The position numbers and the translations under genes are program-made. The notes under the pieces were generated by a model. The model was not told the origin of the DNA. It searched no databases and saw only the letters and a program-made list of their open reading frames with translations. From Halococcus saccharolyticus DSM 5350 (lineage in GTDB: Archaea > Halobacteriota > Halobacteria > Halobacteriales > Halococcaceae), in the NCBI RefSeq assembly GCF_000336915.1, contig NZ_AOMD01000030.1, positions 509-64,508 on the forward strand: a DNA stretch of 64,000 nt, in the 5' to 3' direction. This document shows positions 1 through 64,000 of the stretch, piece after piece (position 1 is the stretch's first letter; each line of letters begins with the position of its first letter).

Positions 1-2
1 AT

Positions 3-538
3 CACGCCCATAACGCCCGCATGGACGGTGATCGATACCACCAGCGTTCCATGTCAGAAACCGTCTTCTCGTCAATCAAGCGCACGCTCGGCGCGAGTGA
101 TCTGCACAACGTTTGGACAGTGAGGAGAATCGGCTGCTTCCCTAGAGCGAAAAATCGAACGCCGGCAATGAGTTTGCTCGCTCCACTTACCGACCAGTAT
201 TCGGTTCTTACGCAGACCACTCCAGCCGAGCGTGCGCGAAGCTAGTAGAGCGTCCAGTAAGTCCGTACCCACCCTTCCAACGTGCCTATTCGCGAGATCT
301 ACGTTCCTGGGTACGTATACCGAAAATCTCTCTGTAGCACGCCTGACCAGGGTGGGTACGAACTTACTGGATGGTCCACTAGTGTGCTCGCAAGCGTCGA
401 CTGATGAGTGAAATCGAGTGACTGGCTCTTTCTCAGCTAGTCGGTCGAGACTTGCCGCCGTACTAGTGGTTGGAGCTTCGTGAAATGCTGCTGAAAGCCA
501 CCGTCTACAACCTCCGCCGGAGCGTCCGATACACGTGA
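3..538 (+). pseudogene. IS5-type transposase C-terminus, interrupted relic
   Basis: The window opens inside a DDE transposase. Bases 3-95 encode HAHNARMDGDRYHQ followed by RSMSETVFSSIKRTLGA, the segment that carries the catalytic Glu (SET) in haloarchaeal IS5-family enzymes. The frame then degenerates. Bases 467-538 resume the same protein with LELREMLLKATVYNLRRSV and a TGA stop. About 370 bases that do not belong to a transposase separate the two parts, and that insert contains the inverted-repeat element at 242-382. The gene start lies before the window. Family assignment rests on recognising the motif order, not on a search. Confidence 0.6.
242..382. mobile_element. Small inverted-repeat element (MITE-like)
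   Basis: Bases 242-275 and 349-382 are inverted repeats matching at 30 of 34 positions; the inner 22 bases (CCAGTAAGT..CCACCCT) differ once. The enclosed 73 bases have no reading frame. Both ends begin with CTAG, which could be a 4-bp target duplication or part of the repeat. The element lies inside the insert that splits the transposase relic. Confidence 0.6.
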
Positions 539-637
539 AATCAACCGCTGTGTACCGAAACTACTGAGCCTTGTGTTTCCACCTTTCGTCGTCGAACGCC
601 GATCAGAGCACCAATAGACGATCCACCATCACGGTAG

Positions 638-646
638 AGTTATTTG
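638..646 (+). promoter_or_regulatory. TATA box of the sulfatase gene
   Basis: AGTTATTTG is centred about 28 bases before the ATG at 670. This fits a leaderless haloarchaeal transcript and favours 670 over the ATG at 655. Confidence 0.4.
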
Positions 647-669
647 TTTCCGAAATGAAGGCGGATCAC

Positions 670-1998
670 ATGACCAATGTCGCTGTCGTGGTCCTCGACA
701 CTCTCAGAAAGGACGCTTTCGACCGTCACTTCGACTGGTTGCCGGGTTTGCGATTCGAAAACGCGTATGCCACGGCCAACTGGACGGTCCCCTCCCATGC
801 CTCTCTTTTCACCGGCCAGTACGCGAGCGAAGTCGGTGTCCACGCGAAAAATATGACCCTCGACTGTGGCGACCCCACTCTCGCCGAGCAGTTACGTGCG
901 GCTGGCTATACGACGCGCGCGTTCAGCGCGAACACGAACGTCACGGGCTATTTCGATTTCGACCGCGGATTCGAGGATTTCAGGGCACCAAAGCAAGTCC
1001 AGCATTTGAACGACGATACCGTATTCGACTTTCGCGAATTCTCCCGCGATCCGGGTACATCACGGCCAATCCATTATCTCGAACTTCTCTACGCGATCAC
1101 AACCGGCGACTCTGCGACGATCCCGTCGCTGGCCGCACTGGCGAGAAAAGCCATCGGGAAGAAGGTAACTGGAAAACACAACGGTGTGGAGTACGGGGGT
1201 CTCGTCGAGGCACGGCGCGAACTGGCCGACATTGAGTTCGGCGAGCAGGAGTTTCTCTTCTGCAATTTCATGGAAACCCACGAACCGTACCGGGTTCCAC
1301 CCGAATACCGGTCTGTCGATGAACCCGGTATGACCGAGTCGGTCGGAGGACTTAATTTCGGTACTGCGAACACGGAACAGACGAAACAGGCGTACGAGGA
1401 CTGTGCCAGATACCTCTCGGATGCCTACCGAAAACTATTCGATCAGCTCCGAACGGACTTCGAGTACGTCATCACCCTCTCGGACCACGGTGAATTGCTC
1501 GGTGAGTACGATGCATGGGGGCACGAGCACGGGGTGTACCCGTCTTTGACGCACGTACCGTTGACTATCTCGGGAGGCGGGTTGGACGGCGACTGTACCG
1601 AAACTGTCAGTCTCCTCGATGTTCATGCGACGGTTCTCGACATCGCCAATGTAGAAAGTGATTCCCGGGGACGCACGCTTCTGGAGGAGGTGGATGGACG
1701 CGAACTGCTAACTGAGTATCATGGTCTCACTTCGTGGAGCGAGGAGAAACTCGCAGAGAACGGCTACGACGATCAGATCGAACGATACGACCGGTCGCTT
1801 CGCGGGTACGCCTCGTCGTCGAATTTCTACGGCTATGAAACCCTTGACGGTTTCACGACAACGGGATCGGAGCAGATAGATGATCCCAAACGTCAGTTGC
1901 GACGGCTCGTTGCTGATCTCGATATCCGGGACGTAGAAGCGGACAACGAAATACCTGCAGCGATCGAAGATCAACTCGAACATCTCGGATACGCGTAA
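670..1998 (+). CDS. Sulfatase family hydrolase (alkaline phosphatase superfamily)
   Basis: A 442-residue protein, probably a sulfatase-type hydrolase of sulfate (or phosphate) esters. An N-terminal metal-binding segment VVVLDTLRKDAF is followed by NWTVPSHASLFTGQY, the nucleophile region, where a Ser stands at the Cys/Ser position that family enzymes convert to formylglycine. The C-terminal metal site is TLSDHGELLGE, followed by WGHEHG. No signal peptide is visible, so it is probably cytoplasmic. In-frame ATGs also lie at 655 and 571; 670 is chosen for the TATA spacing. It converges on the secreted beta-helix gene. The substrate is unknown and could be a sulfated glycan. Confidence 0.85.
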   Translation: MTNVAVVVLDTLRKDAFDRHFDWLPGLRFENAYATANWTVPSHASLFTGQYASEVGVHAKNMTLDCGDPTLAEQLRAAGYTTRAFSANTNVTGYFDFDRGFEDFRAPKQVQHLNDDTVFDFREFSRDPGTSRPIHYLELLYAITTGDSATIPSLAALARKAIGKKVTGKHNGVEYGGLVEARRELADIEFGEQEFLFCNFMETHEPYRVPPEYRSVDEPGMTESVGGLNFGTANTEQTKQAYEDCARYLSDAYRKLFDQLRTDFEYVITLSDHGELLGEYDAWGHEHGVYPSLTHVPLTISGGGLDGDCTETVSLLDVHATVLDIANVESDSRGRTLLEEVDGRELLTEYHGLTSWSEEKLAENGYDDQIERYDRSLRGYASSSNFYGYETLDGFTTTGSEQIDDPKRQLRRLVADLDIRDVEADNEIPAAIEDQLEHLGYA

Positions 1999-2148
1999 CT
2001 CGGTAGGTGGTTTCTCAGGTCACCTTGAGCAACTGTTGTATCAATGATTTGAATACAATGGCCCGGTGGGAGGCAACGAATGGGGCCAGTACCTAGCCTA
2101 GCGGCTTGAGCGTTGGAAGGACGAGCACCGCCGCATAGATCCCAGCCA

Positions 2149-4803
2149 TCACTCGGTCGTGATGGCCGCTCCGTCGAGCACGAGCGAACGAAGCTCGCCG
2201 GAATAACGATAGACGTCACGACTGCCGCCGACGAATCCGTTCGCACCGTCGTCGTGAATGTCCTCGTGATCGTTGACCCGGACGGGGGTGACGCTACCGC
2301 TCACTCGGAAGCTGTAGGGTGTCCAGGGTCCCCTTCCCCGGATAGTGATGGTCCGTTCCGAACGATCGAGTTCGACGCGAGCGTCGTTGTCGAGGGCAAG
2401 ACGAGTGATCTCTCCAAAGATAGCGTAGCTGTCCTGACCGCTGCCGACTCCTCCGCCAGCGCTTGCCCCCCAAATGGAGTCCGAGCTGTTGATTCCGCGG
2501 TATTCGTCGACGGTGTCGCTGACGGCGAAACTGTATGTCGTCCACGATCCATTACCGTCGAAGGTGAGGATAGAGTCGGGATACTCGTCGGGATTGATCC
2601 GTCGGCCGTCGAGGAAGACGTGGGCGTCGCCATCGATGTCTAACGACTTGATCCCGCCGGAGAGTGCGTAGCTGTCGCGGCCAGCGATCACGAATCCCGA
2701 GGCAGCCGTACCGATCTTGTCGTCCTTGGCGTTGATCGACGCATCGTTGGCAGTAGTCTTTTTGAGTATGTCGTTGGCTGCCACGCTGTATGGTGTTCCG
2801 GAACCATGGCCTTCGATGGTGAGGACGCTATCGGGGTACTGATCGGGTTCGATGCGCTGGCCGTTGCGATAAACGGTAGCGCTGTCGTCGACCTGAAGCG
2901 CGGCGATCCCGCCGGAAAACGCGTAGCTGTCCCGGCCGCCGACGACGAACCCTGACACAGATGATCCCCACTGGTCATCGCCATCGTTGATCGACGCACC
3001 GTTGGCGGTGGATTTTTCGAGCGCTCCCCCAGCAGCGACGGTGTAGTCGGCTCTGGAGCCAGCCCCCTCGATCGTGAGCCTGTTGCCCGAGATACTCGAG
3101 GGATTCACCCGCTCGCCATCGAGGTACACCGATGCATCACCGCTGAGTTCGAACGCAAGTATCTCGCCGGAGAACCCGTAGCTGTCGGTACCACCGCCAC
3201 CACCCTGCCCGGTCGCGGTTGACTCGATGATCGTATCGTTGCTATCGATCGTCGCGCCCCGTGCGGTACTTTTTCCGAGCTCGTCGCTTACGGTAAATTG
3301 GTACGAAAATCGTCCACCGTTGCTCTCGATCGACAACGAACGTGGGAGATACGCTCCCGCACCTTGTGTAGCGACCGGACAGGACCCGTTTGCGGTGAGA
3401 TTGTCTGTGGTCACCTGACTCTTTGGCGAGAGCACCTGCTGGCCAGGTACGTCGATCGTACTGTCTTTCACAACATTATTGGGTGAATCATACAGCTTGA
3501 CGCCGTCACGATCCGCGCCTGTTTGATTGATGCAGCAGCCCGTGACCGCGGAGTCGTCGCGCTGGTCGATCCGGACCGCCTCTGCTCCGTTAGATCTACC
3601 AGTGACACTCGTATTCCTGACGGTAGCTGTGTGTGGCTCCGGCGGCGGATTGCGGTTCCCGAAGCCGGTTGGTGCCTTCGCATAGAAACCCCGAATCTTG
3701 TCTTCCTCAACGCTGATCCGACTGCCGAACACGCTGTGGTCAGCTCCATCGCTGCCGACGACGACGGCACCACTGGAGTTCGTCGTCGAGACAATAGAAA
3801 CATCACAGTCACGAACTTCGGCACCACCGAATCCGTACCGACCAGCTTCGAAGCGCACACCGCGGGTATTAAGTGCGTCGTTCGGATTTGGACTGTCGCT
3901 GTTATCGAGGTCCGCGCTGATGATTGCGTTCTCGACGTAACTGTCTCTGCTACTGAGTCGGACTTGGGTGATGTCGTTGTTTCGGAACACACCACCTTCG
4001 ACCTGTACGACACCGCCGGTCCGACTGCAGTACAGCCCGTTGTTGGGAAACCCTTCGAACTGGCAGTTTCTGAGCCTGATGGTCCCCTCGTGACTGATAC
4101 CGATCCAGACACCGACGCGGCCCTCTCCCGAATTATACGCGCCCATCAACCCGTCGTTCTTCGCTACGACGTTCGTGATCCTCCCGGTCCCACTCTCTGA
4201 GCGGACGATGGGGCTGAAGGCGTTGGTAACTTGGGGGTTTCCATCACCGTTTCCTCGTGGATCACTGTTCGGATGGATTCCCTGACCGATATACTCGACA
4301 TCATGGATCTCCAGATTGTCGTCCGCACCGAAATGGAGGCCCGGCGTTGCACCCGACGCCCTCAAATCGAGATCGATGTTTTCGAACAGGAGTCCGGTGC
4401 CGCCATCAACCACCAGCACCTTTCTGTTGAGATCTGATGGAACTGTGAACCGGACATCGCCTTCACCGACAAAGCCAACGTTGGTTTTGTCGCCAATATA
4501 GTTCTTCTCGGTGAGTTTGTACTCTCCTGCTGGAAACTTCAGTAATGTATAATCGTCTGCTGCGTCCCGAATCTTCGCGTCACATGGCTCGTTGCCGTTC
4601 GGATCACAGCCTGCATCCGCAACCATATCTACGGTATTGTCGAACTGGATTCCACGCCGCGTGAACCCCGCTGCCGTCCCCGAAAGTAGTCCCGCCGATC
4701 CCGCGGCGGTGCCGGCGAGTTTGAGATACGATCGCCGATCCACCAAAAATGAACCCGTACTCTGTGTGTTGTTACTGGAACCCGTCCCCTCGTTGCGCTG
4801 CAT
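2149..4803 (-). CDS. Tat-secreted right-handed beta-helix protein with five C-terminal repeats
   Basis: 884 residues. The N-terminus has a twin-arginine signal (DRRSYLKLAGTAAGSAG) and an alanine-rich hydrophobic stretch, so it is exported folded. Residues about 40-490 look like a pectate-lyase-type parallel beta-helix (short strands with N, G and V ladders, e.g. GVWIGISHEGTIRLRNCQF). Residues about 490-884 are five tandem modules of about 67-85 residues. Each begins LTIEGxGS..Y, then DD/SD, then GGRDSYAFSGGI, then DGDAxVyLDGxRinP. The same module occurs in the three surface proteins at 58.6-63.6 kb. There is no obvious lipobox or PGF-CTERM, so it is probably released or held non-covalently. 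A carbohydrate substrate is inferred only from the fold and the sulfatase neighbour. Confidence 0.85.
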   Translation of the reverse strand: MQRNEGTGSSNNTQSTGSFLVDRRSYLKLAGTAAGSAGLLSGTAAGFTRRGIQFDNTVDMVADAGCDPNGNEPCDAKIRDAADDYTLLKFPAGEYKLTEKNYIGDKTNVGFVGEGDVRFTVPSDLNRKVLVVDGGTGLLFENIDLDLRASGATPGLHFGADDNLEIHDVEYIGQGIHPNSDPRGNGDGNPQVTNAFSPIVRSESGTGRITNVVAKNDGLMGAYNSGEGRVGVWIGISHEGTIRLRNCQFEGFPNNGLYCSRTGGVVQVEGGVFRNNDITQVRLSSRDSYVENAIISADLDNSDSPNPNDALNTRGVRFEAGRYGFGGAEVRDCDVSIVSTTNSSGAVVVGSDGADHSVFGSRISVEEDKIRGFYAKAPTGFGNRNPPPEPHTATVRNTSVTGRSNGAEAVRIDQRDDSAVTGCCINQTGADRDGVKLYDSPNNVVKDSTIDVPGQQVLSPKSQVTTDNLTANGSCPVATQGAGAYLPRSLSIESNGGRFSYQFTVSDELGKSTARGATIDSNDTIIESTATGQGGGGGTDSYGFSGEILAFELSGDASVYLDGERVNPSSISGNRLTIEGAGSRADYTVAAGGALEKSTANGASINDGDDQWGSSVSGFVVGGRDSYAFSGGIAALQVDDSATVYRNGQRIEPDQYPDSVLTIEGHGSGTPYSVAANDILKKTTANDASINAKDDKIGTAASGFVIAGRDSYALSGGIKSLDIDGDAHVFLDGRRINPDEYPDSILTFDGNGSWTTYSFAVSDTVDEYRGINSSDSIWGASAGGGVGSGQDSYAIFGEITRLALDNDARVELDRSERTITIRGRGPWTPYSFRVSGSVTPVRVNDHEDIHDDGANGFVGGSRDVYRYSGELRSLVLDGAAITTE

Positions 4804-4820
4804 CGATGTATTCCATTAAC

Positions 4821-4834
4821 CTAAAAATGATAAA
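4821..4834 (-). promoter_or_regulatory. TATA box of the beta-helix gene
   Basis: On the minus strand an AT-rich TTTATCATTTTTAG lies 18-31 bases before the ATG at 4803, the expected position for a nearly leaderless transcript. Confidence 0.4.
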
Positions 4835-5005
4835 ACTTGTGGCCGATGTCCGACATACTCTCTTCATTTTCACAACTAGATATTGTCGATATTTTTATTA
4901 CTGTAGTCGTTCGTCAGTGGCGATCTCCGCAGGCAACCCGGAAAGGCATGCGGACTCTCAAACCCTTATCCGGTGACCCGACCTCCTTCCGGTAGCGACC
5001 TCCTG

Positions 5006-6223
5006 ATGAATGTCTTTGGGACGATCCGCCACGAAGTGAGCGCGCTGTGGGCCGAGGGCAAAGGAAAAGCGCTCATCACGATCGCGCTCGGCTGGGGGCT
5101 GTTGAACGGGACGCGGATGATCTATCCCGTGTTGCTTCCATCGATCAGCACCGAGTTCGATCTCACGCTCACTGCTGCCGGATTCCTGGTGACACTGATC
5201 TGGGTCAGCTACGCGATCGGGCAGGTCCCTGGTGGTGTTCTCGCCGATCGATACGGTGAACGAACAGTGTTGTTGGCGAGCGTGGCGATCGTTACGGGTG
5301 CGCTGCTTGTGGTCGTGCTCGCGCCGACGGCCAGCCTCCTCTTCGTCGGCACGGCACTCGTCGGGCTCGGGCTCTCGCTCTACCCGGTGGCGCGGATCAC
5401 CATCCTCTCGGAGCTCTACCCCGACCGGATCGGACGTGCCCTCGGTGTCACTATGGCGACGGGCGACACCGGCCAGACGCTTCTTCCGCTGGCTGCGGGT
5501 GTCCTCGTCGTCGGTGCGTGGCAGATCGGCCTCGCCTTCATCATCCCACTGCTCGTCGTGGTCGGACTCCTACTCGCTCGGATGTCGCTGCCGGCGACGA
5601 CCCACGAGCGTTCAAATGACGACCTCTCGCTCCAACGGCTCACGTACGTCCTCGGAGAGCTCCGTCACCCAACGCTCCTGACGGTGGGGGTGCTCCTGTT
5701 CGTATACATCGGTGTGTTGCAGACGTTCTCGGCGTTCTATCCCACATACCTGATCAACGTCAAGGGCTTCTCGCCGGCAGCGGCAAGCGGCCTGTTCAGT
5801 GTGTTCTTTGCGGTCGGTATCGTCGCCAAGCCCCTTGCTGGCGTGGCCTACGATGCGATCGGGATTCGTCGCTCGCTCCCGCTCGTGCTGGGCGGTGCTG
5901 TTGTCGGATTCGCTCTCCTGCCCGTCCTCGACGGGTTTTGGCCGCTCGCTCTCGATACTGTGCTCATCAGCACGATGCTCGGCTCGGGCGCGATCACCCA
6001 GTCGTATCTCTCCGAGACGATTCCACCGGAAATCGAGGGGACGGGGTTGGGAGCGATACGTTCGGGGGCCTCGTTGCTGGGATCGACGGGGCCGGTGCTC
6101 TTCGGTGCAGTCGCCGAACGTGGACTCTTCGATACGGGCTATCTGCTGTTGGCGGTTCTGATGGGCCTCGTGACGCTGCTCACGCTCCGACTGCCGAGCG
6201 ATCGTTCGCCCGATGTGGCGTGA
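5006..6223 (+). CDS. MFS transporter
   Basis: A 405-residue (ATG 5006) or 416-residue (GTG 4973) integral membrane protein with about 12 hydrophobic segments. The loop after helix 2 reads GGVLADRYGERTVLL, the conserved G-x-L-a-D-r-x-G-r signature of the major facilitator superfamily. The second half repeats the layout (GIVAKPLAGVAYDAIGIRRS). There is no substrate clue. It is divergent from the beta-helix gene across a 170-base AT-rich gap, so uptake of a breakdown product is possible but unproven. Its 3' end is only about 20-30 bases from the TnpB insertion sequence. Confidence 0.85.
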   Translation: MNVFGTIRHEVSALWAEGKGKALITIALGWGLLNGTRMIYPVLLPSISTEFDLTLTAAGFLVTLIWVSYAIGQVPGGVLADRYGERTVLLASVAIVTGALLVVVLAPTASLLFVGTALVGLGLSLYPVARITILSELYPDRIGRALGVTMATGDTGQTLLPLAAGVLVVGAWQIGLAFIIPLLVVVGLLLARMSLPATTHERSNDDLSLQRLTYVLGELRHPTLLTVGVLLFVYIGVLQTFSAFYPTYLINVKGFSPAAASGLFSVFFAVGIVAKPLAGVAYDAIGIRRSLPLVLGGAVVGFALLPVLDGFWPLALDTVLISTMLGSGAITQSYLSETIPPEIEGTGLGAIRSGASLLGSTGPVLFGAVAERGLFDTGYLLLAVLMGLVTLLTLRLPSDRSPDVA

Positions 6224-6328
6224 TCACACCACAGCACACTACAAACACACTACTTGACCTCTTCCACGCCCTGAACGACGTGGAATCCGACCATCGGATT
6301 TCAGGAGCCGTCGCGGCTCCCGTCGGTT

Positions 6329-7633
6329 TCAAGACGCATACGTTCCAAGTCCCGAAAAGCGAAGCTTTTCGGTTGCCAAAAGACGCTTCGCGTCTTTTGA
6401 AGCCGTCTGCTGGTGGGCTTCACCATCGGCTTGGCTGTCTTGTGGCGCGGTCAAACGCGCCCCATCCCCAGCCGAGTCATCGCCGTCCGTGTGTTCTCTT
6501 TGACGGCTCTCTCCGCTGGAGTAGCTGTAGCGATCAGCGATGTTCAGCGCGGCGTTCACGTCTGCTTGGTACTCCGAAACCCAACACTCGTCGTTCGTGC
6601 ATCGAAACTCCGCCTGTTCGGGGCGGTATCCCGTCTCGTCACACACATGGCACGATTTGGACGTGTATGCGGGATTCACCGTCTCGACGGGGATGCCGCG
6701 TTCGGCAGCCTTGTAGCACAGTTGGGCGTGCATCTTCGCGAATCCCCACCCGTGCAGGCGACGGTTCATGTACGCGCCGTAGTTCATACTCTCGCGGATG
6801 TACGTGAGGTCTTCCAGTACGAGAACGGGGTTCTCGACCGACGTGGCGTGCTCAACCACAGCATCCGTCGTCGCGTGGAGGATGTGGTCTATCTGCCGCC
6901 AGAGTTGGTCGCCGAACGACTCGGCGATGCGCTCACTCCCACGTTCCTGAAGCCGCCGCGTGGCGGTGAAGTACGTCTTCCGCAGGCGGCGAATCTCTTT
7001 GCCCTCGTCGTTCCAGAGTGTTGGTGCAGTCGGGGTTCCGCGCTCGTCACGGTGACACACCGTGAGCAATGCAGATTCCCCGATGTCTACGCCAATCGGC
7101 GTCTCGTCGGACACCGAATCTGACCGCTGATCGACCTCCCGCGTAGCCACCATGTGGAGGAACCACTCGCCGTCACGGTCGAACAGTCGACACTCGCCCA
7201 TGTCTGCGTCTCCCGCGAAGACGGCTTCGACCCACGGCCGCTGGTCGGGGTTCGGTTGGGCGGGAATCCACAGATGGTAGTCGTCGTGGTGGGGGACTTT
7301 CACGTACCACTCGACGGCGTTCTGTGGCTTGTGATCCAGCCGAACGCCCTCGTTCGTGAACCGAACGGGATGCTCGTCGTGAAGCTCGTCGGCGTCGTAG
7401 CTCCCACCGCACAGTTGCGGGACGTATTTCTTGAGGGCGTTTTTCGCGTAGCCCGACAGGTCGTACTCGACGACCACATCGTTCGCCGCCGACTGTGTGG
7501 AACAGCCCGCGTCGAAGGCGGCGTGGAGCGCCGCGCGGTAGGCGTCGGTGGTCTCGCGGAGCTTTCGCCGCTTGTGAGCGTTCGGTGAGACGAGTTTGAG
7601 TTCCAGCGTTTTCGTGACCTCTTGGACGCTCAT
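6329..7633 (-). CDS. tnpB: RNA-guided endonuclease TnpB / OrfB transposase accessory
   Basis: 434 residues. TnpB proteins are RNA-guided DNA nucleases that help their insertion sequence persist. The RuvC-like residues are present: D183 in IGVDIGES, E274 in VLVLEDLTYIRE and D358 in YQADVNAALNIADR. The Cys4 zinc ribbon is C328xxC331 and C345xxxxC350. The longer open frame back to 7822 lacks family features; the ATG at 7633 starts the typical N-terminus (MSVQEVTKTLELKL). The stop of the upstream monooxygenase fragment overlaps this start (ATGA). The reading frame looks intact, so the protein is probably active. Confidence 0.9.
   Translation of the reverse strand: MSVQEVTKTLELKLVSPNAHKRRKLRETTDAYRAALHAAFDAGCSTQSAANDVVVEYDLSGYAKNALKKYVPQLCGGSYDADELHDEHPVRFTNEGVRLDHKPQNAVEWYVKVPHHDDYHLWIPAQPNPDQRPWVEAVFAGDADMGECRLFDRDGEWFLHMVATREVDQRSDSVSDETPIGVDIGESALLTVCHRDERGTPTAPTLWNDEGKEIRRLRKTYFTATRRLQERGSERIAESFGDQLWRQIDHILHATTDAVVEHATSVENPVLVLEDLTYIRESMNYGAYMNRRLHGWGFAKMHAQLCYKAAERGIPVETVNPAYTSKSCHVCDETGYRPEQAEFRCTNDECWVSEYQADVNAALNIADRYSYSSGESRQREHTDGDDSAGDGARLTAPQDSQADGEAHQQTASKDAKRLLATEKLRFSGLGTYAS
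6354..6399 (-). ncRNA. Probable omega (re) RNA hairpins overlapping the tnpB 3' end
   Basis: Two strong hairpins lie in the last codons of tnpB: CGAAAAGcgaaGCTTTTCG at 6354-6372 and AAAAGACGCttcGCGTCTTTT around 6379-6399. A third (GAGCCGtcgCGGCTC) lies just past the stop near 6305-6320. TnpB guide RNAs normally overlap the tnpB 3' end and run to the element edge, so this is the expected site. The exact ends are not determined. Confidence 0.5.
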
Positions 7634-7719
7634 GCTTGGGCGGCCAACTCGATCGCAGCTTCGATCATCTCCTCGCGGTGGTCCATTGTGATCGGAATCG
7701 TCGCTTGTAGGACGATCAT
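7630..7719 (-). pseudogene. N-terminal stub of an antibiotic-biosynthesis-monooxygenase-like (ABM) gene
   Basis: A 29-codon frame starts at the ATG at 7719 and reads MIVLQATIPITMDHREEMIE then AAIELAAQA. It matches the first strand and helix of small ABM-fold monooxygenases (about 95 residues). It ends at a TGA overlapping the tnpB start. The remaining two thirds are absent: the far side of the insertion sequence is directly against the MFS gene. Insertion followed by deletion of the distal part is the simplest explanation. Confidence 0.5.
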
Positions 7720-8167
7720 AAGCAACACCAGGTTTGTCTGAAACAAAATGCTTGTCCTGCTCGATTGACGCTCTCACTCCGATGGAACTCTTTGAGGTTA
7801 CGCTACAAACGTGCCAAGCCAATGTCTTGGGATCGGCCGGAACTCGTCAATTTCCGGGTTGAGGAGGCGTGACCCGTCTCAGACCACCTGTCTTCGAGGT
7901 TGGTCACTCCGTCACCCACGGGAGCTGCTGACAGTAAGCAAGCGGAGGCCCGCGACTGAAGTCGTGTGGAGGATATCACGATCTCAGTCCGTCTTGTTCG
8001 ACCCGGCACTTTCTCCACTCGAACAACACCCATCCTGTGCTTTCCATCGGTGGTGGCGACGGCGGCTTTGCCGACAGATGCTGGTCCACCGATCGACACG
8101 TCTGATGTCGCGTCAGCTATATCTCATCACCGACGTGTCGTGTCATCAAACACCGACACGCTATCAG
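7720..8167. other. Gene-free stretch with a probable IS605-type end remnant
   Basis: No credible gene. Bases about 7935-7975 (AAGCAAGCGGAGGCCCGCGA and following) resemble the hairpin end that follows haloarchaeal tnpB genes, and just before it a frame reads PPVFEVGHSVTHGSC like a decayed TnpB tail. This suggests a relic of a second, oppositely oriented insertion sequence. The rest shows nothing recognisable. Confidence 0.35.
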
Positions 8168-8428
8168 TTACGACGGCGAAATCCGTGCCAGCACGTCTCC
8201 GCGCCGGAACTCATCCTGCTCTTCGACCAGAACGGCGACGATTTCCCCACCGACTGGAGCCGGCACATCGATGCTTACCTTCTCGATTTGGATCTCGGCG
8301 ATGGGGTCGCCTGCAGTCACAACACTCCCTTCTCGAACGAACCAGTTCGCGACGATCGCCTCTTCGATGTCCTCGGAATCGTCGGGCCACACCTCCTCTG
8401 TTTCGACTGCAACGGTATCGTCCCCCAT
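8168..8428 (-). CDS. Stand-alone lipoyl-domain protein
   Basis: 86 residues, a single biotinyl/lipoyl-type domain. The modified lysine sits in the hairpin IAEIQIEKVSIDVPAPVGG; the Glu-Lys-Val context is typical of lipoyl attachment. In ordinary 2-oxoacid dehydrogenase complexes this domain is the N-terminus of the E2 acyltransferase. Here the chain stops straight after it (VLARISPS), with no subunit-binding or catalytic domain. It is the last gene of the E1 operon, 5 bases after the E1 beta stop, so it presumably accepts the acyl group from this E1. Confidence 0.85.
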   Translation of the reverse strand: MGDDTVAVETEEVWPDDSEDIEEAIVANWFVREGSVVTAGDPIAEIQIEKVSIDVPAPVGGEIVAVLVEEQDEFRRGDVLARISPS

Positions 8429-8433
8429 GATTC

Positions 8434-9459
8434 TCAGTCGTGGATGTCTCGTACGGCCTTGACGATGTCTTCTGTACCCGGATTGACTTCCTGTTCGAGT
8501 GGGCGAGCGTATGGGATGGGGGCGTCCGGCATCGTCACTCGCCGAACGGCCGACAAGTCGTCAAGTGCGCCCTCTGTCGCCCGGGCAACGATCTCACCCG
8601 AGACACCGAACGAGTGGTAGTCTTCATCGACGACGACCAGCCGTCCGGTCTTGCGGACGGATTCTAAGACTGCCTCTGTATCGAGTGGAACGAGCGTCCG
8701 GAGGTCGATCACTTCGAGGTCGCTCTCTCCCGCCAGTTCGTCGGCTGCTTCGAGCGCTCGGTGGACGTGAAGACCAAGCGTTACCACCGTTACGTCCTCG
8801 CCCTCACGCTTTCGGTCGGCTTCACCGAATTCGATGGTGTAATCGTCCTCGGGGACCGGCGTTTTCGGTCCCTCTGGTGCCGGCATCCAGCCGATGCCCA
8901 TCAAGCGTTTGTGGAACATGTACACGACGGGATCGTCATCGCGGATCGCGGTATGCATCAGTCCCTTGGCGTCGGCGGCGGTGCTCGGGACTACGACCTT
9001 CATGCCCGGAAGATGAGCGAACGTTCCGTACAGCGTCTGGGAGTGTTGGGCGGCGTCGTTGTAGGTCCCACCAACGGCAGTCATCAACACCATCGGCACG
9101 TTCACCGCGGCCCCGCTCATGTAGGTGTTCTTCGCCATCTGGTTGTAGATCTGATCCATTCCGACCCCGAAGAAATCCGCAAACATCAGCTCCGCGATGG
9201 GGCGCATTCCAGCCTGTGCAGCCCCCACGGCCGCACCGATAAATCCCGTCTCGCTGATCGGGACGTCCATGATCTTCTCACGGCCGAACTCTTCGAGCAG
9301 ACCCTCGGTACTGTCGAAGATACCGCCGTAATCCGCGACATCTTCGCCCATTACGAATACGTCGTCGTTCTCACGAAGCTCCGTAGCGATAGCATCGACC
9401 ATCGCTCGACTCATCGTCAGCTCGCTGTCGGTGGCTCCTTCGCTTTCGGTTTCGGCCAT
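8434..9459 (-). CDS. 2-oxoacid (acetoin/pyruvate-type) dehydrogenase E1 beta subunit
   Basis: 341 residues, full length for the transketolase-like E1 beta family. Typical segments are VFVMGEDVADYGGIFDSTEG near the N-terminus (ThDP-binding Glu in FVMGEDV), ISETGFIGAAVGAAQAG, and the C-terminal domain with VTLGLHVHRALEAADEL and VVVDEDYHSFGVSGEI. It forms an alpha2beta2 decarboxylase with the upstream subunit; its ATG overlaps the upstream TGA by one base, indicating translational coupling. Family members act on pyruvate, branched-chain 2-oxoacids or acetoin; the substrate here cannot be read from sequence. Confidence 0.9.
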   Translation of the reverse strand: MAETESEGATDSELTMSRAMVDAIATELRENDDVFVMGEDVADYGGIFDSTEGLLEEFGREKIMDVPISETGFIGAAVGAAQAGMRPIAELMFADFFGVGMDQIYNQMAKNTYMSGAAVNVPMVLMTAVGGTYNDAAQHSQTLYGTFAHLPGMKVVVPSTAADAKGLMHTAIRDDDPVVYMFHKRLMGIGWMPAPEGPKTPVPEDDYTIEFGEADRKREGEDVTVVTLGLHVHRALEAADELAGESDLEVIDLRTLVPLDTEAVLESVRKTGRLVVVDEDYHSFGVSGEIVARATEGALDDLSAVRRVTMPDAPIPYARPLEQEVNPGTEDIVKAVRDIHD

Positions 9460-10505
9460 CAGTCGTCACCTCCTGTCTGTTCGGCCGTCGTCGACTCTGG
9501 GGCGGGTGTCCACCCCGCTGGCGGATCGGCGAAGACGTCTTCGTAAGCCTCGTCGGGTTCGGGTTCGGGTTGATCCTTGGCCCACTCGATGGCTTCTTCG
9601 ACCCGGTCGTGGCTCCGATCGCGGAGTTCCTCGATAGTGCTTTCATCGATTCCCGCACTCTCGAGGGTGGTCTCCATCCGCGTGATCGAATCACGCTGCT
9701 TCGCTTGTTCTTCATCCGTGTCGGGACGGTAGCCCTGGGCGTCGCCCATGAAATGGCCCATTCGACGGTGTACTTGGACTTCGAGCAGTGTCGGGCCGTT
9801 GCCGTCACGCGCGCGGCCGACTGCTTCGTCCGCGGCTTCGTAAACCGCGACAGCATCGTCCTGATCGACTCGCCGGCCGGGGAGATCGAATCCACCGGCG
9901 CGTTGGGCACCGTTTTCGACATCGGTAACGCGGTCTTTGGGCATACTAATCGCCCAGTCGTTGTCCTCGATGACGAACACCACCGGCAGATCGTGGACGC
10001 TGGCGAGATTGAGCGATTCGAGGAACCCGCCCTGGCTGATCGCACCCTCGCCGAGATAGGCGACCGCGACGGAATCTTCGCCGCGCTTTTTCGCAGCGAG
10101 TGCAGCCCCGACGGCAGGCGGACAGCCCTCGGCGATGATGCCGCTGCACGCGAAGTTCACGTCCGGGTCGAACAGATGCATGTGGCCGCCTTTCCCCTTC
10201 GAGAGCCCCGTTTGGCGGCCGAAAATCTCGGCGGTCATTCGCTTGAGATCCACGCCTTTGGCGATCGCGACGTGGTGTGGTCGATGCGGCGCGGTCACGG
10301 TATCGGCATCCCGAAGGTGGGCACAAACGCCCGCGGCCGCGGCCTCCTGACCGGCCGCGAGGTGTAACTCTCCCGGGATCGGTCCAGCCGAAATGTCGAA
10401 CGCCGGCTGTTTTCCTTCGAGGTACTCCTCTTGGAGGCGTTCCTCGTAGTTCCGAGCCGTCACCATCCATTCGTACATTTCCTGGAGTGTGGTGTCACCC
10501 AACAT
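9459..10505 (-). CDS. 2-oxoacid (acetoin/pyruvate-type) dehydrogenase E1 alpha subunit
   Basis: 348 residues. The ThDP/Mg motif begins YLGEGAISQGGFLESLN and ends IEDNDWAIS, with GEG in place of the usual GDG. Other conserved parts are GELHLAAGQEA, TAPHRPHHVAIAKG and the phosphorylation-loop-like RRMGHFMGDAQGY. The start at 10505 is chosen because GGAGG lies 6 bases before it; the frame opens at 10532. First gene of a three-gene operon (E1 alpha, E1 beta, lipoyl protein) with no E2 core or E3 in the window. Confidence 0.9.
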   Translation of the reverse strand: MLGDTTLQEMYEWMVTARNYEERLQEEYLEGKQPAFDISAGPIPGELHLAAGQEAAAAGVCAHLRDADTVTAPHRPHHVAIAKGVDLKRMTAEIFGRQTGLSKGKGGHMHLFDPDVNFACSGIIAEGCPPAVGAALAAKKRGEDSVAVAYLGEGAISQGGFLESLNLASVHDLPVVFVIEDNDWAISMPKDRVTDVENGAQRAGGFDLPGRRVDQDDAVAVYEAADEAVGRARDGNGPTLLEVQVHRRMGHFMGDAQGYRPDTDEEQAKQRDSITRMETTLESAGIDESTIEELRDRSHDRVEEAIEWAKDQPEPEPDEAYEDVFADPPAGWTPAPESTTAEQTGGDD

Positions 10506-10510
10506 GGTAT

Positions 10511-10515
10511 CCTCC
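10511..10515 (-). promoter_or_regulatory. Shine-Dalgarno site deciding the E1 alpha start
   Basis: GGAGG on the minus strand, 5 bases clear of the ATG at 10505. A strong SD is uncommon before the first gene of haloarchaeal operons, so this transcript probably has a 5' leader. Confidence 0.6.
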
Positions 10516-10680
10516 TTAAGCAATGACGGCACAGACTCACATAAACATATATGCTGGATCTACCTCGAGAGTCGTGTTTCTCGGAGAACGATCCACGCTG
10601 TACCGAACGGAACAGTCTAAGTCGTCCAGAAGATATCAAGCGACCCCAGAGTGTTTCGAGTTACGTAATCTTAAGATCTG

Positions 10681-10812
10681 TCACAAATCAGGAATAAAGG
10701 AGCCGCACTCGCGACAGATGTCTGACCGCCATGGTACACCCTCGACGACAGGCTGAAACCGATCTCACCAGTCACAATATTCCTTGCGGACACCTTTCGG
10801 GTCAGATTGCAT
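10681..10812 (-). pseudogene. Small zinc-ribbon protein with in-frame TGA at a cysteine position
   Basis: From ATG 10812 a 43-codon frame reads MQSDPKGVRKEYCDW, then TGA at 10767-10765, then DRFQPVVEGVPWRSDICREC and GSFIPDL, ending TGA. The paralogue at 11148-11276 has CADC where this has CDW-stop, so the TGA stands exactly at the second Cys of the first CxxC. One base change (TGT or TGC to TGA) would explain it. Everything else is intact, including the second CREC knuckle. Probably a recent nonsense mutation. Confidence 0.55.
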
Positions 10813-11147
10813 ATAGTGGTGAAAGGGTCTCCGCAAGAAGGCATTAAATCGGCCCATGATGCCAAAAGGACTACTACAGCAACGACCGGTTCAGAGCGGG
10901 CAAATCCGGTGTGTCGTCGTCCGTTGACCCGTATTCGGCTACCGCCGAGTCTCGATCGACTAGTTCAGGAAATTCAGAGCAGTCGACATTTGTGGGCGTA
11001 TTAGAAACATCGGATATCCGGATTTTGTGGGGTTGCATGTGATCGGGCAATAGCCGAAGAGAACGTTCTTGGCTGATAGTGCGACCTCACCCACTGAGCT
11101 GTACAGCATCGACGATTCTGGAGAACGCAACGACCGCCTGGTCCGGC
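10813..11147. other. Intergenic stretch between the two zinc-ribbon genes
   Basis: No gene with plausible composition on either strand. Frames of up to about 90 codons exist (e.g. minus 10960-11229) but contain the downstream gene in another frame and look non-coding. Confidence 0.4.
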
Positions 11148-11276
11148 TCAACTCCCGGAAATGTTCCGGCCACATTCCCTGCAGATATTTGGACGCCACG
11201 GTACATCTTCGATGACGGATTGGATACAATTACAGTCCGCACAGAACTCTTCTAGATTGTTTAGCGATGCTGGCAT
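11148..11276 (-). CDS. Small double-CxxC zinc-ribbon protein
   Basis: 42 residues, too short for usual gene callers: MPASLNNLEEFCADC, NCIQSVIEDVPWRPN, ICRECGRNISGS. Two CxxC knuckles (CADC and CREC) 19 residues apart make a zinc ribbon, as in the small zinc-finger proteins common in haloarchaea. A GTG at 11297 would add seven residues; the ATG is preferred because the paralogue at 10681-10812 has its first Cys at nearly the same distance from its ATG. The two copies share VIEDVPWRPNICRECG-type sequence, which supports real coding. Partner unknown; protein or nucleic-acid binding is possible. Confidence 0.6.
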   Translation of the reverse strand: MPASLNNLEEFCADCNCIQSVIEDVPWRPNICRECGRNISGS

Positions 11277-11297
11277 TGCTTGGACGTTTGTACTCAC

Positions 11298-11671
11298 TAT
11301 ATGGTAATAAGTCTAATCCCTGATCTTGAAAGCCTGTGGACTCACATGGATTCGAATCTATACACAAAATAACTGCATAAACGAAATCCTCCGCACACCT
11401 GAGTCCACACCGATGGTGCATTGTGACCTCTTAAAATTACTCAGTTACACGACCACGATAAATTCACCACTAAGTCTCATCGCATAATCCCTGCGCGTTC
11501 GATTTGCTGACCGACAATCCTGCCGGGATAGGCGAGGACCACGGTCACGAAATAGCACAAAAATGTCCTGATGTTGCTGCGAACGGTCTGCCGCTAACCA
11601 CGACGAATCGTCGTAGTGAGAATCTTCTAATGGTGACTAGAATTCGTTAACAATACTGCTGGTTTGGCCCG
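11298..11671. other. Gene-free stretch with a 10-bp inverted repeat
   Basis: TGTGGACTCA at 11335-11344 and its exact complement TGAGTCCACA at 11400-11409 could fold with a 55-base loop. No coding sequence is supported. The stretch is AT-richer than its surroundings. Confidence 0.4.
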
Positions 11672-12415
11672 CTATCCTGTGGTGTTGAGCGGGGTACTGT
11701 CTGCGTTAAGTCCCGGTTCGGCAGTCTGGATCAACTCACCGTTGACGTATATCTCAAGCGTCACATTACCATCGTTCACTACTCGTCTGGGGCTAGCCCT
11801 TCCACCGAGCTGATAGACATCTCTCGCGCCATCACCCGTGATTCCCTGGGCGTAGGTCGATGCGTTGCTAACCACTTGGTCTGTGTTTTCAGTATTAGGG
11901 CCGAGCTGGATAGGGCCAGAGACGTACACTCGATAATCCGATGTTCTCCCTCCAACAGCCTGTACCGTCATCGTACGGTTGGAACTACCCGAGGATGTGG
12001 AACCATTCGTTCCCGTCTCTGTAACGTTTGGTGTGCCGGTGGCGGTTGGGGGTGGGGTGGGCGTTGGCGTCGCGGTTGCAGTCGGAGCGGGAATCGGTGT
12101 TGGCGTAACAGTTGATGTCGGTGTTGCCGTGTTCGTGTTGGTGGTCGTGCCGTTCGCACTGGCATTGCGCGATGCGGCCGAGTTGTCGGGCGTGCCGTTC
12201 ACCTCGGTCGTGGTCGAGACTGGAGTGGTAGTCACCGTCGAAGTCGGAGCCGGGGTCGGTGTGGGGGTGGTGTCGTTCTCGACGATCGGTGTCACAGTCT
12301 CGGTGCTTGTGGATGGAGTCTCGGTTTGCCCATCTCGGTCGCCCGCGAGGGTTGCACACCCCGCAAACACCACCAACATCGCGACGGCGATCGCGAGGAG
12401 GGGCTTCGTTGTCAT
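11672..12415 (-). CDS. Secreted lipoprotein with Thr/Pro stalk and C-terminal beta domain
   Basis: 247 residues. Signal peptide MTTKPLLAIAVAMLVVFAGC with a lipobox (VFAGC), so it is lipid-anchored outside the membrane. Residues about 30-140 are a low-complexity Thr/Pro/Ser stalk, a likely O-glycosylation region. The last 100 residues (TMTVQAVGG, DYRVYVSGPI, TDQVVSNAS, GARDVYQLGG, TLEIYVNGELI) follow the same order as the approx. 85-residue module in the beta-helix protein and the PGF-CTERM proteins, though more diverged. Monocistronic. Function unknown; a cell-wall surface role is inferred. Confidence 0.75.
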   Translation of the reverse strand: MTTKPLLAIAVAMLVVFAGCATLAGDRDGQTETPSTSTETVTPIVENDTTPTPTPAPTSTVTTTPVSTTTEVNGTPDNSAASRNASANGTTTNTNTATPTSTVTPTPIPAPTATATPTPTPPPTATGTPNVTETGTNGSTSSGSSNRTMTVQAVGGRTSDYRVYVSGPIQLGPNTENTDQVVSNASTYAQGITGDGARDVYQLGGRASPRRVVNDGNVTLEIYVNGELIQTAEPGLNADSTPLNTTG

Positions 12416-12433
12416 GCTCTGTGGGCGGTCGGG

Positions 12434-12445
12434 GATATTTAATTA
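12434..12445 (-). promoter_or_regulatory. TATA box of the lipoprotein gene
   Basis: TAATTAAATATC on the minus strand, 19-30 bases before the ATG at 12415, in an otherwise GC-rich context. Confidence 0.55.
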
Positions 12446-12682
12446 GCTGGCGGCCGCGAAACCGTCGCCGGAAAGCGGAGTCTGCAGTAGTGGTGCGGTG
12501 ACAATTTGGACACGGCGAAAACGTCTTTCTCGCGGCATGAAGAAGATAGGGGATGAGACGCTCCGAATCACCGCCTGTGGAGACCGTGGTCCCTACGTTC
12601 ATCTCGGCTCAGGTGGATGCAAAGTATGTCGTGGAAGCAGGATGCCCGCAGCTTGACCGTGGGAAATATTCACGCAGGTGAC

Positions 12683-12838
12683 TCAACCCAGTAGAAAAAT
12701 AACTACTGGGACAGCAAGAAGCGAACCCAGCAAGACGAGTCCAACAAGGAGATATCCGGCGACGAACAGTCTTTCGATAATTCTGGATCGTGGATCTCTG
12801 CGAGAGGAACTTGATGATGAGAGTGAATTGACGTCCAT
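12683..12838 (-). CDS. Small single-pass membrane protein
   Basis: 51 residues: a Ser-rich polar start (MDVNSLSSSSSSRRDPRSR) followed by one or two hydrophobic helices (LFVAGYLLVGLVLLGSLLAV, PVVIFLLG) to the stop. A TATA-like AAATATA lies about 20 bases before the ATG at 12838. The strong amphipathic-then-hydrophobic pattern makes this credible. The positive residues before the helix predict an N-in topology. No recognised family. It stands alone between the lipoprotein promoter and an insertion sequence. Confidence 0.5.
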   Translation of the reverse strand: MDVNSLSSSSSSRRDPRSRIIERLFVAGYLLVGLVLLGSLLAVPVVIFLLG

Positions 12839-12939
12839 AATTGGACGCGGTATATTTCGAACTTCTTCTAACTTTCGGAATAATTCTCGACAATACGCAG
12901 TCTCTCGATTACAGCGAAGTCAACGACTCCACTCTACCG

Positions 12940-14345
12940 CTCGGGCTGACGCCCTCGCGCTTGAGGGTGAAGCTTGTCCGTGGACTCGGCCTCAGACGCT
13001 ATGTAGTGGCGTAGGCGGTAAATCCGCGCTTCGGCGTCAGCGTCCCAGACTTCAGGGCGAGCTGACCGTCGCCCGTCCGACGCGACGACTGGCGGCCCCG
13101 TCGGACGTAGCGCAACCCGATGTTTCGGGCCGCGTTGTAGTCGGCGTTCGCTTCGTGGTCGCACTTCCGACAGCGGAAGTGTCCCCGCGAAGGGCGATTC
13201 TCGTCCACCGTGAAGCCACATCCAATGCGCGAACAGCGTTTCGAGGTGTTCTCTGGTGGCACTTGTTCGACCGCGATACCGACCGCTTCGGCCTTGTATT
13301 CGACGTAACCGAACAACTGCCGGAACGCCCAGCGGTGTTGCCACCGCGCATCGGGGATGTTCTCGCGGATGTTCGTGAGATTCTCGAAGACAATTGTCGA
13401 ACAGTCGTGGTCGATGGCTTCTTTGACGATACCGTTGGCCACCTGATGCAACACGTCGCGCGAGTGGCGTTCCTGTCGTCCCGAGGACTGCTTCAGCGTT
13501 CGGTGAGCACTTCGCGTGCCGGTCTGCTGAAGACCGCCACGAACGCCCTCAAAACGGTCGAAGTGGTGGGTGAGTTCGCCGCCGGGGAAGAACCGGGCCG
13601 TGCTCGTCACCGCGATGTTCTCGACACCGAGGTCCACCCCGAGAACCGTTCCGTCCTCGGCGGTGTCCGTACTCCGTTCGGTGTCGTTCCTGTATCGGCG
13701 AAAGCCGATATGCAGGTAGAAATCACCACCGCGTGCGGTGAGCGTGCTTTCGGTCGGTTCCCACTCGTCGCCGTCGAGATACTGTCGCTGGTAGCCGTCC
13801 GGGTCCTCCGGCAGTACGAGGTCCACACGAACGCGGCTGTCCGTGGTGGTGAGAGACACCGTTTCGTCGTCAAACAGCGTCATAGTTCGCGTGTCGTACT
13901 TCACGGTCGGTGCGGAGAACTCCGGTTTCGACACCTTCCGCCCCTTCGACTGGCGAGCGATACAGCCGGTGATGGCTTGTGCGGCTTGATGGGTGGCGAG
14001 AATCGCGTGCTGGCTACTGAGGTCGGTGTCCTCGCGTACCGTGTCGTAAGCGAGGGGTTGCACGTCACTCCGCGTGTTGCACTTCTCCATGCGAGGTTCG
14101 TAGCGATTTGGCATCCCCGCTTCCACTCGGTGATGGTGGCTTCGAGCGCGTCCCGTTGCTCACCGTTTACCGAGATGCGGGTAATCGCCGTCCGACGCAC
14201 GTAGTCGTCTGCCACGTATTCAATGTAGAACCAGTAGCATATGAAGACACGGTGATGTCCAGCTACACGAACACGCTTCCTCCCCTCCCTACTCGCTCGC
14301 TTCCGCACCGCGCTCGCTCGTTGAGGAAGGGGACTCCGCGCTACC
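12940..14345 (-). mobile_element. IS1341-type element carrying a frameshifted tnpB
   Basis: The 3' end (about 12940-12990) and the 5' end (about 14262-14345) both align with the deleted relative at 15190-15690, which defines the approximate limits. The 5' end contains TCCTCCCCTCCCTACTCGCT and the facing TTGAGGAAGGGGACTCCGCG, forming the subterminal hairpin expected of IS605-type ends. No tnpA. Confidence 0.6.
12999..14215 (-). pseudogene. tnpB: tnpB disrupted by a single-base deletion
   Basis: The N-terminus (from GTG 14215: VADDYVRRTAITRISVNGEQ then EWKRGCQIATNLAW) and the main body (from EKCNTRSDVQPLAYDTVRED onwards) are in different frames that meet near 14088. Adding one G (TGGAGAAG to TGGGAGAAG) restores LAW-EKC. 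The body keeps the RuvC residues (VLGVDLGVENIAV, IVFENLTNIRE, EANADYNAARNIG) and a Cys4 ribbon (C..C in KRCSRIGC, C..C in FRCRKC). A 375-residue product from an internal ATG at 14126 would lack the N-terminal domain. The loss looks recent. Confidence 0.75.
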
Positions 14346-14437
14346 GGTCGTTGAGAACCGTCCTACCGACCACTCTGCGCCCTCGATTGTTGCTCTCTTC
14401 CCGGTCGGGAAGACTCCCTCAACAATCTACAATCTCC

Positions 14438-14646
14438 TGCTGTGTTGAATAGGGGTACGGCGGCAGGATGAGTGAATTAAGTCATGAATTGCTGGCCAGT
14501 TCGTAGACTGTTCTGAGCAAATCTTCCCCAGATCAACTCAGATTCCGATATAGCGAGATTTTCCAGTGGGAAAGAAGCCTCAAAGCAACTCTAAGACTGA
14601 GTGAAACCGCTTGGACCCCGACGCTCTCTGCCTATTCAACACAGCA
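14438..14646. mobile_element. MITE with 16-bp perfect terminal inverted repeats and 8-bp target duplication
   Basis: TGCTGTGTTGAATAGG at 14438-14453 is exactly repeated in reverse complement at 14631-14646. CAATCTCC directly precedes the left end (14430-14437) and directly follows the right end (14647-14654), a perfect 8-bp target duplication. The 177-base interior has no coding potential. Eight-base duplications are typical of IS6 and some IS5 (ISH1-like) elements, so mobilisation by such a transposase is inferred. Confidence 0.85.
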
Positions 14647-14763
14647 CAATCTCCCACAGATGAGCGAATCGTCCATCTGGGCCCGTAAAGCCCTCTTGTG
14701 GGGCTGGATGCTTGCGAGCGAGCGCTTCATGCTTTAGCCCTTGGACAAGTGACCTTGACACGC

Positions 14764-15186
14764 ATGATCGGACTGTCCCTCGGCAAGAAAGCAGTGAAGT
14801 ATGGATACAAGCGTGCTGGCATCCCCGGAGCGATCGCGACAGGTGGTGCAGCAGCGGCCGGCTATGTCGTCGTTAAGCGCGCTCTCAAGTCCAACACAAA
14901 GGACAACAACGTAGAGACAGCGATCGATACGAACGAAATCAAATCGGTCGTCCAGGAGAAGGGGGTCAGCGCAGTCACCGATAAGGAGACGCTGGAATCG
15001 GCCATCGACGAAGAGCAGCTCAACGACGACGTCGATATGCAAGACGTCCAGTCCGAGGCCGAAACCGAGGCCGAAGAGGTCGATGAAGAATCGGCCAGAG
15101 ACGGTGACTCTGACTCGGATACCGACACTGATGACTCTGACTCAGATAGCGACAGTGACGATTCAGACAGCGATAGTGGTAGCTGA
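14764..15186 (+). CDS. Hypothetical protein with hydrophobic N-terminus and Asp-Ser repeat tail
   Basis: 140 residues from ATG 14764 (the frame is open from 14698). An N-terminal basic segment (LGKKAVKYGYKRAG) precedes one Ala/Gly-rich hydrophobic helix (GAIATGGAAAAGYVVV), then a charged region. The final 50 residues are highly acidic, ending in Asp-Ser dipeptide repeats (DSDSDSDDSDSDSGS). This suggests a membrane-associated protein with a long disordered acidic tail. No family recognised. It sits between the MITE and the deleted insertion sequence, so its flanks are young. Confidence 0.6.
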   Translation: MIGLSLGKKAVKYGYKRAGIPGAIATGGAAAAGYVVVKRALKSNTKDNNVETAIDTNEIKSVVQEKGVSAVTDKETLESAIDEEQLNDDVDMQDVQSEAETEAEEVDEESARDGDSDSDTDTDDSDSDSDSDDSDSDSGS

Positions 15187-15189
15187 GGG

Positions 15190-15690
15190 AGCTAGGTCAA
15201 CTACCCCGCCCTGCTCGACGGCAAAGCCGTCTCGCTGAGGACGGGGCTTGCGTGGCGGGCGGCGAAGGCTTTGTGGCGTCCGTCCGCCCTTTTGTGCCGG
15301 TGAGGTCGCCCGGCAGCGGCAATTTAATTGGACGTGACCTCGAGCTCTATCCCCAATCCGGGGAACGGAGAGGCACGTGGCGTCACGTTCGCGGTCGGCG
15401 GTCCGTCCTTCGCGGACCGGACGGGTCCGGTCCGCTGGGCCAGTTGACTGTGGCCCGTCGCCGCCAAGATAACCCGTCCTTGGCCTCGCGGAATCATGGC
15501 CGGGCACCCCTTGCGGGGCTGTCTGGTGCCCGGCGGCGACTACCCGATACAACGGGTTATCAGAGCCTAAGTCTTGTGATTCTAGTGTATATGCCCAGCG
15601 ATACGAACGCGCTCCTCCCCTCCCTACTCGCTCGCTTCGCTCGCTCCTTGAGGAAAGGGACTCCGCGCTACCGATTCGTTGATCTTGCCG
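15190..15690 (-). mobile_element. Internally deleted IS1341-type element
   Basis: The right part (15590-15690) aligns with the 5' end of the element at 12940-14345: CTCCTCCCCTCCCTACTCGC, TTGAGGAAAGGGACTCCGCG, and a GTATATG box. The left part (15190-15250: CTACCCCGCC..GACGGGGCTTG hairpin) aligns with its 3' end. Between them are only about 330 GC-rich bases with nested inverted repeats (e.g. CCGGGCACC with GGTGCCCGG, GGTCCGtccttcGCGGACC) and no tnpB. It could be a non-autonomous derivative that still carries the guide-RNA part. Confidence 0.55.
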
Positions 15691-15823
15691 GGCAATAGTG
15701 AACCTGCCTCTGGATTCAACCCTCGTAGCACTCTTGCTGGTTTTCCTATGGATCTCTTCATGCGAGCGATCGCCGATGAATCCGCGGATAACAGTTTAAC
15801 ACTCAATACTTGTCCCCCGACCA

Positions 15824-15934
15824 CTACGCGCGTCTGAGCGCATTCCGGAGGTCGGTCCGCCACCACCTCACGACTACAGGGACGCCGATAGCAATGCCTG
15901 TTGCGAGACCGGCGAGGAAGACGAGTTCGTTCAT
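15824..15934 (-). CDS. Possible small membrane protein
   Basis: 36 residues, MNELVFLAGLATGIAIGVPV then VVRWWRTDLRNALRRA: one helix followed by a basic Trp-containing tail (positive-inside). No ribosome site, and the TATA evidence is weak. Plausible because of its composition; unsupported by any recognised family. Confidence 0.35.
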   Translation of the reverse strand: MNELVFLAGLATGIAIGVPVVVRWWRTDLRNALRRA

Positions 15935-16729
15935 ACCCGAATGTTCCATCGCCTTCACTAAAGAGGCTACCCGTGCACTCTGAAAGTGGAATCCGCCAAG
16001 AGAAGGCCTGAAAAGATGATAAATCGCCCATCCGGAATACTGTCTCTGTGGTGGCTGTCGCCGCTCGGTGTCGGTACTGCGATCCGCGTGGTGAATCCAA
16101 TAGTAGTCGGTAGTCTTTTCTTCCAATATCCCAACTGTGGTCGGAAAACCTCGATATTTACGCCGAGGAGGATGTCATCATGAGCAGTACCCCACTCCTC
16201 GTCGGGATAAATTCTCGCCACGCGGCTCTCCGTACACGTGCTGCCGTCTACGATCGTGTTCGGATCGCTCTCCGATTCGTGGACTGGAGATGGGCGGTCA
16301 AGGACCGACCCGTCTCCCACTGATGCAACGCAAGACACGCCGATGATGGGGGTGGCATCATCCCCGTGCCCGCTTGCCCAAAGGCCGACCGGATGCCTGA
16401 ATCAACTGCTTGCAACTCCCGGGATCCTGTTCTCACTTGCAGGGGGGGGGGACGGCGATAGCGCACGACGAACGCCATCGCAGCGGATCGGGTGCCCTCA
16501 TGCCGGCGACCTCGCGTCCTGTGGAACTTCCATCCCCAGTCTGTCTCGGACTCTCACCTATAGGGATTAGCAGTGATGTCCGGAGATTCGTTTGTCGAAA
16601 CCGACACCAGCTAAAATCGATCGACGAGAGAAACTATGGGTTTGGCTGCTAATCCCTAATGCTGGCACAACCCACCGACCCGAACGTTCTTTGTGGAGTC
16701 GAACGGAAGGACGCGAGAGTCCTCTCCCG
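15935..16729. other. Long gene-free stretch before the channel gene
   Basis: No gene can be defended. It contains a G10 homopolymer at about 16442-16451, a short hairpin GATGATG..CATCATC near 16343-16363, and a perfect 13-bp inverted repeat (TAGGGATTAGCAG at 16561-16573, complement at 16646-16658) enclosing 72 bases just before the channel gene. A 123-codon minus-strand frame (15967-16338) exists but its composition is unconvincing. Confidence 0.4.
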
Positions 16730-18352
16730 ATGAACACCTGGCAGCGTCGGACTGCGTACTCCCTTCTCGGGCTTGCGGTGTTGATGCTCGCCTACGCGCT
16801 CGTCTACGACTATGGGATGAGCACCTTCGAGAACGAGCCCGAGACGTTCCTCCACTCGCTCCAGGTCGTCGTCGAGACGTTCACCACCACCGGGTTCGGA
16901 TCCGACGCGGGATGGCAGAGCCCGGTGATGAACGTGCTGGTGATCCTGATGGACCTCACCGGCGTGGCACTCATCTTCCTCGCGCTCCCGGTGGTCGTGT
17001 TCCCGCTGCTCGACGAGACGCTCTCGCGGAGCGCTCCGACGACGATCGAAGACACCGATCACGTCGTCATCTGTGCCTACACCCCACGCGGACGGACCCT
17101 GATCGAGGAACTCGACAGCCGGGACGTCAGCTACGTCGTGGTCGAACCCGATCGCGACCGAGCGGACGAACTTTACGAGGAGGGTGTCCGGGTGGTCCAC
17201 GGCGATCCCGAGGCCCCCGAAACCCTCGAACGGGTCGATCTCGGGGCGGCGCGGGCGCTCGTCGCGGACGCCGCCGACGAGCAGAACGCCTCGATCGCGC
17301 TCGCGGCCGCCGACACCGCCGACACCAGGATCATCACGTTCGTCGAGGACGCCACGGTGGCCGACTATCACCGGTATGCGGGCGCAGACGAGGTTTTCTC
17401 ACCGCGCCGACTCGTCGGTGAGAGCCTCGCGGACACGGTCACGACAGCGATCTCCACCGAACTGGGCGACGTGATCGAGATCGCCGGCGATTTCGAAATC
17501 GCCGAACTCCCGATCCAAGCCGGTAGCGATCTCGACGGCGTCCGGATCGCCGAGAGCGCGATCACCGAGCGCACCGGCGCGAACGTGGTCGGTGCGTGGC
17601 TCCGCGGTGAGTTCGTCAGCCCGCCCGATCCGAACGACCGGATCGACGAACACTCGATCCTGCTGGTCGCGGGCCACGAAGCAGAGCTCGAACAGCTGAA
17701 GGAGCTGACGCTCTCGGACACCCGTTCGCGACGGCGCGGCCGGGTCGTCATCGTCGGATTCGGCGAGGTCGGGACCACGGTGTACGAGGCGGTCTCGCGG
17801 GCGGGGATCGAGACCGTCGTCGTCGACCACGAGGACGATCCAGCCGTCGACGTCGTCGGTGATGCCGTCGACAAGGCCACGTTTCGGGAAGCGGGGATCG
17901 ACGACGCGAACGCGGTGGTGCTCGCGCTGCCGGACGACACCCTTACCGTGTTCGCCACACTGGTCATCCGCGAGCTCGCGCCCGACGTCGAGATCATCGC
18001 TCGCGCGAAGGAGACCGCGGGCATCCGAAAACTCTACCGTGCCGGTGCAGACTACGTGCTCGCGCTCGCTACCGTGAGTGGGCGGATGCTCGCCTCCACC
18101 ATCCTTGACGAGGACGTGATGAGCTTCGACAAACAGATCGAAGTCGTCCGAACACAGTGTCCCGCCCTCGGCGGCCAAACCCTCCGCGAGGCCGACATCC
18201 GGGCACGGACCGGCTGTACCGTGATTGCGGTCGAACGCAACAGCGACGTCCGGACTGAGCTCGGTCCTGAGTTCGAACTCCGGGCCGACGACGACCTCGT
18301 ACTAGTTGGGACCGACGCGGCGATCAACCAGTTCGCCGCGCGTTTCGAGTGA
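16730..18352 (+). CDS. Potassium channel with two RCK (TrkA-N/TrkA-C) units
   Basis: 540 residues. Two membrane helices (LLGLAVLMLAYALV; VMNVLVILMDLTGVALIFLA) flank a pore loop with filter-like FTTTGFGSD, a 2-TM ion channel layout. Two cytoplasmic RCK halves follow: a Rossmann fold starting HVVICAYTPRGRTLIEEL (about 105-220) with a TrkA-C domain, then VVIVGFGEVGTTVYEAV (about 340-470) with a second TrkA-C to the end. RCK domains gate on nucleotides or cations. The gene encodes pore and both regulatory halves in one chain. ATG 16730 begins the first helix; the frame is open from 16592. Probable role: K+ homeostasis, central to the salt-in strategy. Confidence 0.9.
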   Translation: MNTWQRRTAYSLLGLAVLMLAYALVYDYGMSTFENEPETFLHSLQVVVETFTTTGFGSDAGWQSPVMNVLVILMDLTGVALIFLALPVVVFPLLDETLSRSAPTTIEDTDHVVICAYTPRGRTLIEELDSRDVSYVVVEPDRDRADELYEEGVRVVHGDPEAPETLERVDLGAARALVADAADEQNASIALAAADTADTRIITFVEDATVADYHRYAGADEVFSPRRLVGESLADTVTTAISTELGDVIEIAGDFEIAELPIQAGSDLDGVRIAESAITERTGANVVGAWLRGEFVSPPDPNDRIDEHSILLVAGHEAELEQLKELTLSDTRSRRRGRVVIVGFGEVGTTVYEAVSRAGIETVVVDHEDDPAVDVVGDAVDKATFREAGIDDANAVVLALPDDTLTVFATLVIRELAPDVEIIARAKETAGIRKLYRAGADYVLALATVSGRMLASTILDEDVMSFDKQIEVVRTQCPALGGQTLREADIRARTGCTVIAVERNSDVRTELGPEFELRADDDLVLVGTDAAINQFAARFE

Positions 18353-18437
18353 GTCGATCGGATGGCTACTGCTCGGGCGATCGCTCGGCAGCATGGTTCG
18401 GCGTAGCCGTTCCTGTTCGGGATCGGATGGCCGCAGT

Positions 18438-19625
18438 TCAGCTCCCGTACACCTCGGTCTCGGGGTTGAAATCGCGCCACGCGAAGAAGAACATGGGCGA
18501 GGCGTCGTTGGCCCGCGGAAGCTGCGTTCCCTTGTGCGGCCCGTCGACCGCCTCGCCGGTGGCGCGCCGCCATCGCGAGCCGTCGGCGCGTATCGCGTCT
18601 TCGCCCGCGGGCTCGAACGACAGTACGTCTCCATCGATGCGGCGCTCGTAGGCGACGAGTGCGTCGCCCGAGTCGACCGTGACGACCACCGGAAGGTCGC
18701 CGACGCGGTCGTTGATCACGCCCTCGTTCGTGACCGTATCGAACGGGTAAGCGCGCGCCATCTCGTCGTGAGCGATACCGATGACGTCGGCCTTCGGGTG
18801 GAGCTGGCCTTCGTACTCCTCGCTCCCGATACCGATCCGGCGGGACTCGCCGTACCCAGCGTAGGGGTTGCGGCCGTAATCGCGCGGTCTCGCCCCACCG
18901 ACTGCTCCGGAGGCCGGCGGTGGGAGCAGGACCTGTGTCTCGGGGTGCGTCTCGCTCCACGCGTCCCACGTCGTCAGCGTCGATGGGACGAGCGAGAGGG
19001 TCTCGCCTGTCTTCGGCCCACGGATGGCGGTCGCCATGATCTGGCTCCAAAGGCTGTCGGTCGCACGGTCGTACATCACAAGATCGCTGTTCCAGAGGAA
19101 GCCCGAAACGCCGAAGACCGTTTCCTCATCATCCACTCGGCGCTCGGCGGTGAGCCCGCTGCCACACAGCGGACAGTACGTCACGAGCAGCGGCCCGTCG
19201 AGTGTGTCGTTCACGATCTCGTGCCAGTTGAGGATCGCGAGCGGGTACGCCCGCGCCTCGCCGCCGCGCTCGACGCCGATCACGCGCTCGTTTGAATCGA
19301 GTTCCACCGAGAAGTCGCTCCAGTCGGTTCCGAACGCGGGGTCAGTGATCGCCGGGATCGCGTCCTCCGCCGCGCCGCGGTCGAGTTCGCTCCGGGGGAC
19401 AGGGAGTTCGATGTCGCCGGCTTGTTGAGGCACACCGGCTGCCGTTCCGCCGGTGGCGGTCGTGTTGCCTGATCTGTCGGCGGCCGCTGGAGTGTCGGTG
19501 GTCGCCGAGGTATCAGTCGCCCCGTCCGTCCCACTGGAGTCGGAGCGGCCGGCGAGACCCGAACAGCCCGCAAGCACGGCGACCGTCCCTCCGGTGAGCG
19601 CGGTCAGATAGCGGCGACGGTCCAT
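18438..19625 (-). CDS. DUF3179 family Tat lipoprotein
   Basis: 395 residues. MDRRRYLTALTGGTVAVLAGC carries a twin-arginine motif with a lipobox Cys, so it is exported folded and lipid-anchored. A Ser/Thr-rich spacer (20-70) precedes the DUF3179 domain with its hallmarks NWHEIVND, TYCPLCGSGL, and YDRATDSLWSQIMATAIRG. The family's function is unknown; the CPLC motif and conserved His suggest redox or metal chemistry. Divergent from the thioredoxin-CcdA pair with a 99-base gap, so a shared extracytoplasmic thiol role is possible but inferred. Confidence 0.9.
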   Translation of the reverse strand: MDRRRYLTALTGGTVAVLAGCSGLAGRSDSSGTDGATDTSATTDTPAAADRSGNTTATGGTAAGVPQQAGDIELPVPRSELDRGAAEDAIPAITDPAFGTDWSDFSVELDSNERVIGVERGGEARAYPLAILNWHEIVNDTLDGPLLVTYCPLCGSGLTAERRVDDEETVFGVSGFLWNSDLVMYDRATDSLWSQIMATAIRGPKTGETLSLVPSTLTTWDAWSETHPETQVLLPPPASGAVGGARPRDYGRNPYAGYGESRRIGIGSEEYEGQLHPKADVIGIAHDEMARAYPFDTVTNEGVINDRVGDLPVVVTVDSGDALVAYERRIDGDVLSFEPAGEDAIRADGSRWRRATGEAVDGPHKGTQLPRANDASPMFFFAWRDFNPETEVYGS

Positions 19626-19724
19626 GAGTATCGTTATCGACCACCGGAGTTAACGCACGCGGGATTGTGCGCCTCGCTCTCACACGCGCTATACGGCTAT
19701 GAAGCCGCTTCTCCAAGGGCTGGT

Positions 19725-20237
19725 ATGAAACGGTACACTCGCCGGGTGGTCCTCGGTTCGGGTGGAGGAGTCGCGCTCGCGACGCTCGCCGGCTGTTCGG
19801 GCGTTCTCGGCGGTGCGGATGGGTCGGACACCCGGGAGATCGACACCGTCGCGGTCGCCGGCTCGCCGGGCGAGGCGGTGGCGATCCACCCCCAGGGACA
19901 GGTGGCGCTGCTCGATTTCTTCGGGACGTGGTGTGCGCCCTGCAAGCCCCAGATGGCCCACCTCCGGACGGTCGTCGAGCGATTCCCCGACCTCCACGTA
20001 CTCTCGATCACCTGGGAAGGTGAGGCAGCCGTGGTGGCCGACTTCTGGCGGGAGTACGAGGGAACGTGGCCAGTCGCGCTCGATCCCGAGGTCCGCACCG
20101 GCGAGCGCTACGGCGTCCAGCGCATCCCGACGCTGCTCGTGCTTGCAGCCGACGGCACCGAGACGTGGCGACACGTCGGTCTCGCTGCTACCGACACCAT
20201 CGCCGCGGAAGTCGAACGCACGATCGAGGCGGGATGA
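19725..20237 (+). CDS. TlpA-like thioredoxin-fold Tat lipoprotein
   Basis: 170 residues. MKRYTRRVVLGSGGGVALAT then LAGCSG gives a twin-arginine signal and lipobox. The thioredoxin core shows the active site FFGTWCAPCKPQ and the cis-Pro RIPTLLVL. It would reduce or exchange disulfides outside the membrane, drawing electrons from the membrane protein CcdA encoded next (start codon overlaps this stop, ATGA). The pair is typical of cytochrome c maturation or protection of secreted thiols. ATG 19725 is chosen because the signal begins there. Confidence 0.9.
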   Translation: MKRYTRRVVLGSGGGVALATLAGCSGVLGGADGSDTREIDTVAVAGSPGEAVAIHPQGQVALLDFFGTWCAPCKPQMAHLRTVVERFPDLHVLSITWEGEAAVVADFWREYEGTWPVALDPEVRTGERYGVQRIPTLLVLAADGTETWRHVGLAATDTIAAEVERTIEAG

Positions 20238-21007
20238 TCGATCTCTCGGGACTGCGCCTCGGGTTCGCGTTCACTGCCGGCGCAGCGACCTTCTTCGCGC
20301 CGTGTGCGTACCCGCTGCTTCCGGGATACGTCGCCTACTACCTCGGCAGCGATGTCGACGGCGAAAGGGATCAGGACGGCGAAAGCGAGGAACACGGAGA
20401 GCGTGTGGAAAGCGAGGGCGAAAGCGGAGCGTCGGCCGGGGCAGCGACGGCGTCGCGGCTGCGCCGGGCAGCGGTCGTTGGCGTGCTCGTGAGCTTCGGG
20501 TTCGTGTTGGTCTACGGCGCGCTTGCCGGAGTCGTGGCGTCGGTCGGAACCCAGGTGCTCGCGAACGTGGTTCTGCTCGAACTCGTCGTCGGCGCGTTGC
20601 TCATCCTCCTCGGCACCGCGATGGCTGTCGGCCGCGGGCCGACCCTCCACGTCGCGTTCCCGGAGCGCCGGCGCTCGCCCGTCGCGTTCGTGGGCTTTGG
20701 GATCGTCTATGCCGCCGCAGCCGCCGGCTGTACCGCGCCGGTGTTCATCGCGGTCGCGCTGACGGCGCTGTCGAGCGGTCCGGCCACCGCGTTCGTCACG
20801 CTCGGCGCGTACGCCGCCGGGATGAGCGTGCTGATGATCGCGATTACGGCGCTGTCGGCGCTCGGGCGCGAGGCCCTCGTCCGTCGATTGCCGCGGCCAC
20901 GGACGGTCTCGCGGGTCGCAGGCGTGCTCCTCGTGGCGGCCGGCCTCGCTCAGGTCTATCTGTTCCTGTTCCGATTCGGCGGGATCGCGCTGCTCGGTTT
21001 GGAATGA
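20234..21007 (+). CDS. ccdA: CcdA/DsbD-type membrane thiol transporter
   Basis: 257 residues with about six membrane helices. Helix 1 contains TFFAPCAYPLLPGY and helix 4 contains AAAAGCTAPVF, the paired membrane cysteines that shuttle reducing equivalents in CcdA/DsbD proteins. A long charged loop (residues 40-75, rich in Glu, Asp and Gly) between helices 1 and 2 is an unusual acidic insertion. Translationally coupled to the thioredoxin upstream. Role: supplies electrons to the exported thioredoxin. Confidence 0.9.
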   Translation: MIDLSGLRLGFAFTAGAATFFAPCAYPLLPGYVAYYLGSDVDGERDQDGESEEHGERVESEGESGASAGAATASRLRRAAVVGVLVSFGFVLVYGALAGVVASVGTQVLANVVLLELVVGALLILLGTAMAVGRGPTLHVAFPERRRSPVAFVGFGIVYAAAAAGCTAPVFIAVALTALSSGPATAFVTLGAYAAGMSVLMIAITALSALGREALVRRLPRPRTVSRVAGVLLVAAGLAQVYLFLFRFGGIALLGLE

Positions 21008-21046
21008 GGCCAGAACGAGTTTGACGATGGCGCGTGTGGCGGGGAT

Positions 21047-21397
21047 ATGGCCGGGATCGTCTTCTTCCAGACGGCAGCACTCGATCGGATGGTCGACTTT
21101 TACACCGAGCGACTGGACGCGTCGGTGTGGCTCGAACAGGCCGGCTGTACGATCCTCCGCCACGAGAACCTCCTGATCGGGTTTTGTGCGGGCGACACAT
21201 CCGAGACCGAAGGCACGATCACGCTGTTCTACGACGATCGCTCCGCCGTCGACGACATGTACGACCGTCTTGAAGATCGAGCGCACGGCAACCCGACAGT
21301 AAACGAGGAGTACGACATCTACCAGTTCTTCGCCGAGGATCCGGAGGGCCGAACGCTCGAGTTTCAGACGTTCTGCCATCCGATCGATCCGTACTGA
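21047..21397 (+). CDS. VOC (glyoxalase/bleomycin-resistance fold) protein
   Basis: 116 residues with the beta-alpha-beta-beta-beta repeat of the vicinal-oxygen-chelate fold: FFQTAALDRMVDFYTERLD, then DPEGRTLEFQTF at the C-terminal metal-site strand. The usual metal ligands at the first strand (H/Q) and last strand (E in LEFQ) are partly present. Substrate unknown. Start 40 bases after ccdA, probably its own promoter. Confidence 0.8.
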   Translation: MAGIVFFQTAALDRMVDFYTERLDASVWLEQAGCTILRHENLLIGFCAGDTSETEGTITLFYDDRSAVDDMYDRLEDRAHGNPTVNEEYDIYQFFAEDPEGRTLEFQTFCHPIDPY

Positions 21398-21505
21398 GCG
21401 CAGTGCTCGAACGGACGACCATCTTCCGCTGGCGGTTCTGTCTCCGCAGTTCGTTCCCTACCGATCCCCACAAAACATTTGCCACCTGTCGGATCATGGA
21501 TTGGT

Positions 21506-22435
21506 ATGGATTCACATGCACACTCAGCGGCCGTCGTTGCCCTCGCGCTCCTCGTGGTTCTCGCTGGCTGTGGCGGGATGGGCGGCGGTGGCGGCGCGGA
21601 CAGTGCGGGCGGCGGAAACGCCAGCGGTGGTGGCGCGAGCGCCAGTAGCGCCGAGAGCGGTGGTGGCGGGGCCGAAACCGCCGCGGCCTCGGCGGGTGGT
21701 TCGGCAGCCACCGATGCGGAGGCTGGCAACGAGCAGGCGCTCCAGCCCCGCCGCGCGATCATCAGGACGGGTCATGTTCGTCTCGACGTCGAGAACTTCA
21801 GCACGGCACAGCGGAACGTCACGGCTGCGACACGGCAGTTCGGGGGCTATGTCAGCGCGTCGAGCCAGTCGACGCGGGGCGAGAACGGCAACCGAACCGC
21901 CGGGCAGCTCGTCGTTCGCGTGCCGAGCCGGAATTTCTCCTCACTCTACGATCGAATACAGGCGACCGGGACGGTACAGAGTGCGCGCACGAACTCGAGT
22001 GACGTGACCGACAAGCTGGTCGATCTCGAAGCCCGCCTCGAAAACCTCCGGGCGCAGCGCCAGCGCCTCCGGAACCTTTACGAGAACGCGAGCGACACCG
22101 AGGCCGTTCTCAAGGTCCAAGAACGCCTCTCGAACACCCAATCGGAAATCGAGCGCCTCGAAGCCCAGTTGCAGTCGCTCCGCGGTCAGGTTGCCCTCTC
22201 GACGATTACGGTCGAACTCACCGAACCCGCCGACGATCCGGTCATTGCCGGGGCGTGGTACGACATCGGCGTGCTCGATGCGTTCCTATCCTCGATCGGC
22301 GGCGTCGCCACGACGCTGCGGGCAGCGGTCGTCGGGCTCGCGTATCTCGCGCCGTATCTCTTGGTTTTCGGGGCCCCCCTCGTGCTCGGCTATCTCGCGT
22401 ACCGACGGCGAACGGCGTCGGCGAGCCCGGAGTGA
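21506..22435 (+). CDS. DUF4349 membrane lipoprotein
   Basis: 309 residues. The signal peptide ends in LLVVLAGCGG (lipobox), followed by a Gly/Ser/Ala-rich spacer to about residue 80. The DUF4349 region follows: an antiparallel beta part (IIRTGHVRLDVENFSTAQRN; GGYVSAS; RVPSRNFSSLYDRI), then a long coiled coil (LEARLENLRAQRQRLRNLYE; IERLEAQLQSLRGQ), then a beta strand and a C-terminal membrane helix ending in basic residues. Family function unknown; an envelope structural or sensing role is plausible. ATG 21506 places the start right before the signal. Confidence 0.85.
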   Translation: MDSHAHSAAVVALALLVVLAGCGGMGGGGGADSAGGGNASGGGASASSAESGGGGAETAAASAGGSAATDAEAGNEQALQPRRAIIRTGHVRLDVENFSTAQRNVTAATRQFGGYVSASSQSTRGENGNRTAGQLVVRVPSRNFSSLYDRIQATGTVQSARTNSSDVTDKLVDLEARLENLRAQRQRLRNLYENASDTEAVLKVQERLSNTQSEIERLEAQLQSLRGQVALSTITVELTEPADDPVIAGAWYDIGVLDAFLSSIGGVATTLRAAVVGLAYLAPYLLVFGAPLVLGYLAYRRRTASASPE

Positions 22436-22495
22436 GCCGCCCGAACGGCTCCGGTCGAGGTGGGCGTTTTTGCTCGTGGCGCTCCGAGGGTGAGT

Positions 22496-23005
22496 ATGGA
22501 GTTCACCATCGTACAGGGGGACGTTGCGGCCCAGTCTGCCGACGTGCTCGTGAACGCCGCCGGGACGAGCCTCGAAATGGGATCGGGCGTGGCGGGGGCG
22601 CTCCGGCGCGGCGCGGGCGGCGAGATCAACGCCGAAGCCACCGCACAGGGACCGATCGATCTCGGGGCGGTCGCGGTCACCGATGCCTACGATCTCGACG
22701 CCGAGTACGTGATTCATGCCGCCGCGATGCCTCACTACGGCGACGGACAAGCGACCGTCGAGAGCATCCGCGGTGCGACCCGCAACACGCTCGAACGTGC
22801 CGACGAACTGGACTGCGAGTCGCTCGTGATCCCTGCTCTCGGCTGTGGCGTCGCGGGGTTCGATCTCCGGAAGGGCGCAGCGATCATCGCCGAGGCGATC
22901 GCGGCGTACGAGCCCGCGTCGTTGTCGGACGTGCGCCTGATCGGATACAGCGACGACGAGGTCGCCATCATTGACGAGGCTGCACGCGAGGTCCGTAGTG
23001 AGTGA
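22496..23005 (+). CDS. Macro domain protein (ADP-ribose binding)
   Basis: 169 residues, a single macro domain. VQGDVAAQSADVLVNAAGTS contains the adenine-binding Asp and the NAA loop; the glycine-rich GSGVAGALRRGAGGEI and the late IPALGCGVAGF loop bind the distal ribose and phosphates. Family members remove ADP-ribose from proteins or hydrolyse O-acetyl-ADP-ribose. Acts in the cytoplasm. ATG 22496 is the first start inside the domain. No functional link to neighbours is visible. Confidence 0.9.
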   Translation: MEFTIVQGDVAAQSADVLVNAAGTSLEMGSGVAGALRRGAGGEINAEATAQGPIDLGAVAVTDAYDLDAEYVIHAAAMPHYGDGQATVESIRGATRNTLERADELDCESLVIPALGCGVAGFDLRKGAAIIAEAIAAYEPASLSDVRLIGYSDDEVAIIDEAAREVRSE

Positions 23006-23040
23006 TTGGGTAGCGGCAGCGGACCGACTGGTGAGTGTCG

Positions 23041-24018
23041 TTACTGGTGGCCCGACACTTCCACCGGCTCGTAGGGGGCTTCGAGATACTCGATATCGCT
23101 ATCCGACAGCGAGATGTCGAGCGCCGCGACGGCCTCTTCCAGATGCTCGACGCTCGTCGTCCCGACGATCGGTGCGTCGACATGTTCCTTGTGGAGCAGC
23201 CACGAGAGCGCGATCTGTGCCATCGTAGCGTCTTTCTCGGCGGCGAGCTCCTTGACGCGCTCGTTGATCGCCCGGCCGCCGCCCTCGCGGTAGGGATGTT
23301 CGTAGAGGTACTCCTCGCTCGCGCCGCGTGCGGTGGCGTCGATCTCCTCGTGTGGCCTCGTGAGATAGCCGCGCGCGAGCGGGCTCCAGGGAATCACGCC
23401 GACGTCCTCCCGTTCACAGAGCGGCAGCATCTCGCGTTCCTCCTCACGGTAGACGAGGTTGTAGTGGTTCTGCATGGTCTGGAAGCGCTCGAGACCCGAG
23501 CGCTGGCTGGTGTGGAGCGCGTCGGCGAACTGATGGGCCCACATCGACGAGCCCCCGATGTAGCGTACCTTCCCGCGGCGCACGGCGTCGTCGAGCGCGC
23601 GGAGCGTCCCCTCGATCGGAGCGTCGTCGTCCCACCGGTGGGTCTGGTAGAGGTCGACGGTTTCCATACCCAGCCGATCGAGACTGTTGTCGAGTTCCTG
23701 CTCGATCGCCTTGCGCGAGAGGCCCTGTGCGTTGGGGTTGTCGTCGTCCATCGGGTTGTAGACCTTCGTGGCGACCACGGGCCAGTCACGGTCGTAGCCC
23801 GCGAGGGCGTTGCCGAGCACTCGCTCGCTCTCGCCGCGGGAGTACATGTTCGCGGTATCGAAGAAGTTGATCCCGAGATCGATCGCGCGCTCGATGATCT
23901 CGTGGCTTTCGTCCTCGTCGAGCACCCAGTCGCGCCACTCGGAAGTCCCGAAGCTCATGCAGCCGAGACAGATTCGGCTGACCTCCATCCCCGTTGAGCC
24001 GAGGGTCGTGTACTCCAT
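23041..24018 (-). CDS. Aldo/keto reductase
   Basis: 325 residues, NADPH-dependent TIM-barrel oxidoreductase. The catalytic tetrad is visible: Asp in INFFDTANMYSRGESE, Tyr in the same segment, Lys in PVVATKVYNPM, His in VDLYQTHRWDDDAP. The dinucleotide site is near the C-terminus (PIVGTTSVEHLEEAV). Resembles the YajO/AKR11-12 type enzymes that act on sugar or small aldehydes. ATG 24018 is used; the frame is open to 24084. Confidence 0.9.
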   Translation of the reverse strand: MEYTTLGSTGMEVSRICLGCMSFGTSEWRDWVLDEDESHEIIERAIDLGINFFDTANMYSRGESERVLGNALAGYDRDWPVVATKVYNPMDDDNPNAQGLSRKAIEQELDNSLDRLGMETVDLYQTHRWDDDAPIEGTLRALDDAVRRGKVRYIGGSSMWAHQFADALHTSQRSGLERFQTMQNHYNLVYREEEREMLPLCEREDVGVIPWSPLARGYLTRPHEEIDATARGASEEYLYEHPYREGGGRAINERVKELAAEKDATMAQIALSWLLHKEHVDAPIVGTTSVEHLEEAVAALDISLSDSDIEYLEAPYEPVEVSGHQ

Positions 24019-24137
24019 GCGAACGACACACACCCGCTCAGCAAAAGTGTAGTGCTGCCAGCAAGCCACCGTGCGACGATCCATCGGCCTGTGTACGTTT
24101 TACGTTCGCGAGAGCGCCCTCCCCGAGTCGACCGACA

Positions 24138-24144
24138 GTATAAC
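24138..24144 (+). promoter_or_regulatory. TATA box of the BKACE operon
   Basis: GTATAAC about 27 bases before the ATG at 24168, consistent with a leaderless transcript for the three co-directional genes that follow. Confidence 0.5.
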
Positions 24145-24167
24145 ACGTTCCAGTGGCAACGAGAGCC

Positions 24168-24374
24168 ATGACCTGTCCGCATCTGGAGTATCACCAGGGG
24201 GCCGACGACTCCGAGGCCAGCGGCGAGGATTTCGCCGTCCCACGGGCGTACTGCACCGTCGCCGACCGGTTCGTCCAGCCGATGCGTGCGGACATCTGCA
24301 ACGATCGCTACGATCTCGATCACGAGCAGCACTGTGCGATCTACCGCGAGCACGCCACGAGCGACGCGCCATGA
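24168..24374 (+). CDS. Small cysteine-rich protein upstream of BKACE
   Basis: 68 residues with four Cys in a conserved-looking order: CPHLEYH near the start, AYCTVADRF, DICNDRYDL, HCAIYREH. The spacing (about 30, 14 and 12 residues) suggests a metal or Fe-S site. Its TGA overlaps the next start (ATGA), so it is co-translated with the BKACE enzyme and may be its partner. No named family recognised. Confidence 0.7.
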   Translation: MTCPHLEYHQGADDSEASGEDFAVPRAYCTVADRFVQPMRADICNDRYDLDHEQHCAIYREHATSDAP

Positions 24375-25213
24375 GCTACGACCGGTATCTCGCGGGCGAA
24401 CCGGTCATCGTCACCGCGGCGCTGACGGGCGGCGTTCACGGTAAGGAGACGAACCCGAACCTACCCGAGACGCCCGCTGAAATCGGGCGCGCGGCGGCCG
24501 CAGCGGAGGCGGCGGGCGCGGCGGTCGTCCACCTCCACGCCCGCCAGGACAACGGTGAGCGCTCGTTTGCGACCGAGCGGTTTCAGGAAATCGACGACGC
24601 CGTCAGGGAGCACGCCGACGACGTGATCATCCAACACTCGACCGGCGGAACCGCTGCACCGGCCGACGATCGTCACCAACCGCTCCGAACCAATCCACCG
24701 CCCGAGATGGCCTCCCTCGATATGGGACCGCTGAATCGCTATGATCACCTGACGAGCGAGAACACCCGCGGAACGATCGACGCGCTCCACACGGAGATGA
24801 GAGAGCGCGGGATCAAACCCGAACTGGAGGTGTTCAACGACGGTCATCGCAACGAAGTCCACGACCTGCTGGAGCGTCGTGATCTCACGGCACCGGTGTA
24901 CGTCACGCTCATCTTTGGCCCGGGAACGCTCACCCGGCCACGCCCGCGGAACTTCCTGACCGCGATCGATGACCTCCCGGGGGGTGCGCTGTTCAACACG
25001 CTCGGGTTCGGTCGCCACCAGCTCCCGTTCGCGACGATGGGGATCCTCTTCGGTGGTCACGTCCGCGTCGGGTTGGAGGACAACGTCTACTACCGACGGG
25101 GCGAACTCGCCGAGAGTAACGCTCAGTTGGTCGAGCGTGTCGTGGGGATCGCCGAGGAACTCGGCCGCGAGATCGCCACGCCCGCACAAGCTCGGGAAAT
25201 TTTGGGGCTCTGA
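24371..25213 (+). CDS. BKACE family (3-keto-5-aminohexanoate cleavage enzyme-like, DUF849)
   Basis: 280 residues. BKACE enzymes use Zn to condense a beta-keto acid with acetyl-CoA and cleave it. The zinc ligands of the family are visible: VVHLHARQDNG (His-x-His) and the later Glu in LEVFNDGH. Other family segments are VIVTAALTGGVHGKE, GRHQLPFATMGILFGGHVRV and GLEDNVYYRRGELAESNAQL. The reaction substrate varies widely between members and cannot be deduced. Coupled to the Cys-rich protein before it and followed after 10 bases by an SRPBCC gene. Confidence 0.9.
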   Translation: MSYDRYLAGEPVIVTAALTGGVHGKETNPNLPETPAEIGRAAAAAEAAGAAVVHLHARQDNGERSFATERFQEIDDAVREHADDVIIQHSTGGTAAPADDRHQPLRTNPPPEMASLDMGPLNRYDHLTSENTRGTIDALHTEMRERGIKPELEVFNDGHRNEVHDLLERRDLTAPVYVTLIFGPGTLTRPRPRNFLTAIDDLPGGALFNTLGFGRHQLPFATMGILFGGHVRVGLEDNVYYRRGELAESNAQLVERVVGIAEELGREIATPAQAREILGL

Positions 25214-25222
25214 AACGTCACC

Positions 25223-25657
25223 GTGACCCTGAACCCATCCGAGACACGGATCGGCGAGCTGTCGTTCGAACGCACACCCGACGGTCCCCGACTCGTCGTT
25301 TCGCGCGAAGTCGATGCGGCTCCCGCTGTCGTCTGGAACTTACTCACCGACACCCACTGCTGGCCGGAGTGGGGCCCGTCGATCGTCGGCGTCGCGTGCG
25401 AGGAGCGGTTCGTCCGGGCCGGAACGCGCGGTCACGTTCGCACCGTCGGCGGACTCGAACTCCCTTTCCACGTCACCGAGTGCACTGATCGCCGGTGGAC
25501 GTGGCGGGTCGCTGGCGTTCCAGCGACCGGCCATCGGGTCGAACCGCTCAGGGAGGGCTGTCGCGTCGCGTTCGAGGTGCCGCCGCTTGCGGCTGCGTAC
25601 ACACTTGTCTGCTGGCGTGCGCTCGCGACCATCGATCAACTCGCCCGAAACGCGTGA
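25223..25657 (+). CDS. SRPBCC (START/polyketide-cyclase fold) protein
   Basis: 144 residues from a GTG. The helix-grip fold signature is clear: VSREVDAAPAVVWNLLTDTH then WPEWGPSIVGVACEERF, middle strands (RTVGGLELPFHVTEC), and the C-terminal helix (LVCWRALATIDQLARNA). Such domains bind hydrophobic ligands. Third gene of the BKACE operon, so it may bind a pathway intermediate, an inference only. Confidence 0.8.
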   Translation: MTLNPSETRIGELSFERTPDGPRLVVSREVDAAPAVVWNLLTDTHCWPEWGPSIVGVACEERFVRAGTRGHVRTVGGLELPFHVTECTDRRWTWRVAGVPATGHRVEPLREGCRVAFEVPPLAAAYTLVCWRALATIDQLARNA

Positions 25658-25693
25658 ACCACTCTCTCGACGGGTTCCGGTGGTCGTACGGAG

Positions 25694-25930
25694 CTATTGC
25701 TCGACCAGAAGAACGTCACTTACCGAGTGGAGGTCTTCTTCGAGTCCTTCGCCGTCGCAGTCGTCGTTCGGACACGAGAATCGCCAGCCGTCGGTGGTCG
25801 CTGTTCGCTCCGGAAAGCGCTCACCGCAGAGCTCACAGAACAGCTGTTCGTCGGAGCAGCCGTCGCGATGGAGTTCGAGTTCGAGCTCGCTCGTGAACGT
25901 CCGCTTGCAGTTTCGGCAAGTGTAGGTCAT
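25694..25930 (-). CDS. Zinc-finger protein (C2H2-like plus CxxC)
   Basis: 78 residues: MTYTCRNCKRTFTSELELEL followed by HRDGC is a classical-type zinc finger (Cys2 with His/Cys), then FCELCGERF and CPNDDC form further zinc knuckles. Several haloarchaeal zinc-finger proteins of this size exist and are thought to act in regulation or RNA/DNA binding. Convergent with the SRPBCC gene before it and divergent from the next. Confidence 0.75.
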   Translation of the reverse strand: MTYTCRNCKRTFTSELELELHRDGCSDEQLFCELCGERFPERTATTDGWRFSCPNDDCDGEGLEEDLHSVSDVLLVEQ

Positions 25931-26053
25931 ACTTGCCGAATCATTCCCCAGGGATATATCAGCACCGCTTTTCGACGGTTGAGCGACACGAAATCCGATC
26001 GGCGGAGCGACTGCTACCCGCGGGGTTTTGTCCCTTCGCCCCGGAGCGTACCC

Positions 26054-26533
26054 ATGTCGACGTACGAGCGCGAGACGTACGTGCGCGCACCGTTCGAAGA
26101 CGTCTGGCGGTTTCACTCGGCGCTCGACGGGTTGGAGGCGCTGACGCCCGAGTTCATGAATCTCCGGATAGAGGCCTCGCGCGGACCGGACGGCGAGCCC
26201 GATCCTGACGTACTGGAGGCCGGTGCGGAAGCCGACCTCTCGATGCGGCCGTGCGGCGTCGGCCCTCGACAGGGCTGGACGACAGAGATCATCCAACGCA
26301 ACCGCGAAGGCGGAGCCGGCCTGTTTCGTGACGAAATGATCGGTGGGCCGTTCCGGCGGTGGGTCCACACCCACAGCTTCTACGCCGACGGCGGCGGAAC
26401 CCACGTTCGTGATCGGGTGGAGTACGAACTCCCGTTCGGCGATCTCGGCCGACTCGCCGGGCCGTTCGCTGTCGTCGGCTTCGAGCCGATGTTCCGGTAT
26501 CGCCACCGCGAAACCAAACGCCGGCTGGAGTGA
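26054..26533 (+). CDS. SRPBCC family protein (cyclase/dehydrase-like)
   Basis: 159 residues. YERETYVRAPFEDVWRFHSA at the start, then RWVHTHSFYADGGGTHVRDR and VEYELPFGDLGRLAGPFAVV towards the end match the CoxG/SRPBCC ligand-binding fold with its long C-terminal helix region. Function unknown; not in an obvious operon. Confidence 0.8.
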   Translation: MSTYERETYVRAPFEDVWRFHSALDGLEALTPEFMNLRIEASRGPDGEPDPDVLEAGAEADLSMRPCGVGPRQGWTTEIIQRNREGGAGLFRDEMIGGPFRRWVHTHSFYADGGGTHVRDRVEYELPFGDLGRLAGPFAVVGFEPMFRYRHRETKRRLE

Positions 26534-26560
26534 GGCCCGGACTCGACCCGCGGCGGTCAG

Positions 26561-26899
26561 CTATCGTGGCGCGCCGGCCAACACCAGCTTCGCACGCTTG
26601 TCGCCGTGGTTGTGGATCTGTCGTGTCTCCTCCGGATCGAGTCGGAGCGCGTCGTCGGTCGAGAGCGTAACCGTTTCGTCGGCGAGATCGACGTCGACCT
26701 CGCCCTCGACGACGTAGTAGATCTCTTCTTGCCCGTCCGTTTCGTGGTCGTGTTCCTTTCCTTTGCCGTCGGGTTCGAGTTCGAGCACCGTGAACCCGAG
26801 CTGTTCGGTGTCGAGTGCGTCCTTCAGAAACCACATGCCGCCGTACTCGTCGGGAACGACGCTGTCGACGTCGGTGGGTGCGGCCGTTTCGTAGCCCAT
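26561..26899 (-). CDS. Cupin domain protein
   Basis: 112 residues, a single beta-barrel. Cupin motif 1 is G(X)5HxH(X)3-4E(X)6G: here GKGKEHDHETDGQEEIYYVV then EGEVDV supplies His-x-His and Glu metal ligands; motif 2 is LDPEETRQIHNHGDKRAKLV with the fourth His. Likely binds a divalent metal and a small ligand. Substrate unknown. Divergent from thyX across 92 bases. Confidence 0.85.
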   Translation of the reverse strand: MGYETAAPTDVDSVVPDEYGGMWFLKDALDTEQLGFTVLELEPDGKGKEHDHETDGQEEIYYVVEGEVDVDLADETVTLSTDDALRLDPEETRQIHNHGDKRAKLVLAGAPR

Positions 26900-26991
26900 G
26901 TCGCCTCCTGCGGCGGGAGCCACTTCAATCGCGGCGGTCGAACGGGATCGCCACCCGGGAGAATTATCCCGCTCCGTATCGGGAACGCGGT

Positions 26992-27735
26992 ATGGACGTT
27001 CGTTTGCTCGAAGCCACCGACGACCCCGAGCGCGTGATCTGTACCGCGGCCCGCAACGACTACTCCGCACCGTTCGTCGGCGACCAATCGTTCGCCGAGA
27101 CGATGGCGACGATCGACGGCCAGACGATCGAGGAAAAGAAACGCAACCTGATCGGTCGTCTCCTCGACCACGGCCATTTCGGCCCGTTCGAACACCCACA
27201 GGCCACGTTCGCCATCGAGGGTGTGAGCCGGTCGTGTATGGCTCAGCTCACCCGTCATCGCCACGTCTCCTTCGACGTCCAGTCGATGCGGTACGTCGCC
27301 TTCGACGAGGTCGATCCCGAAGACGTCCGCGATGGCGCGATGGTCGTGACGCCGCCGTCGGCGACCGATCCCGACTGGGTGGGGCGCAACCAGCGCGGCG
27401 GAGGTGTCGACGAGGAGACCGTCGAGCAACGCGAGGCGGTGTTCCGAGAGTCGGTCACGAGTTCGGTCGAATCCTATCAGGAACTCCTCGATCTCGGGAT
27501 GGCCCCCGAGGACGCCCGGTTCGTCCTTCCGATCGGGACCGAGGTCAACATCGTGATGTCGATGAACGCCCGAATGTTGATGCATGTGAGCGATATGCGA
27601 GCGGCAGCAGACGCCCAGTGGGAGATCCGAGAGCTTACAGAGGGGGTGCTTGATCTTGCAGGAGATTGGTGCCCGCTCACGTTCGAATACTACGAAGAAC
27701 ATATGAAGGATCGAAAGAACCGACTCGCACCATGA
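26992..27735 (+). CDS. thyX: Flavin-dependent thymidylate synthase ThyX
   Basis: 247 residues. Makes dTMP from dUMP using FAD, NADPH and methylene-folate. The ThyX signature RHRxxSxxxxSxR is present as RHRHVSFDVQSMRY; the dUMP and FAD contacts FEHPQATFAIEGVSR and the C-terminal INARMLMH-like NARMLMHVSDMRAAADAQWE are also seen. Length is normal for the family. Confidence 0.95.
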   Translation: MDVRLLEATDDPERVICTAARNDYSAPFVGDQSFAETMATIDGQTIEEKKRNLIGRLLDHGHFGPFEHPQATFAIEGVSRSCMAQLTRHRHVSFDVQSMRYVAFDEVDPEDVRDGAMVVTPPSATDPDWVGRNQRGGGVDEETVEQREAVFRESVTSSVESYQELLDLGMAPEDARFVLPIGTEVNIVMSMNARMLMHVSDMRAAADAQWEIRELTEGVLDLAGDWCPLTFEYYEEHMKDRKNRLAP

Positions 27736-27791
27736 CGACCCGATACCGTATATGGGCCTTGTGGCCCGAAGTGATGACAGCGACCGATACA

Positions 27792-27817
27792 CCCGGTGAA
27801 GGCCAGTTTTCACCGGG
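27792..27817. terminator. Perfect 9-bp hairpin between thyX and the next gene
   Basis: CCCGGTGAA, an 8-base loop, then TTCACCGGG. It lies 57 bases after the thyX stop and 20 bases before the next TATA box, so it could end thyX transcription or serve as an operator for the downstream promoter. Confidence 0.45.
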
Positions 27818-27839
27818 CGTCGGTGCCGGTCACAGTCTT

Positions 27840-27846
27840 TTTATAC
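27840..27846 (+). promoter_or_regulatory. TATA box of the membrane winged-helix gene
   Basis: TTTATAC (within CTTTTTATAC) 24-30 bases before the ATG at 27870. A textbook haloarchaeal promoter for a leaderless transcript. Confidence 0.7.
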
Positions 27847-27869
27847 GTCCCTGCGGTCACGTAGCATAG

Positions 27870-29036
27870 ATGAGGTGGCTGTCGGCGCTCGGTCTCGCCG
27901 TGGTGGCACTGCTGATGCTGGGGGTGGTGGCCACCCCCCTGTCAGCAGTGGCCAGCGCCCAGACGACCAACGGGACCGGAGCGGCCGACGACGAGAGTGC
28001 GTTCAACGACTCACAGTGGGTCGTCACGGTGTACGAGAACGGCTCGGCGCGGTGGACCCAGCACTACAACCAGCGCCTCGCCAACGAAAGCGAGGTCGAG
28101 CGGTTCCGTGCCTACGGCGATCGGTTCACCGCCGAAGAGACACCACTGTACACCGACTTTCGACAAACGGCAACGGCGTTGACGAGTGAAGGGACGAACG
28201 CGACCGGGCGCGAGATGAGCGCCCGTGCGTTCTCCCGGCAGTCACAAATCACCTCTCAACCGGAGTCGACGGGGGTCGTCGAAATGTCGTTCTTCTGGAC
28301 CAATTTCTCGGCCACGACGGACGGTGATCTCACCGTCGGCGACGCCATCGGTGGGTTCTACCTTTCGTCAGGGATGTCACTCGAGATCAAATCTGGCCCG
28401 AACCTGGAGATTGCCTGGCAGCAGGTCGAGCCGTCACCGGACGCCTCGACCAACGGCTCGACCGGTGAGAACGACTCGGTGACGTGGTTCGGCGACCGAC
28501 AGTTCGCCTCCGGTCAGCCACAGGTCGTGTTCGTCGAATCGTCGGGGATGGGAATGAACGGTCCGTCGCCGTTCGATGGGTCGGTCGTGTGGCTCGCGGC
28601 GGCACTCGCGGTCGCCGTCGTCTTCGGTGCAGTGGTCGTCCGACGGTCCGAACGGTCCCCGTTCGGCAGATCGGTAGCGGCGACCGCCGACGAACGAAAC
28701 GTCGAGAACACTCCGGAGGATTTGACTGACGCGGACGAGCCGGCCGACACACCCGACGAATCCACTGCGGCCGCAGTCGCCGAACCCACCGTCCCCGACG
28801 AGGAACTCAGGAGCGACGAGGAGGTCGTGCGCTCGCTGCTTGACGAAAACGACGGCCGGATGCACCAGAGCGAGATCGTTTCCGAAACCGGCTGGTCGAA
28901 GTCGAAAGTCAGCATGTTGCTCTCGGAGATGGCCGACGACGGCGACATCAGCAAGCTCCGGGTCGGCCGCGAGAACATCGTGAGTCTCGACGGCCACGAA
29001 CCGGAGGCTGCTGGATCGCCGTTCGACGAGGAGTGA
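27870..29036 (+). CDS. Membrane-anchored protein with extracellular beta domain and cytoplasmic winged helix
   Basis: 388 residues. A signal peptide (LGLAVVALLMLGVVATPLSA) leads to an extracellular domain of about 200 residues (SQWVVTVYENGSARWTQHYN; ESTGVVEMSFFWTNFSA). One transmembrane helix (VVWLAAALAVAVVFGAVVV) at about 240 and an acidic linker follow. The C-terminal MarR/IclR-like winged helix reads VVRSLLDENDGRMHQSEIVS, ETGWSKSKVSMLLSEM, then the wing DGDISKLRVGRENIVSL. The layout is that of a one-component transmembrane sensor-regulator known in many haloarchaea. Ligand and targets unknown. Confidence 0.85.
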   Translation: MRWLSALGLAVVALLMLGVVATPLSAVASAQTTNGTGAADDESAFNDSQWVVTVYENGSARWTQHYNQRLANESEVERFRAYGDRFTAEETPLYTDFRQTATALTSEGTNATGREMSARAFSRQSQITSQPESTGVVEMSFFWTNFSATTDGDLTVGDAIGGFYLSSGMSLEIKSGPNLEIAWQQVEPSPDASTNGSTGENDSVTWFGDRQFASGQPQVVFVESSGMGMNGPSPFDGSVVWLAAALAVAVVFGAVVVRRSERSPFGRSVAATADERNVENTPEDLTDADEPADTPDESTAAAVAEPTVPDEELRSDEEVVRSLLDENDGRMHQSEIVSETGWSKSKVSMLLSEMADDGDISKLRVGRENIVSLDGHEPEAAGSPFDEE

Positions 29037-29112
29037 GCGGGCGAAAACGGAACTGTTAAACACGATTCTGCGTTACGTCAGTCCGCCTGCCGACGAGCGG
29101 TTGGCGACCCGC

Positions 29113-29187
29113 GCTCCGGTGGTGTAGTCCGGCCAATCATATTGCCCTCTCACGGCAATGACCAGGGTTCGAATCCCTGCCGGAGCA
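29113..29187 (+). tRNA. tRNA-Glu (CTC)
   Basis: 75 bases. Acceptor GCTCCGG pairs fully with CCGGAGC, discriminator A. The anticodon stem TTGCC..GGCAA closes the loop CTCTCAC, giving anticodon CTC (reads GAG). The T arm has GGGTTCGAATCCC. It is the intact host gene and forms the left attachment site of the integrative element; the integrase gene starts 58 bases after its end. Confidence 0.95.
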
Positions 29188-29190
29188 CTT
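29117..29190 (+). repeat. attL: left 74-bp direct repeat
   Basis: Starts at base 5 of tRNA-Glu and runs to CGGAGCACTT after the gene. Identical to 45137-45210; the sequences diverge immediately outside (CTATACC against TTCGAGC on the right). Confidence 0.9.
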
Positions 29191-29233
29191 CTATACCGTT
29201 TCCGTACGGTGGTTTTCTCCCCCCTATGTCAAA

Positions 29234-29240
29234 GAGGGAG
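29234..29240 (+). promoter_or_regulatory. Ribosome-binding site deciding the integrase start
   Basis: GAGGGAG four bases before ATG 29245. It supports this start rather than the longer frame that opens inside the tRNA at 29158. Confidence 0.6.
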
Positions 29241-29244
29241 AACA

Positions 29245-30387
29245 ATGGCAGAAGTTAACGAGGTGGGTTCACCCCCGTCTCCACGGAAGATCGAGGGCAT
29301 CGTAGTTGTACCAAAACCGACGGTTGAACGCCTTACTGAAAGACAGTTGGTTGATTACCACAATCACCGCACGAAGTTGATGCGGTGGATTCTCAACTTG
29401 GGTAAGAACCCACAGAAGGGAGAGGGGTATGCCTACCAAACAGCAAAAATACGGTGTGCGCGAATAGATCAATTCTATCGTTTCGTGTGGAACACAGAAG
29501 ACCGGTACACGACGACTGTCACTCACGACCACGCAGATGCGTACATGAAACAACTGGCCTACGGGGACACCTCACAGGAAAACAAAGCGAGTCACCAGAA
29601 GACGACGAAAATGTTGTTTCGGTGGCGCGCGTGGGAGTTCAGTGACGAAGAATGGGAACCGGAAATCACCTTCAGCGGCGACAACTCGACGACGAACCCT
29701 CGTGATTACCTCACAATAGAAGAACGACAGATGGTTCGTGAGGCTGCACTGGAGTACGGTTCAATCCCATCCTACCGTGGACTGTCGCCACAAGAGCGTG
29801 ACCAGTGGAAGGCACACCTCGCACAACGGTTCGGAAAGCCAAAGAACGAAATCACACGAGATGACTTTAACCGTGCGAATTCGTGGAAGATACCGTCTCT
29901 GGTGTGGGTTTGCTTAGACACAGGGCTGAGACCTATCGAGGTTGAGCGAGCAACTATCCACTGGGTTGATCTCGATAACAGGGTGCTTCGGATTCCAAAA
30001 GAGGAGAGTTCGAAAAACAGCGACAACTGGATTGTGAGCCTCACTGATCGGACTGTGAGTGCTTTATCCAGATGGGTCGCTGAACGGGATCAGTACGAGA
30101 AGTACGACAGCGAAGATGCCTTGTGGCTTACTCGGGAGGCAACAACGTACCAGTCTTACTCACTAAACCACATCCTTGACCGATTATGCGACATTGCGGG
30201 GATATCAACGAACGGACGCAAGGTCACGTGGTATTCGATTCGACACTCGGTAGGGACGTACATGAGTAGGGAGGAGGGGTTGGCCGCTGCTCAGGCCCAA
30301 CTACGGCACAAGAGCGAGCAGACCACGATGAGATACGATCAGACTCCCGTGGAGGATCGACGTGATGCTCTGAACAAAATGGGATAG
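29245..30387 (+). CDS. Tyrosine recombinase / integrase
   Basis: 380 residues. An N-terminal SAM-like DNA-binding region (about 60-160, with THDHADAYMKQLAYG) precedes the catalytic domain: the first Arg in CLDTGLRPIEVERATI, a Lys-containing beta hairpin (LRIPKEESSKNSDNWIVSL), the R..H box YSIRHSVGTYM, a late His in QLRHKSEQTTMRYDQT, and the nucleophile Tyr in that same segment. It would catalyse integration and excision between the 74-bp att repeats. It directly follows the left att site, the usual arrangement for tRNA-targeting elements whose integrase is not split by insertion. Confidence 0.9.
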   Translation: MAEVNEVGSPPSPRKIEGIVVVPKPTVERLTERQLVDYHNHRTKLMRWILNLGKNPQKGEGYAYQTAKIRCARIDQFYRFVWNTEDRYTTTVTHDHADAYMKQLAYGDTSQENKASHQKTTKMLFRWRAWEFSDEEWEPEITFSGDNSTTNPRDYLTIEERQMVREAALEYGSIPSYRGLSPQERDQWKAHLAQRFGKPKNEITRDDFNRANSWKIPSLVWVCLDTGLRPIEVERATIHWVDLDNRVLRIPKEESSKNSDNWIVSLTDRTVSALSRWVAERDQYEKYDSEDALWLTREATTYQSYSLNHILDRLCDIAGISTNGRKVTWYSIRHSVGTYMSREEGLAAAQAQLRHKSEQTTMRYDQTPVEDRRDALNKMG

Positions 30388-30428
30388 GTTACGGCCAAAA
30401 TCCCTATGATCCTGTGCAAGAGTATGTC

Positions 30429-31076
30429 AGCCCCGTCTGACCTAGGCACCCAGTCGGGGATAGGGAGGGTGCGGTAGGCTCGTCTGACAGCTCATATCCC
30501 CTCCCGTATCGTCACTAAACCTACCATGGCCGAAACCACTAATATCATGTGTGAGTGAGTGTCATTCCCGGCTGCCCAGCCTGTACCCAGTCGGGGACGT
30601 GTGGAGGCCATCCTGCATTGGCTACTGTCCCGGTTCCTCCCACGTTTACTGACCATGACGGTATTAACATTTATTCAACAAAATTGAGCATGTTTATGTC
30701 GTGTGATAACGTACTTTTATCGGTGGTTGGGGATAGGGTGCTCATCTACCCTATTCGGACCGACCTGCGAATCACCAACGGGTAGCTCACCGAACCGAAT
30801 CGCCAAATCTGCCATGTCCATAACCGCTATTACGGTATGTGATAGTCTATCAATCCCGACTGACCGCCACCACCCAGTCGGGGACACGGGAAGCCATCCT
30901 GCATTGGCGTCTTTCCAGGGTTCTCCCGTGTTTAGTGGCTTTGGCCGAAACACTCTTTACAACACAATCTGTGCGAAAATATACCGACTGATAGCCACCC
31001 AGTCGGGACGTTGGGAGGAGAAAATCGCGTCGCATTGTCATCACCCGTCCACACTCCTCCTGCGTTTTCTAACCAA
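30429..31076. repeat. Tandem array of five structured 130-150 bp units
   Basis: Units begin near 30431, 30567, 30720, 30855 and 30984. Four of them (all but the third) have hairpin 1, CCCGACTG..CAGTCGGG (perfect at 30855-30882 and 30984-31006, one mismatch or wobble in the first two), immediately followed by hairpin 2. Hairpin 2 arms differ between units but stay complementary: GATAGGGAGGG with CCCTCCCGTATC, ACGTGTGGAGG with CCTCCCACGT, ATAGGGT with ACCCTAT, ACACGGGA with TCCCGTGT, GGAGGAG with CTCCTCC. The hairpin 2 loop keeps GCATTG in three units. No coding frame. It could be a tandem non-coding RNA or a protein-binding/replication site; strand unknown. Confidence 0.7.
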
Positions 31077-31170
31077 GAGACCCGCCGACACTCGCCATTG
31101 ACGGCAGATAGGATTACACTATGAGCTACCAGTTGGCACGCCAGAGTCGCCAACATCGTAGCGACGTCGC

Positions 31171-31695
31171 CTAAATTTCACCACCCAGTACCCAGAGCGC
31201 CCTATCCAACTCACGCAGAGATGTATCAAATTCACGAGACAATGCACGACACGTCCCAAGATAGATCAAATAGTCTTCTGTGGATGGAGGATCAGGAAAC
31301 TCACTGAAGAGATGACCCGTCTCATGCAGTAAGGCCCACGCTCGCCAGTCTAACACAGTATGATTCTCGGGGGCCATGTATACCAGAAATGCAGACGCTA
31401 CCCGAACTGCCACCCCGCTGAGGTCCGTAAGCAGGTCCAGTTTCTTGGTGACACTGTCCTCTCTGTACACCTGGGTAATGACCTCTGCTGTGTTGTCGGG
31501 GTCATTCTGCCGAAAATACCCGATGCTACGGTTACTCTTCCATTTGACTATCCACTCCAGATCATCCCACGACCAAGTTCCGGCTTCAAAGTCGCTTGGT
31601 AGGGTTTCGATTTTCCTTGCCTCTTCCTCATACTCAGGTACGCTCTCTCGGTATTGGCGTGCCTTCTGTTCGATAAGTGAATTCGTCAGTTGCAT
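31171..31695 (-). CDS. Hypothetical protein with helix-hairpin-helix (DNA glycosylase-like) motif
   Basis: 174 residues. The stretch LTDLSGVAVRVASAFLVYMA resembles the hairpin L-x-G-V-G-x-x-x-A-S-x-x-L of HhH-GPD glycosylases, followed by an Asp in ENHTVLDWRAWALL at the place of the catalytic Asp. The region SWDDLEWIVKWKSNRSIGYF precedes it. The chain is shorter than classical glycosylases and has no Fe-S cysteines. Downstream (201 bases) of the helicase-like gene on the same strand. DNA binding is inferred; base-excision activity is not shown. Confidence 0.6.
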   Translation of the reverse strand: MQLTNSLIEQKARQYRESVPEYEEEARKIETLPSDFEAGTWSWDDLEWIVKWKSNRSIGYFRQNDPDNTAEVITQVYREDSVTKKLDLLTDLSGVAVRVASAFLVYMAPENHTVLDWRAWALLHETGHLFSEFPDPPSTEDYLIYLGTCRALSREFDTSLRELDRALWVLGGEI

Positions 31696-31895
31696 GTTGA
31701 GGAATGATTTCGGTAGGTAATATATCTCTGTCTGGTCGTTCTCACTTTCTTGAGATGGATGCCTAAACTCATGTGAGAGACACTACCATTCATGTATACT
31801 GAAAATAGTATGCCATAGCAACGCACGAATTGTGACGTTGCATATAACTACTCTATACAACTTCACAAATACTGCTAACTGTTGGCATTATTTGG

Positions 31896-33695
31896 TTACA
31901 CCCATTCGTATAGCGTGACACCGCTATCGTTTGTACCTGCTCGTGAGACGAAGCCATCGTCCGAAAGTTGTTTGAGACATTCTGAGACGGATTTTCTACT
32001 GGCGCTCGTATTTGTAGTGATCTCTTTTTGAGTTGCTCCCCCACCAATCTCCCGAAGATAGTCAACGATCTCCCTCTTTTTCTTTCCACGGAACTTCTTT
32101 GGGTTGAGGGTTTCATCTACCGAAATCCAATCTGGATAGGCAGAGGTGTTGAGTACAACAGTAGGCTGAAGATTGCCTTTACGACCGAACCGGAAAATCG
32201 CCTGGAGTACTTGATGCTCTCGAAAGTGACGGAAGACTTCATCTCCAAGTATACCGTAGGAGAGATCCATACCAAACCCCCTACCTGAACTCTTGTTTCG
32301 ATTGGGCTCTGCTGCAACGCCCATTAGCGCGGCCCACCGTTTGATTACATCATCTCCTGGGTGGGGTGCACCGCTAACGACACCAAGCTCCTTATTCTCG
32401 AATTTATTTGAGCTCAGCATCATACCATAGTTCATAGAATCTTCTACGCGATTAAGGACGCCATTCTGCTTGTACTGATCAAGCGCCTTTTTCGTAGACA
32501 TTAGTGCTGGCTTCTTACCGTAATGAAGCTCCAAGCCTAAGAACAGACCTTCATCTTTTTCAAGAGTCACTTGATTCCCTGAGGAGTAGTGCTTAGCTGC
32601 AGGCTTGTTGAACTTGGTTTGCTCTATACGGTATCCTTGTATATCTTTCAGATAGTGATCCTGTTCATTCTCTGGGATTACCTGCCTATGTGTGAACGAT
32701 TCTCTAAACACTGTATTCCACATTTTCAGTGTTGGCGTCCCATCGAGACCAACTATTGACCGTGCAGCACCCAGATTCGGTGGGTTAAGTAGGTGCATCT
32801 CATTTGTCGTTCGATTTCGAACACCGACTAGATTACCGAGCAATTGACGTTCCGGTTCAAGATGAGACAGCGACACACCCTCATAAAACCGACCTCCTGC
32901 TTCATAGCTATCAATGTAGGCGTTAGTAGTCTCGAACCCATTTCCGAGATCTTCCATGAAGAGCATCGCAAGTAGAAGATCACCTGCAGAGGTGTGGATA
33001 GTGGTCCCCGAATTGTTGATAATCTCCCGAGGGCTGAGCGTCATCTCATCGTAATTAGCGAGAAACCAACTGATTTGGCGACGATTATTTCGGTTAGCTA
33101 CTAAGTCGGTCCAATCACTAAACGGTGGTTTCGTGAACCGATTCAAGAAATCAGAGACAATGGGCTCAGGTTCAGAAAAAGATCTTGTCAGCGCATCTTC
33201 CGCGAACTCGTCAATGACGACAATACGGTCATCTATGATTGATTCTCGGTGGGCGTGTGAGTAGTGACCGATAATAACATCGTATTGACTCTCATCGAAA
33301 TCAACCTGATCACGGTAAGGACAATTGGGATTACAAGGCAAGTTCAGTTGATAGTGTAAACTCCCACCTCCTACGCCTCGTTTGTATAGGTCTCTTATGT
33401 ATGATTTCCAGCGACCACCGTGGTCGCCTTTGAACGTGGGGCAGTTCCGATGAGGCGATGGTAAAATCTTAGCGGTGAGATTTCGACCCTGAGCGAGTTT
33501 TTCAGCTTGCTCGTATAGATCAGTTCGTTCTGTGAGATAGGTAATAGGGAGTCCCAGTTGTGCAGCGACATCAAATGTAGCAGTGGTTTTGCCAGTACCC
33601 GGTAGTGCATGAACGAGAATGCTATTTTCTGATTGAAACGCATCCTCTATCACTGAAGAAGTCCGATCCCGCACGTCCTGTAATGATTGGAACAT
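31896..33695 (-). CDS. Helicase-like P-loop ATPase with C-terminal winged helix
   Basis: 599 residues. Walker A is LVHALPGTGKTTATFDVAAQ (about 28-47) and the DExx box is RIVVIDEFAEDALTRSF (about 155-172), placing it near SF2 helicases. Between them are three Cys (HRNCPTF; LPCNPNCPY), reminiscent of the Fe-S insert of XPD-like helicases but one short. A late Gln/Arg-rich segment HQVLQAIFRFGRKG resembles motif VI. The last 70 residues (KKREIVDYLREIGGGATQKE to VTLYEWV) form a winged helix that starts with ITTNTSASRKSVSECLKQLS. A replication or defence helicase of the element is likely. No close family named. Confidence 0.65.
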   Translation of the reverse strand: MFQSLQDVRDRTSSVIEDAFQSENSILVHALPGTGKTTATFDVAAQLGLPITYLTERTDLYEQAEKLAQGRNLTAKILPSPHRNCPTFKGDHGGRWKSYIRDLYKRGVGGGSLHYQLNLPCNPNCPYRDQVDFDESQYDVIIGHYSHAHRESIIDDRIVVIDEFAEDALTRSFSEPEPIVSDFLNRFTKPPFSDWTDLVANRNNRRQISWFLANYDEMTLSPREIINNSGTTIHTSAGDLLLAMLFMEDLGNGFETTNAYIDSYEAGGRFYEGVSLSHLEPERQLLGNLVGVRNRTTNEMHLLNPPNLGAARSIVGLDGTPTLKMWNTVFRESFTHRQVIPENEQDHYLKDIQGYRIEQTKFNKPAAKHYSSGNQVTLEKDEGLFLGLELHYGKKPALMSTKKALDQYKQNGVLNRVEDSMNYGMMLSSNKFENKELGVVSGAPHPGDDVIKRWAALMGVAAEPNRNKSSGRGFGMDLSYGILGDEVFRHFREHQVLQAIFRFGRKGNLQPTVVLNTSAYPDWISVDETLNPKKFRGKKKREIVDYLREIGGGATQKEITTNTSASRKSVSECLKQLSDDGFVSRAGTNDSGVTLYEWV

Positions 33696-34271
33696 AGATT
33701 ACCACAGTATTGTTGCGGGACCAGTAAGCACTTTCGCGCTATTTTCATCTGTGTCCCCTCTGTAGTCGTAGCAACAATCGTTCTATCGATTGTTTTGATA
33801 CACCAGCGTTTCTTAACCAAATTCGTTCCACCTCATTTTGAGGATACCGTGACAGAGGACGAATCAGAGGCCACCTTTGCCTGATTTCTCTCGCAGTAGA
33901 CTAACATGTGCCCCACAGCCAGGACCTCGAACCTTCTGCTTACTTACTCCTTGGCCCTGTAACGACGGAGTTTTGCTCCTCTGGGATTTGAATATGATCC
34001 CTGTCGGTATCATCCTCTTGTCAACAAAGTCGCTTAGGAGCTGAATACGCGCTTCCTGTAGCAAATGATATTAATCCAAAGCCCAAGTAGTACTACCATA
34101 TATGATAATAGAACGTAGATCAGCCACATAATCGTTCTAGTGGCTGATTCCAAGACATTCTGCAAGATCATAACGACGAGAAGACAGACGATTTGAGCAG
34201 GCTACATAAGGGGAACTGTGGTTCAAGAGTCTGTTTTTAGCTGGCAGTCGCTATTTCGGACATTGCTATCC
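33696..34271. other. AT-rich intergenic stretch within the element
   Basis: No supported gene. A clean hairpin ATCAGCCAC - 12 bases - GTGGCTGAT lies at 34119-34148. A 66-codon minus-strand frame at 33864-34064 lacks protein-like composition. Minus-strand GGTTCGAGGTCC near 33930 resembles a tRNA T arm but has no matching stems. Confidence 0.4.
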
Positions 34272-34415
34272 TTACCATACTTCTCCAATTAGGCGAAATG
34301 GAACTCTGAGGCCTGGCAGTCGTTTGGATTTATCACACTCATATCTCCTGCCTGGGTCTTGGATGACTGCACGGTCGATACGCGTTCTGAGACGACGATC
34401 AATCCAGTAATACAT
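34272..34415 (-). CDS. Possible small basic protein
   Basis: 47 residues: MYYWIDRRLRTRIDRAVIQD, PGRRYECDKSKRLPGLRVPF, RLIGEVW. Highly basic, unlike host proteins. A strong TATA-like run lies 24-35 bases before the ATG, in support of transcription. No family recognised. Confidence 0.4.
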   Translation of the reverse strand: MYYWIDRRLRTRIDRAVIQDPGRRYECDKSKRLPGLRVPFRLIGEVW

Positions 34416-34437
34416 GATCGAAACAGGAATCCGTACA

Positions 34438-34450
34438 CTTTTTTTAAATA
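34438..34450 (-). promoter_or_regulatory. TATA-like promoter of the small basic gene
   Basis: TATTTAAAAAAAG on the minus strand, 24-35 bases upstream of ATG 34415. Confidence 0.4.
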
Positions 34451-34592
34451 CGGTGTTGAGATGGCTACCTAGTTGGATTACCTGGCCTCAAACTTGGCTC
34501 GTGAATATTGCTCAGCGGGTGCATTTTATACACAGAGGTGTACACCAGGGGGTTTTGGCACGAATAAAGCCGATTTTGTCGCACCACAGCAA

Positions 34593-35555
34593 TCAAAACT
34601 GCTGGATCCTGTTGTGGAATACATTGTGGAAACGCTCGCCGTATTCGATATACCAGTCAAAATATTCGCCCCACTTTTCACGATTTTCCAGGTCGCCATC
34701 CCGAGCAATACTAAGATTGCTCCTCATTTTTCCTGTTCGTGTTTCTCGAGGCTCTCCCCATTCGACCTCCCTTCCTAACTCTTGCTCGATCGCTTCTTCT
34801 TCAGACTTCAGTTCCCAGAACGCCTCTTCGTCGTCCTCTATATTGAGATCAAGCCGCAATTCATTTTCTTGTGATAGGACGACAAATGATATATGGAATC
34901 CAGATTTCCCAATCGGGTTCCCGTAGTAGTGGATTGGCTTCGGTTTGCGAGGTCTGAGTATGGTCGACGAGTCATCAATACGGTCACGAAACTGAGTCCA
35001 AAACTCTTCCTGTAGCTCCTTGGTCTCAGTAATTTCCCCCCCAGATCGCTGCGCCTTTCTTTTCCACTCGCTTGGTTTCTCCACTGGATTTAGCCGAATC
35101 GCTGGCTGAGAGTCGCCAATTCTCCACACTTCCAACCGGATTGCAAATAGGTCAACACCTTCACGACTGTTCTGATTTAGCCACTGAATCGCATCTTGAT
35201 GCTCGTCATTGAATGTCGGCGCGATCCAGACGATGATATCGGCATTGACACCTGCGGCATATGCAATCGCCTTGCCGAGGTGATCATGGTCGGACTGATC
35301 TAGCTGATTCTCGATTACCACTTGTCGGCCGTCATCGACCACCTCCGCAAGGATATCGAGGTTGTACCTCCCGACGCTCTTCTCGGTCTCAACGATCTCT
35401 ACATCCAACCCAAGAACGTCCTCGAGGTGAGACGCATCTTCGTTCCGTATGGAATCCGCCAGCCAGGGGGTGAAATTGTGGGCTTCGTGCACCCAGTAGT
35501 CTCGTACGTCTTGAGGTACCAGCTCCTGAAACACAGGCCCCTCTGGTTCTGACAT
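34593..35555 (-). CDS. DUF4268 protein with PD-(D/E)XK nuclease-like domain
   Basis: 320 residues from ATG 35555 (a TTG at 35582 would add nine). The N-terminal domain contains SVGRYNLDILAEVVDDGRQV then VIENQLDQSDHDHLGKAIAY: D..(10)..ExQ followed by a Gln and a helix, the layout of a PD-(D/E)XK nuclease with Gln in place of the Lys. The C-terminal part (about 200-320: FWTQFRDRIDDSSTI; RLDLNIEDDEEAFWEL; WGEYFDWYIEYGERF) matches DUF4268. Proteins of this type are common in restriction and defence neighbourhoods. Convergent geometry with the helicase gene is absent: both are on the minus strand, separated by about 900 bases. Confidence 0.75.
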   Translation of the reverse strand: MSEPEGPVFQELVPQDVRDYWVHEAHNFTPWLADSIRNEDASHLEDVLGLDVEIVETEKSVGRYNLDILAEVVDDGRQVVIENQLDQSDHDHLGKAIAYAAGVNADIIVWIAPTFNDEHQDAIQWLNQNSREGVDLFAIRLEVWRIGDSQPAIRLNPVEKPSEWKRKAQRSGGEITETKELQEEFWTQFRDRIDDSSTILRPRKPKPIHYYGNPIGKSGFHISFVVLSQENELRLDLNIEDDEEAFWELKSEEEAIEQELGREVEWGEPRETRTGKMRSNLSIARDGDLENREKWGEYFDWYIEYGERFHNVFHNRIQQF

Positions 35556-35719
35556 AGCCACAATCTCTTTCGAGAGGGACAAAAACCTCGGGTCGTACTA
35601 TCGCACAACACTTCGTCTAACGAGTCTGGCTAACAGCATCCATTATTCAGGATCCATCTGATGCACTCACCAATGCGAACTTATATCACACCTCTCCTGC
35701 CAGTTTGGGAACTGAAACC

Positions 35720-36775
35720 ATGAGTGAAGACGTTACCGTCATGACCTGGAATCTTCACGGAGAAAACCACCCCTCCAGAAGCACAATACAGGAGCAAATA
35801 GACTTCCTAAAAGAATATCATCAGGATACCGATCTCTTCCTCTTTCAAGCCGTTGACTACACAAAAAAGGACGAGAGCGAAGATTTCAGCCACTTCCAGC
35901 AGATCAAGTCTCATTTCGAAGAACGCGATTACTACACGACCGACAACCGCGACTGGAACCGCCAGTTGCTCAACCTCGACGTACAACCCTACCACAACAT
36001 CAACAGTCCTTTTCGACGCTGCAAAATCACTGCCAGCCGTTGGCCAATAGACAGAGAACCGCTAGATCTGAGAAACAATGGAAACGGAAAACCCAGGCAC
36101 CTAAACTACTTCTACGCCAGTTTCCTCACTGGTCCTTTTGTCGCCAATGTGTATCTTCATAACGAAGAAATCACCGACAACGAAGGCCTTGAAGTCTGGA
36201 ACGCGGGCATTATACATGGCTCAGGTTGGAAAGAAGAGAAAATCAAAGCCCTCGAAACAGTCTACAGCAGGATCTACCTCCAAAACCAGCAGACAGACAA
36301 GAAAATCATCCTCGGCGGTGACTTCAACGCGCCTTGGAAAGAAACGAAAACAGACGAAGGCGTCGAGATTCACCCTCACAGCCCAGATGCAAAACATCTC
36401 AACAAACCCTTCTATGGAAACCCGTATCGTTACCAAGCCGAAAACGGTGGCACCAAACAATTCCCCTTCAACCAGCGCTGGCGGAACGCAGAGAGCTATA
36501 TTTTCGATTCAGAGAAGAGCGATTGGGATATGAAAGACGCATACTGGCACGCTAATGACAGTCTCGAACTGAATAGCACTGAAGACCACACTCACGTGGT
36601 CAACAACGGAAACCCGCCCAACAAACGAATAGATCACCTCCTCGCTGACGACCACTTTAACATCAAGAGCTGCGAGATCCAGAACGGCATTGAGGTAGAA
36701 GCAAACGGGTTCAGCAACGGGAAAACACCAAGCGACCACGCTCCTGTCAAAGCTACCCTAGAAATCGAAGCCTAA
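35720..36775 (+). CDS. Endonuclease/exonuclease/phosphatase (EEP) superfamily protein, atypical
   Basis: 351 residues. EEP motifs in order: VMTWNLHGEN (Asn), FLFQAVDYTKKD where the family has LQEVD, LHNEEI, ILGGDFNAPWKE, KRIDHLLADDH and SDHAPVKATLEI (catalytic His). The metal-binding Glu of the LQE motif is replaced (FQAVD), so activity may be altered or lost, or another Glu may serve. Codons are strikingly A-rich with many Lys and Asn residues, unlike the host, which argues for recent transfer. Divergent from the DUF4268 gene; the 160-base gap would hold both promoters. Confidence 0.8.
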   Translation: MSEDVTVMTWNLHGENHPSRSTIQEQIDFLKEYHQDTDLFLFQAVDYTKKDESEDFSHFQQIKSHFEERDYYTTDNRDWNRQLLNLDVQPYHNINSPFRRCKITASRWPIDREPLDLRNNGNGKPRHLNYFYASFLTGPFVANVYLHNEEITDNEGLEVWNAGIIHGSGWKEEKIKALETVYSRIYLQNQQTDKKIILGGDFNAPWKETKTDEGVEIHPHSPDAKHLNKPFYGNPYRYQAENGGTKQFPFNQRWRNAESYIFDSEKSDWDMKDAYWHANDSLELNSTEDHTHVVNNGNPPNKRIDHLLADDHFNIKSCEIQNGIEVEANGFSNGKTPSDHAPVKATLEIEA

Positions 36776-37108
36776 ACAAGGTTGGAACAGATGTTGTAAT
36801 ACTTAGAACCCCATTCTCGGAGACAGTACATACTCCGTGAACCCTTACTCAATCATACCTTTTGTCGTCATATACAGGACTATCCGATTCTCGAAGAAGT
36901 CGTTGGCATAGCGGAATACTTTAACCGTGACCAGATTCCTCGGGTCAGGGTTGACCTCCAAAGTCGGGACCGGAAACTCGGACCTGATCGGATGGACCAA
37001 CCTGTTCCCTCCCTTCATTTGAGTGAATCTACAGGACATAAGACGACCAGGGGCACCGCGCCAGGACTCCCTGAGTTTTAATTACCTTACCTGCTTGCGG
37101 TGCTATAG
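36776..37108. other. Intergenic stretch before hsdM with ambiguous open frames
   Basis: A plus-strand frame of about 80 codons without ATG/GTG start (YPILEEVVGIAEYFNRDQIP and onwards to 37080) looks protein-like and could be a gene remnant. A 64-codon minus frame with ATG (36845-37039) overlaps it. They cannot both be real and neither is supported by a family. Confidence 0.3.
37076..37084 (+). promoter_or_regulatory. TATA box of the type I restriction operon
   Basis: TTTTAATTA centred about 29 bases before the hsdM ATG at 37109; the three hsd genes overlap and probably share it. Confidence 0.65.
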
Positions 37109-39100
37109 ATGGTGGACAACTTTGGCGAGAAGGTCGATTTCATCTGGTCAGTTGCTGACCTCCTCCGTGGCGACTATAAGCAGTCGGAGTATCAACGGGT
37201 AATTCTACCTCTAACCGTTCTTCGACGACTCGACTGTGTTACGGCACCAACAAAGGATGCAGTTATTCAGAAGGCAGAGGAACTTAACGAACAAGGGGTG
37301 GAGAACGTTGACCCTGTCTTGCAGAACATTTCTGCTTCACCAGTTTATAACACCAGCGAATACACCTTCGAGACGCTGACGAACGATCCCGAGCACCTCT
37401 CCGAAAACCTCCAGCACTATATCCAGCAATACGATCCCGACACGCGCGAGATATTGGAGAAGTTCGAGTTTGACCATCAAATAGAGCGACTTGACGAGGC
37501 AGACCTCCTCTACAGGGTAGTCACTTCCTTTGCTGAAATCGATCTTCACCCAGATACCGTCCCGAACGAAGAGATGGGGTACATCTACGAGGAGCTTGTC
37601 CGCAAATTCTCAGAACTCTCGAACGAAACTGCTGGTGAACACTTCACGCCACGGGAGGTTATCGAGCTCATGGTCAACCTTCTATTTACTGAAGACGACG
37701 ATGTACTCACTCAGCCTGGTATTATTCGCACTCTATACGACCCTGCCTGTGGCACAGGTGGGATGTTGAGCGTCGCTGAAGAGCATCTTAACGATCTCAA
37801 TGAGGATGCCGATCTCAGACTGTTTGGGCAGGAGTTGAATCCCGAGTCGTACGCGGTTTGCAACTCTGATATGCTACTGAGGGGGCATGACCCCGACAAC
37901 ATTGTCTACGGGAACTCGTTTACTGGGGACGGCTTCTCAGGTGACACGTTCGATTACATGCTATCGAACCCACCCTTTGGCGTCTCTTGGAAGAAGGTCA
38001 AAGAGCAGATCGAACGCGAACACGAAGAACAGGGGTTCGACGGGCGCTTCGGTGCCGGAACCCCTCGCATTAGTGATGGCTCTATGCTGTTTCTTCAGCA
38101 CATGGTGAGCAAGATGAAACCGGTCTCTGAGGGGGGTTCTCGACTGGGAATTGTGTTCAATGGTTCTCCTTTGTTTAACGGTGGACCGAATAGCGGTGAA
38201 TCTGCTATCCGTCGATGGATTATTGAAAACGACTGGTTAGAAGCTATTGTTGGTCTGCCTGAGAATCTATTCTACAACACCGGGATTCGGACATACATCT
38301 GGGTTCTCACGAATCGCAAGCCAGAGGAACGGGAAGGAAAAGTCCAGCTCATCGACGCACGCGACCTTTACGAAGAAATGGACGAAAGTCTCGGCGACAA
38401 GCGCCACTATCTTACCGGAGATCACATTGACGAGATCGCCAGTCTATTCGGTGACTTAGAGGCTAACGGTCGCTCAAAGATCGTAGACAACGAGGACTTT
38501 GGATACAGACGCATCGTCATTGACCAACCACTCCGACTGAGCTTCCAGGCAACCCAGGAACGGATTGACTCTCTTGACGACGAACGTGCGTTTACCAATC
38601 GCGACGAAGAAATTCAGGCACAGGTCAAAGAGACGCTTTCTAGTATGGATTCGGAGAAGGTATGGATGGATCGAGACGGGTTCATCGACGAGGTTGAGCT
38701 GCAGTTGAATATGGCTGGCCTCGATTTGCGAAATAGTGTCTACAACGCTATCGAGCGGGCGCTTGGGGAACAGAACCCAGATGCCGAGATTTGCCGAAAA
38801 TCAAACGGTGATCCTGAACACGATACTGATCGACGTGAGAAAGAACGTGTACCACTCGGGACCGATCCATACGAATATTTCGAGCGTGAAGTCGCCCCGT
38901 ACTTAGAGAACGCGTGGATCAACGAGAGCAGCAAGTACCACGACGACCAGGACGGCGAATTGGGAACTGTTGGGTACGAAATCAACTTCAATCGGTACTT
39001 CTACGAGTACGAACCGCCGCGGTCGCTGGACGAGATCGACGCAGATATTCGGGAGTTAGAGGGTGAGATCAGCGAGATGCTGGGAGAGATTTCGAGATGA
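37109..39100 (+). CDS. hsdM: Type I restriction-modification methyltransferase subunit HsdM
   Basis: 663 residues, N6-adenine methyltransferase. The N-terminal helical domain (FIWSVADLLRGDYKQSEYQR; VLRRLDC) is followed by the FTPREVIELMVNLLF entry, SAM motif I DPACGTGGMLSVAEEHL and the catalytic motif IV NPPFGVSW (in DYMLSNPPFGVSWKKV). A late region YRRIVIDQPLRLSFQAT and C-terminal helices interact with HsdS. Longer than classical HsdM (about 520) by a C-terminal extension. Its stop overlaps the hsdS start (ATGA). Confidence 0.95.
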   Translation: MVDNFGEKVDFIWSVADLLRGDYKQSEYQRVILPLTVLRRLDCVTAPTKDAVIQKAEELNEQGVENVDPVLQNISASPVYNTSEYTFETLTNDPEHLSENLQHYIQQYDPDTREILEKFEFDHQIERLDEADLLYRVVTSFAEIDLHPDTVPNEEMGYIYEELVRKFSELSNETAGEHFTPREVIELMVNLLFTEDDDVLTQPGIIRTLYDPACGTGGMLSVAEEHLNDLNEDADLRLFGQELNPESYAVCNSDMLLRGHDPDNIVYGNSFTGDGFSGDTFDYMLSNPPFGVSWKKVKEQIEREHEEQGFDGRFGAGTPRISDGSMLFLQHMVSKMKPVSEGGSRLGIVFNGSPLFNGGPNSGESAIRRWIIENDWLEAIVGLPENLFYNTGIRTYIWVLTNRKPEEREGKVQLIDARDLYEEMDESLGDKRHYLTGDHIDEIASLFGDLEANGRSKIVDNEDFGYRRIVIDQPLRLSFQATQERIDSLDDERAFTNRDEEIQAQVKETLSSMDSEKVWMDRDGFIDEVELQLNMAGLDLRNSVYNAIERALGEQNPDAEICRKSNGDPEHDTDRREKERVPLGTDPYEYFEREVAPYLENAWINESSKYHDDQDGELGTVGYEINFNRYFYEYEPPRSLDEIDADIRELEGEISEMLGEISR

Positions 39101-40428
39101 CCCAGGATCGGTTGGCGTTCGCCGAGGACGATCCGAGCCAGTCCGAAACGGTCCGGCTGAAACATCTCGCACGCATCAACCCATCGAAGTCGGAGATCGA
39201 CGATGTGCCACCCGACACGACGGTATCGTTCGTCCCGCTGGAAGGGTTCGGCACGAGTGGAGCTATCGAATCATCCGAGGAAAAGCCGCTTGCGGAGGTC
39301 TACGATGGATACACCTACTTTCGAGAAAGCGACATAGCGATAGCGAAGATCACGCCGTCGTTCGAGAACGGCAAAGGAGCCATCTGCAAAGGGCTGGAGA
39401 ATGGGATCGGTTTCGGAACGACGGAACTCCACATTCTGCGCCCGCGTGAGAACACGGACACGGGATTTCTGTGGTACGTCCTGCGCGCAAAGCCGTTCAT
39501 GGACGAGGCGGAAACGTCCATGCGGGGTGTCGCTGGCCAGAAGCGACTCAAATCGGAGTTCGTCGAAACATACCGCGTTCCGGAACTCCCGTTAGACGAG
39601 CAACGAGATGTTGCTGATTTTCTCGACCGCCGCACTGCCCGCATCGACGCGCTCGTAGCGAAACAGAAACGTCTCCTCGATTTGCTCGACGAGAAACGGC
39701 AGGCGTTCGTCACTCGGACCATAACAGCAGGTCTCGACTTTACGGTAGCGAAAAAGAGCACGGAGATTGGATGGTTTGACGAAATTCCTGCGCACTGGGA
39801 CACAACCCGTGTTCGATTCGTTGCGCGTTTGGAATCCGGCCATACACCGAGCAAGTCGAACGAAGAATACTGGACTGATACGGATGTCCCGTGGGTTTCC
39901 CTCGCAGATTCGGGACGACTGCGTAAAAATGACCGTATAACCGAGACGGAGCACTACACGAACCAGAAGGGTTTGAACAACTCTTCAGCGCATATTCTCC
40001 CCACAGGGACGGTCGTCTTCACACGAGACGCGACGGTTGGACTCTGCGCCATTTTGGATCGTCCTATGGCAGTCGCACAGCATCTTGTGGGATGGGTCTG
40101 TGGATCCAAAATACTGCCAGAATACCTACTCAACGTGTTTGAATCGATGGACCAGGAATTCGATTTGCTCACTCGTGGCTCTACCATTTCGACCATTGGG
40201 ATGCCCGACATCCGCTCGTTGAAGACTCCACTCCCTCCCGTGGAGGAACAACGCGAGATCGTCGAGCACATCCAAAATGAGACGGAACAACTCTCGAACC
40301 TCATCGACAACGTAGAGGAGGCAATCGACCTCCTCGAAGAGAAACGCCAGGCGCTCATCACGGCCGCGGTCACGGGCCAGATTGATGTTACCGAGGCCCG
40401 TGGTGAAACCCACGCCACTCACAGATGA
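39097..40428 (+). CDS. hsdS: Type I restriction specificity subunit HsdS
   Basis: 443 residues with two target-recognition domains, each followed by a conserved helix: LPLDEQRDVADFLDRRTARI then VAKQKRLLDLLDEKRQAFV (about 165-210), and PPVEEQREIVEHIQNETEQL then VEEAIDLLEEKRQALITA (about 380-430). The first TRD spans about 20-160, the second (HWDTTRVRFVARLESGHTPS onward) about 230-375. The two halves read a bipartite site; the sequence cannot be predicted from here. Overlaps both neighbours by four bases, giving a tightly coupled operon. Confidence 0.95.
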   Translation: MTQDRLAFAEDDPSQSETVRLKHLARINPSKSEIDDVPPDTTVSFVPLEGFGTSGAIESSEEKPLAEVYDGYTYFRESDIAIAKITPSFENGKGAICKGLENGIGFGTTELHILRPRENTDTGFLWYVLRAKPFMDEAETSMRGVAGQKRLKSEFVETYRVPELPLDEQRDVADFLDRRTARIDALVAKQKRLLDLLDEKRQAFVTRTITAGLDFTVAKKSTEIGWFDEIPAHWDTTRVRFVARLESGHTPSKSNEEYWTDTDVPWVSLADSGRLRKNDRITETEHYTNQKGLNNSSAHILPTGTVVFTRDATVGLCAILDRPMAVAQHLVGWVCGSKILPEYLLNVFESMDQEFDLLTRGSTISTIGMPDIRSLKTPLPPVEEQREIVEHIQNETEQLSNLIDNVEEAIDLLEEKRQALITAAVTGQIDVTEARGETHATHR

Positions 40429-43397
40429 GCAAAATCTACGACGAGGAGTCCTTCGGGGACGCCATCGAAGCCCACCTCTGCGAGCACGGCGGCTACACGA
40501 CGCTGTCGAGCGACGATTTCGATACTGAGCGCGGGTTCTTCCCGGATACCGTCGTCTCGTTCGTTAAGGAAACCCAACCTGGGAAGTGGTCCGAGCTCGA
40601 AACTCGGCTTGGGGACGACCCACGTGATGAATTTCTCACACAACTCGACAGTGCACTCGATCGGCTTGACCAAGGAACCCTCGAAGTGCTTCGGCATGGA
40701 TTCAAGATCGCTGGCGTTCGTATCCAATTTGCTTACTTCCAGCCCGAAACGGGGTACAATCCCGATTTGCGGGAGAAGTACCAGGGAAATCGGCTCACCG
40801 TCACGAGAGAACTTTACTACTCTACATCCCACCCAAATCGAAGCCTCGATCTTTGTCTGTCGATAAATGGGCTACCTGTCGCCACTGTCGAGTTGAAGAA
40901 CCCGTGGACAGACCAGACTATTGAGGACGCGAAGACCCAGTACAAGAAGACCCGAGATCCATCACAACCTGTCCTCAAGTTTAAGCGAGGTGCAATTGTT
41001 CATTTTGCACTCGACCAGAACCAAGTCGCCTACACCACTCGACTCGAGGGTTCTGATACCCACTTTTTGCCATTTAACCGGGGACACAATCGTGGAGCAG
41101 GCAACCCACCGGTCGATCATGGCCACCGTACAAATTATCTCTGGGAGGATATCTGGTCCAGAGACAGTTGGCTCGATATCATTCGACGGTATGTTCATCT
41201 CGATACTGAGGAGATCCGTCAAGATGGCATCGTAGTGGATACGAAGGAGACAATGATTTTCCCGCGGTATCATCAATTAGAGTGCGTCCGTAACCTCATT
41301 GAGGCATCTCAGAATAACGGTCCAGGCGAGGACTATCTCGTTCAGCACTCAACTGGCAGTGGAAAAAGCAAATCTATCGGATGGCTCGCCCATCGTTTTG
41401 TCTCCCTCCATAACGCAGACGAGGAGCCCGTTTACGATTCCGTCGTTGTCGTCACAGACCGGACTGTTCTTGATGACCAGCTCCAAGACACGATTTACGA
41501 TATCGACCACGAACATGGAGTGGTCCACGGTGTAGAGGGCGAGAATCGGTCCAAATCCGCCGAACTTGCCGAGTATCTGGAGAAAGGGAAAGATATCATC
41601 ATCACCACGCTCCAGACCTTCCCATACGTCATTGAGCACGCTGCCTCGCTTCCCGAACGGGATTACGCTGTTATCGTTGACGAGGCTCACAGTAGTCAGA
41701 CGGGAGAAATGGCAAAGGAGATGAAAGAGATTCTCTCGGGCGCTGAGATCGAGGAAAACGACGATTGGGAAACGCTTCTCGCTAAAAGTGCTGAGGCTCG
41801 TGGCAAGCAAGACAACCTCTCGTTCTTTGCTTTTACAGCCACTCCCAAAGGCAAGACGTTGGAAACATTCGGTACAGTACCGGAGGATAGCGAAAATCCT
41901 GAGCCATTTCATGTATATTCAATGCGGCAGGCAATTGAGGAGGGATTCATTCTCGATGTTCTCCAGAACTATACCACCTACAATACGTACTACAATCTCG
42001 TCCAGCAGGCTGATGAAGATCCTCGTCTTCCAGAAAGCGAAGCAAAAGGAGCAATCTCCCGCTTCCTAAAACTCCATCCTCACAATATCAGCCAAAAGGT
42101 GGAGATCATCGTCGAACACTATCGCGAACACACCCAACACAAGATTGGGGGTCGGGCGAAAGCTATGATCGTCACCGACTCTCGAAAGGCTGCTGTCCGC
42201 TACAAGCGAAAAATCGACGAGTATCTCTCAGAACAAGACTACGATCTGAAGGCGTTGGTTGCATTCAGTGGTACTGTCGAGGAGGAGGGCGTCGAATACA
42301 CTGAAACGGGGATGAATGGCATCCAACAGTCAGAACTCCCCCGCAAATTCTCTAGCTCGGAGTATCAGGTTCTCGTCGTCGCCGAAAAGTACCAAACGGG
42401 GTTCGATGAACCGCTCCTTCACACAATGTATGTCGATAAGAAACTCTCCGGAGTCCAGGCTGTTCAAACCCTTTCACGACTAAATAGGACCGCTCCTGGA
42501 AAGGAAGATACCTTTGTTCTCGACTTCGTTAACGACCGAGACCAGATTCAGGAAGCCTTCCAACCTTTCTATGAGCAAACAACTGTTGAAGAAACCACTG
42601 ACCCGCAGCACATCTACCAATTAGAGTCCGAACTGAGGGCGTTTCCGGTGTTTACCGATGAGGAAGTCGACCAGTTCGCGAAGGCATTCTTTAGTCCACA
42701 GAATACAGCTACTGAGCAGGCACATGCCAAACTCTCGCAACACACTCAAAACGCCCGTGATCAGTTCATAACGCTCCCTGTAGAACGACAGGACGAATTT
42801 CGCTCAAAGCTCAAAGCATTCATTCGCTTATACAAATTCCAGTCGCAGATCGTCAGTTACTCCGATACCGAACTTGAGAAGCTCTATACATTTGGTCGCT
42901 TCCTCTACAAAGAACTTCCACGAGATCCACAAGATGCCAGTGTCGAGTTTGAAGATGAGCTCGCCCTCCGTTACTACCGGATCGAGAAAGAGTCAGAGGG
43001 GGACATTCGACTTGATCAATCTGCTGGCGAGGTATCGGTGCCAACTGAAACCGGAACTCGATCACAAGAAGAAGACGAGATCGAACTCTCAAAGCTAGTT
43101 GAGCGGATCAACGAACAATTAGGTACGGATTTCACTGGCGCAGATGAGTTGTTCCTCCAACAGGTGAAGGAGGATGCACTTGATGATGAGAATCTGCAGC
43201 AATCGGCACGGGCGAACACAAAAAGTAACTTTTCCTATGCCTTCGACGAGAAGCTCACCGAGATGTTCATCGATCGAATGGAACAGAATGAGGACCTCTT
43301 TGCCAAGTATATCGACGATGACGAATTCCAAACACTGGTAACGGACTTACTTCGGGACGAAGTATATGAAGCGAGTCAAGAAACTGCTGAATCGTAG
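40425..43397 (+). CDS. hsdR: Type I restriction endonuclease/translocase subunit HsdR
   Basis: 990 residues. N-terminal PD-(D/E)XK nuclease with SLDLCLSINGLPVATVELKN (ExK = ELK). The SF2 motor follows: Walker A STGSGKSKSIGWLAHR, motif Ia VVVTDRTVLDDQL, DEAH box VIVDEAHSSQTGEM, motif III FFAFTATPKGKTLETFG, motif V/VI VVAEKYQTGFDEPLLHTMYV and QAVQTLSRLNRTAPGK. The C-terminal helical region binds the methylase core. All motifs are intact, so cleavage of unmodified DNA by translocation is expected. Confidence 0.95.
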   Translation: MSKIYDEESFGDAIEAHLCEHGGYTTLSSDDFDTERGFFPDTVVSFVKETQPGKWSELETRLGDDPRDEFLTQLDSALDRLDQGTLEVLRHGFKIAGVRIQFAYFQPETGYNPDLREKYQGNRLTVTRELYYSTSHPNRSLDLCLSINGLPVATVELKNPWTDQTIEDAKTQYKKTRDPSQPVLKFKRGAIVHFALDQNQVAYTTRLEGSDTHFLPFNRGHNRGAGNPPVDHGHRTNYLWEDIWSRDSWLDIIRRYVHLDTEEIRQDGIVVDTKETMIFPRYHQLECVRNLIEASQNNGPGEDYLVQHSTGSGKSKSIGWLAHRFVSLHNADEEPVYDSVVVVTDRTVLDDQLQDTIYDIDHEHGVVHGVEGENRSKSAELAEYLEKGKDIIITTLQTFPYVIEHAASLPERDYAVIVDEAHSSQTGEMAKEMKEILSGAEIEENDDWETLLAKSAEARGKQDNLSFFAFTATPKGKTLETFGTVPEDSENPEPFHVYSMRQAIEEGFILDVLQNYTTYNTYYNLVQQADEDPRLPESEAKGAISRFLKLHPHNISQKVEIIVEHYREHTQHKIGGRAKAMIVTDSRKAAVRYKRKIDEYLSEQDYDLKALVAFSGTVEEEGVEYTETGMNGIQQSELPRKFSSSEYQVLVVAEKYQTGFDEPLLHTMYVDKKLSGVQAVQTLSRLNRTAPGKEDTFVLDFVNDRDQIQEAFQPFYEQTTVEETTDPQHIYQLESELRAFPVFTDEEVDQFAKAFFSPQNTATEQAHAKLSQHTQNARDQFITLPVERQDEFRSKLKAFIRLYKFQSQIVSYSDTELEKLYTFGRFLYKELPRDPQDASVEFEDELALRYYRIEKESEGDIRLDQSAGEVSVPTETGTRSQEEDEIELSKLVERINEQLGTDFTGADELFLQQVKEDALDDENLQQSARANTKSNFSYAFDEKLTEMFIDRMEQNEDLFAKYIDDDEFQTLVTDLLRDEVYEASQETAES

Positions 43398-43429
43398 CCG
43401 GAATTTTTGCTGTGCTTTCATCGACGATG

Positions 43430-43436
43430 ATTTAAT
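43430..43436 (+). promoter_or_regulatory. TATA box of the gene after hsdR
   Basis: TTTAATA about 29 bases before ATG 43463, suggesting that the gene after hsdR has its own leaderless transcript. Confidence 0.5.
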
Positions 43437-43462
43437 AGGATTTCGCACACGACCATGAGTAC

Positions 43463-44176
43463 ATGAGCAACCACCCACTTGAAGAAACACTGGTCATTGC
43501 TGCTCATACACAAATGCGCAACGAATTCAACGATATTCAGTCGATCGCCACCTCTGGAAAGGAAGAAAGTGAAGTAGGATTCGATATTACTGTTCCGGAG
43601 GTGAAACAACTCTGCCTACAGTATAAAAGACCGAAAATTTTGAAGACAGGAGGATATAAATTCAAAATCGACGAAACTCAACGAGATACCCTTCAAAAAT
43701 TCTCCAATAACGCTCCGTCGCAAATCAAAAGCAAGCATACCGACACTCTTGACAACCCATTTGTATATTATGCTTTTCCTTTGATTGAGGTTCATGAGCA
43801 CCTTCCGGTTACTCTTCAACGACTACTGCTGGTTGAAGTTGATGAAGTTAAGCCCAATACTTCCCTTATTTACGTTCCTGACCCTGGAAAACCGGTATTG
43901 ACAGCGGGGACTCCAAAACCGGATGTAGATCCTACCAGCGATCTTGATGCCCGGGTCAATGGAGAGAAGGAGCCCAATAGCATTGACTTGAGCGGCGTGT
44001 GGAGTTGGAGCGAATTTCGAGATGAGCTCACAAATTGCAGGATAGGACTTGGACTTAATGTACAGCCAAGTACTGAATATACGGAAGACGATCCCCACTA
44101 TCAAGGTCAGGCTACCGTCCCAGAGAATAGTGGGCCAACTACCACGATTATTGGAGACAGGCGATTCAAGATTTAG
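43463..44176 (+). CDS. Hypothetical protein, possibly nuclease-like, after hsdR
   Basis: 237 residues, no family recognised. The segment EVGFDITVPEVKQLCLQYKR (about 36-55) has Asp followed 12-14 residues later by Gln-x-Lys, a pattern seen in some PD-(D/E)XK folds. The middle contains NPFVYYAFPLIEVHEHLPVT and a Pro/Asp-rich loop. AT-rich codon use matches the rest of the element. It lies 66 bases after hsdR with its own TATA box, so it may be an accessory or second defence gene. The nuclease idea is tentative. Confidence 0.65.
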   Translation: MSNHPLEETLVIAAHTQMRNEFNDIQSIATSGKEESEVGFDITVPEVKQLCLQYKRPKILKTGGYKFKIDETQRDTLQKFSNNAPSQIKSKHTDTLDNPFVYYAFPLIEVHEHLPVTLQRLLLVEVDEVKPNTSLIYVPDPGKPVLTAGTPKPDVDPTSDLDARVNGEKEPNSIDLSGVWSWSEFRDELTNCRIGLGLNVQPSTEYTEDDPHYQGQATVPENSGPTTTIIGDRRFKI

Positions 44177-44764
44177 GGACCACTCTCAGGTATAGTACAT
44201 TGTTGACGGAGGGGTATTCTGCGATTCCATTGGTCTCTGGCAAACGGAGATTTATCATGAGAACTATTCTGTGGTCTAATTGCAGCACCCTTGAGGAAGA
44301 AACTCTATTATTAACCTCCGCCCGATAAGCGTAGGAAGCATATTTAATTCATCTGCTGTTAGGGAAGCATTGTGCTTCTCCTCATTTGATTCGTCTAGAG
44401 CCAGCTAATTTGCTGTGTATCGACGGAGGTTGGCTCCTGTGCTGTTTGACAATCAGCTAAGTAGTATGGATCGTTTTCACGTTGATCGTGCTTAGGAAGC
44501 AAGCTCCGTACACACAGAGTAAGGGTGAAAGAAACCGTCTCAGTGACCGTCGGTCAGACAGTGATAACAGATTCCGTCACCGATGTACGGTTCTTTCATC
44601 CTCTTACTACATTCCCGACAGGTTTGAAGACTCGCCTCTGGTTTCGATCGCTTGGTTTCTGCCATGGCATCATCCCCCCGATGGATACTGTCACTGGTGA
44701 GTATTAAACTCGCGGTAACATTCCATGGAGTCCTTTTAAAGAAGTTGAACAGTCAGGGTCTGGT
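44177..44764. other. Gene-free right end of the element
   Basis: No supported gene; short frames (44482-44700, 44525-44707) lack protein-like features. An imperfect hairpin between GGTGAAAGAAACCGT near 44525 and ACGGTTCTTTCATCC near 44587 is visible. Confidence 0.4.
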
Positions 44765-44965
44765 CTAAACCATACGGGTGGAAGCTGGAATCCACCGATC
44801 CGGATCCCACTCACTACGACTGATGCGATCTAACACACGACCGCTGTCAATGGCCTCGAAGATAATCTCGTCGTCGCGTTTCGCAACCACCTCCAACACC
44901 TCCTCGTCGGGTGTCGTGGTCGATTGGTACTGCTCTCCCGGTCGAACCTCGTCGAAGTGGGTCAT
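44765..44965 (-). CDS. Small conserved-looking hypothetical protein
   Basis: 66 residues, MTHFDEVRPGEQYQSTTTPD, EEVLEVVAKRDDEIIFEAID, SGRVLDRISRSEWDPDRWIP. A compact all-beta small protein rich in Asp, Glu and Val, as in short haloarchaeal proteins of unknown function. Composition is host-like and acidic, unlike the cargo around it. Last gene before the right att site. Confidence 0.65.
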   Translation of the reverse strand: MTHFDEVRPGEQYQSTTTPDEEVLEVVAKRDDEIIFEAIDSGRVLDRISRSEWDPDRWIPASTRMV

Positions 44966-45136
44966 TTTACTGACACCGAATGCGCTCCAACAGCGAGAGA
45001 AATAAATGTTAAGCGTGTCTCACTACCGGTCATTCCAATCAACATTGTTGAGTGGGTTATCACGGTGGGTTTTATGTTGATCGCGTACATCCAATCCAAG
45101 TGTAGAGGCGAGAAAATCGCCGTACGTGAGTCGGTT

Positions 45137-45210
45137 CGGTGGTGTAGTCCGGCCAATCATATTGCCCTCTCACGGCAATGACCAGGGTTCGAATCCCTGC
45201 CGGAGCACTT
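45137..45210 (+). repeat. attR: right 74-bp direct repeat (tRNA-Glu fragment)
   Basis: Identical to 29117-29190. As a tRNA it would start GGTTCGG against CCGGAGC, giving a G-G clash at pair 2 and a wobble at pair 4, so it is a truncated copy and not the functional gene. Confidence 0.9.
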
Positions 45211-45322
45211 TTCGAGCGAACAATTCGAGTGAAATAGCGTGTCGAGTCACTGCCGAGATGTGGCTCGACTATCGACTGCTGCGTGTTGCACTCGTCATAC
45301 CGAAGAAGCTTCTTCGACCGCT

Positions 45323-47113
45323 CTACTCGACAGTAACGCTCTTCGCGAGGTTCCGGGGTTTGTCGATCGACCGACCGAGGCGGGCGGCGGTGTGGTAGGC
45401 GAACAGTTGAAGCTGGACGTTGGCGAGCACCGCGGCGGTCCGGGGGTGGGTCTCGGGGATCGGGAGGACGTGATCGGCGTAGCGTTCGATGTCGGACTGC
45501 CCGTCGGTCACTGCGATCACTGGCGCGTTCCGAGCCTCGACCTCCTTGACGTTGCCCACCGTCTTCCGCGCGAGTTCGTCGTCGCCGGTCGCGATCGCGA
45601 TTACAGGGGTGTTCTCCGTGACCAGCGCGAGCGGGCCGTGTTTGAGCTCGCCCGCCGCGAACCCTTCTGCGTGGCGGTAGGTGATCTCCTTCAGCTTGAG
45701 CGCGCCTTCGAGCGCCACCGGATAGTTCAGCCCCCGACCGATGAAGAAGTAGCCCTCCGCGTCGAGATACTCCTCCGCGACGGCGGCCGCGGTCGAATCG
45801 TCGATCACGGCTTGCACCTCGCTCGGGAGATCCCGGAGTGCGCCGAGCGCGTCCCGATCGCCGCCGTTCGCGGTGGCGAGCGCGAACAGGTTGAGCGCCG
45901 CCAACTGGCTGGCGAACGTCTTCGAGGCCGCGACCCCGATCTCCGGGCCGGCCCGGATATAGATGACGTGATCGCACTCCCGCGAGACCGTCGACCCCAC
46001 CACGTTGGTCAGCGCGAGCGTGCGCGCGCCACGGCCTTTCGCTTCCCGGAGCGCGCTCAGGGTGTCGGCGGTCTCGCCGCTCTGAGTCACCCCGACCACG
46101 AGCGCCTCGCCCGCCGGCGGCGGCGAGGTGACGTACTCGCTCGCGAGGAACGCCTGGGCAGGGATCCCGGCGTCTTGGAACAGTTGCGCGCCATAGAGCG
46201 CAGCGTGATAGGAAGTGCCACACGCGACGAACTGGACCGCGGTGGGACGGGGCGGCTCGTCGAGTTCGTCGAGTTCGACGGTGCCGCCGAGCTCGTCGAC
46301 CCGGCCCCGAAGACACTGCCGGAGCGCCCGTGGCTGCTCGTGGATCTCCTTCAGCATGAAGTGGTCGTAGCCGCTCTTGCCCGTCTCCTCGGCGTCCCAC
46401 TCGACGGTGTGAACTGACTTGTCGACCGGCTCGCCAGCGAGCGTCGTCACCGACCAGCCCTCAGCGTTGATCCGGGCGACTTCGCCGTCGTCGAGATAGA
46501 TTACGCGGTCGGTGAACTCCCGGAACGCCGGAACGTCGCTCGCGAGGTAAGTCGCGTCGTCGCCGACGCCGAGCACGAGCGGCGAGTCCGCTCGGGCACA
46601 GTAGACCGCGTCGCCGCCGGCAAACACCGCGGCGATCGCGTAGCTCCCCTCGATCCGCTCCATCGCCGCACGGAACGCGTTTTCAGGGCTGGCCCCGTCG
46701 GCGAGCGCCGACTCGATCAGGTGGGGGACGACCTCGGTATCGGTGTCGCTCACGAACTCGTGGCCCGCCGCGACCAGCTCGTCCTTGATCGTCTGGAAGT
46801 TCTCGATGATCCCGTTGTGGATGACCGCGACCTGTCCCTCGCAGTCGGCGTGAGGGTGGGAGTTGCGGTCGCTCGGCGGGCCGTGGGTCGACCACCGGGT
46901 GTGACCGATTCCGACTGGCCCACCCAGATCAATGCCTTCGAGCGCCGCTTCGAGGTTCTCAAGTTCTCCCTCGCGTTTCTCGATGTCCACAGTCCCATTG
47001 GCGAGTGCGACGCCCGCCGAATCGTACCCTCGGTATTCGAGCTTCGAGAGGCCGTGCATCAGCACGTCGAGCGTTTCGTTGGGACGGCCGACGCAGCCGA
47101 CGATCCCACACAT
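45323..47113 (-). CDS. glmS: Glutamine-fructose-6-phosphate aminotransferase
   Basis: 596 residues. Converts fructose-6-phosphate and Gln to glucosamine-6-phosphate. The N-terminal glutaminase begins at the catalytic Cys (MCGIVGCVGRPNE) and includes IGHTRWSTHGPPSDRNSHPH. Two SIS sugar-isomerase domains follow: ACGTSYHAALYGAQLF, VTQSGETADTLSALREAKGR, and later GRGLNYPVALEGALKLKEI. The C-terminus ends IDKPRNLAKSVTVE, the conserved tail. Its start shares one base with the glmU stop. Confidence 0.95.
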   Translation of the reverse strand: MCGIVGCVGRPNETLDVLMHGLSKLEYRGYDSAGVALANGTVDIEKREGELENLEAALEGIDLGGPVGIGHTRWSTHGPPSDRNSHPHADCEGQVAVIHNGIIENFQTIKDELVAAGHEFVSDTDTEVVPHLIESALADGASPENAFRAAMERIEGSYAIAAVFAGGDAVYCARADSPLVLGVGDDATYLASDVPAFREFTDRVIYLDDGEVARINAEGWSVTTLAGEPVDKSVHTVEWDAEETGKSGYDHFMLKEIHEQPRALRQCLRGRVDELGGTVELDELDEPPRPTAVQFVACGTSYHAALYGAQLFQDAGIPAQAFLASEYVTSPPPAGEALVVGVTQSGETADTLSALREAKGRGARTLALTNVVGSTVSRECDHVIYIRAGPEIGVAASKTFASQLAALNLFALATANGGDRDALGALRDLPSEVQAVIDDSTAAAVAEEYLDAEGYFFIGRGLNYPVALEGALKLKEITYRHAEGFAAGELKHGPLALVTENTPVIAIATGDDELARKTVGNVKEVEARNAPVIAVTDGQSDIERYADHVLPIPETHPRTAAVLANVQLQLFAYHTAARLGRSIDKPRNLAKSVTVE

Positions 47114-48312
47114 CAGCCGAGCACCTCCGCGTCCGCCTCGATCCGACCGCTCGTACGGACTCCGGTGTGAAGCCGCGCGCCCGGACCGACGAGCGTCCCT
47201 GGCGCGAGCGTGACTGCCCCACCCGCGTGAACCCGGTCGGCAACCACTGCGCCGAGCGGCTGTTCTTCGTACACCTGGGTGTCGATCCGCACGTCGGCCG
47301 GGCCGCCGGGGACCGTGTTCGCCGCACCGAGCGTGACGTCCTGACCCGTCACGCAGTCCAGAATCGTGCTTCCGGGACCGATTCGGGTGTCGGTATCGAG
47401 CACGCTCCGTTCGACGGTGGCGTTCGCCTCCACCGTCACGTTGCGTCCGAGCGCGACGTCCGGGCCCACCACCGCGCCCGGACCGACTTCACAGTCCGGC
47501 CCGACCACGACCGGGGCCTGAAGCGTCGCGTCGTCGTGGACCAAGGCGCTGTCGTCGACCCAGACGCCCTGCTCGCGTGCGGGTTCGTCGACCCGGCCGC
47601 GTGCGAGGATCTCTCGGGTCACGGTCAGCAGGTCCCACGGGTAGGTGGCGTGTGGTGAGAGACCGTCGATCTGCACGCCGCGGACGGCCTCGCCCGCGTC
47701 GATCAGCCCCGCGAGCGTGTCGGGCAACTGGAGTTCGCCGTCCCGACGTTCGGTCGCCTCGATCGACTCGAAGATCGAAGTCCGGAACGCATAGACGCCC
47801 GAGTTGATCAGGCGGTAATCGTCCGAATCGGGTTTCTCGACGATCTCCTCGATCCGGCCCTCGTGGAGCGCGACCGCGCCGTAGTGGCGGGCGTCGCGAT
47901 GTTCGAGCACTCCAAGTGTCGCCGCGGCGTCGGGATGGGCTTCGAACTCCCCGATCACGTCCGTGACGAGCCCGGACTCGATCACCCGATCGCCGTTGAC
48001 CATGAGAAACGGCTCGTCGACGACCGACTGGGCTTCGAGCAGCGCGTGGCCGCTGCCGAGCTGTTTTTCCTGGGCGACGTACTGGAGCGGGATGTCGTCG
48101 TACGTCGGGCCGAAGTGTTCTTGGACGCGGTCACGCTTGTACCCGATCACGACCACGATCTCCTCGATCCCGGCGTCGATCAGCGCGTCGAAGACGTACT
48201 CCAACACCGGTCTGTTCGCCGCGGGGAGCATCGGTTTGGGGCGGTTGTGCGTCAGAGGGCGCAGCCGGTTTCCTTCGCCGGCCGCGAGGACGACGGCTGT
48301 ACGGAGACTCAT
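47113..48312 (-). CDS. glmU: Bifunctional sugar-1-phosphate nucleotidylyl/acetyltransferase (GlmU-like)
   Basis: 399 residues. The N-terminal nucleotidyltransferase carries VVLAAGEGNRLRPLTHNRPK (G-x-G-x-R-x-x-P-x-T-x..K) and LMVNGDRVI with the metal Asp. The C-terminal left-handed beta-helix hexapeptides (GPDCEVGPGAVVGPDVALGR) make an acyltransferase-type trimer domain. With GlmS it would yield UDP-GlcNAc for glycoproteins and surface glycans. ATG 48312 is used; the frame is open to 48390. Confidence 0.9.
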   Translation of the reverse strand: MSLRTAVVLAAGEGNRLRPLTHNRPKPMLPAANRPVLEYVFDALIDAGIEEIVVVIGYKRDRVQEHFGPTYDDIPLQYVAQEKQLGSGHALLEAQSVVDEPFLMVNGDRVIESGLVTDVIGEFEAHPDAAATLGVLEHRDARHYGAVALHEGRIEEIVEKPDSDDYRLINSGVYAFRTSIFESIEATERRDGELQLPDTLAGLIDAGEAVRGVQIDGLSPHATYPWDLLTVTREILARGRVDEPAREQGVWVDDSALVHDDATLQAPVVVGPDCEVGPGAVVGPDVALGRNVTVEANATVERSVLDTDTRIGPGSTILDCVTGQDVTLGAANTVPGGPADVRIDTQVYEEQPLGAVVADRVHAGGAVTLAPGTLVGPGARLHTGVRTSGRIEADAEVLG

Positions 48313-48507
48313 TACTCGCCCATCTACGTCGAGTGATTTCAACGTTCTGCATGCTTCACTTCTATTGTGGGCGTTTGCAACGTTGAACAACCGTTTATTA
48401 CCGTTTCAGTCGGATACGAGCAAAACGGCGTTCCGTCTCAAACTCGTCGTTCTCACGTCGTTCTCGTGCGGTTCTCCTCATTTACCGTCGCGTCGTCGAC
48501 GGCGACG

Positions 48508-48515
48508 TTTTTACG
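48508..48515 (+). promoter_or_regulatory. TATA box of the flippase gene
   Basis: TTTTTACG about 30 bases before the GTG at 48542. It supports this GTG as the start rather than the much longer upstream frame that overlaps glmU. Confidence 0.5.
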
Positions 48516-48541
48516 TACTGCCCGGAAACTCCCGCCGACAC

Positions 48542-50059
48542 GTGTCTCTCCAAAGTGTCGTGCAGCGCCTCCGGCGCGCACTCCGGCCGGGCGGCAGTCT
48601 CGCCGAACGCGCTGTCACGGGCGGTGTCTGGGTCGCGCTCACGAACGTCGTCGACCGCGCGCTCCAGCTCGGGATGGTGCTGCTCGTCGCGGGGCTCATC
48701 GGTCCCGATTCTTACGGCGTGATGGCGCTCGCGCTGGTGGTGATGAGCGGGCTGACCAAACTCTCACGCCTCGGGATCGACGCCGCGCTGATTCAGCGTG
48801 AGGAAGCGGATGTCGACGCGTATCTCGACACGGCGTGGGTGATGCAGAACGCTCGAAGCCTCCTCATCGCGGCTGTCCTGTTCGCGAGCGCGCCGATCGT
48901 GGCGTCCCCGCTCGTCTTCGACGAGCCACAACTCACGGGCGTCCTCCGAGTGCTCGCGCTCTCGCCGGTGCTCTCTGGGCTCCAGAACCCTGCGCTGCTC
49001 TACCTGAAGAAAGACCTCCGGTTCGACAAGCAGTTCGTCTACACTCTCTCGGGCACAGTGCTGTACGTCACGGTGGCGGTGAGCTACGCGTTCGCCACCC
49101 GGTCGGTGTGGGCGCTCGTGTTCGGACTGGTCGCGAGCGACGCCGCGCGGCTCGTCGTCTCGTATCTGATCGTCGACTATCGGCCGTGGCCCCGGTTCGA
49201 CCTCGATCACGCGCGCGAACTGTTCGGCTACGGCAAGTGGATCTTCGCCTCGGGCGTCGTTTTGTTTCTCATCATGGAGGGTGACGACGCCTTCGTGGGG
49301 TGGTATCTCGGGACGGCGGTCGTCGGTCTCTACCAGCTCGCCTACCGAGTCTCGAACGCGCCCGCGACCGAAGTGACCCAGACGATTTCGAGTGTGGTCT
49401 TTCCGACCTACGCGAAACTCCAGAGCGAGGACCAGCGCCTCCGTGATGGGTTCTATAAAACTGTGCAGCTCACCACGTTCGTCTCCTTTCCTGTCGCAGT
49501 GGGGATCGCCGCGATCGCGCCGACGTTCGTCGACGCCTTCCTCACCGAGGAGTGGGGACCGATGGTGCCGATGATCCAGCTGCTTGCAGCCTGGGGACTC
49601 CTCCGTTCGCTCGGCGCGACCACCGGCCCGCTGTTCCAGGCCGTGGGCCGGCCCGACTTCGCCACCAAGATCCAGTTCGGCAAGCTCGTCCTGATCGCGG
49701 CGTTCATCTATCCCGCAACCGCGGCGTACGGCGCGGTCGGGACCGCACTCGTGATCGTCGGCAACTCGCTGCTCTTCTCCGAGCCGGTGTCGTCGTACCT
49801 CGCGGTCCGGGTGGTCGAGGGCAGCTACGTCGAACTTCTCCGGTTGCTCGCGTACCCTGCGCTCGCGAGCGCCGTCATGGGCGGCGCGGTCCTCGGCCTT
49901 CGGGAATCGCTCGTCGTCGGATCGGCCGTGCTCGAACTCGTCGTCTTGGTCGTCGCGGGCGTCGCGGTCTACACCGCGCTCGTGCTCGGTCTCGAACGCT
50001 ACTCGGGCTACGACAGCGTCAGCCTCTGTCGTCGGATGGTCGAAACCGTCATCGCCTGA
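48542..50059 (+). CDS. Lipid-linked oligosaccharide flippase (MATE/MOP superfamily, Wzx-like)
   Basis: 505 residues from GTG. About 12-14 helices in two homologous halves; the start GVWVALTNVVDRALQLGMVL then LLVAGLIGPDSYGVMALALV matches polysaccharide exporters of the MOP superfamily, as do RLGIDAALIQREEADVDAYL and VTQTISSVVFPTYAKLQSED. It would move lipid-linked glycans across the membrane for S-layer or wall glycosylation. Divergent from glmU-glmS with 229 bases between, a sensible functional neighbour. Confidence 0.9.
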   Translation: MSLQSVVQRLRRALRPGGSLAERAVTGGVWVALTNVVDRALQLGMVLLVAGLIGPDSYGVMALALVVMSGLTKLSRLGIDAALIQREEADVDAYLDTAWVMQNARSLLIAAVLFASAPIVASPLVFDEPQLTGVLRVLALSPVLSGLQNPALLYLKKDLRFDKQFVYTLSGTVLYVTVAVSYAFATRSVWALVFGLVASDAARLVVSYLIVDYRPWPRFDLDHARELFGYGKWIFASGVVLFLIMEGDDAFVGWYLGTAVVGLYQLAYRVSNAPATEVTQTISSVVFPTYAKLQSEDQRLRDGFYKTVQLTTFVSFPVAVGIAAIAPTFVDAFLTEEWGPMVPMIQLLAAWGLLRSLGATTGPLFQAVGRPDFATKIQFGKLVLIAAFIYPATAAYGAVGTALVIVGNSLLFSEPVSSYLAVRVVEGSYVELLRLLAYPALASAVMGGAVLGLRESLVVGSAVLELVVLVVAGVAVYTALVLGLERYSGYDSVSLCRRMVETVIA

Positions 50060-50139
50060 ACGCCGACCGATCCGATCGGTCGATCGACTCCCCGCCGACG
50101 AATCACAACTGGTGTGTGTGGTCCGCCCCTCGAAACTCC

Positions 50140-51537
50140 ATGTCCATCCTCGACGACGCACGGGCCGTCATCGCCAACGGTCCCGTCTGCGATGCCTGTC
50201 TCGGTCGCGTCTTCGCCGATCGGAGTTTCGGTCTCACGAACGATGAGCGCGGCCACGCCCTCCGGGTCGCGAGCGCGCTCGATACTGACGAACCGTTCGA
50301 ATCCTCGGAGGGGCCGGACGCGTGCTGGGTCTGTGAGGGCGAATGTGGCCGGTACGACGCGTTGGCCGAGCGCGCGGTCGACGCCCTCGACGGAATCGAG
50401 TTCGCGACCTACCAAGTCGGGACACGCGTTCCGCCACTGATCGAGGAGAACGATCGGCTGCTTCGCGAGGACAGTGGCTTGCCCGCCGACACGGGCGAGT
50501 CGTTCAAGTCCGCCCTCAATCGCGAGGTCGGCAAGCGGGTGGGTGAACGTACGGATACCGAGGTCGACTTCGAGCGTCCGGACGTGCTCGCGCTCGTCAA
50601 CCTCGAACGTGGCGACGTGGACGCACAGATCAATCCCGCGTTCGTCTACGGTCGGTATCGCAAGCTCGACCGCGACATCCCCCAGACCGAGTGGCCCTGC
50701 CGTGAGTGCGGCGGCGGTGGCACCCAGCTCGCCGCCGATGGCGGCACCGAGCCCTGTGATTACTGTGGCGGCAGCGGGTACCTCTACGACGAGAGCGTCG
50801 AGGAGCTGACCGCACCCGTCGTCGAGGACGCGATGGACGGCGCGGATGCGGTGTTCCACGGCGCTGGCCGCGAGGACGTCGACGCGCGCATGCTCGGTAC
50901 CGGTCGCCCGTTCGTGATCGAGGTCAAGGAGCCCCACCAACGCGCGATCGACACGGCCGATCTCGAAGCTGCAATCAACGACTTCGCCGACGATACGGTC
51001 GAAGTCGAGGGCCTCCGGCGCGCGACCCACGAGATGGTCGAGCGCGTGAAGGAACACGACGCCCACAAGACCTACTCGATGGCCGTTGAGTTCACCGATC
51101 CCGTCACCGAATCGGAGTTCACGGACGCGCTCGCCGCTCTCGACGGCGCGACGATCGATCAGCACACCCCAGAACGCGTCGACCACCGCCGGGCGAGTCG
51201 CACCCGCGAGCGCACGGTGTACGAGATCGACGGCGAGCTCGAACCCGACCGCACCGGCGACGACGAGGATGGCGCACGTCACGCAACGGTCGAACTCCGT
51301 GGCGAGGGTGGACTCTACGTCAAGGAACTCGTGAGCGGCGACGACGACCGGACGGAGCCAAGCCTCGCGGGGCTGCTCGGGATCGACGCCACCGTCACGG
51401 CGCTTGACGTCCTCGCGGTCGAGGGCGAGGACGAACCGTTCGCGACGGCCGAGTACGTGATCGGCGCGGACGGAGACGAACCCGACGCGGACGAGCACAC
51501 GAACGGCGGCGAAAGCGACTCTCGGCGGAACGGTTAA
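50140..51537 (+). CDS. pus10: tRNA pseudouridine synthase Pus10
   Basis: 465 residues. Archaeal Pus10 makes pseudouridine 54/55 in tRNA. The N-terminal zinc-binding Cys pairs are VCDACLGRVF and CWVCEGECG. A second zinc element WPCRECGGGGTQ with CDYCGGSGYLYDESVEELT sits in the middle. The catalytic domain shows GREDVDARMLGTGRPFVIEV, with the catalytic Asp in EDVDARMLG, and ends with the RVDHRRASRTRERTVYEI and GGLYVKELVSGDD strands. The ATG at 50140 begins the zinc domain. Confidence 0.9.
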   Translation: MSILDDARAVIANGPVCDACLGRVFADRSFGLTNDERGHALRVASALDTDEPFESSEGPDACWVCEGECGRYDALAERAVDALDGIEFATYQVGTRVPPLIEENDRLLREDSGLPADTGESFKSALNREVGKRVGERTDTEVDFERPDVLALVNLERGDVDAQINPAFVYGRYRKLDRDIPQTEWPCRECGGGGTQLAADGGTEPCDYCGGSGYLYDESVEELTAPVVEDAMDGADAVFHGAGREDVDARMLGTGRPFVIEVKEPHQRAIDTADLEAAINDFADDTVEVEGLRRATHEMVERVKEHDAHKTYSMAVEFTDPVTESEFTDALAALDGATIDQHTPERVDHRRASRTRERTVYEIDGELEPDRTGDDEDGARHATVELRGEGGLYVKELVSGDDDRTEPSLAGLLGIDATVTALDVLAVEGEDEPFATAEYVIGADGDEPDADEHTNGGESDSRRNG

Positions 51538-51574
51538 GCACGCTCGTACCGTGGCGCGTGTGGGGTGTCAACTC

Positions 51575-51715
51575 ATGTGTCATCACAGGAGTACGGAGTA
51601 CGTTCGGCTGTACGAGGACACCGAGGAGCGCGAGGACGAGGCGATGCCCGAATGGGCCGACGAACCCGACGAGGAGACCGAAGACGAACCGCTCGCGCCG
51701 GGTGCGGCCGACTGA
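51575..51715 (+). CDS. Small acidic protein
   Basis: 46 residues, below the size of usual callers: MCHHRSTEYVRLYEDTEERE, DEAMPEWADEPDEETEDEPL, APGAAD. A Cys-His-His start and a very acidic tail (about 40 percent Asp plus Glu) are typical of conserved short haloarchaeal proteins. 37 bases after pus10. Function unknown. Confidence 0.6.
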   Translation: MCHHRSTEYVRLYEDTEEREDEAMPEWADEPDEETEDEPLAPGAAD

Positions 51716-51818
51716 ACCACCACACCGACACTCCACATTTTTCGACCGTCGAGCGCTCGATCAGCGCTGGTGATCGGGGAAGGCCGACGTTTATCACTGT
51801 GGCTCGTCTCGCTCGGCC

Positions 51819-52181
51819 ATGATTCAGTGGCGACGGATCGACCACGTCCAGGTTACGATTCCACCGGACTCGATCGACGCAGCCCGCGAGTTCTACGGTG
51901 ACGTGCTCGGGTTGACGCCGATCGAGCAACCCGACTCGTTCGGCGACACCGATACCACATGGTATCGCGCGGGCGACGTCGAGATCCATCTCGGCGTCGA
52001 GGATACCGACGAGCGATCCCGGCGACATCCTGCGTTCGAGGTAGGGAATGTCGCCGCCGCGCGTGAACGGCTCGAAGCCCACGGCGTCGAGACGGTCGAC
52101 GAACCGCCGATCCCCGGCCGCGATCGATTCACGTTTCGCGATCCGTTCGGTAACCGGATCGAACTCCTCGAACGGGCCTGA
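51819..52181 (+). CDS. VOC family (glyoxalase-fold) protein
   Basis: 120 residues. RRIDHVQVTIPPDSIDAARE then FYGDVLGL supplies the first metal His and the helix; HLGVEDTDERSR and the end RDPFGNRIELLERA supplies the last-strand Glu. This is the normal ligand pattern of a metal-dependent VOC dimer. Substrate unknown. Confidence 0.85.
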   Translation: MIQWRRIDHVQVTIPPDSIDAAREFYGDVLGLTPIEQPDSFGDTDTTWYRAGDVEIHLGVEDTDERSRRHPAFEVGNVAAARERLEAHGVETVDEPPIPGRDRFTFRDPFGNRIELLERA

Positions 52182-52227
52182 CCGCCCGGGCGAAAGACGC
52201 TTTTCGCCGCCGCTCGGGATCGGGTGC

Positions 52228-52899
52228 ATGGAGCGTTCGTTCGGCGTCGACGAGGCCGGTCGCGGGCCCGTGCTCGGCTCGCTGTTCGTGGCGTGTGTCC
52301 GCGCCGACCCCGCAGCGCTCCCTGCGGGCATCGACGACTCGAAGCGGCTCTCGCCCGCGCGCCGTGAGACCATCGCTGGCGAGCTCCGAGACGACGACCG
52401 AATCTCGATCGCGACTCGCGAGGTCACGCCGTCCGAAATCGACGCGCCCGACACCGACCTCAACGCGCTCACGATCGCAGCGGCCGGAGCCGCCATCGAC
52501 GGCGTGGTGAGCGTCGGGGCTGACGCCGAAGCGGCAGCCGACCGGATGGCCGGCGTGATCGACGCCTGCGATACCGATGCGGAGCGATTCGGGCGGCGCG
52601 TCCGCGAAGCCACGACCGCCGACGTCGCGATCACGGCCGAACACGGCGCTGACGAGGAGTACGACCTCGTCGGTGCGGCGAGCGTCGTCGCCAAGGTCGC
52701 TCGCGACGCGCATATCGCCGATCTCGCCGACGAGCACGGTTCCGTAGGGAGTGGCTACCCGAGCGACCCGACCACCCGTGACTTTCTCGCCAGGTACGTC
52801 CACGAGCACGGCGACCTCCCGCCGTTCGCGCGCCGGTCGTGGAAGACGAGCCGCGAGGCGCTCGCCGCCGCCGAACAGTCGGCGCTCGCTGAGTTCTGA
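52228..52899 (+). CDS. rnhB: Ribonuclease HII
   Basis: 223 residues. Cleaves RNA in RNA-DNA hybrids. The catalytic residues are visible: Asp-Glu in FGVDEAGRGPVLGSL, the DDSKRLSPARRE segment, and the third Asp region YDLVGAASVVAKVARDAHI. GSGYPSDPTTRDFLARY is the late conserved loop. ATG 52228 is two residues before the strand carrying the DEAGRG motif. Confidence 0.95.
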   Translation: MERSFGVDEAGRGPVLGSLFVACVRADPAALPAGIDDSKRLSPARRETIAGELRDDDRISIATREVTPSEIDAPDTDLNALTIAAAGAAIDGVVSVGADAEAAADRMAGVIDACDTDAERFGRRVREATTADVAITAEHGADEEYDLVGAASVVAKVARDAHIADLADEHGSVGSGYPSDPTTRDFLARYVHEHGDLPPFARRSWKTSREALAAAEQSALAEF

Positions 52900-53343
52900 G
52901 TAGTTGTTGAGCGTCGGGGTTCGGGAACACGAACCACGAGTGCCGACGCAACTGATTGTCCGCCCCGCACTGCAAACCGCCCACACGCCTCCCACGCCCA
53001 CTTTTTACTGCGTCGGGTGCACTCGCTTCGCTCGCGCACCGCTCCTTGCAAAAACCTGGACTAAAAACACCCGCTCGCTCCCTCCGGTCACTCGCGGTTC
53101 GACCACTGATTCCACCGTACAGCACTGCGACAACCCACACGCCTCCCCAGCCGACTCCCTCACTCCGCTCGCGTCGCTCAGTCATCCCTCGCACGGGCGT
53201 TGCGCGCCGATGAACGGCGCGCAGCCGCGCGCCGACCGCGATGACTGCACACTACACGCGCTCCCCGCTACCGACTGTCCGGTGTCGAAAGACGACGCTG
53301 CGAACGGAATCCCTTTGCCGTCCCGCACCGGTTGGTCGATCGA
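52900..53343. other. Repeat-rich intergenic stretch
   Basis: No gene. It holds GC-palindrome patches (ACTCGCTTCGCTCGCGCACC near 53025; CTCGCTCCCTCCGGTCACTCG near 53070) and the dispersed repeat copy at 53136-53236. Such CTCGCTTCGCTCGC patches are widespread in haloarchaeal intergenic DNA. Confidence 0.5.
53136..53236 (+). repeat. Dispersed repeat, copy 1 (CCCCAGCCGACTCCCTC type)
   Basis: Shares CACACG/CACACT-CCCCAGCCGACTCCCTC, then a CGCTCGC palindrome, TCATCCCTCGC, and CGCGCGCCGAC with 55882-55984, with different short inverted repeats in the middle (TGCGCGCC..GGCGCGCA here). The two copies flank the DUF2298 gene in the same orientation. Confidence 0.65.
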
Positions 53344-55821
53344 ATGGAGTACGGTCTCGTCGCGCTGTGGTTCGCGGGCTACGCCCTCCTCGCGCTCGCC
53401 GGGCTCCCGATCGCCGCTCTCCTCTTCGAGCGCTTTCCCGATCGTGGCGCGACGTTCGCGCTCCCGATCTCGCTCGCGGTGCTGACGCTGGTCGCCTACT
53501 GGGTCGGCCACCTCACCTTCGGGTGGATCGCGGTCGCGGCCGCCGTTGCGGTCCTGCTCGTTGCGTCGGGCCTCGCTCTCCGTGCCGGCGGATCGATCCA
53601 CCTCCGAGCGTACCTCGCTGCGATGGCGGTGTTCGGGATCGCGTTCGCGTTCATGCTCGCGATCCGGGCGGTCGATCCGGCGGTACATCCGGGCGGCGGC
53701 GAGAAGTTCCTCGATTTCGGCCTGATCCAGACGGTGCTGCGCGCGGATCGCCTCCCGCCGGAGGACTTCTGGTTCGCGGGCGAGCGCCTCCGGTACTACT
53801 ACGGTGGATTCGTGATGACCGCGCTGCTCTCGATGCTCACGGATACCCCCGCACGCTACGCGTACAACCTCGCGCTCGCGGGGTTCTTCGCGTCGCTCGT
53901 GACTGCGGCCTACGGACTCGCAGGCGCGATTGCGTCCTCTCACGGCCGCTCGCACCGCCTCGCGGGTGCGTTCGCGGTCTTCTTCGTCGGGATCGGCGGC
54001 AACCTCGCGACGCCGGGCCGAATGGTCCTCGGGGTTCTCCCCGACGATCTCGCCGCACAGTACGGCCGTGTCTTCTTCGCGGGCGTCCGCGGCGTTCCCT
54101 ACGAAGAGGCGCTCGCGACCCTCACTGCGCCGAAGAGCTTCTCGTACTGGTACGGCCGGTACGTGATCGACGGGACACTCAACGTCTTCCCGCTCTGGTC
54201 GTTCCTCAACGGCGATCTGAGCGCGTTCATGATCGCCATGACCTTTCTGCTCGTGGCGGTGGCGCTCTCCTTTGCGTACTACCGGACACCCGAGGCTGAC
54301 CGCACGCGCCGGCGTGCGCTCGTCTTCGTCGCGTTCCCGCCCGCGGTGGGTCTGTGCGCGCTGATCAGCACGTGGAGCGTGCCGAGCGCGGTCGGCGTGC
54401 TCTGGCTCTCGCTCGCCCTCGGCGACGCCCGCCCGGCGACCCTGCTTCCCGACGCGATCGCTCGTCGTCTTCCCGCCCCGCCGGACGTCACGGCCGGTCT
54501 CGCTCGACTCCGATACGAGGTTTCGCGAACGGTCGTCGCGACCGTGCTCGCGTGCGCCGGGGGCCTCGCGGGTGCGGTACTCGCGTCGCCATTTCTCCTC
54601 TTTCACAGGCCCGAAGTCCGCGGGGTCAGGTTCCTCCCGCCACGCAGCGGCCTCGGTGAACTGTTTCTCGTCCACGGAGCCTTTCTCACGCTCTTCGCGC
54701 TCTACCTCGTCGCCCGCCGGCCGCCGTGGCTGCGCGCCCGACTCGCGCGCGCATCGCCGAGAGCGCTCGCTGTCGTGGGCGTCGCAGGCGTCGTGGTGCT
54801 CGCCGTGCTCGGGCTAGTCGTCGACCTCGCGGCAGTCGCGCTCGCCGGCCCGTTCGTCGTCGTCGGCTGGGTGGTGTGTCGCACACGCGCTGATTCCTTG
54901 TGGGGATCGACGGATACAACGGTGGACGGGGAACGTCCTCCTGAGCGTCGCCGTTCGTCCGATGCGGCGGCCACGCTGTTCGGTGCCGGAGCGCCCGTCG
55001 GCTACGAGACGGTGCTGATCGTCGCGGGTGCGGGCCTCGTCCTCGCGGTGGAGTTCGCGTACGTGAGTGCGGGCTCGATCACGCAGAACGTGCGCTGGAA
55101 GACCGTGTTCAAAGTCTACCTCCAGATTTGGGTGCTCTGGGGCACCGCCGCTGGCGTCGCGCTCGCGTGGCTGCTCGCGGCCACCCGCGACGCGATCGGT
55201 CGCGCACTCGCCGGTCGATCCACTCCACGTACTGCGCTCGCCGCCGGCCTCTCCGTCATCGCCGTCACGGCGCTCGTGGTGCCGGCCACCGGCACGTTCG
55301 CCGGCCTCGCGCTCTCGGCACATTTCGACGATCCGCCCGCAGAGTCCGCTGGCCTCGATCCGACCCTCGACGGAACGCGATTCGTCGAACAATCCCGACC
55401 GGCTCAGGCCGAATCGATCGCGTGGCTCGACAACCGCTCGGGCCAGCCGAACATCGTCACCGAACCGGGCACCCAGATGTACACGTGGACGAGCGCGCCA
55501 GCGACCCTCACCGGCGTGCCGACCGTGATCGGGTGGCGACACCAGCGCGGCTACCGCGGCGCGGCGGCGTTCGAGGAGCGCGTCGCGGCCGTGAACACGA
55601 TCTACACCGAACCCTGGTCGGCGGGCGCGCCGGTGCTCGACAGGTACGACGTGCGTTACATCTACGTCGGCCCACCCGAACGCGACCGCTACGGCGACGT
55701 CCAGAACTACGCGCGTCAGCCGAACGTCTCGGTCGCGTTCGAGAACCAGGCCGTGACGATCTACGCGGTCGACCCCGATCTCGTCTGCGAATCCGGTGAC
55801 ACGGACTGCGGCCCCGAGTGA
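53344..55821 (+). CDS. DUF2298 (Chlor_Arch_YYY) polytopic membrane protein
   Basis: 825 residues with roughly 15-20 membrane helices, highly Ala/Leu/Val-rich. The family hallmark is FAGERLRYYYGGFVMTALLS, giving the YYY name; other marks are KFLDFGLIQTVLRADRLPPE early on and NVRWKTVFKVYLQIWVLWG late. The soluble C-terminus (TEPGTQMYTWTSAPATL; GWRHQRGYRGAAAFEERV) resembles GT-C glycosyltransferase relatives, so a lipid-linked sugar transferase role is plausible but unproven. ATG 53344 chosen; GTG at 53332 also possible. Confidence 0.85.
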   Translation: MEYGLVALWFAGYALLALAGLPIAALLFERFPDRGATFALPISLAVLTLVAYWVGHLTFGWIAVAAAVAVLLVASGLALRAGGSIHLRAYLAAMAVFGIAFAFMLAIRAVDPAVHPGGGEKFLDFGLIQTVLRADRLPPEDFWFAGERLRYYYGGFVMTALLSMLTDTPARYAYNLALAGFFASLVTAAYGLAGAIASSHGRSHRLAGAFAVFFVGIGGNLATPGRMVLGVLPDDLAAQYGRVFFAGVRGVPYEEALATLTAPKSFSYWYGRYVIDGTLNVFPLWSFLNGDLSAFMIAMTFLLVAVALSFAYYRTPEADRTRRRALVFVAFPPAVGLCALISTWSVPSAVGVLWLSLALGDARPATLLPDAIARRLPAPPDVTAGLARLRYEVSRTVVATVLACAGGLAGAVLASPFLLFHRPEVRGVRFLPPRSGLGELFLVHGAFLTLFALYLVARRPPWLRARLARASPRALAVVGVAGVVVLAVLGLVVDLAAVALAGPFVVVGWVVCRTRADSLWGSTDTTVDGERPPERRRSSDAAATLFGAGAPVGYETVLIVAGAGLVLAVEFAYVSAGSITQNVRWKTVFKVYLQIWVLWGTAAGVALAWLLAATRDAIGRALAGRSTPRTALAAGLSVIAVTALVVPATGTFAGLALSAHFDDPPAESAGLDPTLDGTRFVEQSRPAQAESIAWLDNRSGQPNIVTEPGTQMYTWTSAPATLTGVPTVIGWRHQRGYRGAAAFEERVAAVNTIYTEPWSAGAPVLDRYDVRYIYVGPPERDRYGDVQNYARQPNVSVAFENQAVTIYAVDPDLVCESGDTDCGPE

Positions 55822-55881
55822 GCGGCGCTCACGACCAACATCCACTCGTTCTCTTTTCCGACGAACTGCCCCGCACAGCTC

Positions 55882-55984
55882 ACACACTTCCCCAGCCGAC
55901 TCCCTCGTTCGCTCGCTGCGCTCGCCTCACTCGGTCATCCCTCGCGCGAGTCGTGCGTCGAAGACGCACTTCCCGCGCGCCGAC
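55882..55984 (+). repeat. Dispersed repeat, copy 2
   Basis: Second copy of the repeat at 53136-53236, with GTGCGTCgaaGACGCAC as its central hairpin instead of the other copy's palindrome. It lies between the DUF2298 gene and the secD stop, where it may act in transcription termination of the converging genes. Confidence 0.6.
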
Positions 55985-56051
55985 AACAACTGGTTCACAC
56001 ACGCACCTCGATGGCTCGACCGAGGACGGATCGATACCGATGCGCCCGCCG

Positions 56052-57695
56052 TCAGTCCTCGGTCACGAGGTTCCGAAGGATGTTGCCGTAGGCCGGGCGA
56101 GTGACCAGGACCCCGATGAGGACGCCGACGATGGTGATGATGGCGAACCCACGGAGATCGCCGAGGCTGAGGATCGCGAGCGGGCTCATCGCGATGATGG
56201 TGGTGGCGGCGGCCGCGCCGATGACCCACAGCGCTCGCCGGAACCGGCTCTTGAACACCCGGCCGGTCTTCACGTCGCTTTGGAGGATCTCGTCGGCGAT
56301 GATTACGAGGTCGTCGACCCCGGTGCCGATCACCGCGACGAATCCGGCGATGTACGAGAGATCGAGCGCGAGCCCGACCGCCGACGCGAACCCGAGCAGG
56401 ATGAACACCTCCGCGAGCGCGGTCAACACCATCGGAATCGCTACCCGCGGGTCGCGATACCGAATGAACACCGTGACTGCCACCGCGAGCACCGCGATCA
56501 GTCCCGTGATGAGCGAGAACCGCTTGAACTTCTCGGCGAGATCCGGCAGGATGAACTGACTCGTTCCGGCATCGATGTCGAGCCGGGCGGGCAGCGCACC
56601 AGCCTGAAGGTTGACCTGGAGCTCCTGAGCCGTCGAGATGTTTGGTGCGAAAGTCCGGTAGGCCGGCCGGTTCTCGAAGTCGTCGGTGGCGAACGAGGCC
56701 GCGAGATCCCCCTCTACGCCGGCGGAGTAGACCACCCGGCCGTCGACCACCGTGAGCAGACAGTGACCAGTCCGGCTCTCGTCGAACCGACACGTGCTCG
56801 CGTTTGCGCGGTCGGCGAAGCCATAGTCCTGCATCGACTGTGCGAACGGCCCGTCAGCCTCCTCAGTCAGCGTCACCGGAACGAATGGCTCGCCACTCTC
56901 TTGTTGAACGGGCTGGATGTCCTGGAACCCCTCCTGGCTGTCGAGCACCGTCACGCTACAGTACCCCTCCGGCACCGTCCCGTTCGACGAGGCGTTGTCC
57001 CAACTCCCCGGCTCGCAGTACGCCGGTGTCTCATTCCCTTCGACCGGGAAGTACGCCACAGTCGTCACTCGGCCCTGATCAGCGACGAGGTCCTGGACCT
57101 CCGAGCGATTTTGATTCGGGACCTCGATCTGGATGTACTGCTCGCCCGCCGACTGCACGGTTTGTACCGACCCGCCCGCAAGCCCTGACTCGCTGACTTT
57201 GTTGTCGAGCGTGTTGACCGCCGTCTCGTAGGTCTGGTCGGTCACGCCCTCGCTGACGTCGCCTCTCGAAACGTCGAGGCCCGCAGACTGGAGCGCTCGT
57301 GTGAACTCTTCTTGTGAGACGTTGCCGGGCGCGCCGGCGAACTCGTCGCTCGTGACCCGATCGGGGAACACCTCGACGGTGGCCGAACCGTTGCCGACTC
57401 GGACTTGGACGTCCGCCCCGGAGACGTTCAGCGCGCTTGCGACCTCCCGAGTGACGTTCGCCTGACTACCCCGTTCGACGTCGACGCCCTCGGCGGTCAG
57501 CCCGACGAGTGGCGCGCGGATCCGCGTTCCGCCGGAGAGTTCGAGCCCGTACTGGAGGTTGGTCGGCCCGTCCGCGGTCGGCGCGGCGGCGGTCGCGTTC
57601 GCCCCGCCGCCACCGAGTGGGGGCGCGAACAGCGCGACCCCGGCAGCGATCACGAACACGACGAGCAGGACGAGCCGCCAGTTCTCCCGGATCAT
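56052..57695 (-). CDS. secD: Protein-export membrane protein SecD
   Basis: 547 residues. One N-terminal helix (WRLVLLVVFVIAAGVALFAP), a large external P1 domain starting LQYGLELSGGTRIRAPLVGL (conserved D/E-LxGGTR-type motif), then five helices with GFVAVIGTGVDDLVIIADEI, the proton-relay loop. Works with SecF in late translocation and folding of Sec substrates. ATG 57695 overlaps the secF stop (ATGA). Confidence 0.95.
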   Translation of the reverse strand: MIRENWRLVLLVVFVIAAGVALFAPPLGGGGANATAAAPTADGPTNLQYGLELSGGTRIRAPLVGLTAEGVDVERGSQANVTREVASALNVSGADVQVRVGNGSATVEVFPDRVTSDEFAGAPGNVSQEEFTRALQSAGLDVSRGDVSEGVTDQTYETAVNTLDNKVSESGLAGGSVQTVQSAGEQYIQIEVPNQNRSEVQDLVADQGRVTTVAYFPVEGNETPAYCEPGSWDNASSNGTVPEGYCSVTVLDSQEGFQDIQPVQQESGEPFVPVTLTEEADGPFAQSMQDYGFADRANASTCRFDESRTGHCLLTVVDGRVVYSAGVEGDLAASFATDDFENRPAYRTFAPNISTAQELQVNLQAGALPARLDIDAGTSQFILPDLAEKFKRFSLITGLIAVLAVAVTVFIRYRDPRVAIPMVLTALAEVFILLGFASAVGLALDLSYIAGFVAVIGTGVDDLVIIADEILQSDVKTGRVFKSRFRRALWVIGAAAATTIIAMSPLAILSLGDLRGFAIITIVGVLIGVLVTRPAYGNILRNLVTED

Positions 57696-58549
57696 CGTGC
57701 CACGCCCTCGTACTTGTACCACCGCAGCAGACTCACGTTCATCAGATAGGTGTTCATCAGATCGGCCGTGAGCCCGAACACCAGCACGGTGCCGATCTCG
57801 GGCAGGAGCGGAATGTCGAAGTACGTCGCCACGATCGCCATCACCGCCATCGCCGAGAGCGACGTCAGCGTCATCGTTACCCCGGTCCGCATCGCGCGGT
57901 AGGTGCTCTCGTAGAAGTCACCACGCCGCCGGAGGATGTGGTTGTTGAGGAGGATGTCCGAGTCGACGCTGTACCCGATCAACATCAAGAGTGCGGCGAC
58001 GGTCCCGAGCGAGAGCTTGATCCCGAAGACGTTCATCAGCGCGAGCGGGATCACGATGTCGGAAAACGCCGACAGCACTACCGCGATCGAGGGGACGAAC
58101 GTCCGGAACATCGCGAACACCAACAGTGCCATCCCGACGAACGCCACACCGAGACCGAGCAGGCCGAGCTGCTGGGTCCGTGAGCCAAAGGTCGCCGAGG
58201 TCCCTTGGACGGACTCGACCTCGTAGCCGGCCTGATCGGCGCTCTGTCGTATCGCGTCGGTGTCGGTCGACTGGAACGTGACGATGTAGCTGCCTTCGCC
58301 ACGGACCGCCCGCACCGACTCGGGCTCGGTGGGGAAGGCATCCTCGATCGCGGCTTGGCTGTCGTCAGTCACGATCTGGATCTCGCTGCCACCAGTGAAC
58401 GCGATCCCCGGCGTCACCGGCGCACCCGTCATGATATACCAGCCGGCGAGCACCGCCAGCGCGAGCGCGAGCACCGCCAGCGGGATCGCCGCGAGCTGAC
58501 GGTTCGAGTACCGGGTGTACTCCACGTCCGGCACGTCGAACGCAACCAT
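57692..58549 (-). CDS. secF: Protein-export membrane protein SecF
   Basis: 285 residues, six helices. Conserved SecF segments: ITPGIAFTGGSEI-type VTPGIAFTGGSEIQIVTDDS after helix 1, then ALLMLIGYSVDSDILLNNHI (the G-Y-S-V-x-D-x-I relay motif) and MRTGVTMTLTSLSAMAVMAI. First gene of secF-secD; transcription runs away from the PPC cluster. Confidence 0.95.
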   Translation of the reverse strand: MVAFDVPDVEYTRYSNRQLAAIPLAVLALALAVLAGWYIMTGAPVTPGIAFTGGSEIQIVTDDSQAAIEDAFPTEPESVRAVRGEGSYIVTFQSTDTDAIRQSADQAGYEVESVQGTSATFGSRTQQLGLLGLGVAFVGMALLVFAMFRTFVPSIAVVLSAFSDIVIPLALMNVFGIKLSLGTVAALLMLIGYSVDSDILLNNHILRRRGDFYESTYRAMRTGVTMTLTSLSAMAVMAIVATYFDIPLLPEIGTVLVFGLTADLMNTYLMNVSLLRWYKYEGVAR

Positions 58550-58630
58550 GTCCTGCGGTGCGGAACGCCCCCGAATAAGCCTTCGTATATCGCACCGAAT
58601 CGCCCCGCTGCGGTCTTCCGAGCGGTCCAG

Positions 58631-60235
58631 TCAGTCCCGCCGCACGGCGAGCGCAATCGCCGCCAGCACCGCGACGACGCCACCCGCGAGACCGAACCCG
58701 GGACCACCTGACGACGTGGTTTCGTTCTGGCCGTCCGCTCCGCCGACGACCTGTCCGCCGGTGTCGTTGGTCGTCGCGTTGCCCGTCCCGGTCGTGGTGT
58801 GGGTCGGTGTGTCGGTTGTCGTTGCAGTGTCAGTCGGCGTAGCCGTCGTGGTCGTGGTTGGTGTTGCGGTCTGCGTCGGAGTGGATGTTGGTGTTGCAGT
58901 CGGTGTGGAGGTAGCCGTCTGTGTTGCAGTCGGTGTCGCGGTTGCCGTCTCGGTAGGCGTGGGAGTTGGCGTTGCGGTTGGTGTCGGTGTGGATGTCGAT
59001 GTTGGCGTCGCAGTCGGTGTCGGCGTTGCGGTGTCCTCGTCGGAAACGCCGCCGAATGAACCTGGATCGACTTCCTCGCCGTCAAGGAATACCCTGGCAT
59101 CGCCGTCGAGTTCGAGGCCCGTCAATTCACCATCGATCAGGTACGCGTCACCACCGCCGCCGAGTCGGCCGTCGATCCTGCCGTCCTCGATCCCGTCGAT
59201 GTCCTCGTCGACGGTCACGTGACGATCCTCGATCGGCGCACCGTGGCTCTCGCCGCTTCGCTCGGCGCTTCCTTCGAAGGCGACCTCGTAGGAGACCTTG
59301 TCCTCCGGGCTGCCACCGATGATTACCAGTGACTTGGCGTCGCCCGACGATCCGTCGTCGGAGCTGCCGGTCGTCCCGACGGACAGTTCGTAGCCGACGA
59401 AGCCGGCGACGCTCCCGGATTCGGCCGGACTGACGCGGACGTAGTACGTGCCGGATTCGCTAGCGATGTGGTGCTGGCTCGCGATCGGCTTATATCCGAT
59501 CTCCGGTCCGTAGGTCCGGTTCGATGGACCGCTTTCCATACCCATGTTCGCCCCGACCTCACCGACTCGGTTGCCGTCCGGACTGTAGAGTTCCGTCCGA
59601 ACGTTCTGGGCGACCTCACCACCGGTGTTCGTCAGTTCGGCGCTGGCGGTGACGTTCTCGCCCGCATCGGCCTCGACCGCGAACCAGTCGTCTTCGCCCG
59701 CAAGGAGCGTCGCATCGTGCGAGCTACCGGGTTCGATCGCTGCCGCGCTCCCACGGTCGTCGTTCGCCTCGAACCCGTCAGCCGCTCCGGTCGCAACCGA
59801 AACGCCGTATTGTGCCTCGTACTCGTTCTCGTAGCTGATCTGGAGGTAGTATGTTCCCGTCTCGGGGGCTGTCGTGCCGATCTCGACCATATTCGCCGTC
59901 CCACCGGCCGTCCCGCTGCCGAGCTCATCGCCGTCCGGCCCGTACAGTGTGAGTTCCGGATACTCCGCTCCGACGCCACCCGTCACCCGGATGGCGTGGC
60001 CAGCCTCAGCGTCGAACGCGAGCCAGTCCTCGTCGGTGGCGTTCACTGTGCCCTCGACGAACTGTCCTTTCTCGATCGGCGTCGCGGTCTCCCGCGTGTC
60101 GTTCGGTTCGCGCTCGCCTTGATTCCCGGACTGTGCTACCACTGCCGGGGCGAGCAGGCTCGATACGAGCACGAGTCCCATCACGAGGACCACGATCCGC
60201 TTCGTGTTCGTGATTCTATTCATGGTTTTGGTCAT
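58631..60235 (-). CDS. PPC-domain surface protein with PGF-CTERM anchor (copy 1)
   Basis: About 534 residues (starts possible at 60244 GTG, 60235 and 60223 ATG). Signal peptide (RIVVLVMGLVLVSSLLAPAV), then two PPC beta-sandwich domains (EPNDTRETATPIEKGQFVEG..GTYYLQISYENE; EANDDRGSAAAIEPGSSHDA..GTYYVRVSPAES), then the shared module (LVIIGGSPEDKVSYEVAFEG, GGDAYLIDGELTGLELDGDA, VFLDGEEVDPGSF). A Thr/Pro repeat stalk of about 90 residues and a C-terminal PGFGLAGGVVAVLAAIALAV with RRD follow. PGF-CTERM tails are processed by archaeosortase A and lipid-anchored. Function at the surface unknown. Confidence 0.85.
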   Translation of the reverse strand: MTKTMNRITNTKRIVVLVMGLVLVSSLLAPAVVAQSGNQGEREPNDTRETATPIEKGQFVEGTVNATDEDWLAFDAEAGHAIRVTGGVGAEYPELTLYGPDGDELGSGTAGGTANMVEIGTTAPETGTYYLQISYENEYEAQYGVSVATGAADGFEANDDRGSAAAIEPGSSHDATLLAGEDDWFAVEADAGENVTASAELTNTGGEVAQNVRTELYSPDGNRVGEVGANMGMESGPSNRTYGPEIGYKPIASQHHIASESGTYYVRVSPAESGSVAGFVGYELSVGTTGSSDDGSSGDAKSLVIIGGSPEDKVSYEVAFEGSAERSGESHGAPIEDRHVTVDEDIDGIEDGRIDGRLGGGGDAYLIDGELTGLELDGDARVFLDGEEVDPGSFGGVSDEDTATPTPTATPTSTSTPTPTATPTPTPTETATATPTATQTATSTPTATPTSTPTQTATPTTTTTATPTDTATTTDTPTHTTTGTGNATTNDTGGQVVGGADGQNETTSSGGPGFGLAGGVVAVLAAIALAVRRD

Positions 60236-60306
60236 GATTTTCACGTTCGTTCATAGCAGCGTGTGATAGGCTTTCTGGTGTATTCGTCGGCGACGGCTCG
60301 GTTCGA

Positions 60307-61872
60307 TCACCGCCGACGTACGGCGAATCCGGCGGCCGCGACGATCGCAACGAGCCCGCTCACGAGGCCGAAACCCGGACCGCTCGACGAGGTCGTCTCG
60401 TCCTCGGTCGTCGCTCCGCCGACGATCCGCCCGTCACCGTCCGTCGGCGTCGTCGCGTCGGTTCCAGTACTGGTCGTCGGCTCCGCTGCCGTCGGCGTCG
60501 TGGTTTGGGTTACGGTCTGGGTCCCAGTCGCGAGGGACGTGGTGCTCGACCCATCGGTGGGCGTAGCGGTTGCGGTTGTGGTCGTCGGCAATGGCGTGGG
60601 GGTCGGTGTTGCGGTTGGCGTCGATGACGGTGTCGCTGTCGGCGTTGACGTGGTGGTCGACGTCGGCGTTGGTGACGACGTTGCTCGGTCCGAAACGCTG
60701 CCGAACGAGGCGGGATCGACTTCCTCGCCGTCGAGGAACACCCGGGCGTCGCCGTCGAGTTCGAGACCGGTGATTTCGCCGTTGACGAGGTACGCGTCAC
60801 CACCGCCGCCGAGTCGGCCGTCGATCCTGCCGTTCTCAATCTCGTCGACATCCTCATCGACGGTCACGTGACGATCTTCGATCGGCGCACCGTGGCTCTC
60901 GCCGCTTCGCTCGGCGCTGCCTTCGAAGCCGACCTCGTACGACACCTTGTTCTCCGGCCTGCCGCCGGCGATTACCAGTGCGTTCGTTCCGGTTTCGGGC
61001 CGCTCAGCCGTACCGTCTCCGGTGATCGAGAGGGTGTATTCGACGAACCCTGTGACCCCACCGAAGCCGTCGGTCGAGCTAATTCTGACGTAGTACGTCC
61101 CTTCCTCGTCGGCGCTGATCCGCTGGGATGCCGTGTCGCGAACGGTGCCGCCCTCGGCGACGGTCTCGTTGCTCCCGAGTCGTTCACCGTCAGGATCGAA
61201 GACATCGATCCGGAGGTTCTGACCTGTTTCGGGGCTTCCGAAGTTCAGGCCCCCATCCCCTTTCTCGACCGCTGCGGTGAGATTCTCGCCGGCGCTCGCC
61301 TCGACCGCGAACCAGTCCTCGTCGGCGGGGAGGTTTGTCCCGTTCACGATCGTCCCTTCGACCGCCCCGTTCGGGTCGATCCGCGTCGTGCTCCCGCGGT
61401 CGTTGTTCGGTTCGAACCTGTCACGGCCGGTCGTGGCGACCGAAAAGGAGTATCGGCTTCCCGTATCGTCGGCTTCGAGTCGAACGACGTAGGTTCCGGT
61501 CGTTTGAGCACGCGCACCGATCTCGGCTGTCCCGGCCGTCGAAGACCCGAGTATGTCGCTCCCAAGCACGTCACCGTTCGGAGCCACGAGCGTTGCGTCC
61601 GCCCCACCACTCACGGCAGCGAACCCGTCGGTGATCCTGATGATCGCTCCTTCGCTGGCCTCGAACGAGAAGAAATCTACGTCGGAATCGTTGACAACCC
61701 CCTCGATCGCCGTTCGTTGTTCGATCGGGGTCGCGCTCTCCCGCGTGTCGTTCGGCTCGCGTTCCTCTTGAGCCCCGGACTGTGCCACCGCTGTCGGGGC
61801 GAGCACGCTCGATACGATCACGAACGCCACCGCGAGAATCACAAGCCGACCCGATATCGTTGCACGATCCAT
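60307..61872 (-). CDS. PPC-domain surface protein with PGF-CTERM anchor (copy 2)
   Basis: 521 residues. Signal peptide LVILAVAFVIVSSVLAPTAV; PPC 1 (EPNDTRESATPIEQRTAIEG..ATGTYVVRLEADD equivalent) and PPC 2 (EPNNDRGSTTRIDPNGAVEG; GTYYVRISSTDGFGGVTG); the shared module (ALVIAGGRPENKVSYEVGFE, GGDAYLVNGEITGLELDGDA). Thr/Pro stalk and PGFGLVSGLVAIVAAAGFAV tail follow. The module is nearly identical to copy 1 over about 95 residues while the PPC domains differ much more, indicating gene conversion or strong constraint on the module. Confidence 0.85.
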   Translation of the reverse strand: MDRATISGRLVILAVAFVIVSSVLAPTAVAQSGAQEEREPNDTRESATPIEQRTAIEGVVNDSDVDFFSFEASEGAIIRITDGFAAVSGGADATLVAPNGDVLGSDILGSSTAGTAEIGARAQTTGTYVVRLEADDTGSRYSFSVATTGRDRFEPNNDRGSTTRIDPNGAVEGTIVNGTNLPADEDWFAVEASAGENLTAAVEKGDGGLNFGSPETGQNLRIDVFDPDGERLGSNETVAEGGTVRDTASQRISADEEGTYYVRISSTDGFGGVTGFVEYTLSITGDGTAERPETGTNALVIAGGRPENKVSYEVGFEGSAERSGESHGAPIEDRHVTVDEDVDEIENGRIDGRLGGGGDAYLVNGEITGLELDGDARVFLDGEEVDPASFGSVSDRATSSPTPTSTTTSTPTATPSSTPTATPTPTPLPTTTTATATPTDGSSTTSLATGTQTVTQTTTPTAAEPTTSTGTDATTPTDGDGRIVGGATTEDETTSSSGPGFGLVSGLVAIVAAAGFAVRRR

Positions 61873-61900
61873 GGGTTTCGCCCAGATTCATGACAACGTA

Positions 61901-61907
61901 GTATATG
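61901..61907 (-). promoter_or_regulatory. TATA box of PPC copy 2
   Basis: CATATAC on the minus strand about 30 bases before ATG 61872, showing that the copies are separately transcribed rather than one operon. Confidence 0.5.
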
Positions 61908-61955
61908 CCTTCTGTTCCGGGGTGTTCGTCGGCTGCCAGGCGATCGACGCCGCAA

Positions 61956-63599
61956 TCAGCGCTTTCGGACCGCGAGCACGGTGGCCACGAGCGCTCCGAG
62001 CAGTGCGCCCACGAGACCGAAGCCAGGCCCGGTCGATGTGGTCGTCGTCTCGGATGCGGTGCTGCCGACGACCTCCCCGCTGGAGTTTGCGGCTGTGGTC
62101 GCTGTCTGCGTGCTTTCGGTCACCGCCGATTCCGTGGTCGGGCGTTGTGTTGCGGTCTCGGTGGCTGTTGTGGTCTCAGCAGTTGTTGCGGTCGCGGTCG
62201 GTGTCGCTGTTGCGGTTGGCGTCGGCGTGGCGGTTGGCGTCGCTGTCGTGGTAGGCGTCGACGTTGCGGTTGCCGTCTCGGTGGGCGTGGGAGTAGGCGT
62301 TGCAGTCGGCGTTGCTGTGGCCGTTTTTCGGTCCGGAACGTCGCCGAGCGAATCCGGATCGACCTCCTCGCCATCGATGAACACTCGCGCGTCGCCATCG
62401 AGTTCGAGACCCGTCACTTCGCCATCGACGAGGTAGGCGTCGCCGCCACCGCCGAGCCGGCCATCGATGCGCGAGTTCGAGATGTCATCAACGTCCCTGT
62501 CGACGGTGACACCCTCATCGTCGATCGGCGCGCCGTGGCTCTCGCCGCTCCGCTCGACCTGTCCCTCGTAGCCAACCCGGTAGGTGACTTTGTTCTCGGG
62601 GCTGCCGCCGATGATGACGAGCCTATCGGTGTTGCTCGACGTTTCGGTTGGAGCGGTGGTCGGCGTCGTCGGAGCCGTCAGTCCTTCACCCGAAACAGTA
62701 ACGGAGTACGGACTGAATCCGAAACCGGGTCCAGGGGAACTGGACACATACTCTCGATCGCTCGTCACACGGATGTAGTAAGTGCCTTCTTCGACAGACT
62801 CCGTAACCACCGACGCGCTCTGTGCCCCAGCATATTCACTCGTCTGGTTCACCCCTTCTGATTGGTCCGGAAGCTGATGCACTTCACTCACCCTCTCACC
62901 AGCAGAGTTGAATACATCGACCGAGAGGGGCGCTTTGATTTCTGGGCTCAACTTGAACAGGCTTTCGAGTGTCGCGTTGATCGTTGCTCCATCGTTCGCA
63001 TCAACGACGAACCAGTCCGTTTCGGTAGCTGGTGTCAGGGTAGTAGCGACTGGCTCTCCCGGAGTTATTGGAGCAGCAGCGGCTCGGGCGTTGTTTGGTT
63101 CGAGTTGACTCTCTCGTGCTACCTGGGCATGGAAGCTGTACTCACTGGACCCGGCAGTGCCACCGCGATTCACAAGACGAATGTAGTACGTCCCTGACTT
63201 TTCAGCAGTGATGCCAGTGGGTCGCAAATCACCGTAGCTGCCGAACTCAGCCAACTGTTGACCATCTGGTCCGACGAGGAACGCTCTCTTCTCCCCCATA
63301 CCGACGTATGCCCACGCTCGAATTGCCTGTCCAGCTTCGACCTCGAACGAATACCAGTCTTCTTCGTCACCGGGACCGAACACCGCTGGCTCCGATCGAT
63401 TCACGAACGCGCTGACGGACGCTTCGGAAACACCCTCGACGGCAGTCGGCTGGAACGAAAGTCGTGTCGCGTTTTCGCGGCCGTCGTTCGGCTCGCCGTC
63501 CGTTCCGTCCTGGGCCACGACTACCGTCGAGAACGAACAGAGAACGAGCAGACAGACCGCCGCTACAGCCACCCAAACACCAATATTCCTTCGTTTCAT
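61956..63599 (-). CDS. PPC-domain surface protein with PGF-CTERM anchor (copy 3)
   Basis: 547 residues. Signal peptide (VWVAVAAVCLLVLCSFSTVV), PPC 1 (EPNDGRENATRLSFQPTAVE..GTYYIRLVNRGG), PPC 2 (EPNNARAAAAPITPGEPVAT..EEGTYYIRVTSDREY), module (LVIIGGSPENKVTYRVGYEG; GGDAYLVDGEVTGLELDGDA; VFIDGEEVDPDSLG), Thr/Pro stalk and PGFGLVGALLGALVATVLAV tail. More diverged from copies 1 and 2 in the PPC part, with lower GC there. Gaps of 62-83 bases separate the three genes, each with its own TATA-like sequence. Confidence 0.85.
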   Translation of the reverse strand: MKRRNIGVWVAVAAVCLLVLCSFSTVVVAQDGTDGEPNDGRENATRLSFQPTAVEGVSEASVSAFVNRSEPAVFGPGDEEDWYSFEVEAGQAIRAWAYVGMGEKRAFLVGPDGQQLAEFGSYGDLRPTGITAEKSGTYYIRLVNRGGTAGSSEYSFHAQVARESQLEPNNARAAAAPITPGEPVATTLTPATETDWFVVDANDGATINATLESLFKLSPEIKAPLSVDVFNSAGERVSEVHQLPDQSEGVNQTSEYAGAQSASVVTESVEEGTYYIRVTSDREYVSSSPGPGFGFSPYSVTVSGEGLTAPTTPTTAPTETSSNTDRLVIIGGSPENKVTYRVGYEGQVERSGESHGAPIDDEGVTVDRDVDDISNSRIDGRLGGGGDAYLVDGEVTGLELDGDARVFIDGEEVDPDSLGDVPDRKTATATPTATPTPTPTETATATSTPTTTATPTATPTPTATATPTATATTAETTTATETATQRPTTESAVTESTQTATTAANSSGEVVGSTASETTTTSTGPGFGLVGALLGALVATVLAVRKR

Positions 63600-63663
63600 G
63601 CGCTGATGACCGCCGATTCACCTTCTCACGGAATAAGCTTTCTCCGTTCGGCTTCTCTCTCCG

Positions 63664-64000
63664 TCAGGGCATGTAGCGCACGCTCACCACGCCCTCGTCG
63701 TCGGCACGCACTTCGACACGCTCGACGCCGAGATCGGCCGCCCGTACCAGCGTCGCCTCATCGCCTAATACGTCCGCAACCGCATCGTCGGTCTGATCGG
63801 GCGGTACCGTGAGAACGTGAATTTCGCCGATACCCGCCCGCTCGCGTCGAGTGAGATCGCCTTGCTCCTGATCGGCGGCGATCTCGCGTTCTTGGGTCGT
63901 GGGTGGCTCCGGACTCCGTTCGACGGTCAGCGATCGTCGGTCTTCGATCTCGCGAAGTTCCCACGCCACTTCCAGGGGTGGTTCGGGCGCGATGGTGGCC
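63664..64000 (-). CDS. Hypothetical protein, 5' end beyond the window
   Basis: The frame ends at 63664 and remains open to the window edge (ATIAPEPPLEVAWELREIED), so the start is not seen; an internal GTG at 63969 would give 101 residues. The C-terminal part VGEIHVLTV-like IGEIHVLTVPPDQTDDAVAD, VLGDEATLVRAADLGVERVE and VSVRYMP looks like a small alpha/beta domain. Family not recognised. Upstream of the PPC cluster on the same strand, 65 bases away. Confidence 0.6.
   Translation of the reverse strand, partial: ATIAPEPPLEVAWELREIEDRRSLTVERSPEPPTTQEREIAADQEQGDLTRRERAGIGEIHVLTVPPDQTDDAVADVLGDEATLVRAADLGVERVEVRADDEGVVSVRYMP

Follow-up and report, generated by a model that had tools for sequence, protein, structure and literature searches.

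The element and the array behind its integrase

The window, i.e., the whole stretch of 64,000 nucleotides that was analyzed, contains a 16-kb element (29113-45210) integrated in a tRNA-Glu(CTC) gene. The intact gene at the left attachment site (29113-29188, + strand) and a second tRNA-Glu copy at the right end (45133-45208, + strand) were both found with ARAGORN, and the two ends share an exact repeat of 74 bases, 29117-29190 being identical to 45137-45210. The G+C content is about 0.5 inside the element, compared to about 0.65 outside. The cargo comprises a tyrosine integrase (PF00589; 29158-30387, + strand), a DUF4268 protein, a protein of the endonuclease/exonuclease/phosphatase family, and a type I restriction-modification system (37109-43397). 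The array considered here lies directly 3' of the integrase gene, 1.2 kb inward from the left end. A gene for a 174-aa protein (31171-31695) is convergent with the array; the protein matches nothing in Pfam (E up to 1), and visual inspection points to a possible metallopeptidase motif of the ImmA/IrrE type, HETGH.

An earlier note, prepared from the letters of this DNA, had described five degenerate units at this place, of which u1, u2, u4, and u5 stand. As stated there, hairpin 1 is present at four sites, its invariant right arm CAGTCGGG falling at 30449-30458, 30586-30595, 30873-30882, and 30998-31007; the right arm reads CCCAGTCGGG, without change, in all four units. Hairpin 2 follows immediately 3' of hairpin 1 in each of them, with arms that differ between the units and yet pair. 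The remaining candidate, u3 (30722-30765, + strand), is an inverted repeat that forms a lone, imperfect hairpin of 18 bp (GGTGGTTGGGGATAGGGT/ACCCTATTCGGACCGACC) between units 2 and 4, with 12 of 13 bases in common with unit 1 (GTTGGGGATAGGG). Because u3 has no hairpin 1 and scores at most 0 bits in the covariance model R2 (see below), the array is taken to have four members, and the covarying hairpin 2 that had been claimed for all five units holds for these four, u3 falling outside the family. It may represent a unit that has decayed, or else a terminator.

Each unit begins some 37 nt earlier than first described, with a promoter-like block, so that the array extends over 30392-31069. From 5' to 3', the promoter-like block of each unit is followed by a start-site A, then by the two hairpins, the second with a large loop, and by a closing T-run, all on the + strand; the blocks were defined by the alignment and profile of 43 units. 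In unit 1, the block (GGCCAAAATCCCTATGAT) covers 30392-30428 and the RNA, with a predicted start at 30429, would extend to 30511, with hairpin 1 at about 30431-30458 and hairpin 2 at about 30459-30509. The block of unit 2 (GGCCGAAACCACTAATAT, 30527-30563) precedes a predicted RNA at 30564-30646, in which hairpin 1 (about 30566-30596) and hairpin 2 (about 30596-30645) are followed by a T-run. Unit 4 has the same order, with the block GTCCATAACCGCTATTAC at 30815-30851 and the predicted RNA at 30852-30933 (hairpin 1 at about 30854-30882, hairpin 2 at about 30884-30931, then a T-run). Finally, the block of unit 5 (GGCCGAAACACTCTTTAC) is located at 30942-30978 and its RNA is predicted at 30979-31068, with hairpin 1 at about 30984-31006, hairpin 2 at about 31007-31065, and a closing TTTT.

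Folding, covariation, and promoter-like blocks

The array is invisible to TRF, since its units are too diverged. Isolated, loosely cut stretches, which were folded first, gave MFE z-scores that were not significant; the support for the structure is comparative rather than thermodynamic. The fold with two adjacent hairpins appeared once the units were cut at the predicted start. It is then predicted for all four units of the window and is the MFE structure for 39 of 46 units, compared to 28% of the shuffled sequences, with a mean z of -2.1.

The comparative evidence comes from two kinds of test. When arms were swapped between units, those of the same unit were found to pair better, with z = -6.9 for hairpin 1 and -4.5 for hairpin 2, and none of 10,000 shuffles was as good; within the window array, three of the four 5' parts of hairpin 2 have their own 3' part as the best partner. 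In the 40-row model alignment, 97.3% of the cells pair and 10 of the 14 pairs change on both sides (33 such cells, against 5.7 in the shuffles). On this alignment, all 500 shuffles fall short in each of the five pairing measures, and pairing drops to 33-61% when the partners are slid. The fitting of the alignments A7 and A14 to the structure of the model biases them in its favor; the arm-swapping test uses no alignment and is the fairer of the two, and neither fully removes the effect of shared ancestry. The base of hairpin 2 is conserved as CGTGGG/CCCACG. These compensatory changes are in line with the earlier proposal that selection acts on a folded RNA and not on a protein, and they argue against the units being neutral tandem relics of an sRNA gene with no present function. 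Such relics might explain the decayed appearance of u3 and of three units elsewhere (L323_677, L319_9869, and L328_596); the chromosomal copies, however, are 88-99% identical beside a flank that diverges, and we regard the explanation as very improbable for the array.

A coding reading was rejected, as orthologous units differ by indels of 1, 2, and 4 bases; stop-free frames over about 80 nt occur in 40 of 46 units and are uninformative. G-U pairs are frequent on the given strand and both hairpins pair better there than on the opposite strand, from which it follows that the given strand is likely to be the transcribed one. As far as can be read from the sequence, the units are RNA genes with a conserved secondary structure and compensatory changes.

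The upstream sequences align in a block at a constant distance, with CCGAAAC and a T-rich hexamer. In the profile of 43 units, GGCCAcAA occupies positions -37 to -30 (GGCC at -37 to -34, A-A at -31/-30), TTTT is found at -27 to -24, and an A is present at -1 in 37 units. We take this block to be an archaeal BRE/TATA arrangement, with the start about 25 nt downstream. At the other end, a T-run of at least three bases closes hairpin 2 in 43 of 46 units. Each unit thus appears to have a BRE/TATA-like promoter of its own, at fixed spacing and with a start-site A, and to constitute, in full, a gene for a small RNA of about 75-95 nt. The transcript would begin just before hairpin 1, fold into the two adjacent hairpins, and end in the T-rich tract past hairpin 2.

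A family in Halococcus and its genomic settings

The model R2 covers the promoter and the RNA, and u1, u2, and u4 were left out of its training set (unit 5 is a member of both R1 and R2). It recovers all of the held-out units, with E values of 2.4e-9 for u2, 2.7e-9 for u4, and 1.5e-4 for u1, and it gave two weak matches in other species, leading to a six-unit array on an integrase-bearing element (genome G210) and to a single copy between two transporter genes (G254). The model R3 was built only from these sequences of other species, three of which had extra stem bases trimmed for the alignment. With the filters off, its four best matches in the window are exactly the four units of the array, and it detects arrays of two to seven units in G157, G210, G237, and G254; elsewhere among 394 haloarchaeal genomes, nothing was above chance (best E 0.045). 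R2 also picks up the diverged units on which R3 is based. Since R2 recovers the R3-type units and R3 ranks the window units best, the two subfamilies constitute one family. The covariance-model check that the earlier note had suggested has in this way led to a genus-wide family, in agreement with one of the roles proposed there, namely, a multi-copy noncoding RNA.

In total, the covariance models find more than 50 relatives in 7 of 10 Halococcus species genomes, both in arrays of two to seven units and as single copies, and no convincing member in about 400 other haloarchaeal genomes. Three genomes (G251, G257, and G394) have no member at the thresholds used. A search of the whole genome of the window and of the 394 genomes also showed the hairpin to be present elsewhere, on further contigs of the same genome as well as in relatives, and BLASTN of the array against the 394 genomes gave mostly noise, with three telling short matches. 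Single R1 matches in other genera were discarded because they are located inside genes, and the model matches L070-L072 and L203 were rejected because they fall inside coding genes. Pattern scans of IMG/VR returned 88 and 71 stretches with no real member, the loop motif being unmatched there, and the window array itself has no phage or plasmid match. The arrays match none of the 4227 Rfam families, with E values up to 1 considered. By sequence comparison, the window array is a real array of structured-RNA genes and an entry to an RNA family that is specific to Halococcus in the genomes searched and was not found in Rfam.

The units occur in chromosomes, plasmids, and integrated elements. By blastn, the arrays of G210, G157, and G237 map to two complete plasmids of Halococcus dombrowskii, NZ_CP095009.1 and NZ_CP095006.1, where R3 confirms the units; no feature is annotated there, and the family accounts for such unannotated stretches. 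The spacing of the units within arrays is mostly 127-209 nt. Several array members (L323_524, L323_677, L319_9869, and L328_596) have a decayed or truncated hairpin 1, which suggests birth and death of units inside arrays. Next to tRNA-Thr(TGT), two species have syntenic two-unit arrays (L326, 9669-10245, and L324, 171-755), and units of L320 flank tRNA-Leu(TAA) on both sides; the arrays may use tRNA genes as landing sites. In G237 (contigs C48, C69, C73, and C101) and G254 (contigs C25 and C60), several short contigs have an array close to one of their ends; the assembly may have been broken by repeated arrays or by IS elements next to them, and the true copy numbers may be higher.

A single copy is located behind a DNA-glycosylase gene in G000, G325, and G072, and a second one in G000 (L078) behind a thioesterase gene. 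Another single copy of G325 adjoins a DUF6414 gene in a small island of low G+C; this island (L050, 9680-11100, contig C79) consists of one RNA unit and the convergent DUF6414 gene and is apparently inserted beside a truncated gene. Similar single units are found between divergent MFS transporter genes in G254 (L220, 9826-9942) and in NZ_CP095006.1 (6350-6466), with different distances to the genes.

These settings bear on two other explanations. The position of the array directly behind an integrase and close to the left end of the element could indicate a cis-acting site, i.e., a replication origin, an excision or transfer site (both raised in the earlier note), or arm sites of the integrase. 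However, the array is missing beside all ten distant integrase relatives that were compared, and the association between the two is therefore incidental; an integrase-linked site, not being conserved beside related integrases, was rejected. As the single chromosomal copies L067 and L078 have no integrase beside them and other arrays are found on plasmids and next to tRNA-Thr and tRNA-Leu genes, a cis-acting role seems most unlikely.

We have also considered that the units are mobile or palindromic DNA elements, resembling MITEs, REPs, or IS200/IS605 ends, whose hairpins would work during transposition, in the single-stranded DNA. Such an origin would account for the copy behind the glycosylase gene, missing from that site in the close relative G394, for the thioesterase copy, seen at its site only in G000, and for the many copies near IS genes. 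On the other hand, a promoter at fixed spacing, frequent G-U pairs, and conserved loops would not be expected, the units are strongly diverged within one array, and loci are in synteny between species; no terminal inverted repeats or target duplications were noticed. This makes a DNA-level explanation improbable, if somewhat less so than a cis-acting site.

Loops and the proposed function

The loops of paralogues within one array differ, while orthologous units in other species keep theirs. For the chromosomal copies of G000 and G072, the RNA is 88% identical, compared to 57% over the next 80 bases downstream, and the core of the hairpin-2 loop, CGATGATCGTCTGTCCGTC, is unchanged. Between L324_312 and L320_10676, the promoters differ and the RNA is identical over almost its entire length; L319_9520 and L323_812 have nearly the whole of hairpin 2 and its loop in common and a changed hairpin 1. 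Since the loops vary between the units of one array and are kept in orthologues, we infer that they pair with mRNAs in trans. In the mechanism that we propose, hairpin 1 would make up a stable scaffold together with the GC-rich base of hairpin 2, and from this scaffold the variable unpaired loops, above all the 15-30 nt loop of hairpin 2, would base-pair with mRNAs. The array would then be a set of sibling sRNAs, each with different targets, and, as for siblings, several structurally alike copies, tandem or dispersed, are present in one genome. It is thus probable, with some reserve, that the window holds a tandem array of four sibling genes for trans-acting sRNAs, belonging to a family specific to Halococcus.

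When sites complementary to the loop of the chromosomal copy were sought, many chance-like ones turned up, the control was biased in composition, and no targets stood out. Against the Shine-Dalgarno sequence, the loops show weak complementarity, with z = -2.1 and -1.7. Scored against the anti-SD sequence, loop 2 does better than the shuffles (z = -4.5); this candidate was set aside, because part of the signal is a stem-like G-rich sequence.

The main rival is that the RNAs bind a protein and not mRNAs, acting as a decoy or sponge of the mobile element (or as a cofactor) that titrates a host RNA-binding or defense protein; the high copy number would give the dose and the conserved scaffold would be the binding site. 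Conserved loops and scaffold would fit protein binding equally well. The conserved architecture, with its constant hairpin-2 base, the high number of copies in a genome (G237 has 17 matches), and the frequent location on mobile elements and plasmids are consistent with such a role. In addition, certain words recur in the loops: loop 1 has ACCACC, and loop 2 has CATGGTCG or TCGTCTGTCC; ACCACC and CATGGTCG do so more than in shuffled loops. A sponge, however, would not need unit-specific loops that are kept in orthologues and differ in paralogues, and single chromosomal copies exist. We consider protein binding to be a serious, though clearly less probable, alternative. Less likely still is a modular system, in which a constant two-hairpin scaffold with interchangeable loops makes the arrays into guide sets for a host protein, which integrative elements and plasmids would spread between Halococcus genomes. 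An antitoxin-type RNA, also suggested earlier, finds no backing, as no constant protein partner was seen.

Comparison with known systems

In CRISPR arrays and CreA-type or Racr RNAs, too, structured RNA units that vary in part are arranged in tandem on mobile DNA. The Halococcus units, in contrast, have no constant repeat and spacer, and each has its own predicted promoter and two covarying hairpins. A CRISPR array, with near-identical short repeats and unique spacers, was rejected in view of the strong divergence of the units, as the earlier note had also concluded. An integron attC array was rejected because the units directly adjoin and their spacing leaves no room for cassette genes, and C/D or H/ACA guide RNAs because no conserved box is seen by eye in the aligned units and Rfam gives no match.

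OmrA/OmrB and LhrC are sibling sRNAs of bacteria. NgncR_162/163 of Neisseria gonorrhoeae are a further such pair (PMC9973317). Like these, the Halococcus family consists of several structurally alike genes, often in tandem, which in bacteria are thought to share or divide targets; unlike them, it has archaeal-type promoters, up to seven copies per array, diverged loops, and a location on integrative elements and plasmids. The literature search returned no tandem arrays of sibling sRNAs of such size borne by mobile elements in archaea. To our knowledge, targets are known for few archaeal sRNAs. The dozens of natural variants, in which the scaffold is kept and the loops are changed, constitute a ready-made experiment on target finding by archaeal sRNAs, and also on the multiplication of sRNA genes and their movement between chromosome, plasmid, and integrated element.

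A conserved intergenic sRNA of 69 nt, STRG.48671.1, has been described from Halococcus and is expressed in halite metatranscriptomes (PMC7002113). It is a possible member of the family and agrees with the array RNAs in genus, similar size, intergenic position, and conservation, a comparison made by description only; arrays, promoters, and mobile elements are features of the present units that do not appear in the part of the account consulted (PMC7002113). If STRG.48671.1 is an array RNA, expression of the family has already been shown (PMC7002113).

The nearest described archaeal mechanism is that of sRNA154 of Methanosarcina mazei, a nitrogen-regulated trans-acting sRNA conserved in Methanosarcina, in which two stem-loops bind mRNAs through their loops (PMC5867862). 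No sequence or Rfam relation to sRNA154 was found, and the Halococcus units are many diverged tandem siblings on mobile DNA. The likeness lies in the two stem-loops of a stand-alone, intergenic, archaeal gene, and the loops of sRNA154 carry the target-pairing sequence (PMC5867862), as those of the Halococcus RNAs would do in the sibling-sRNA reading that we favor.
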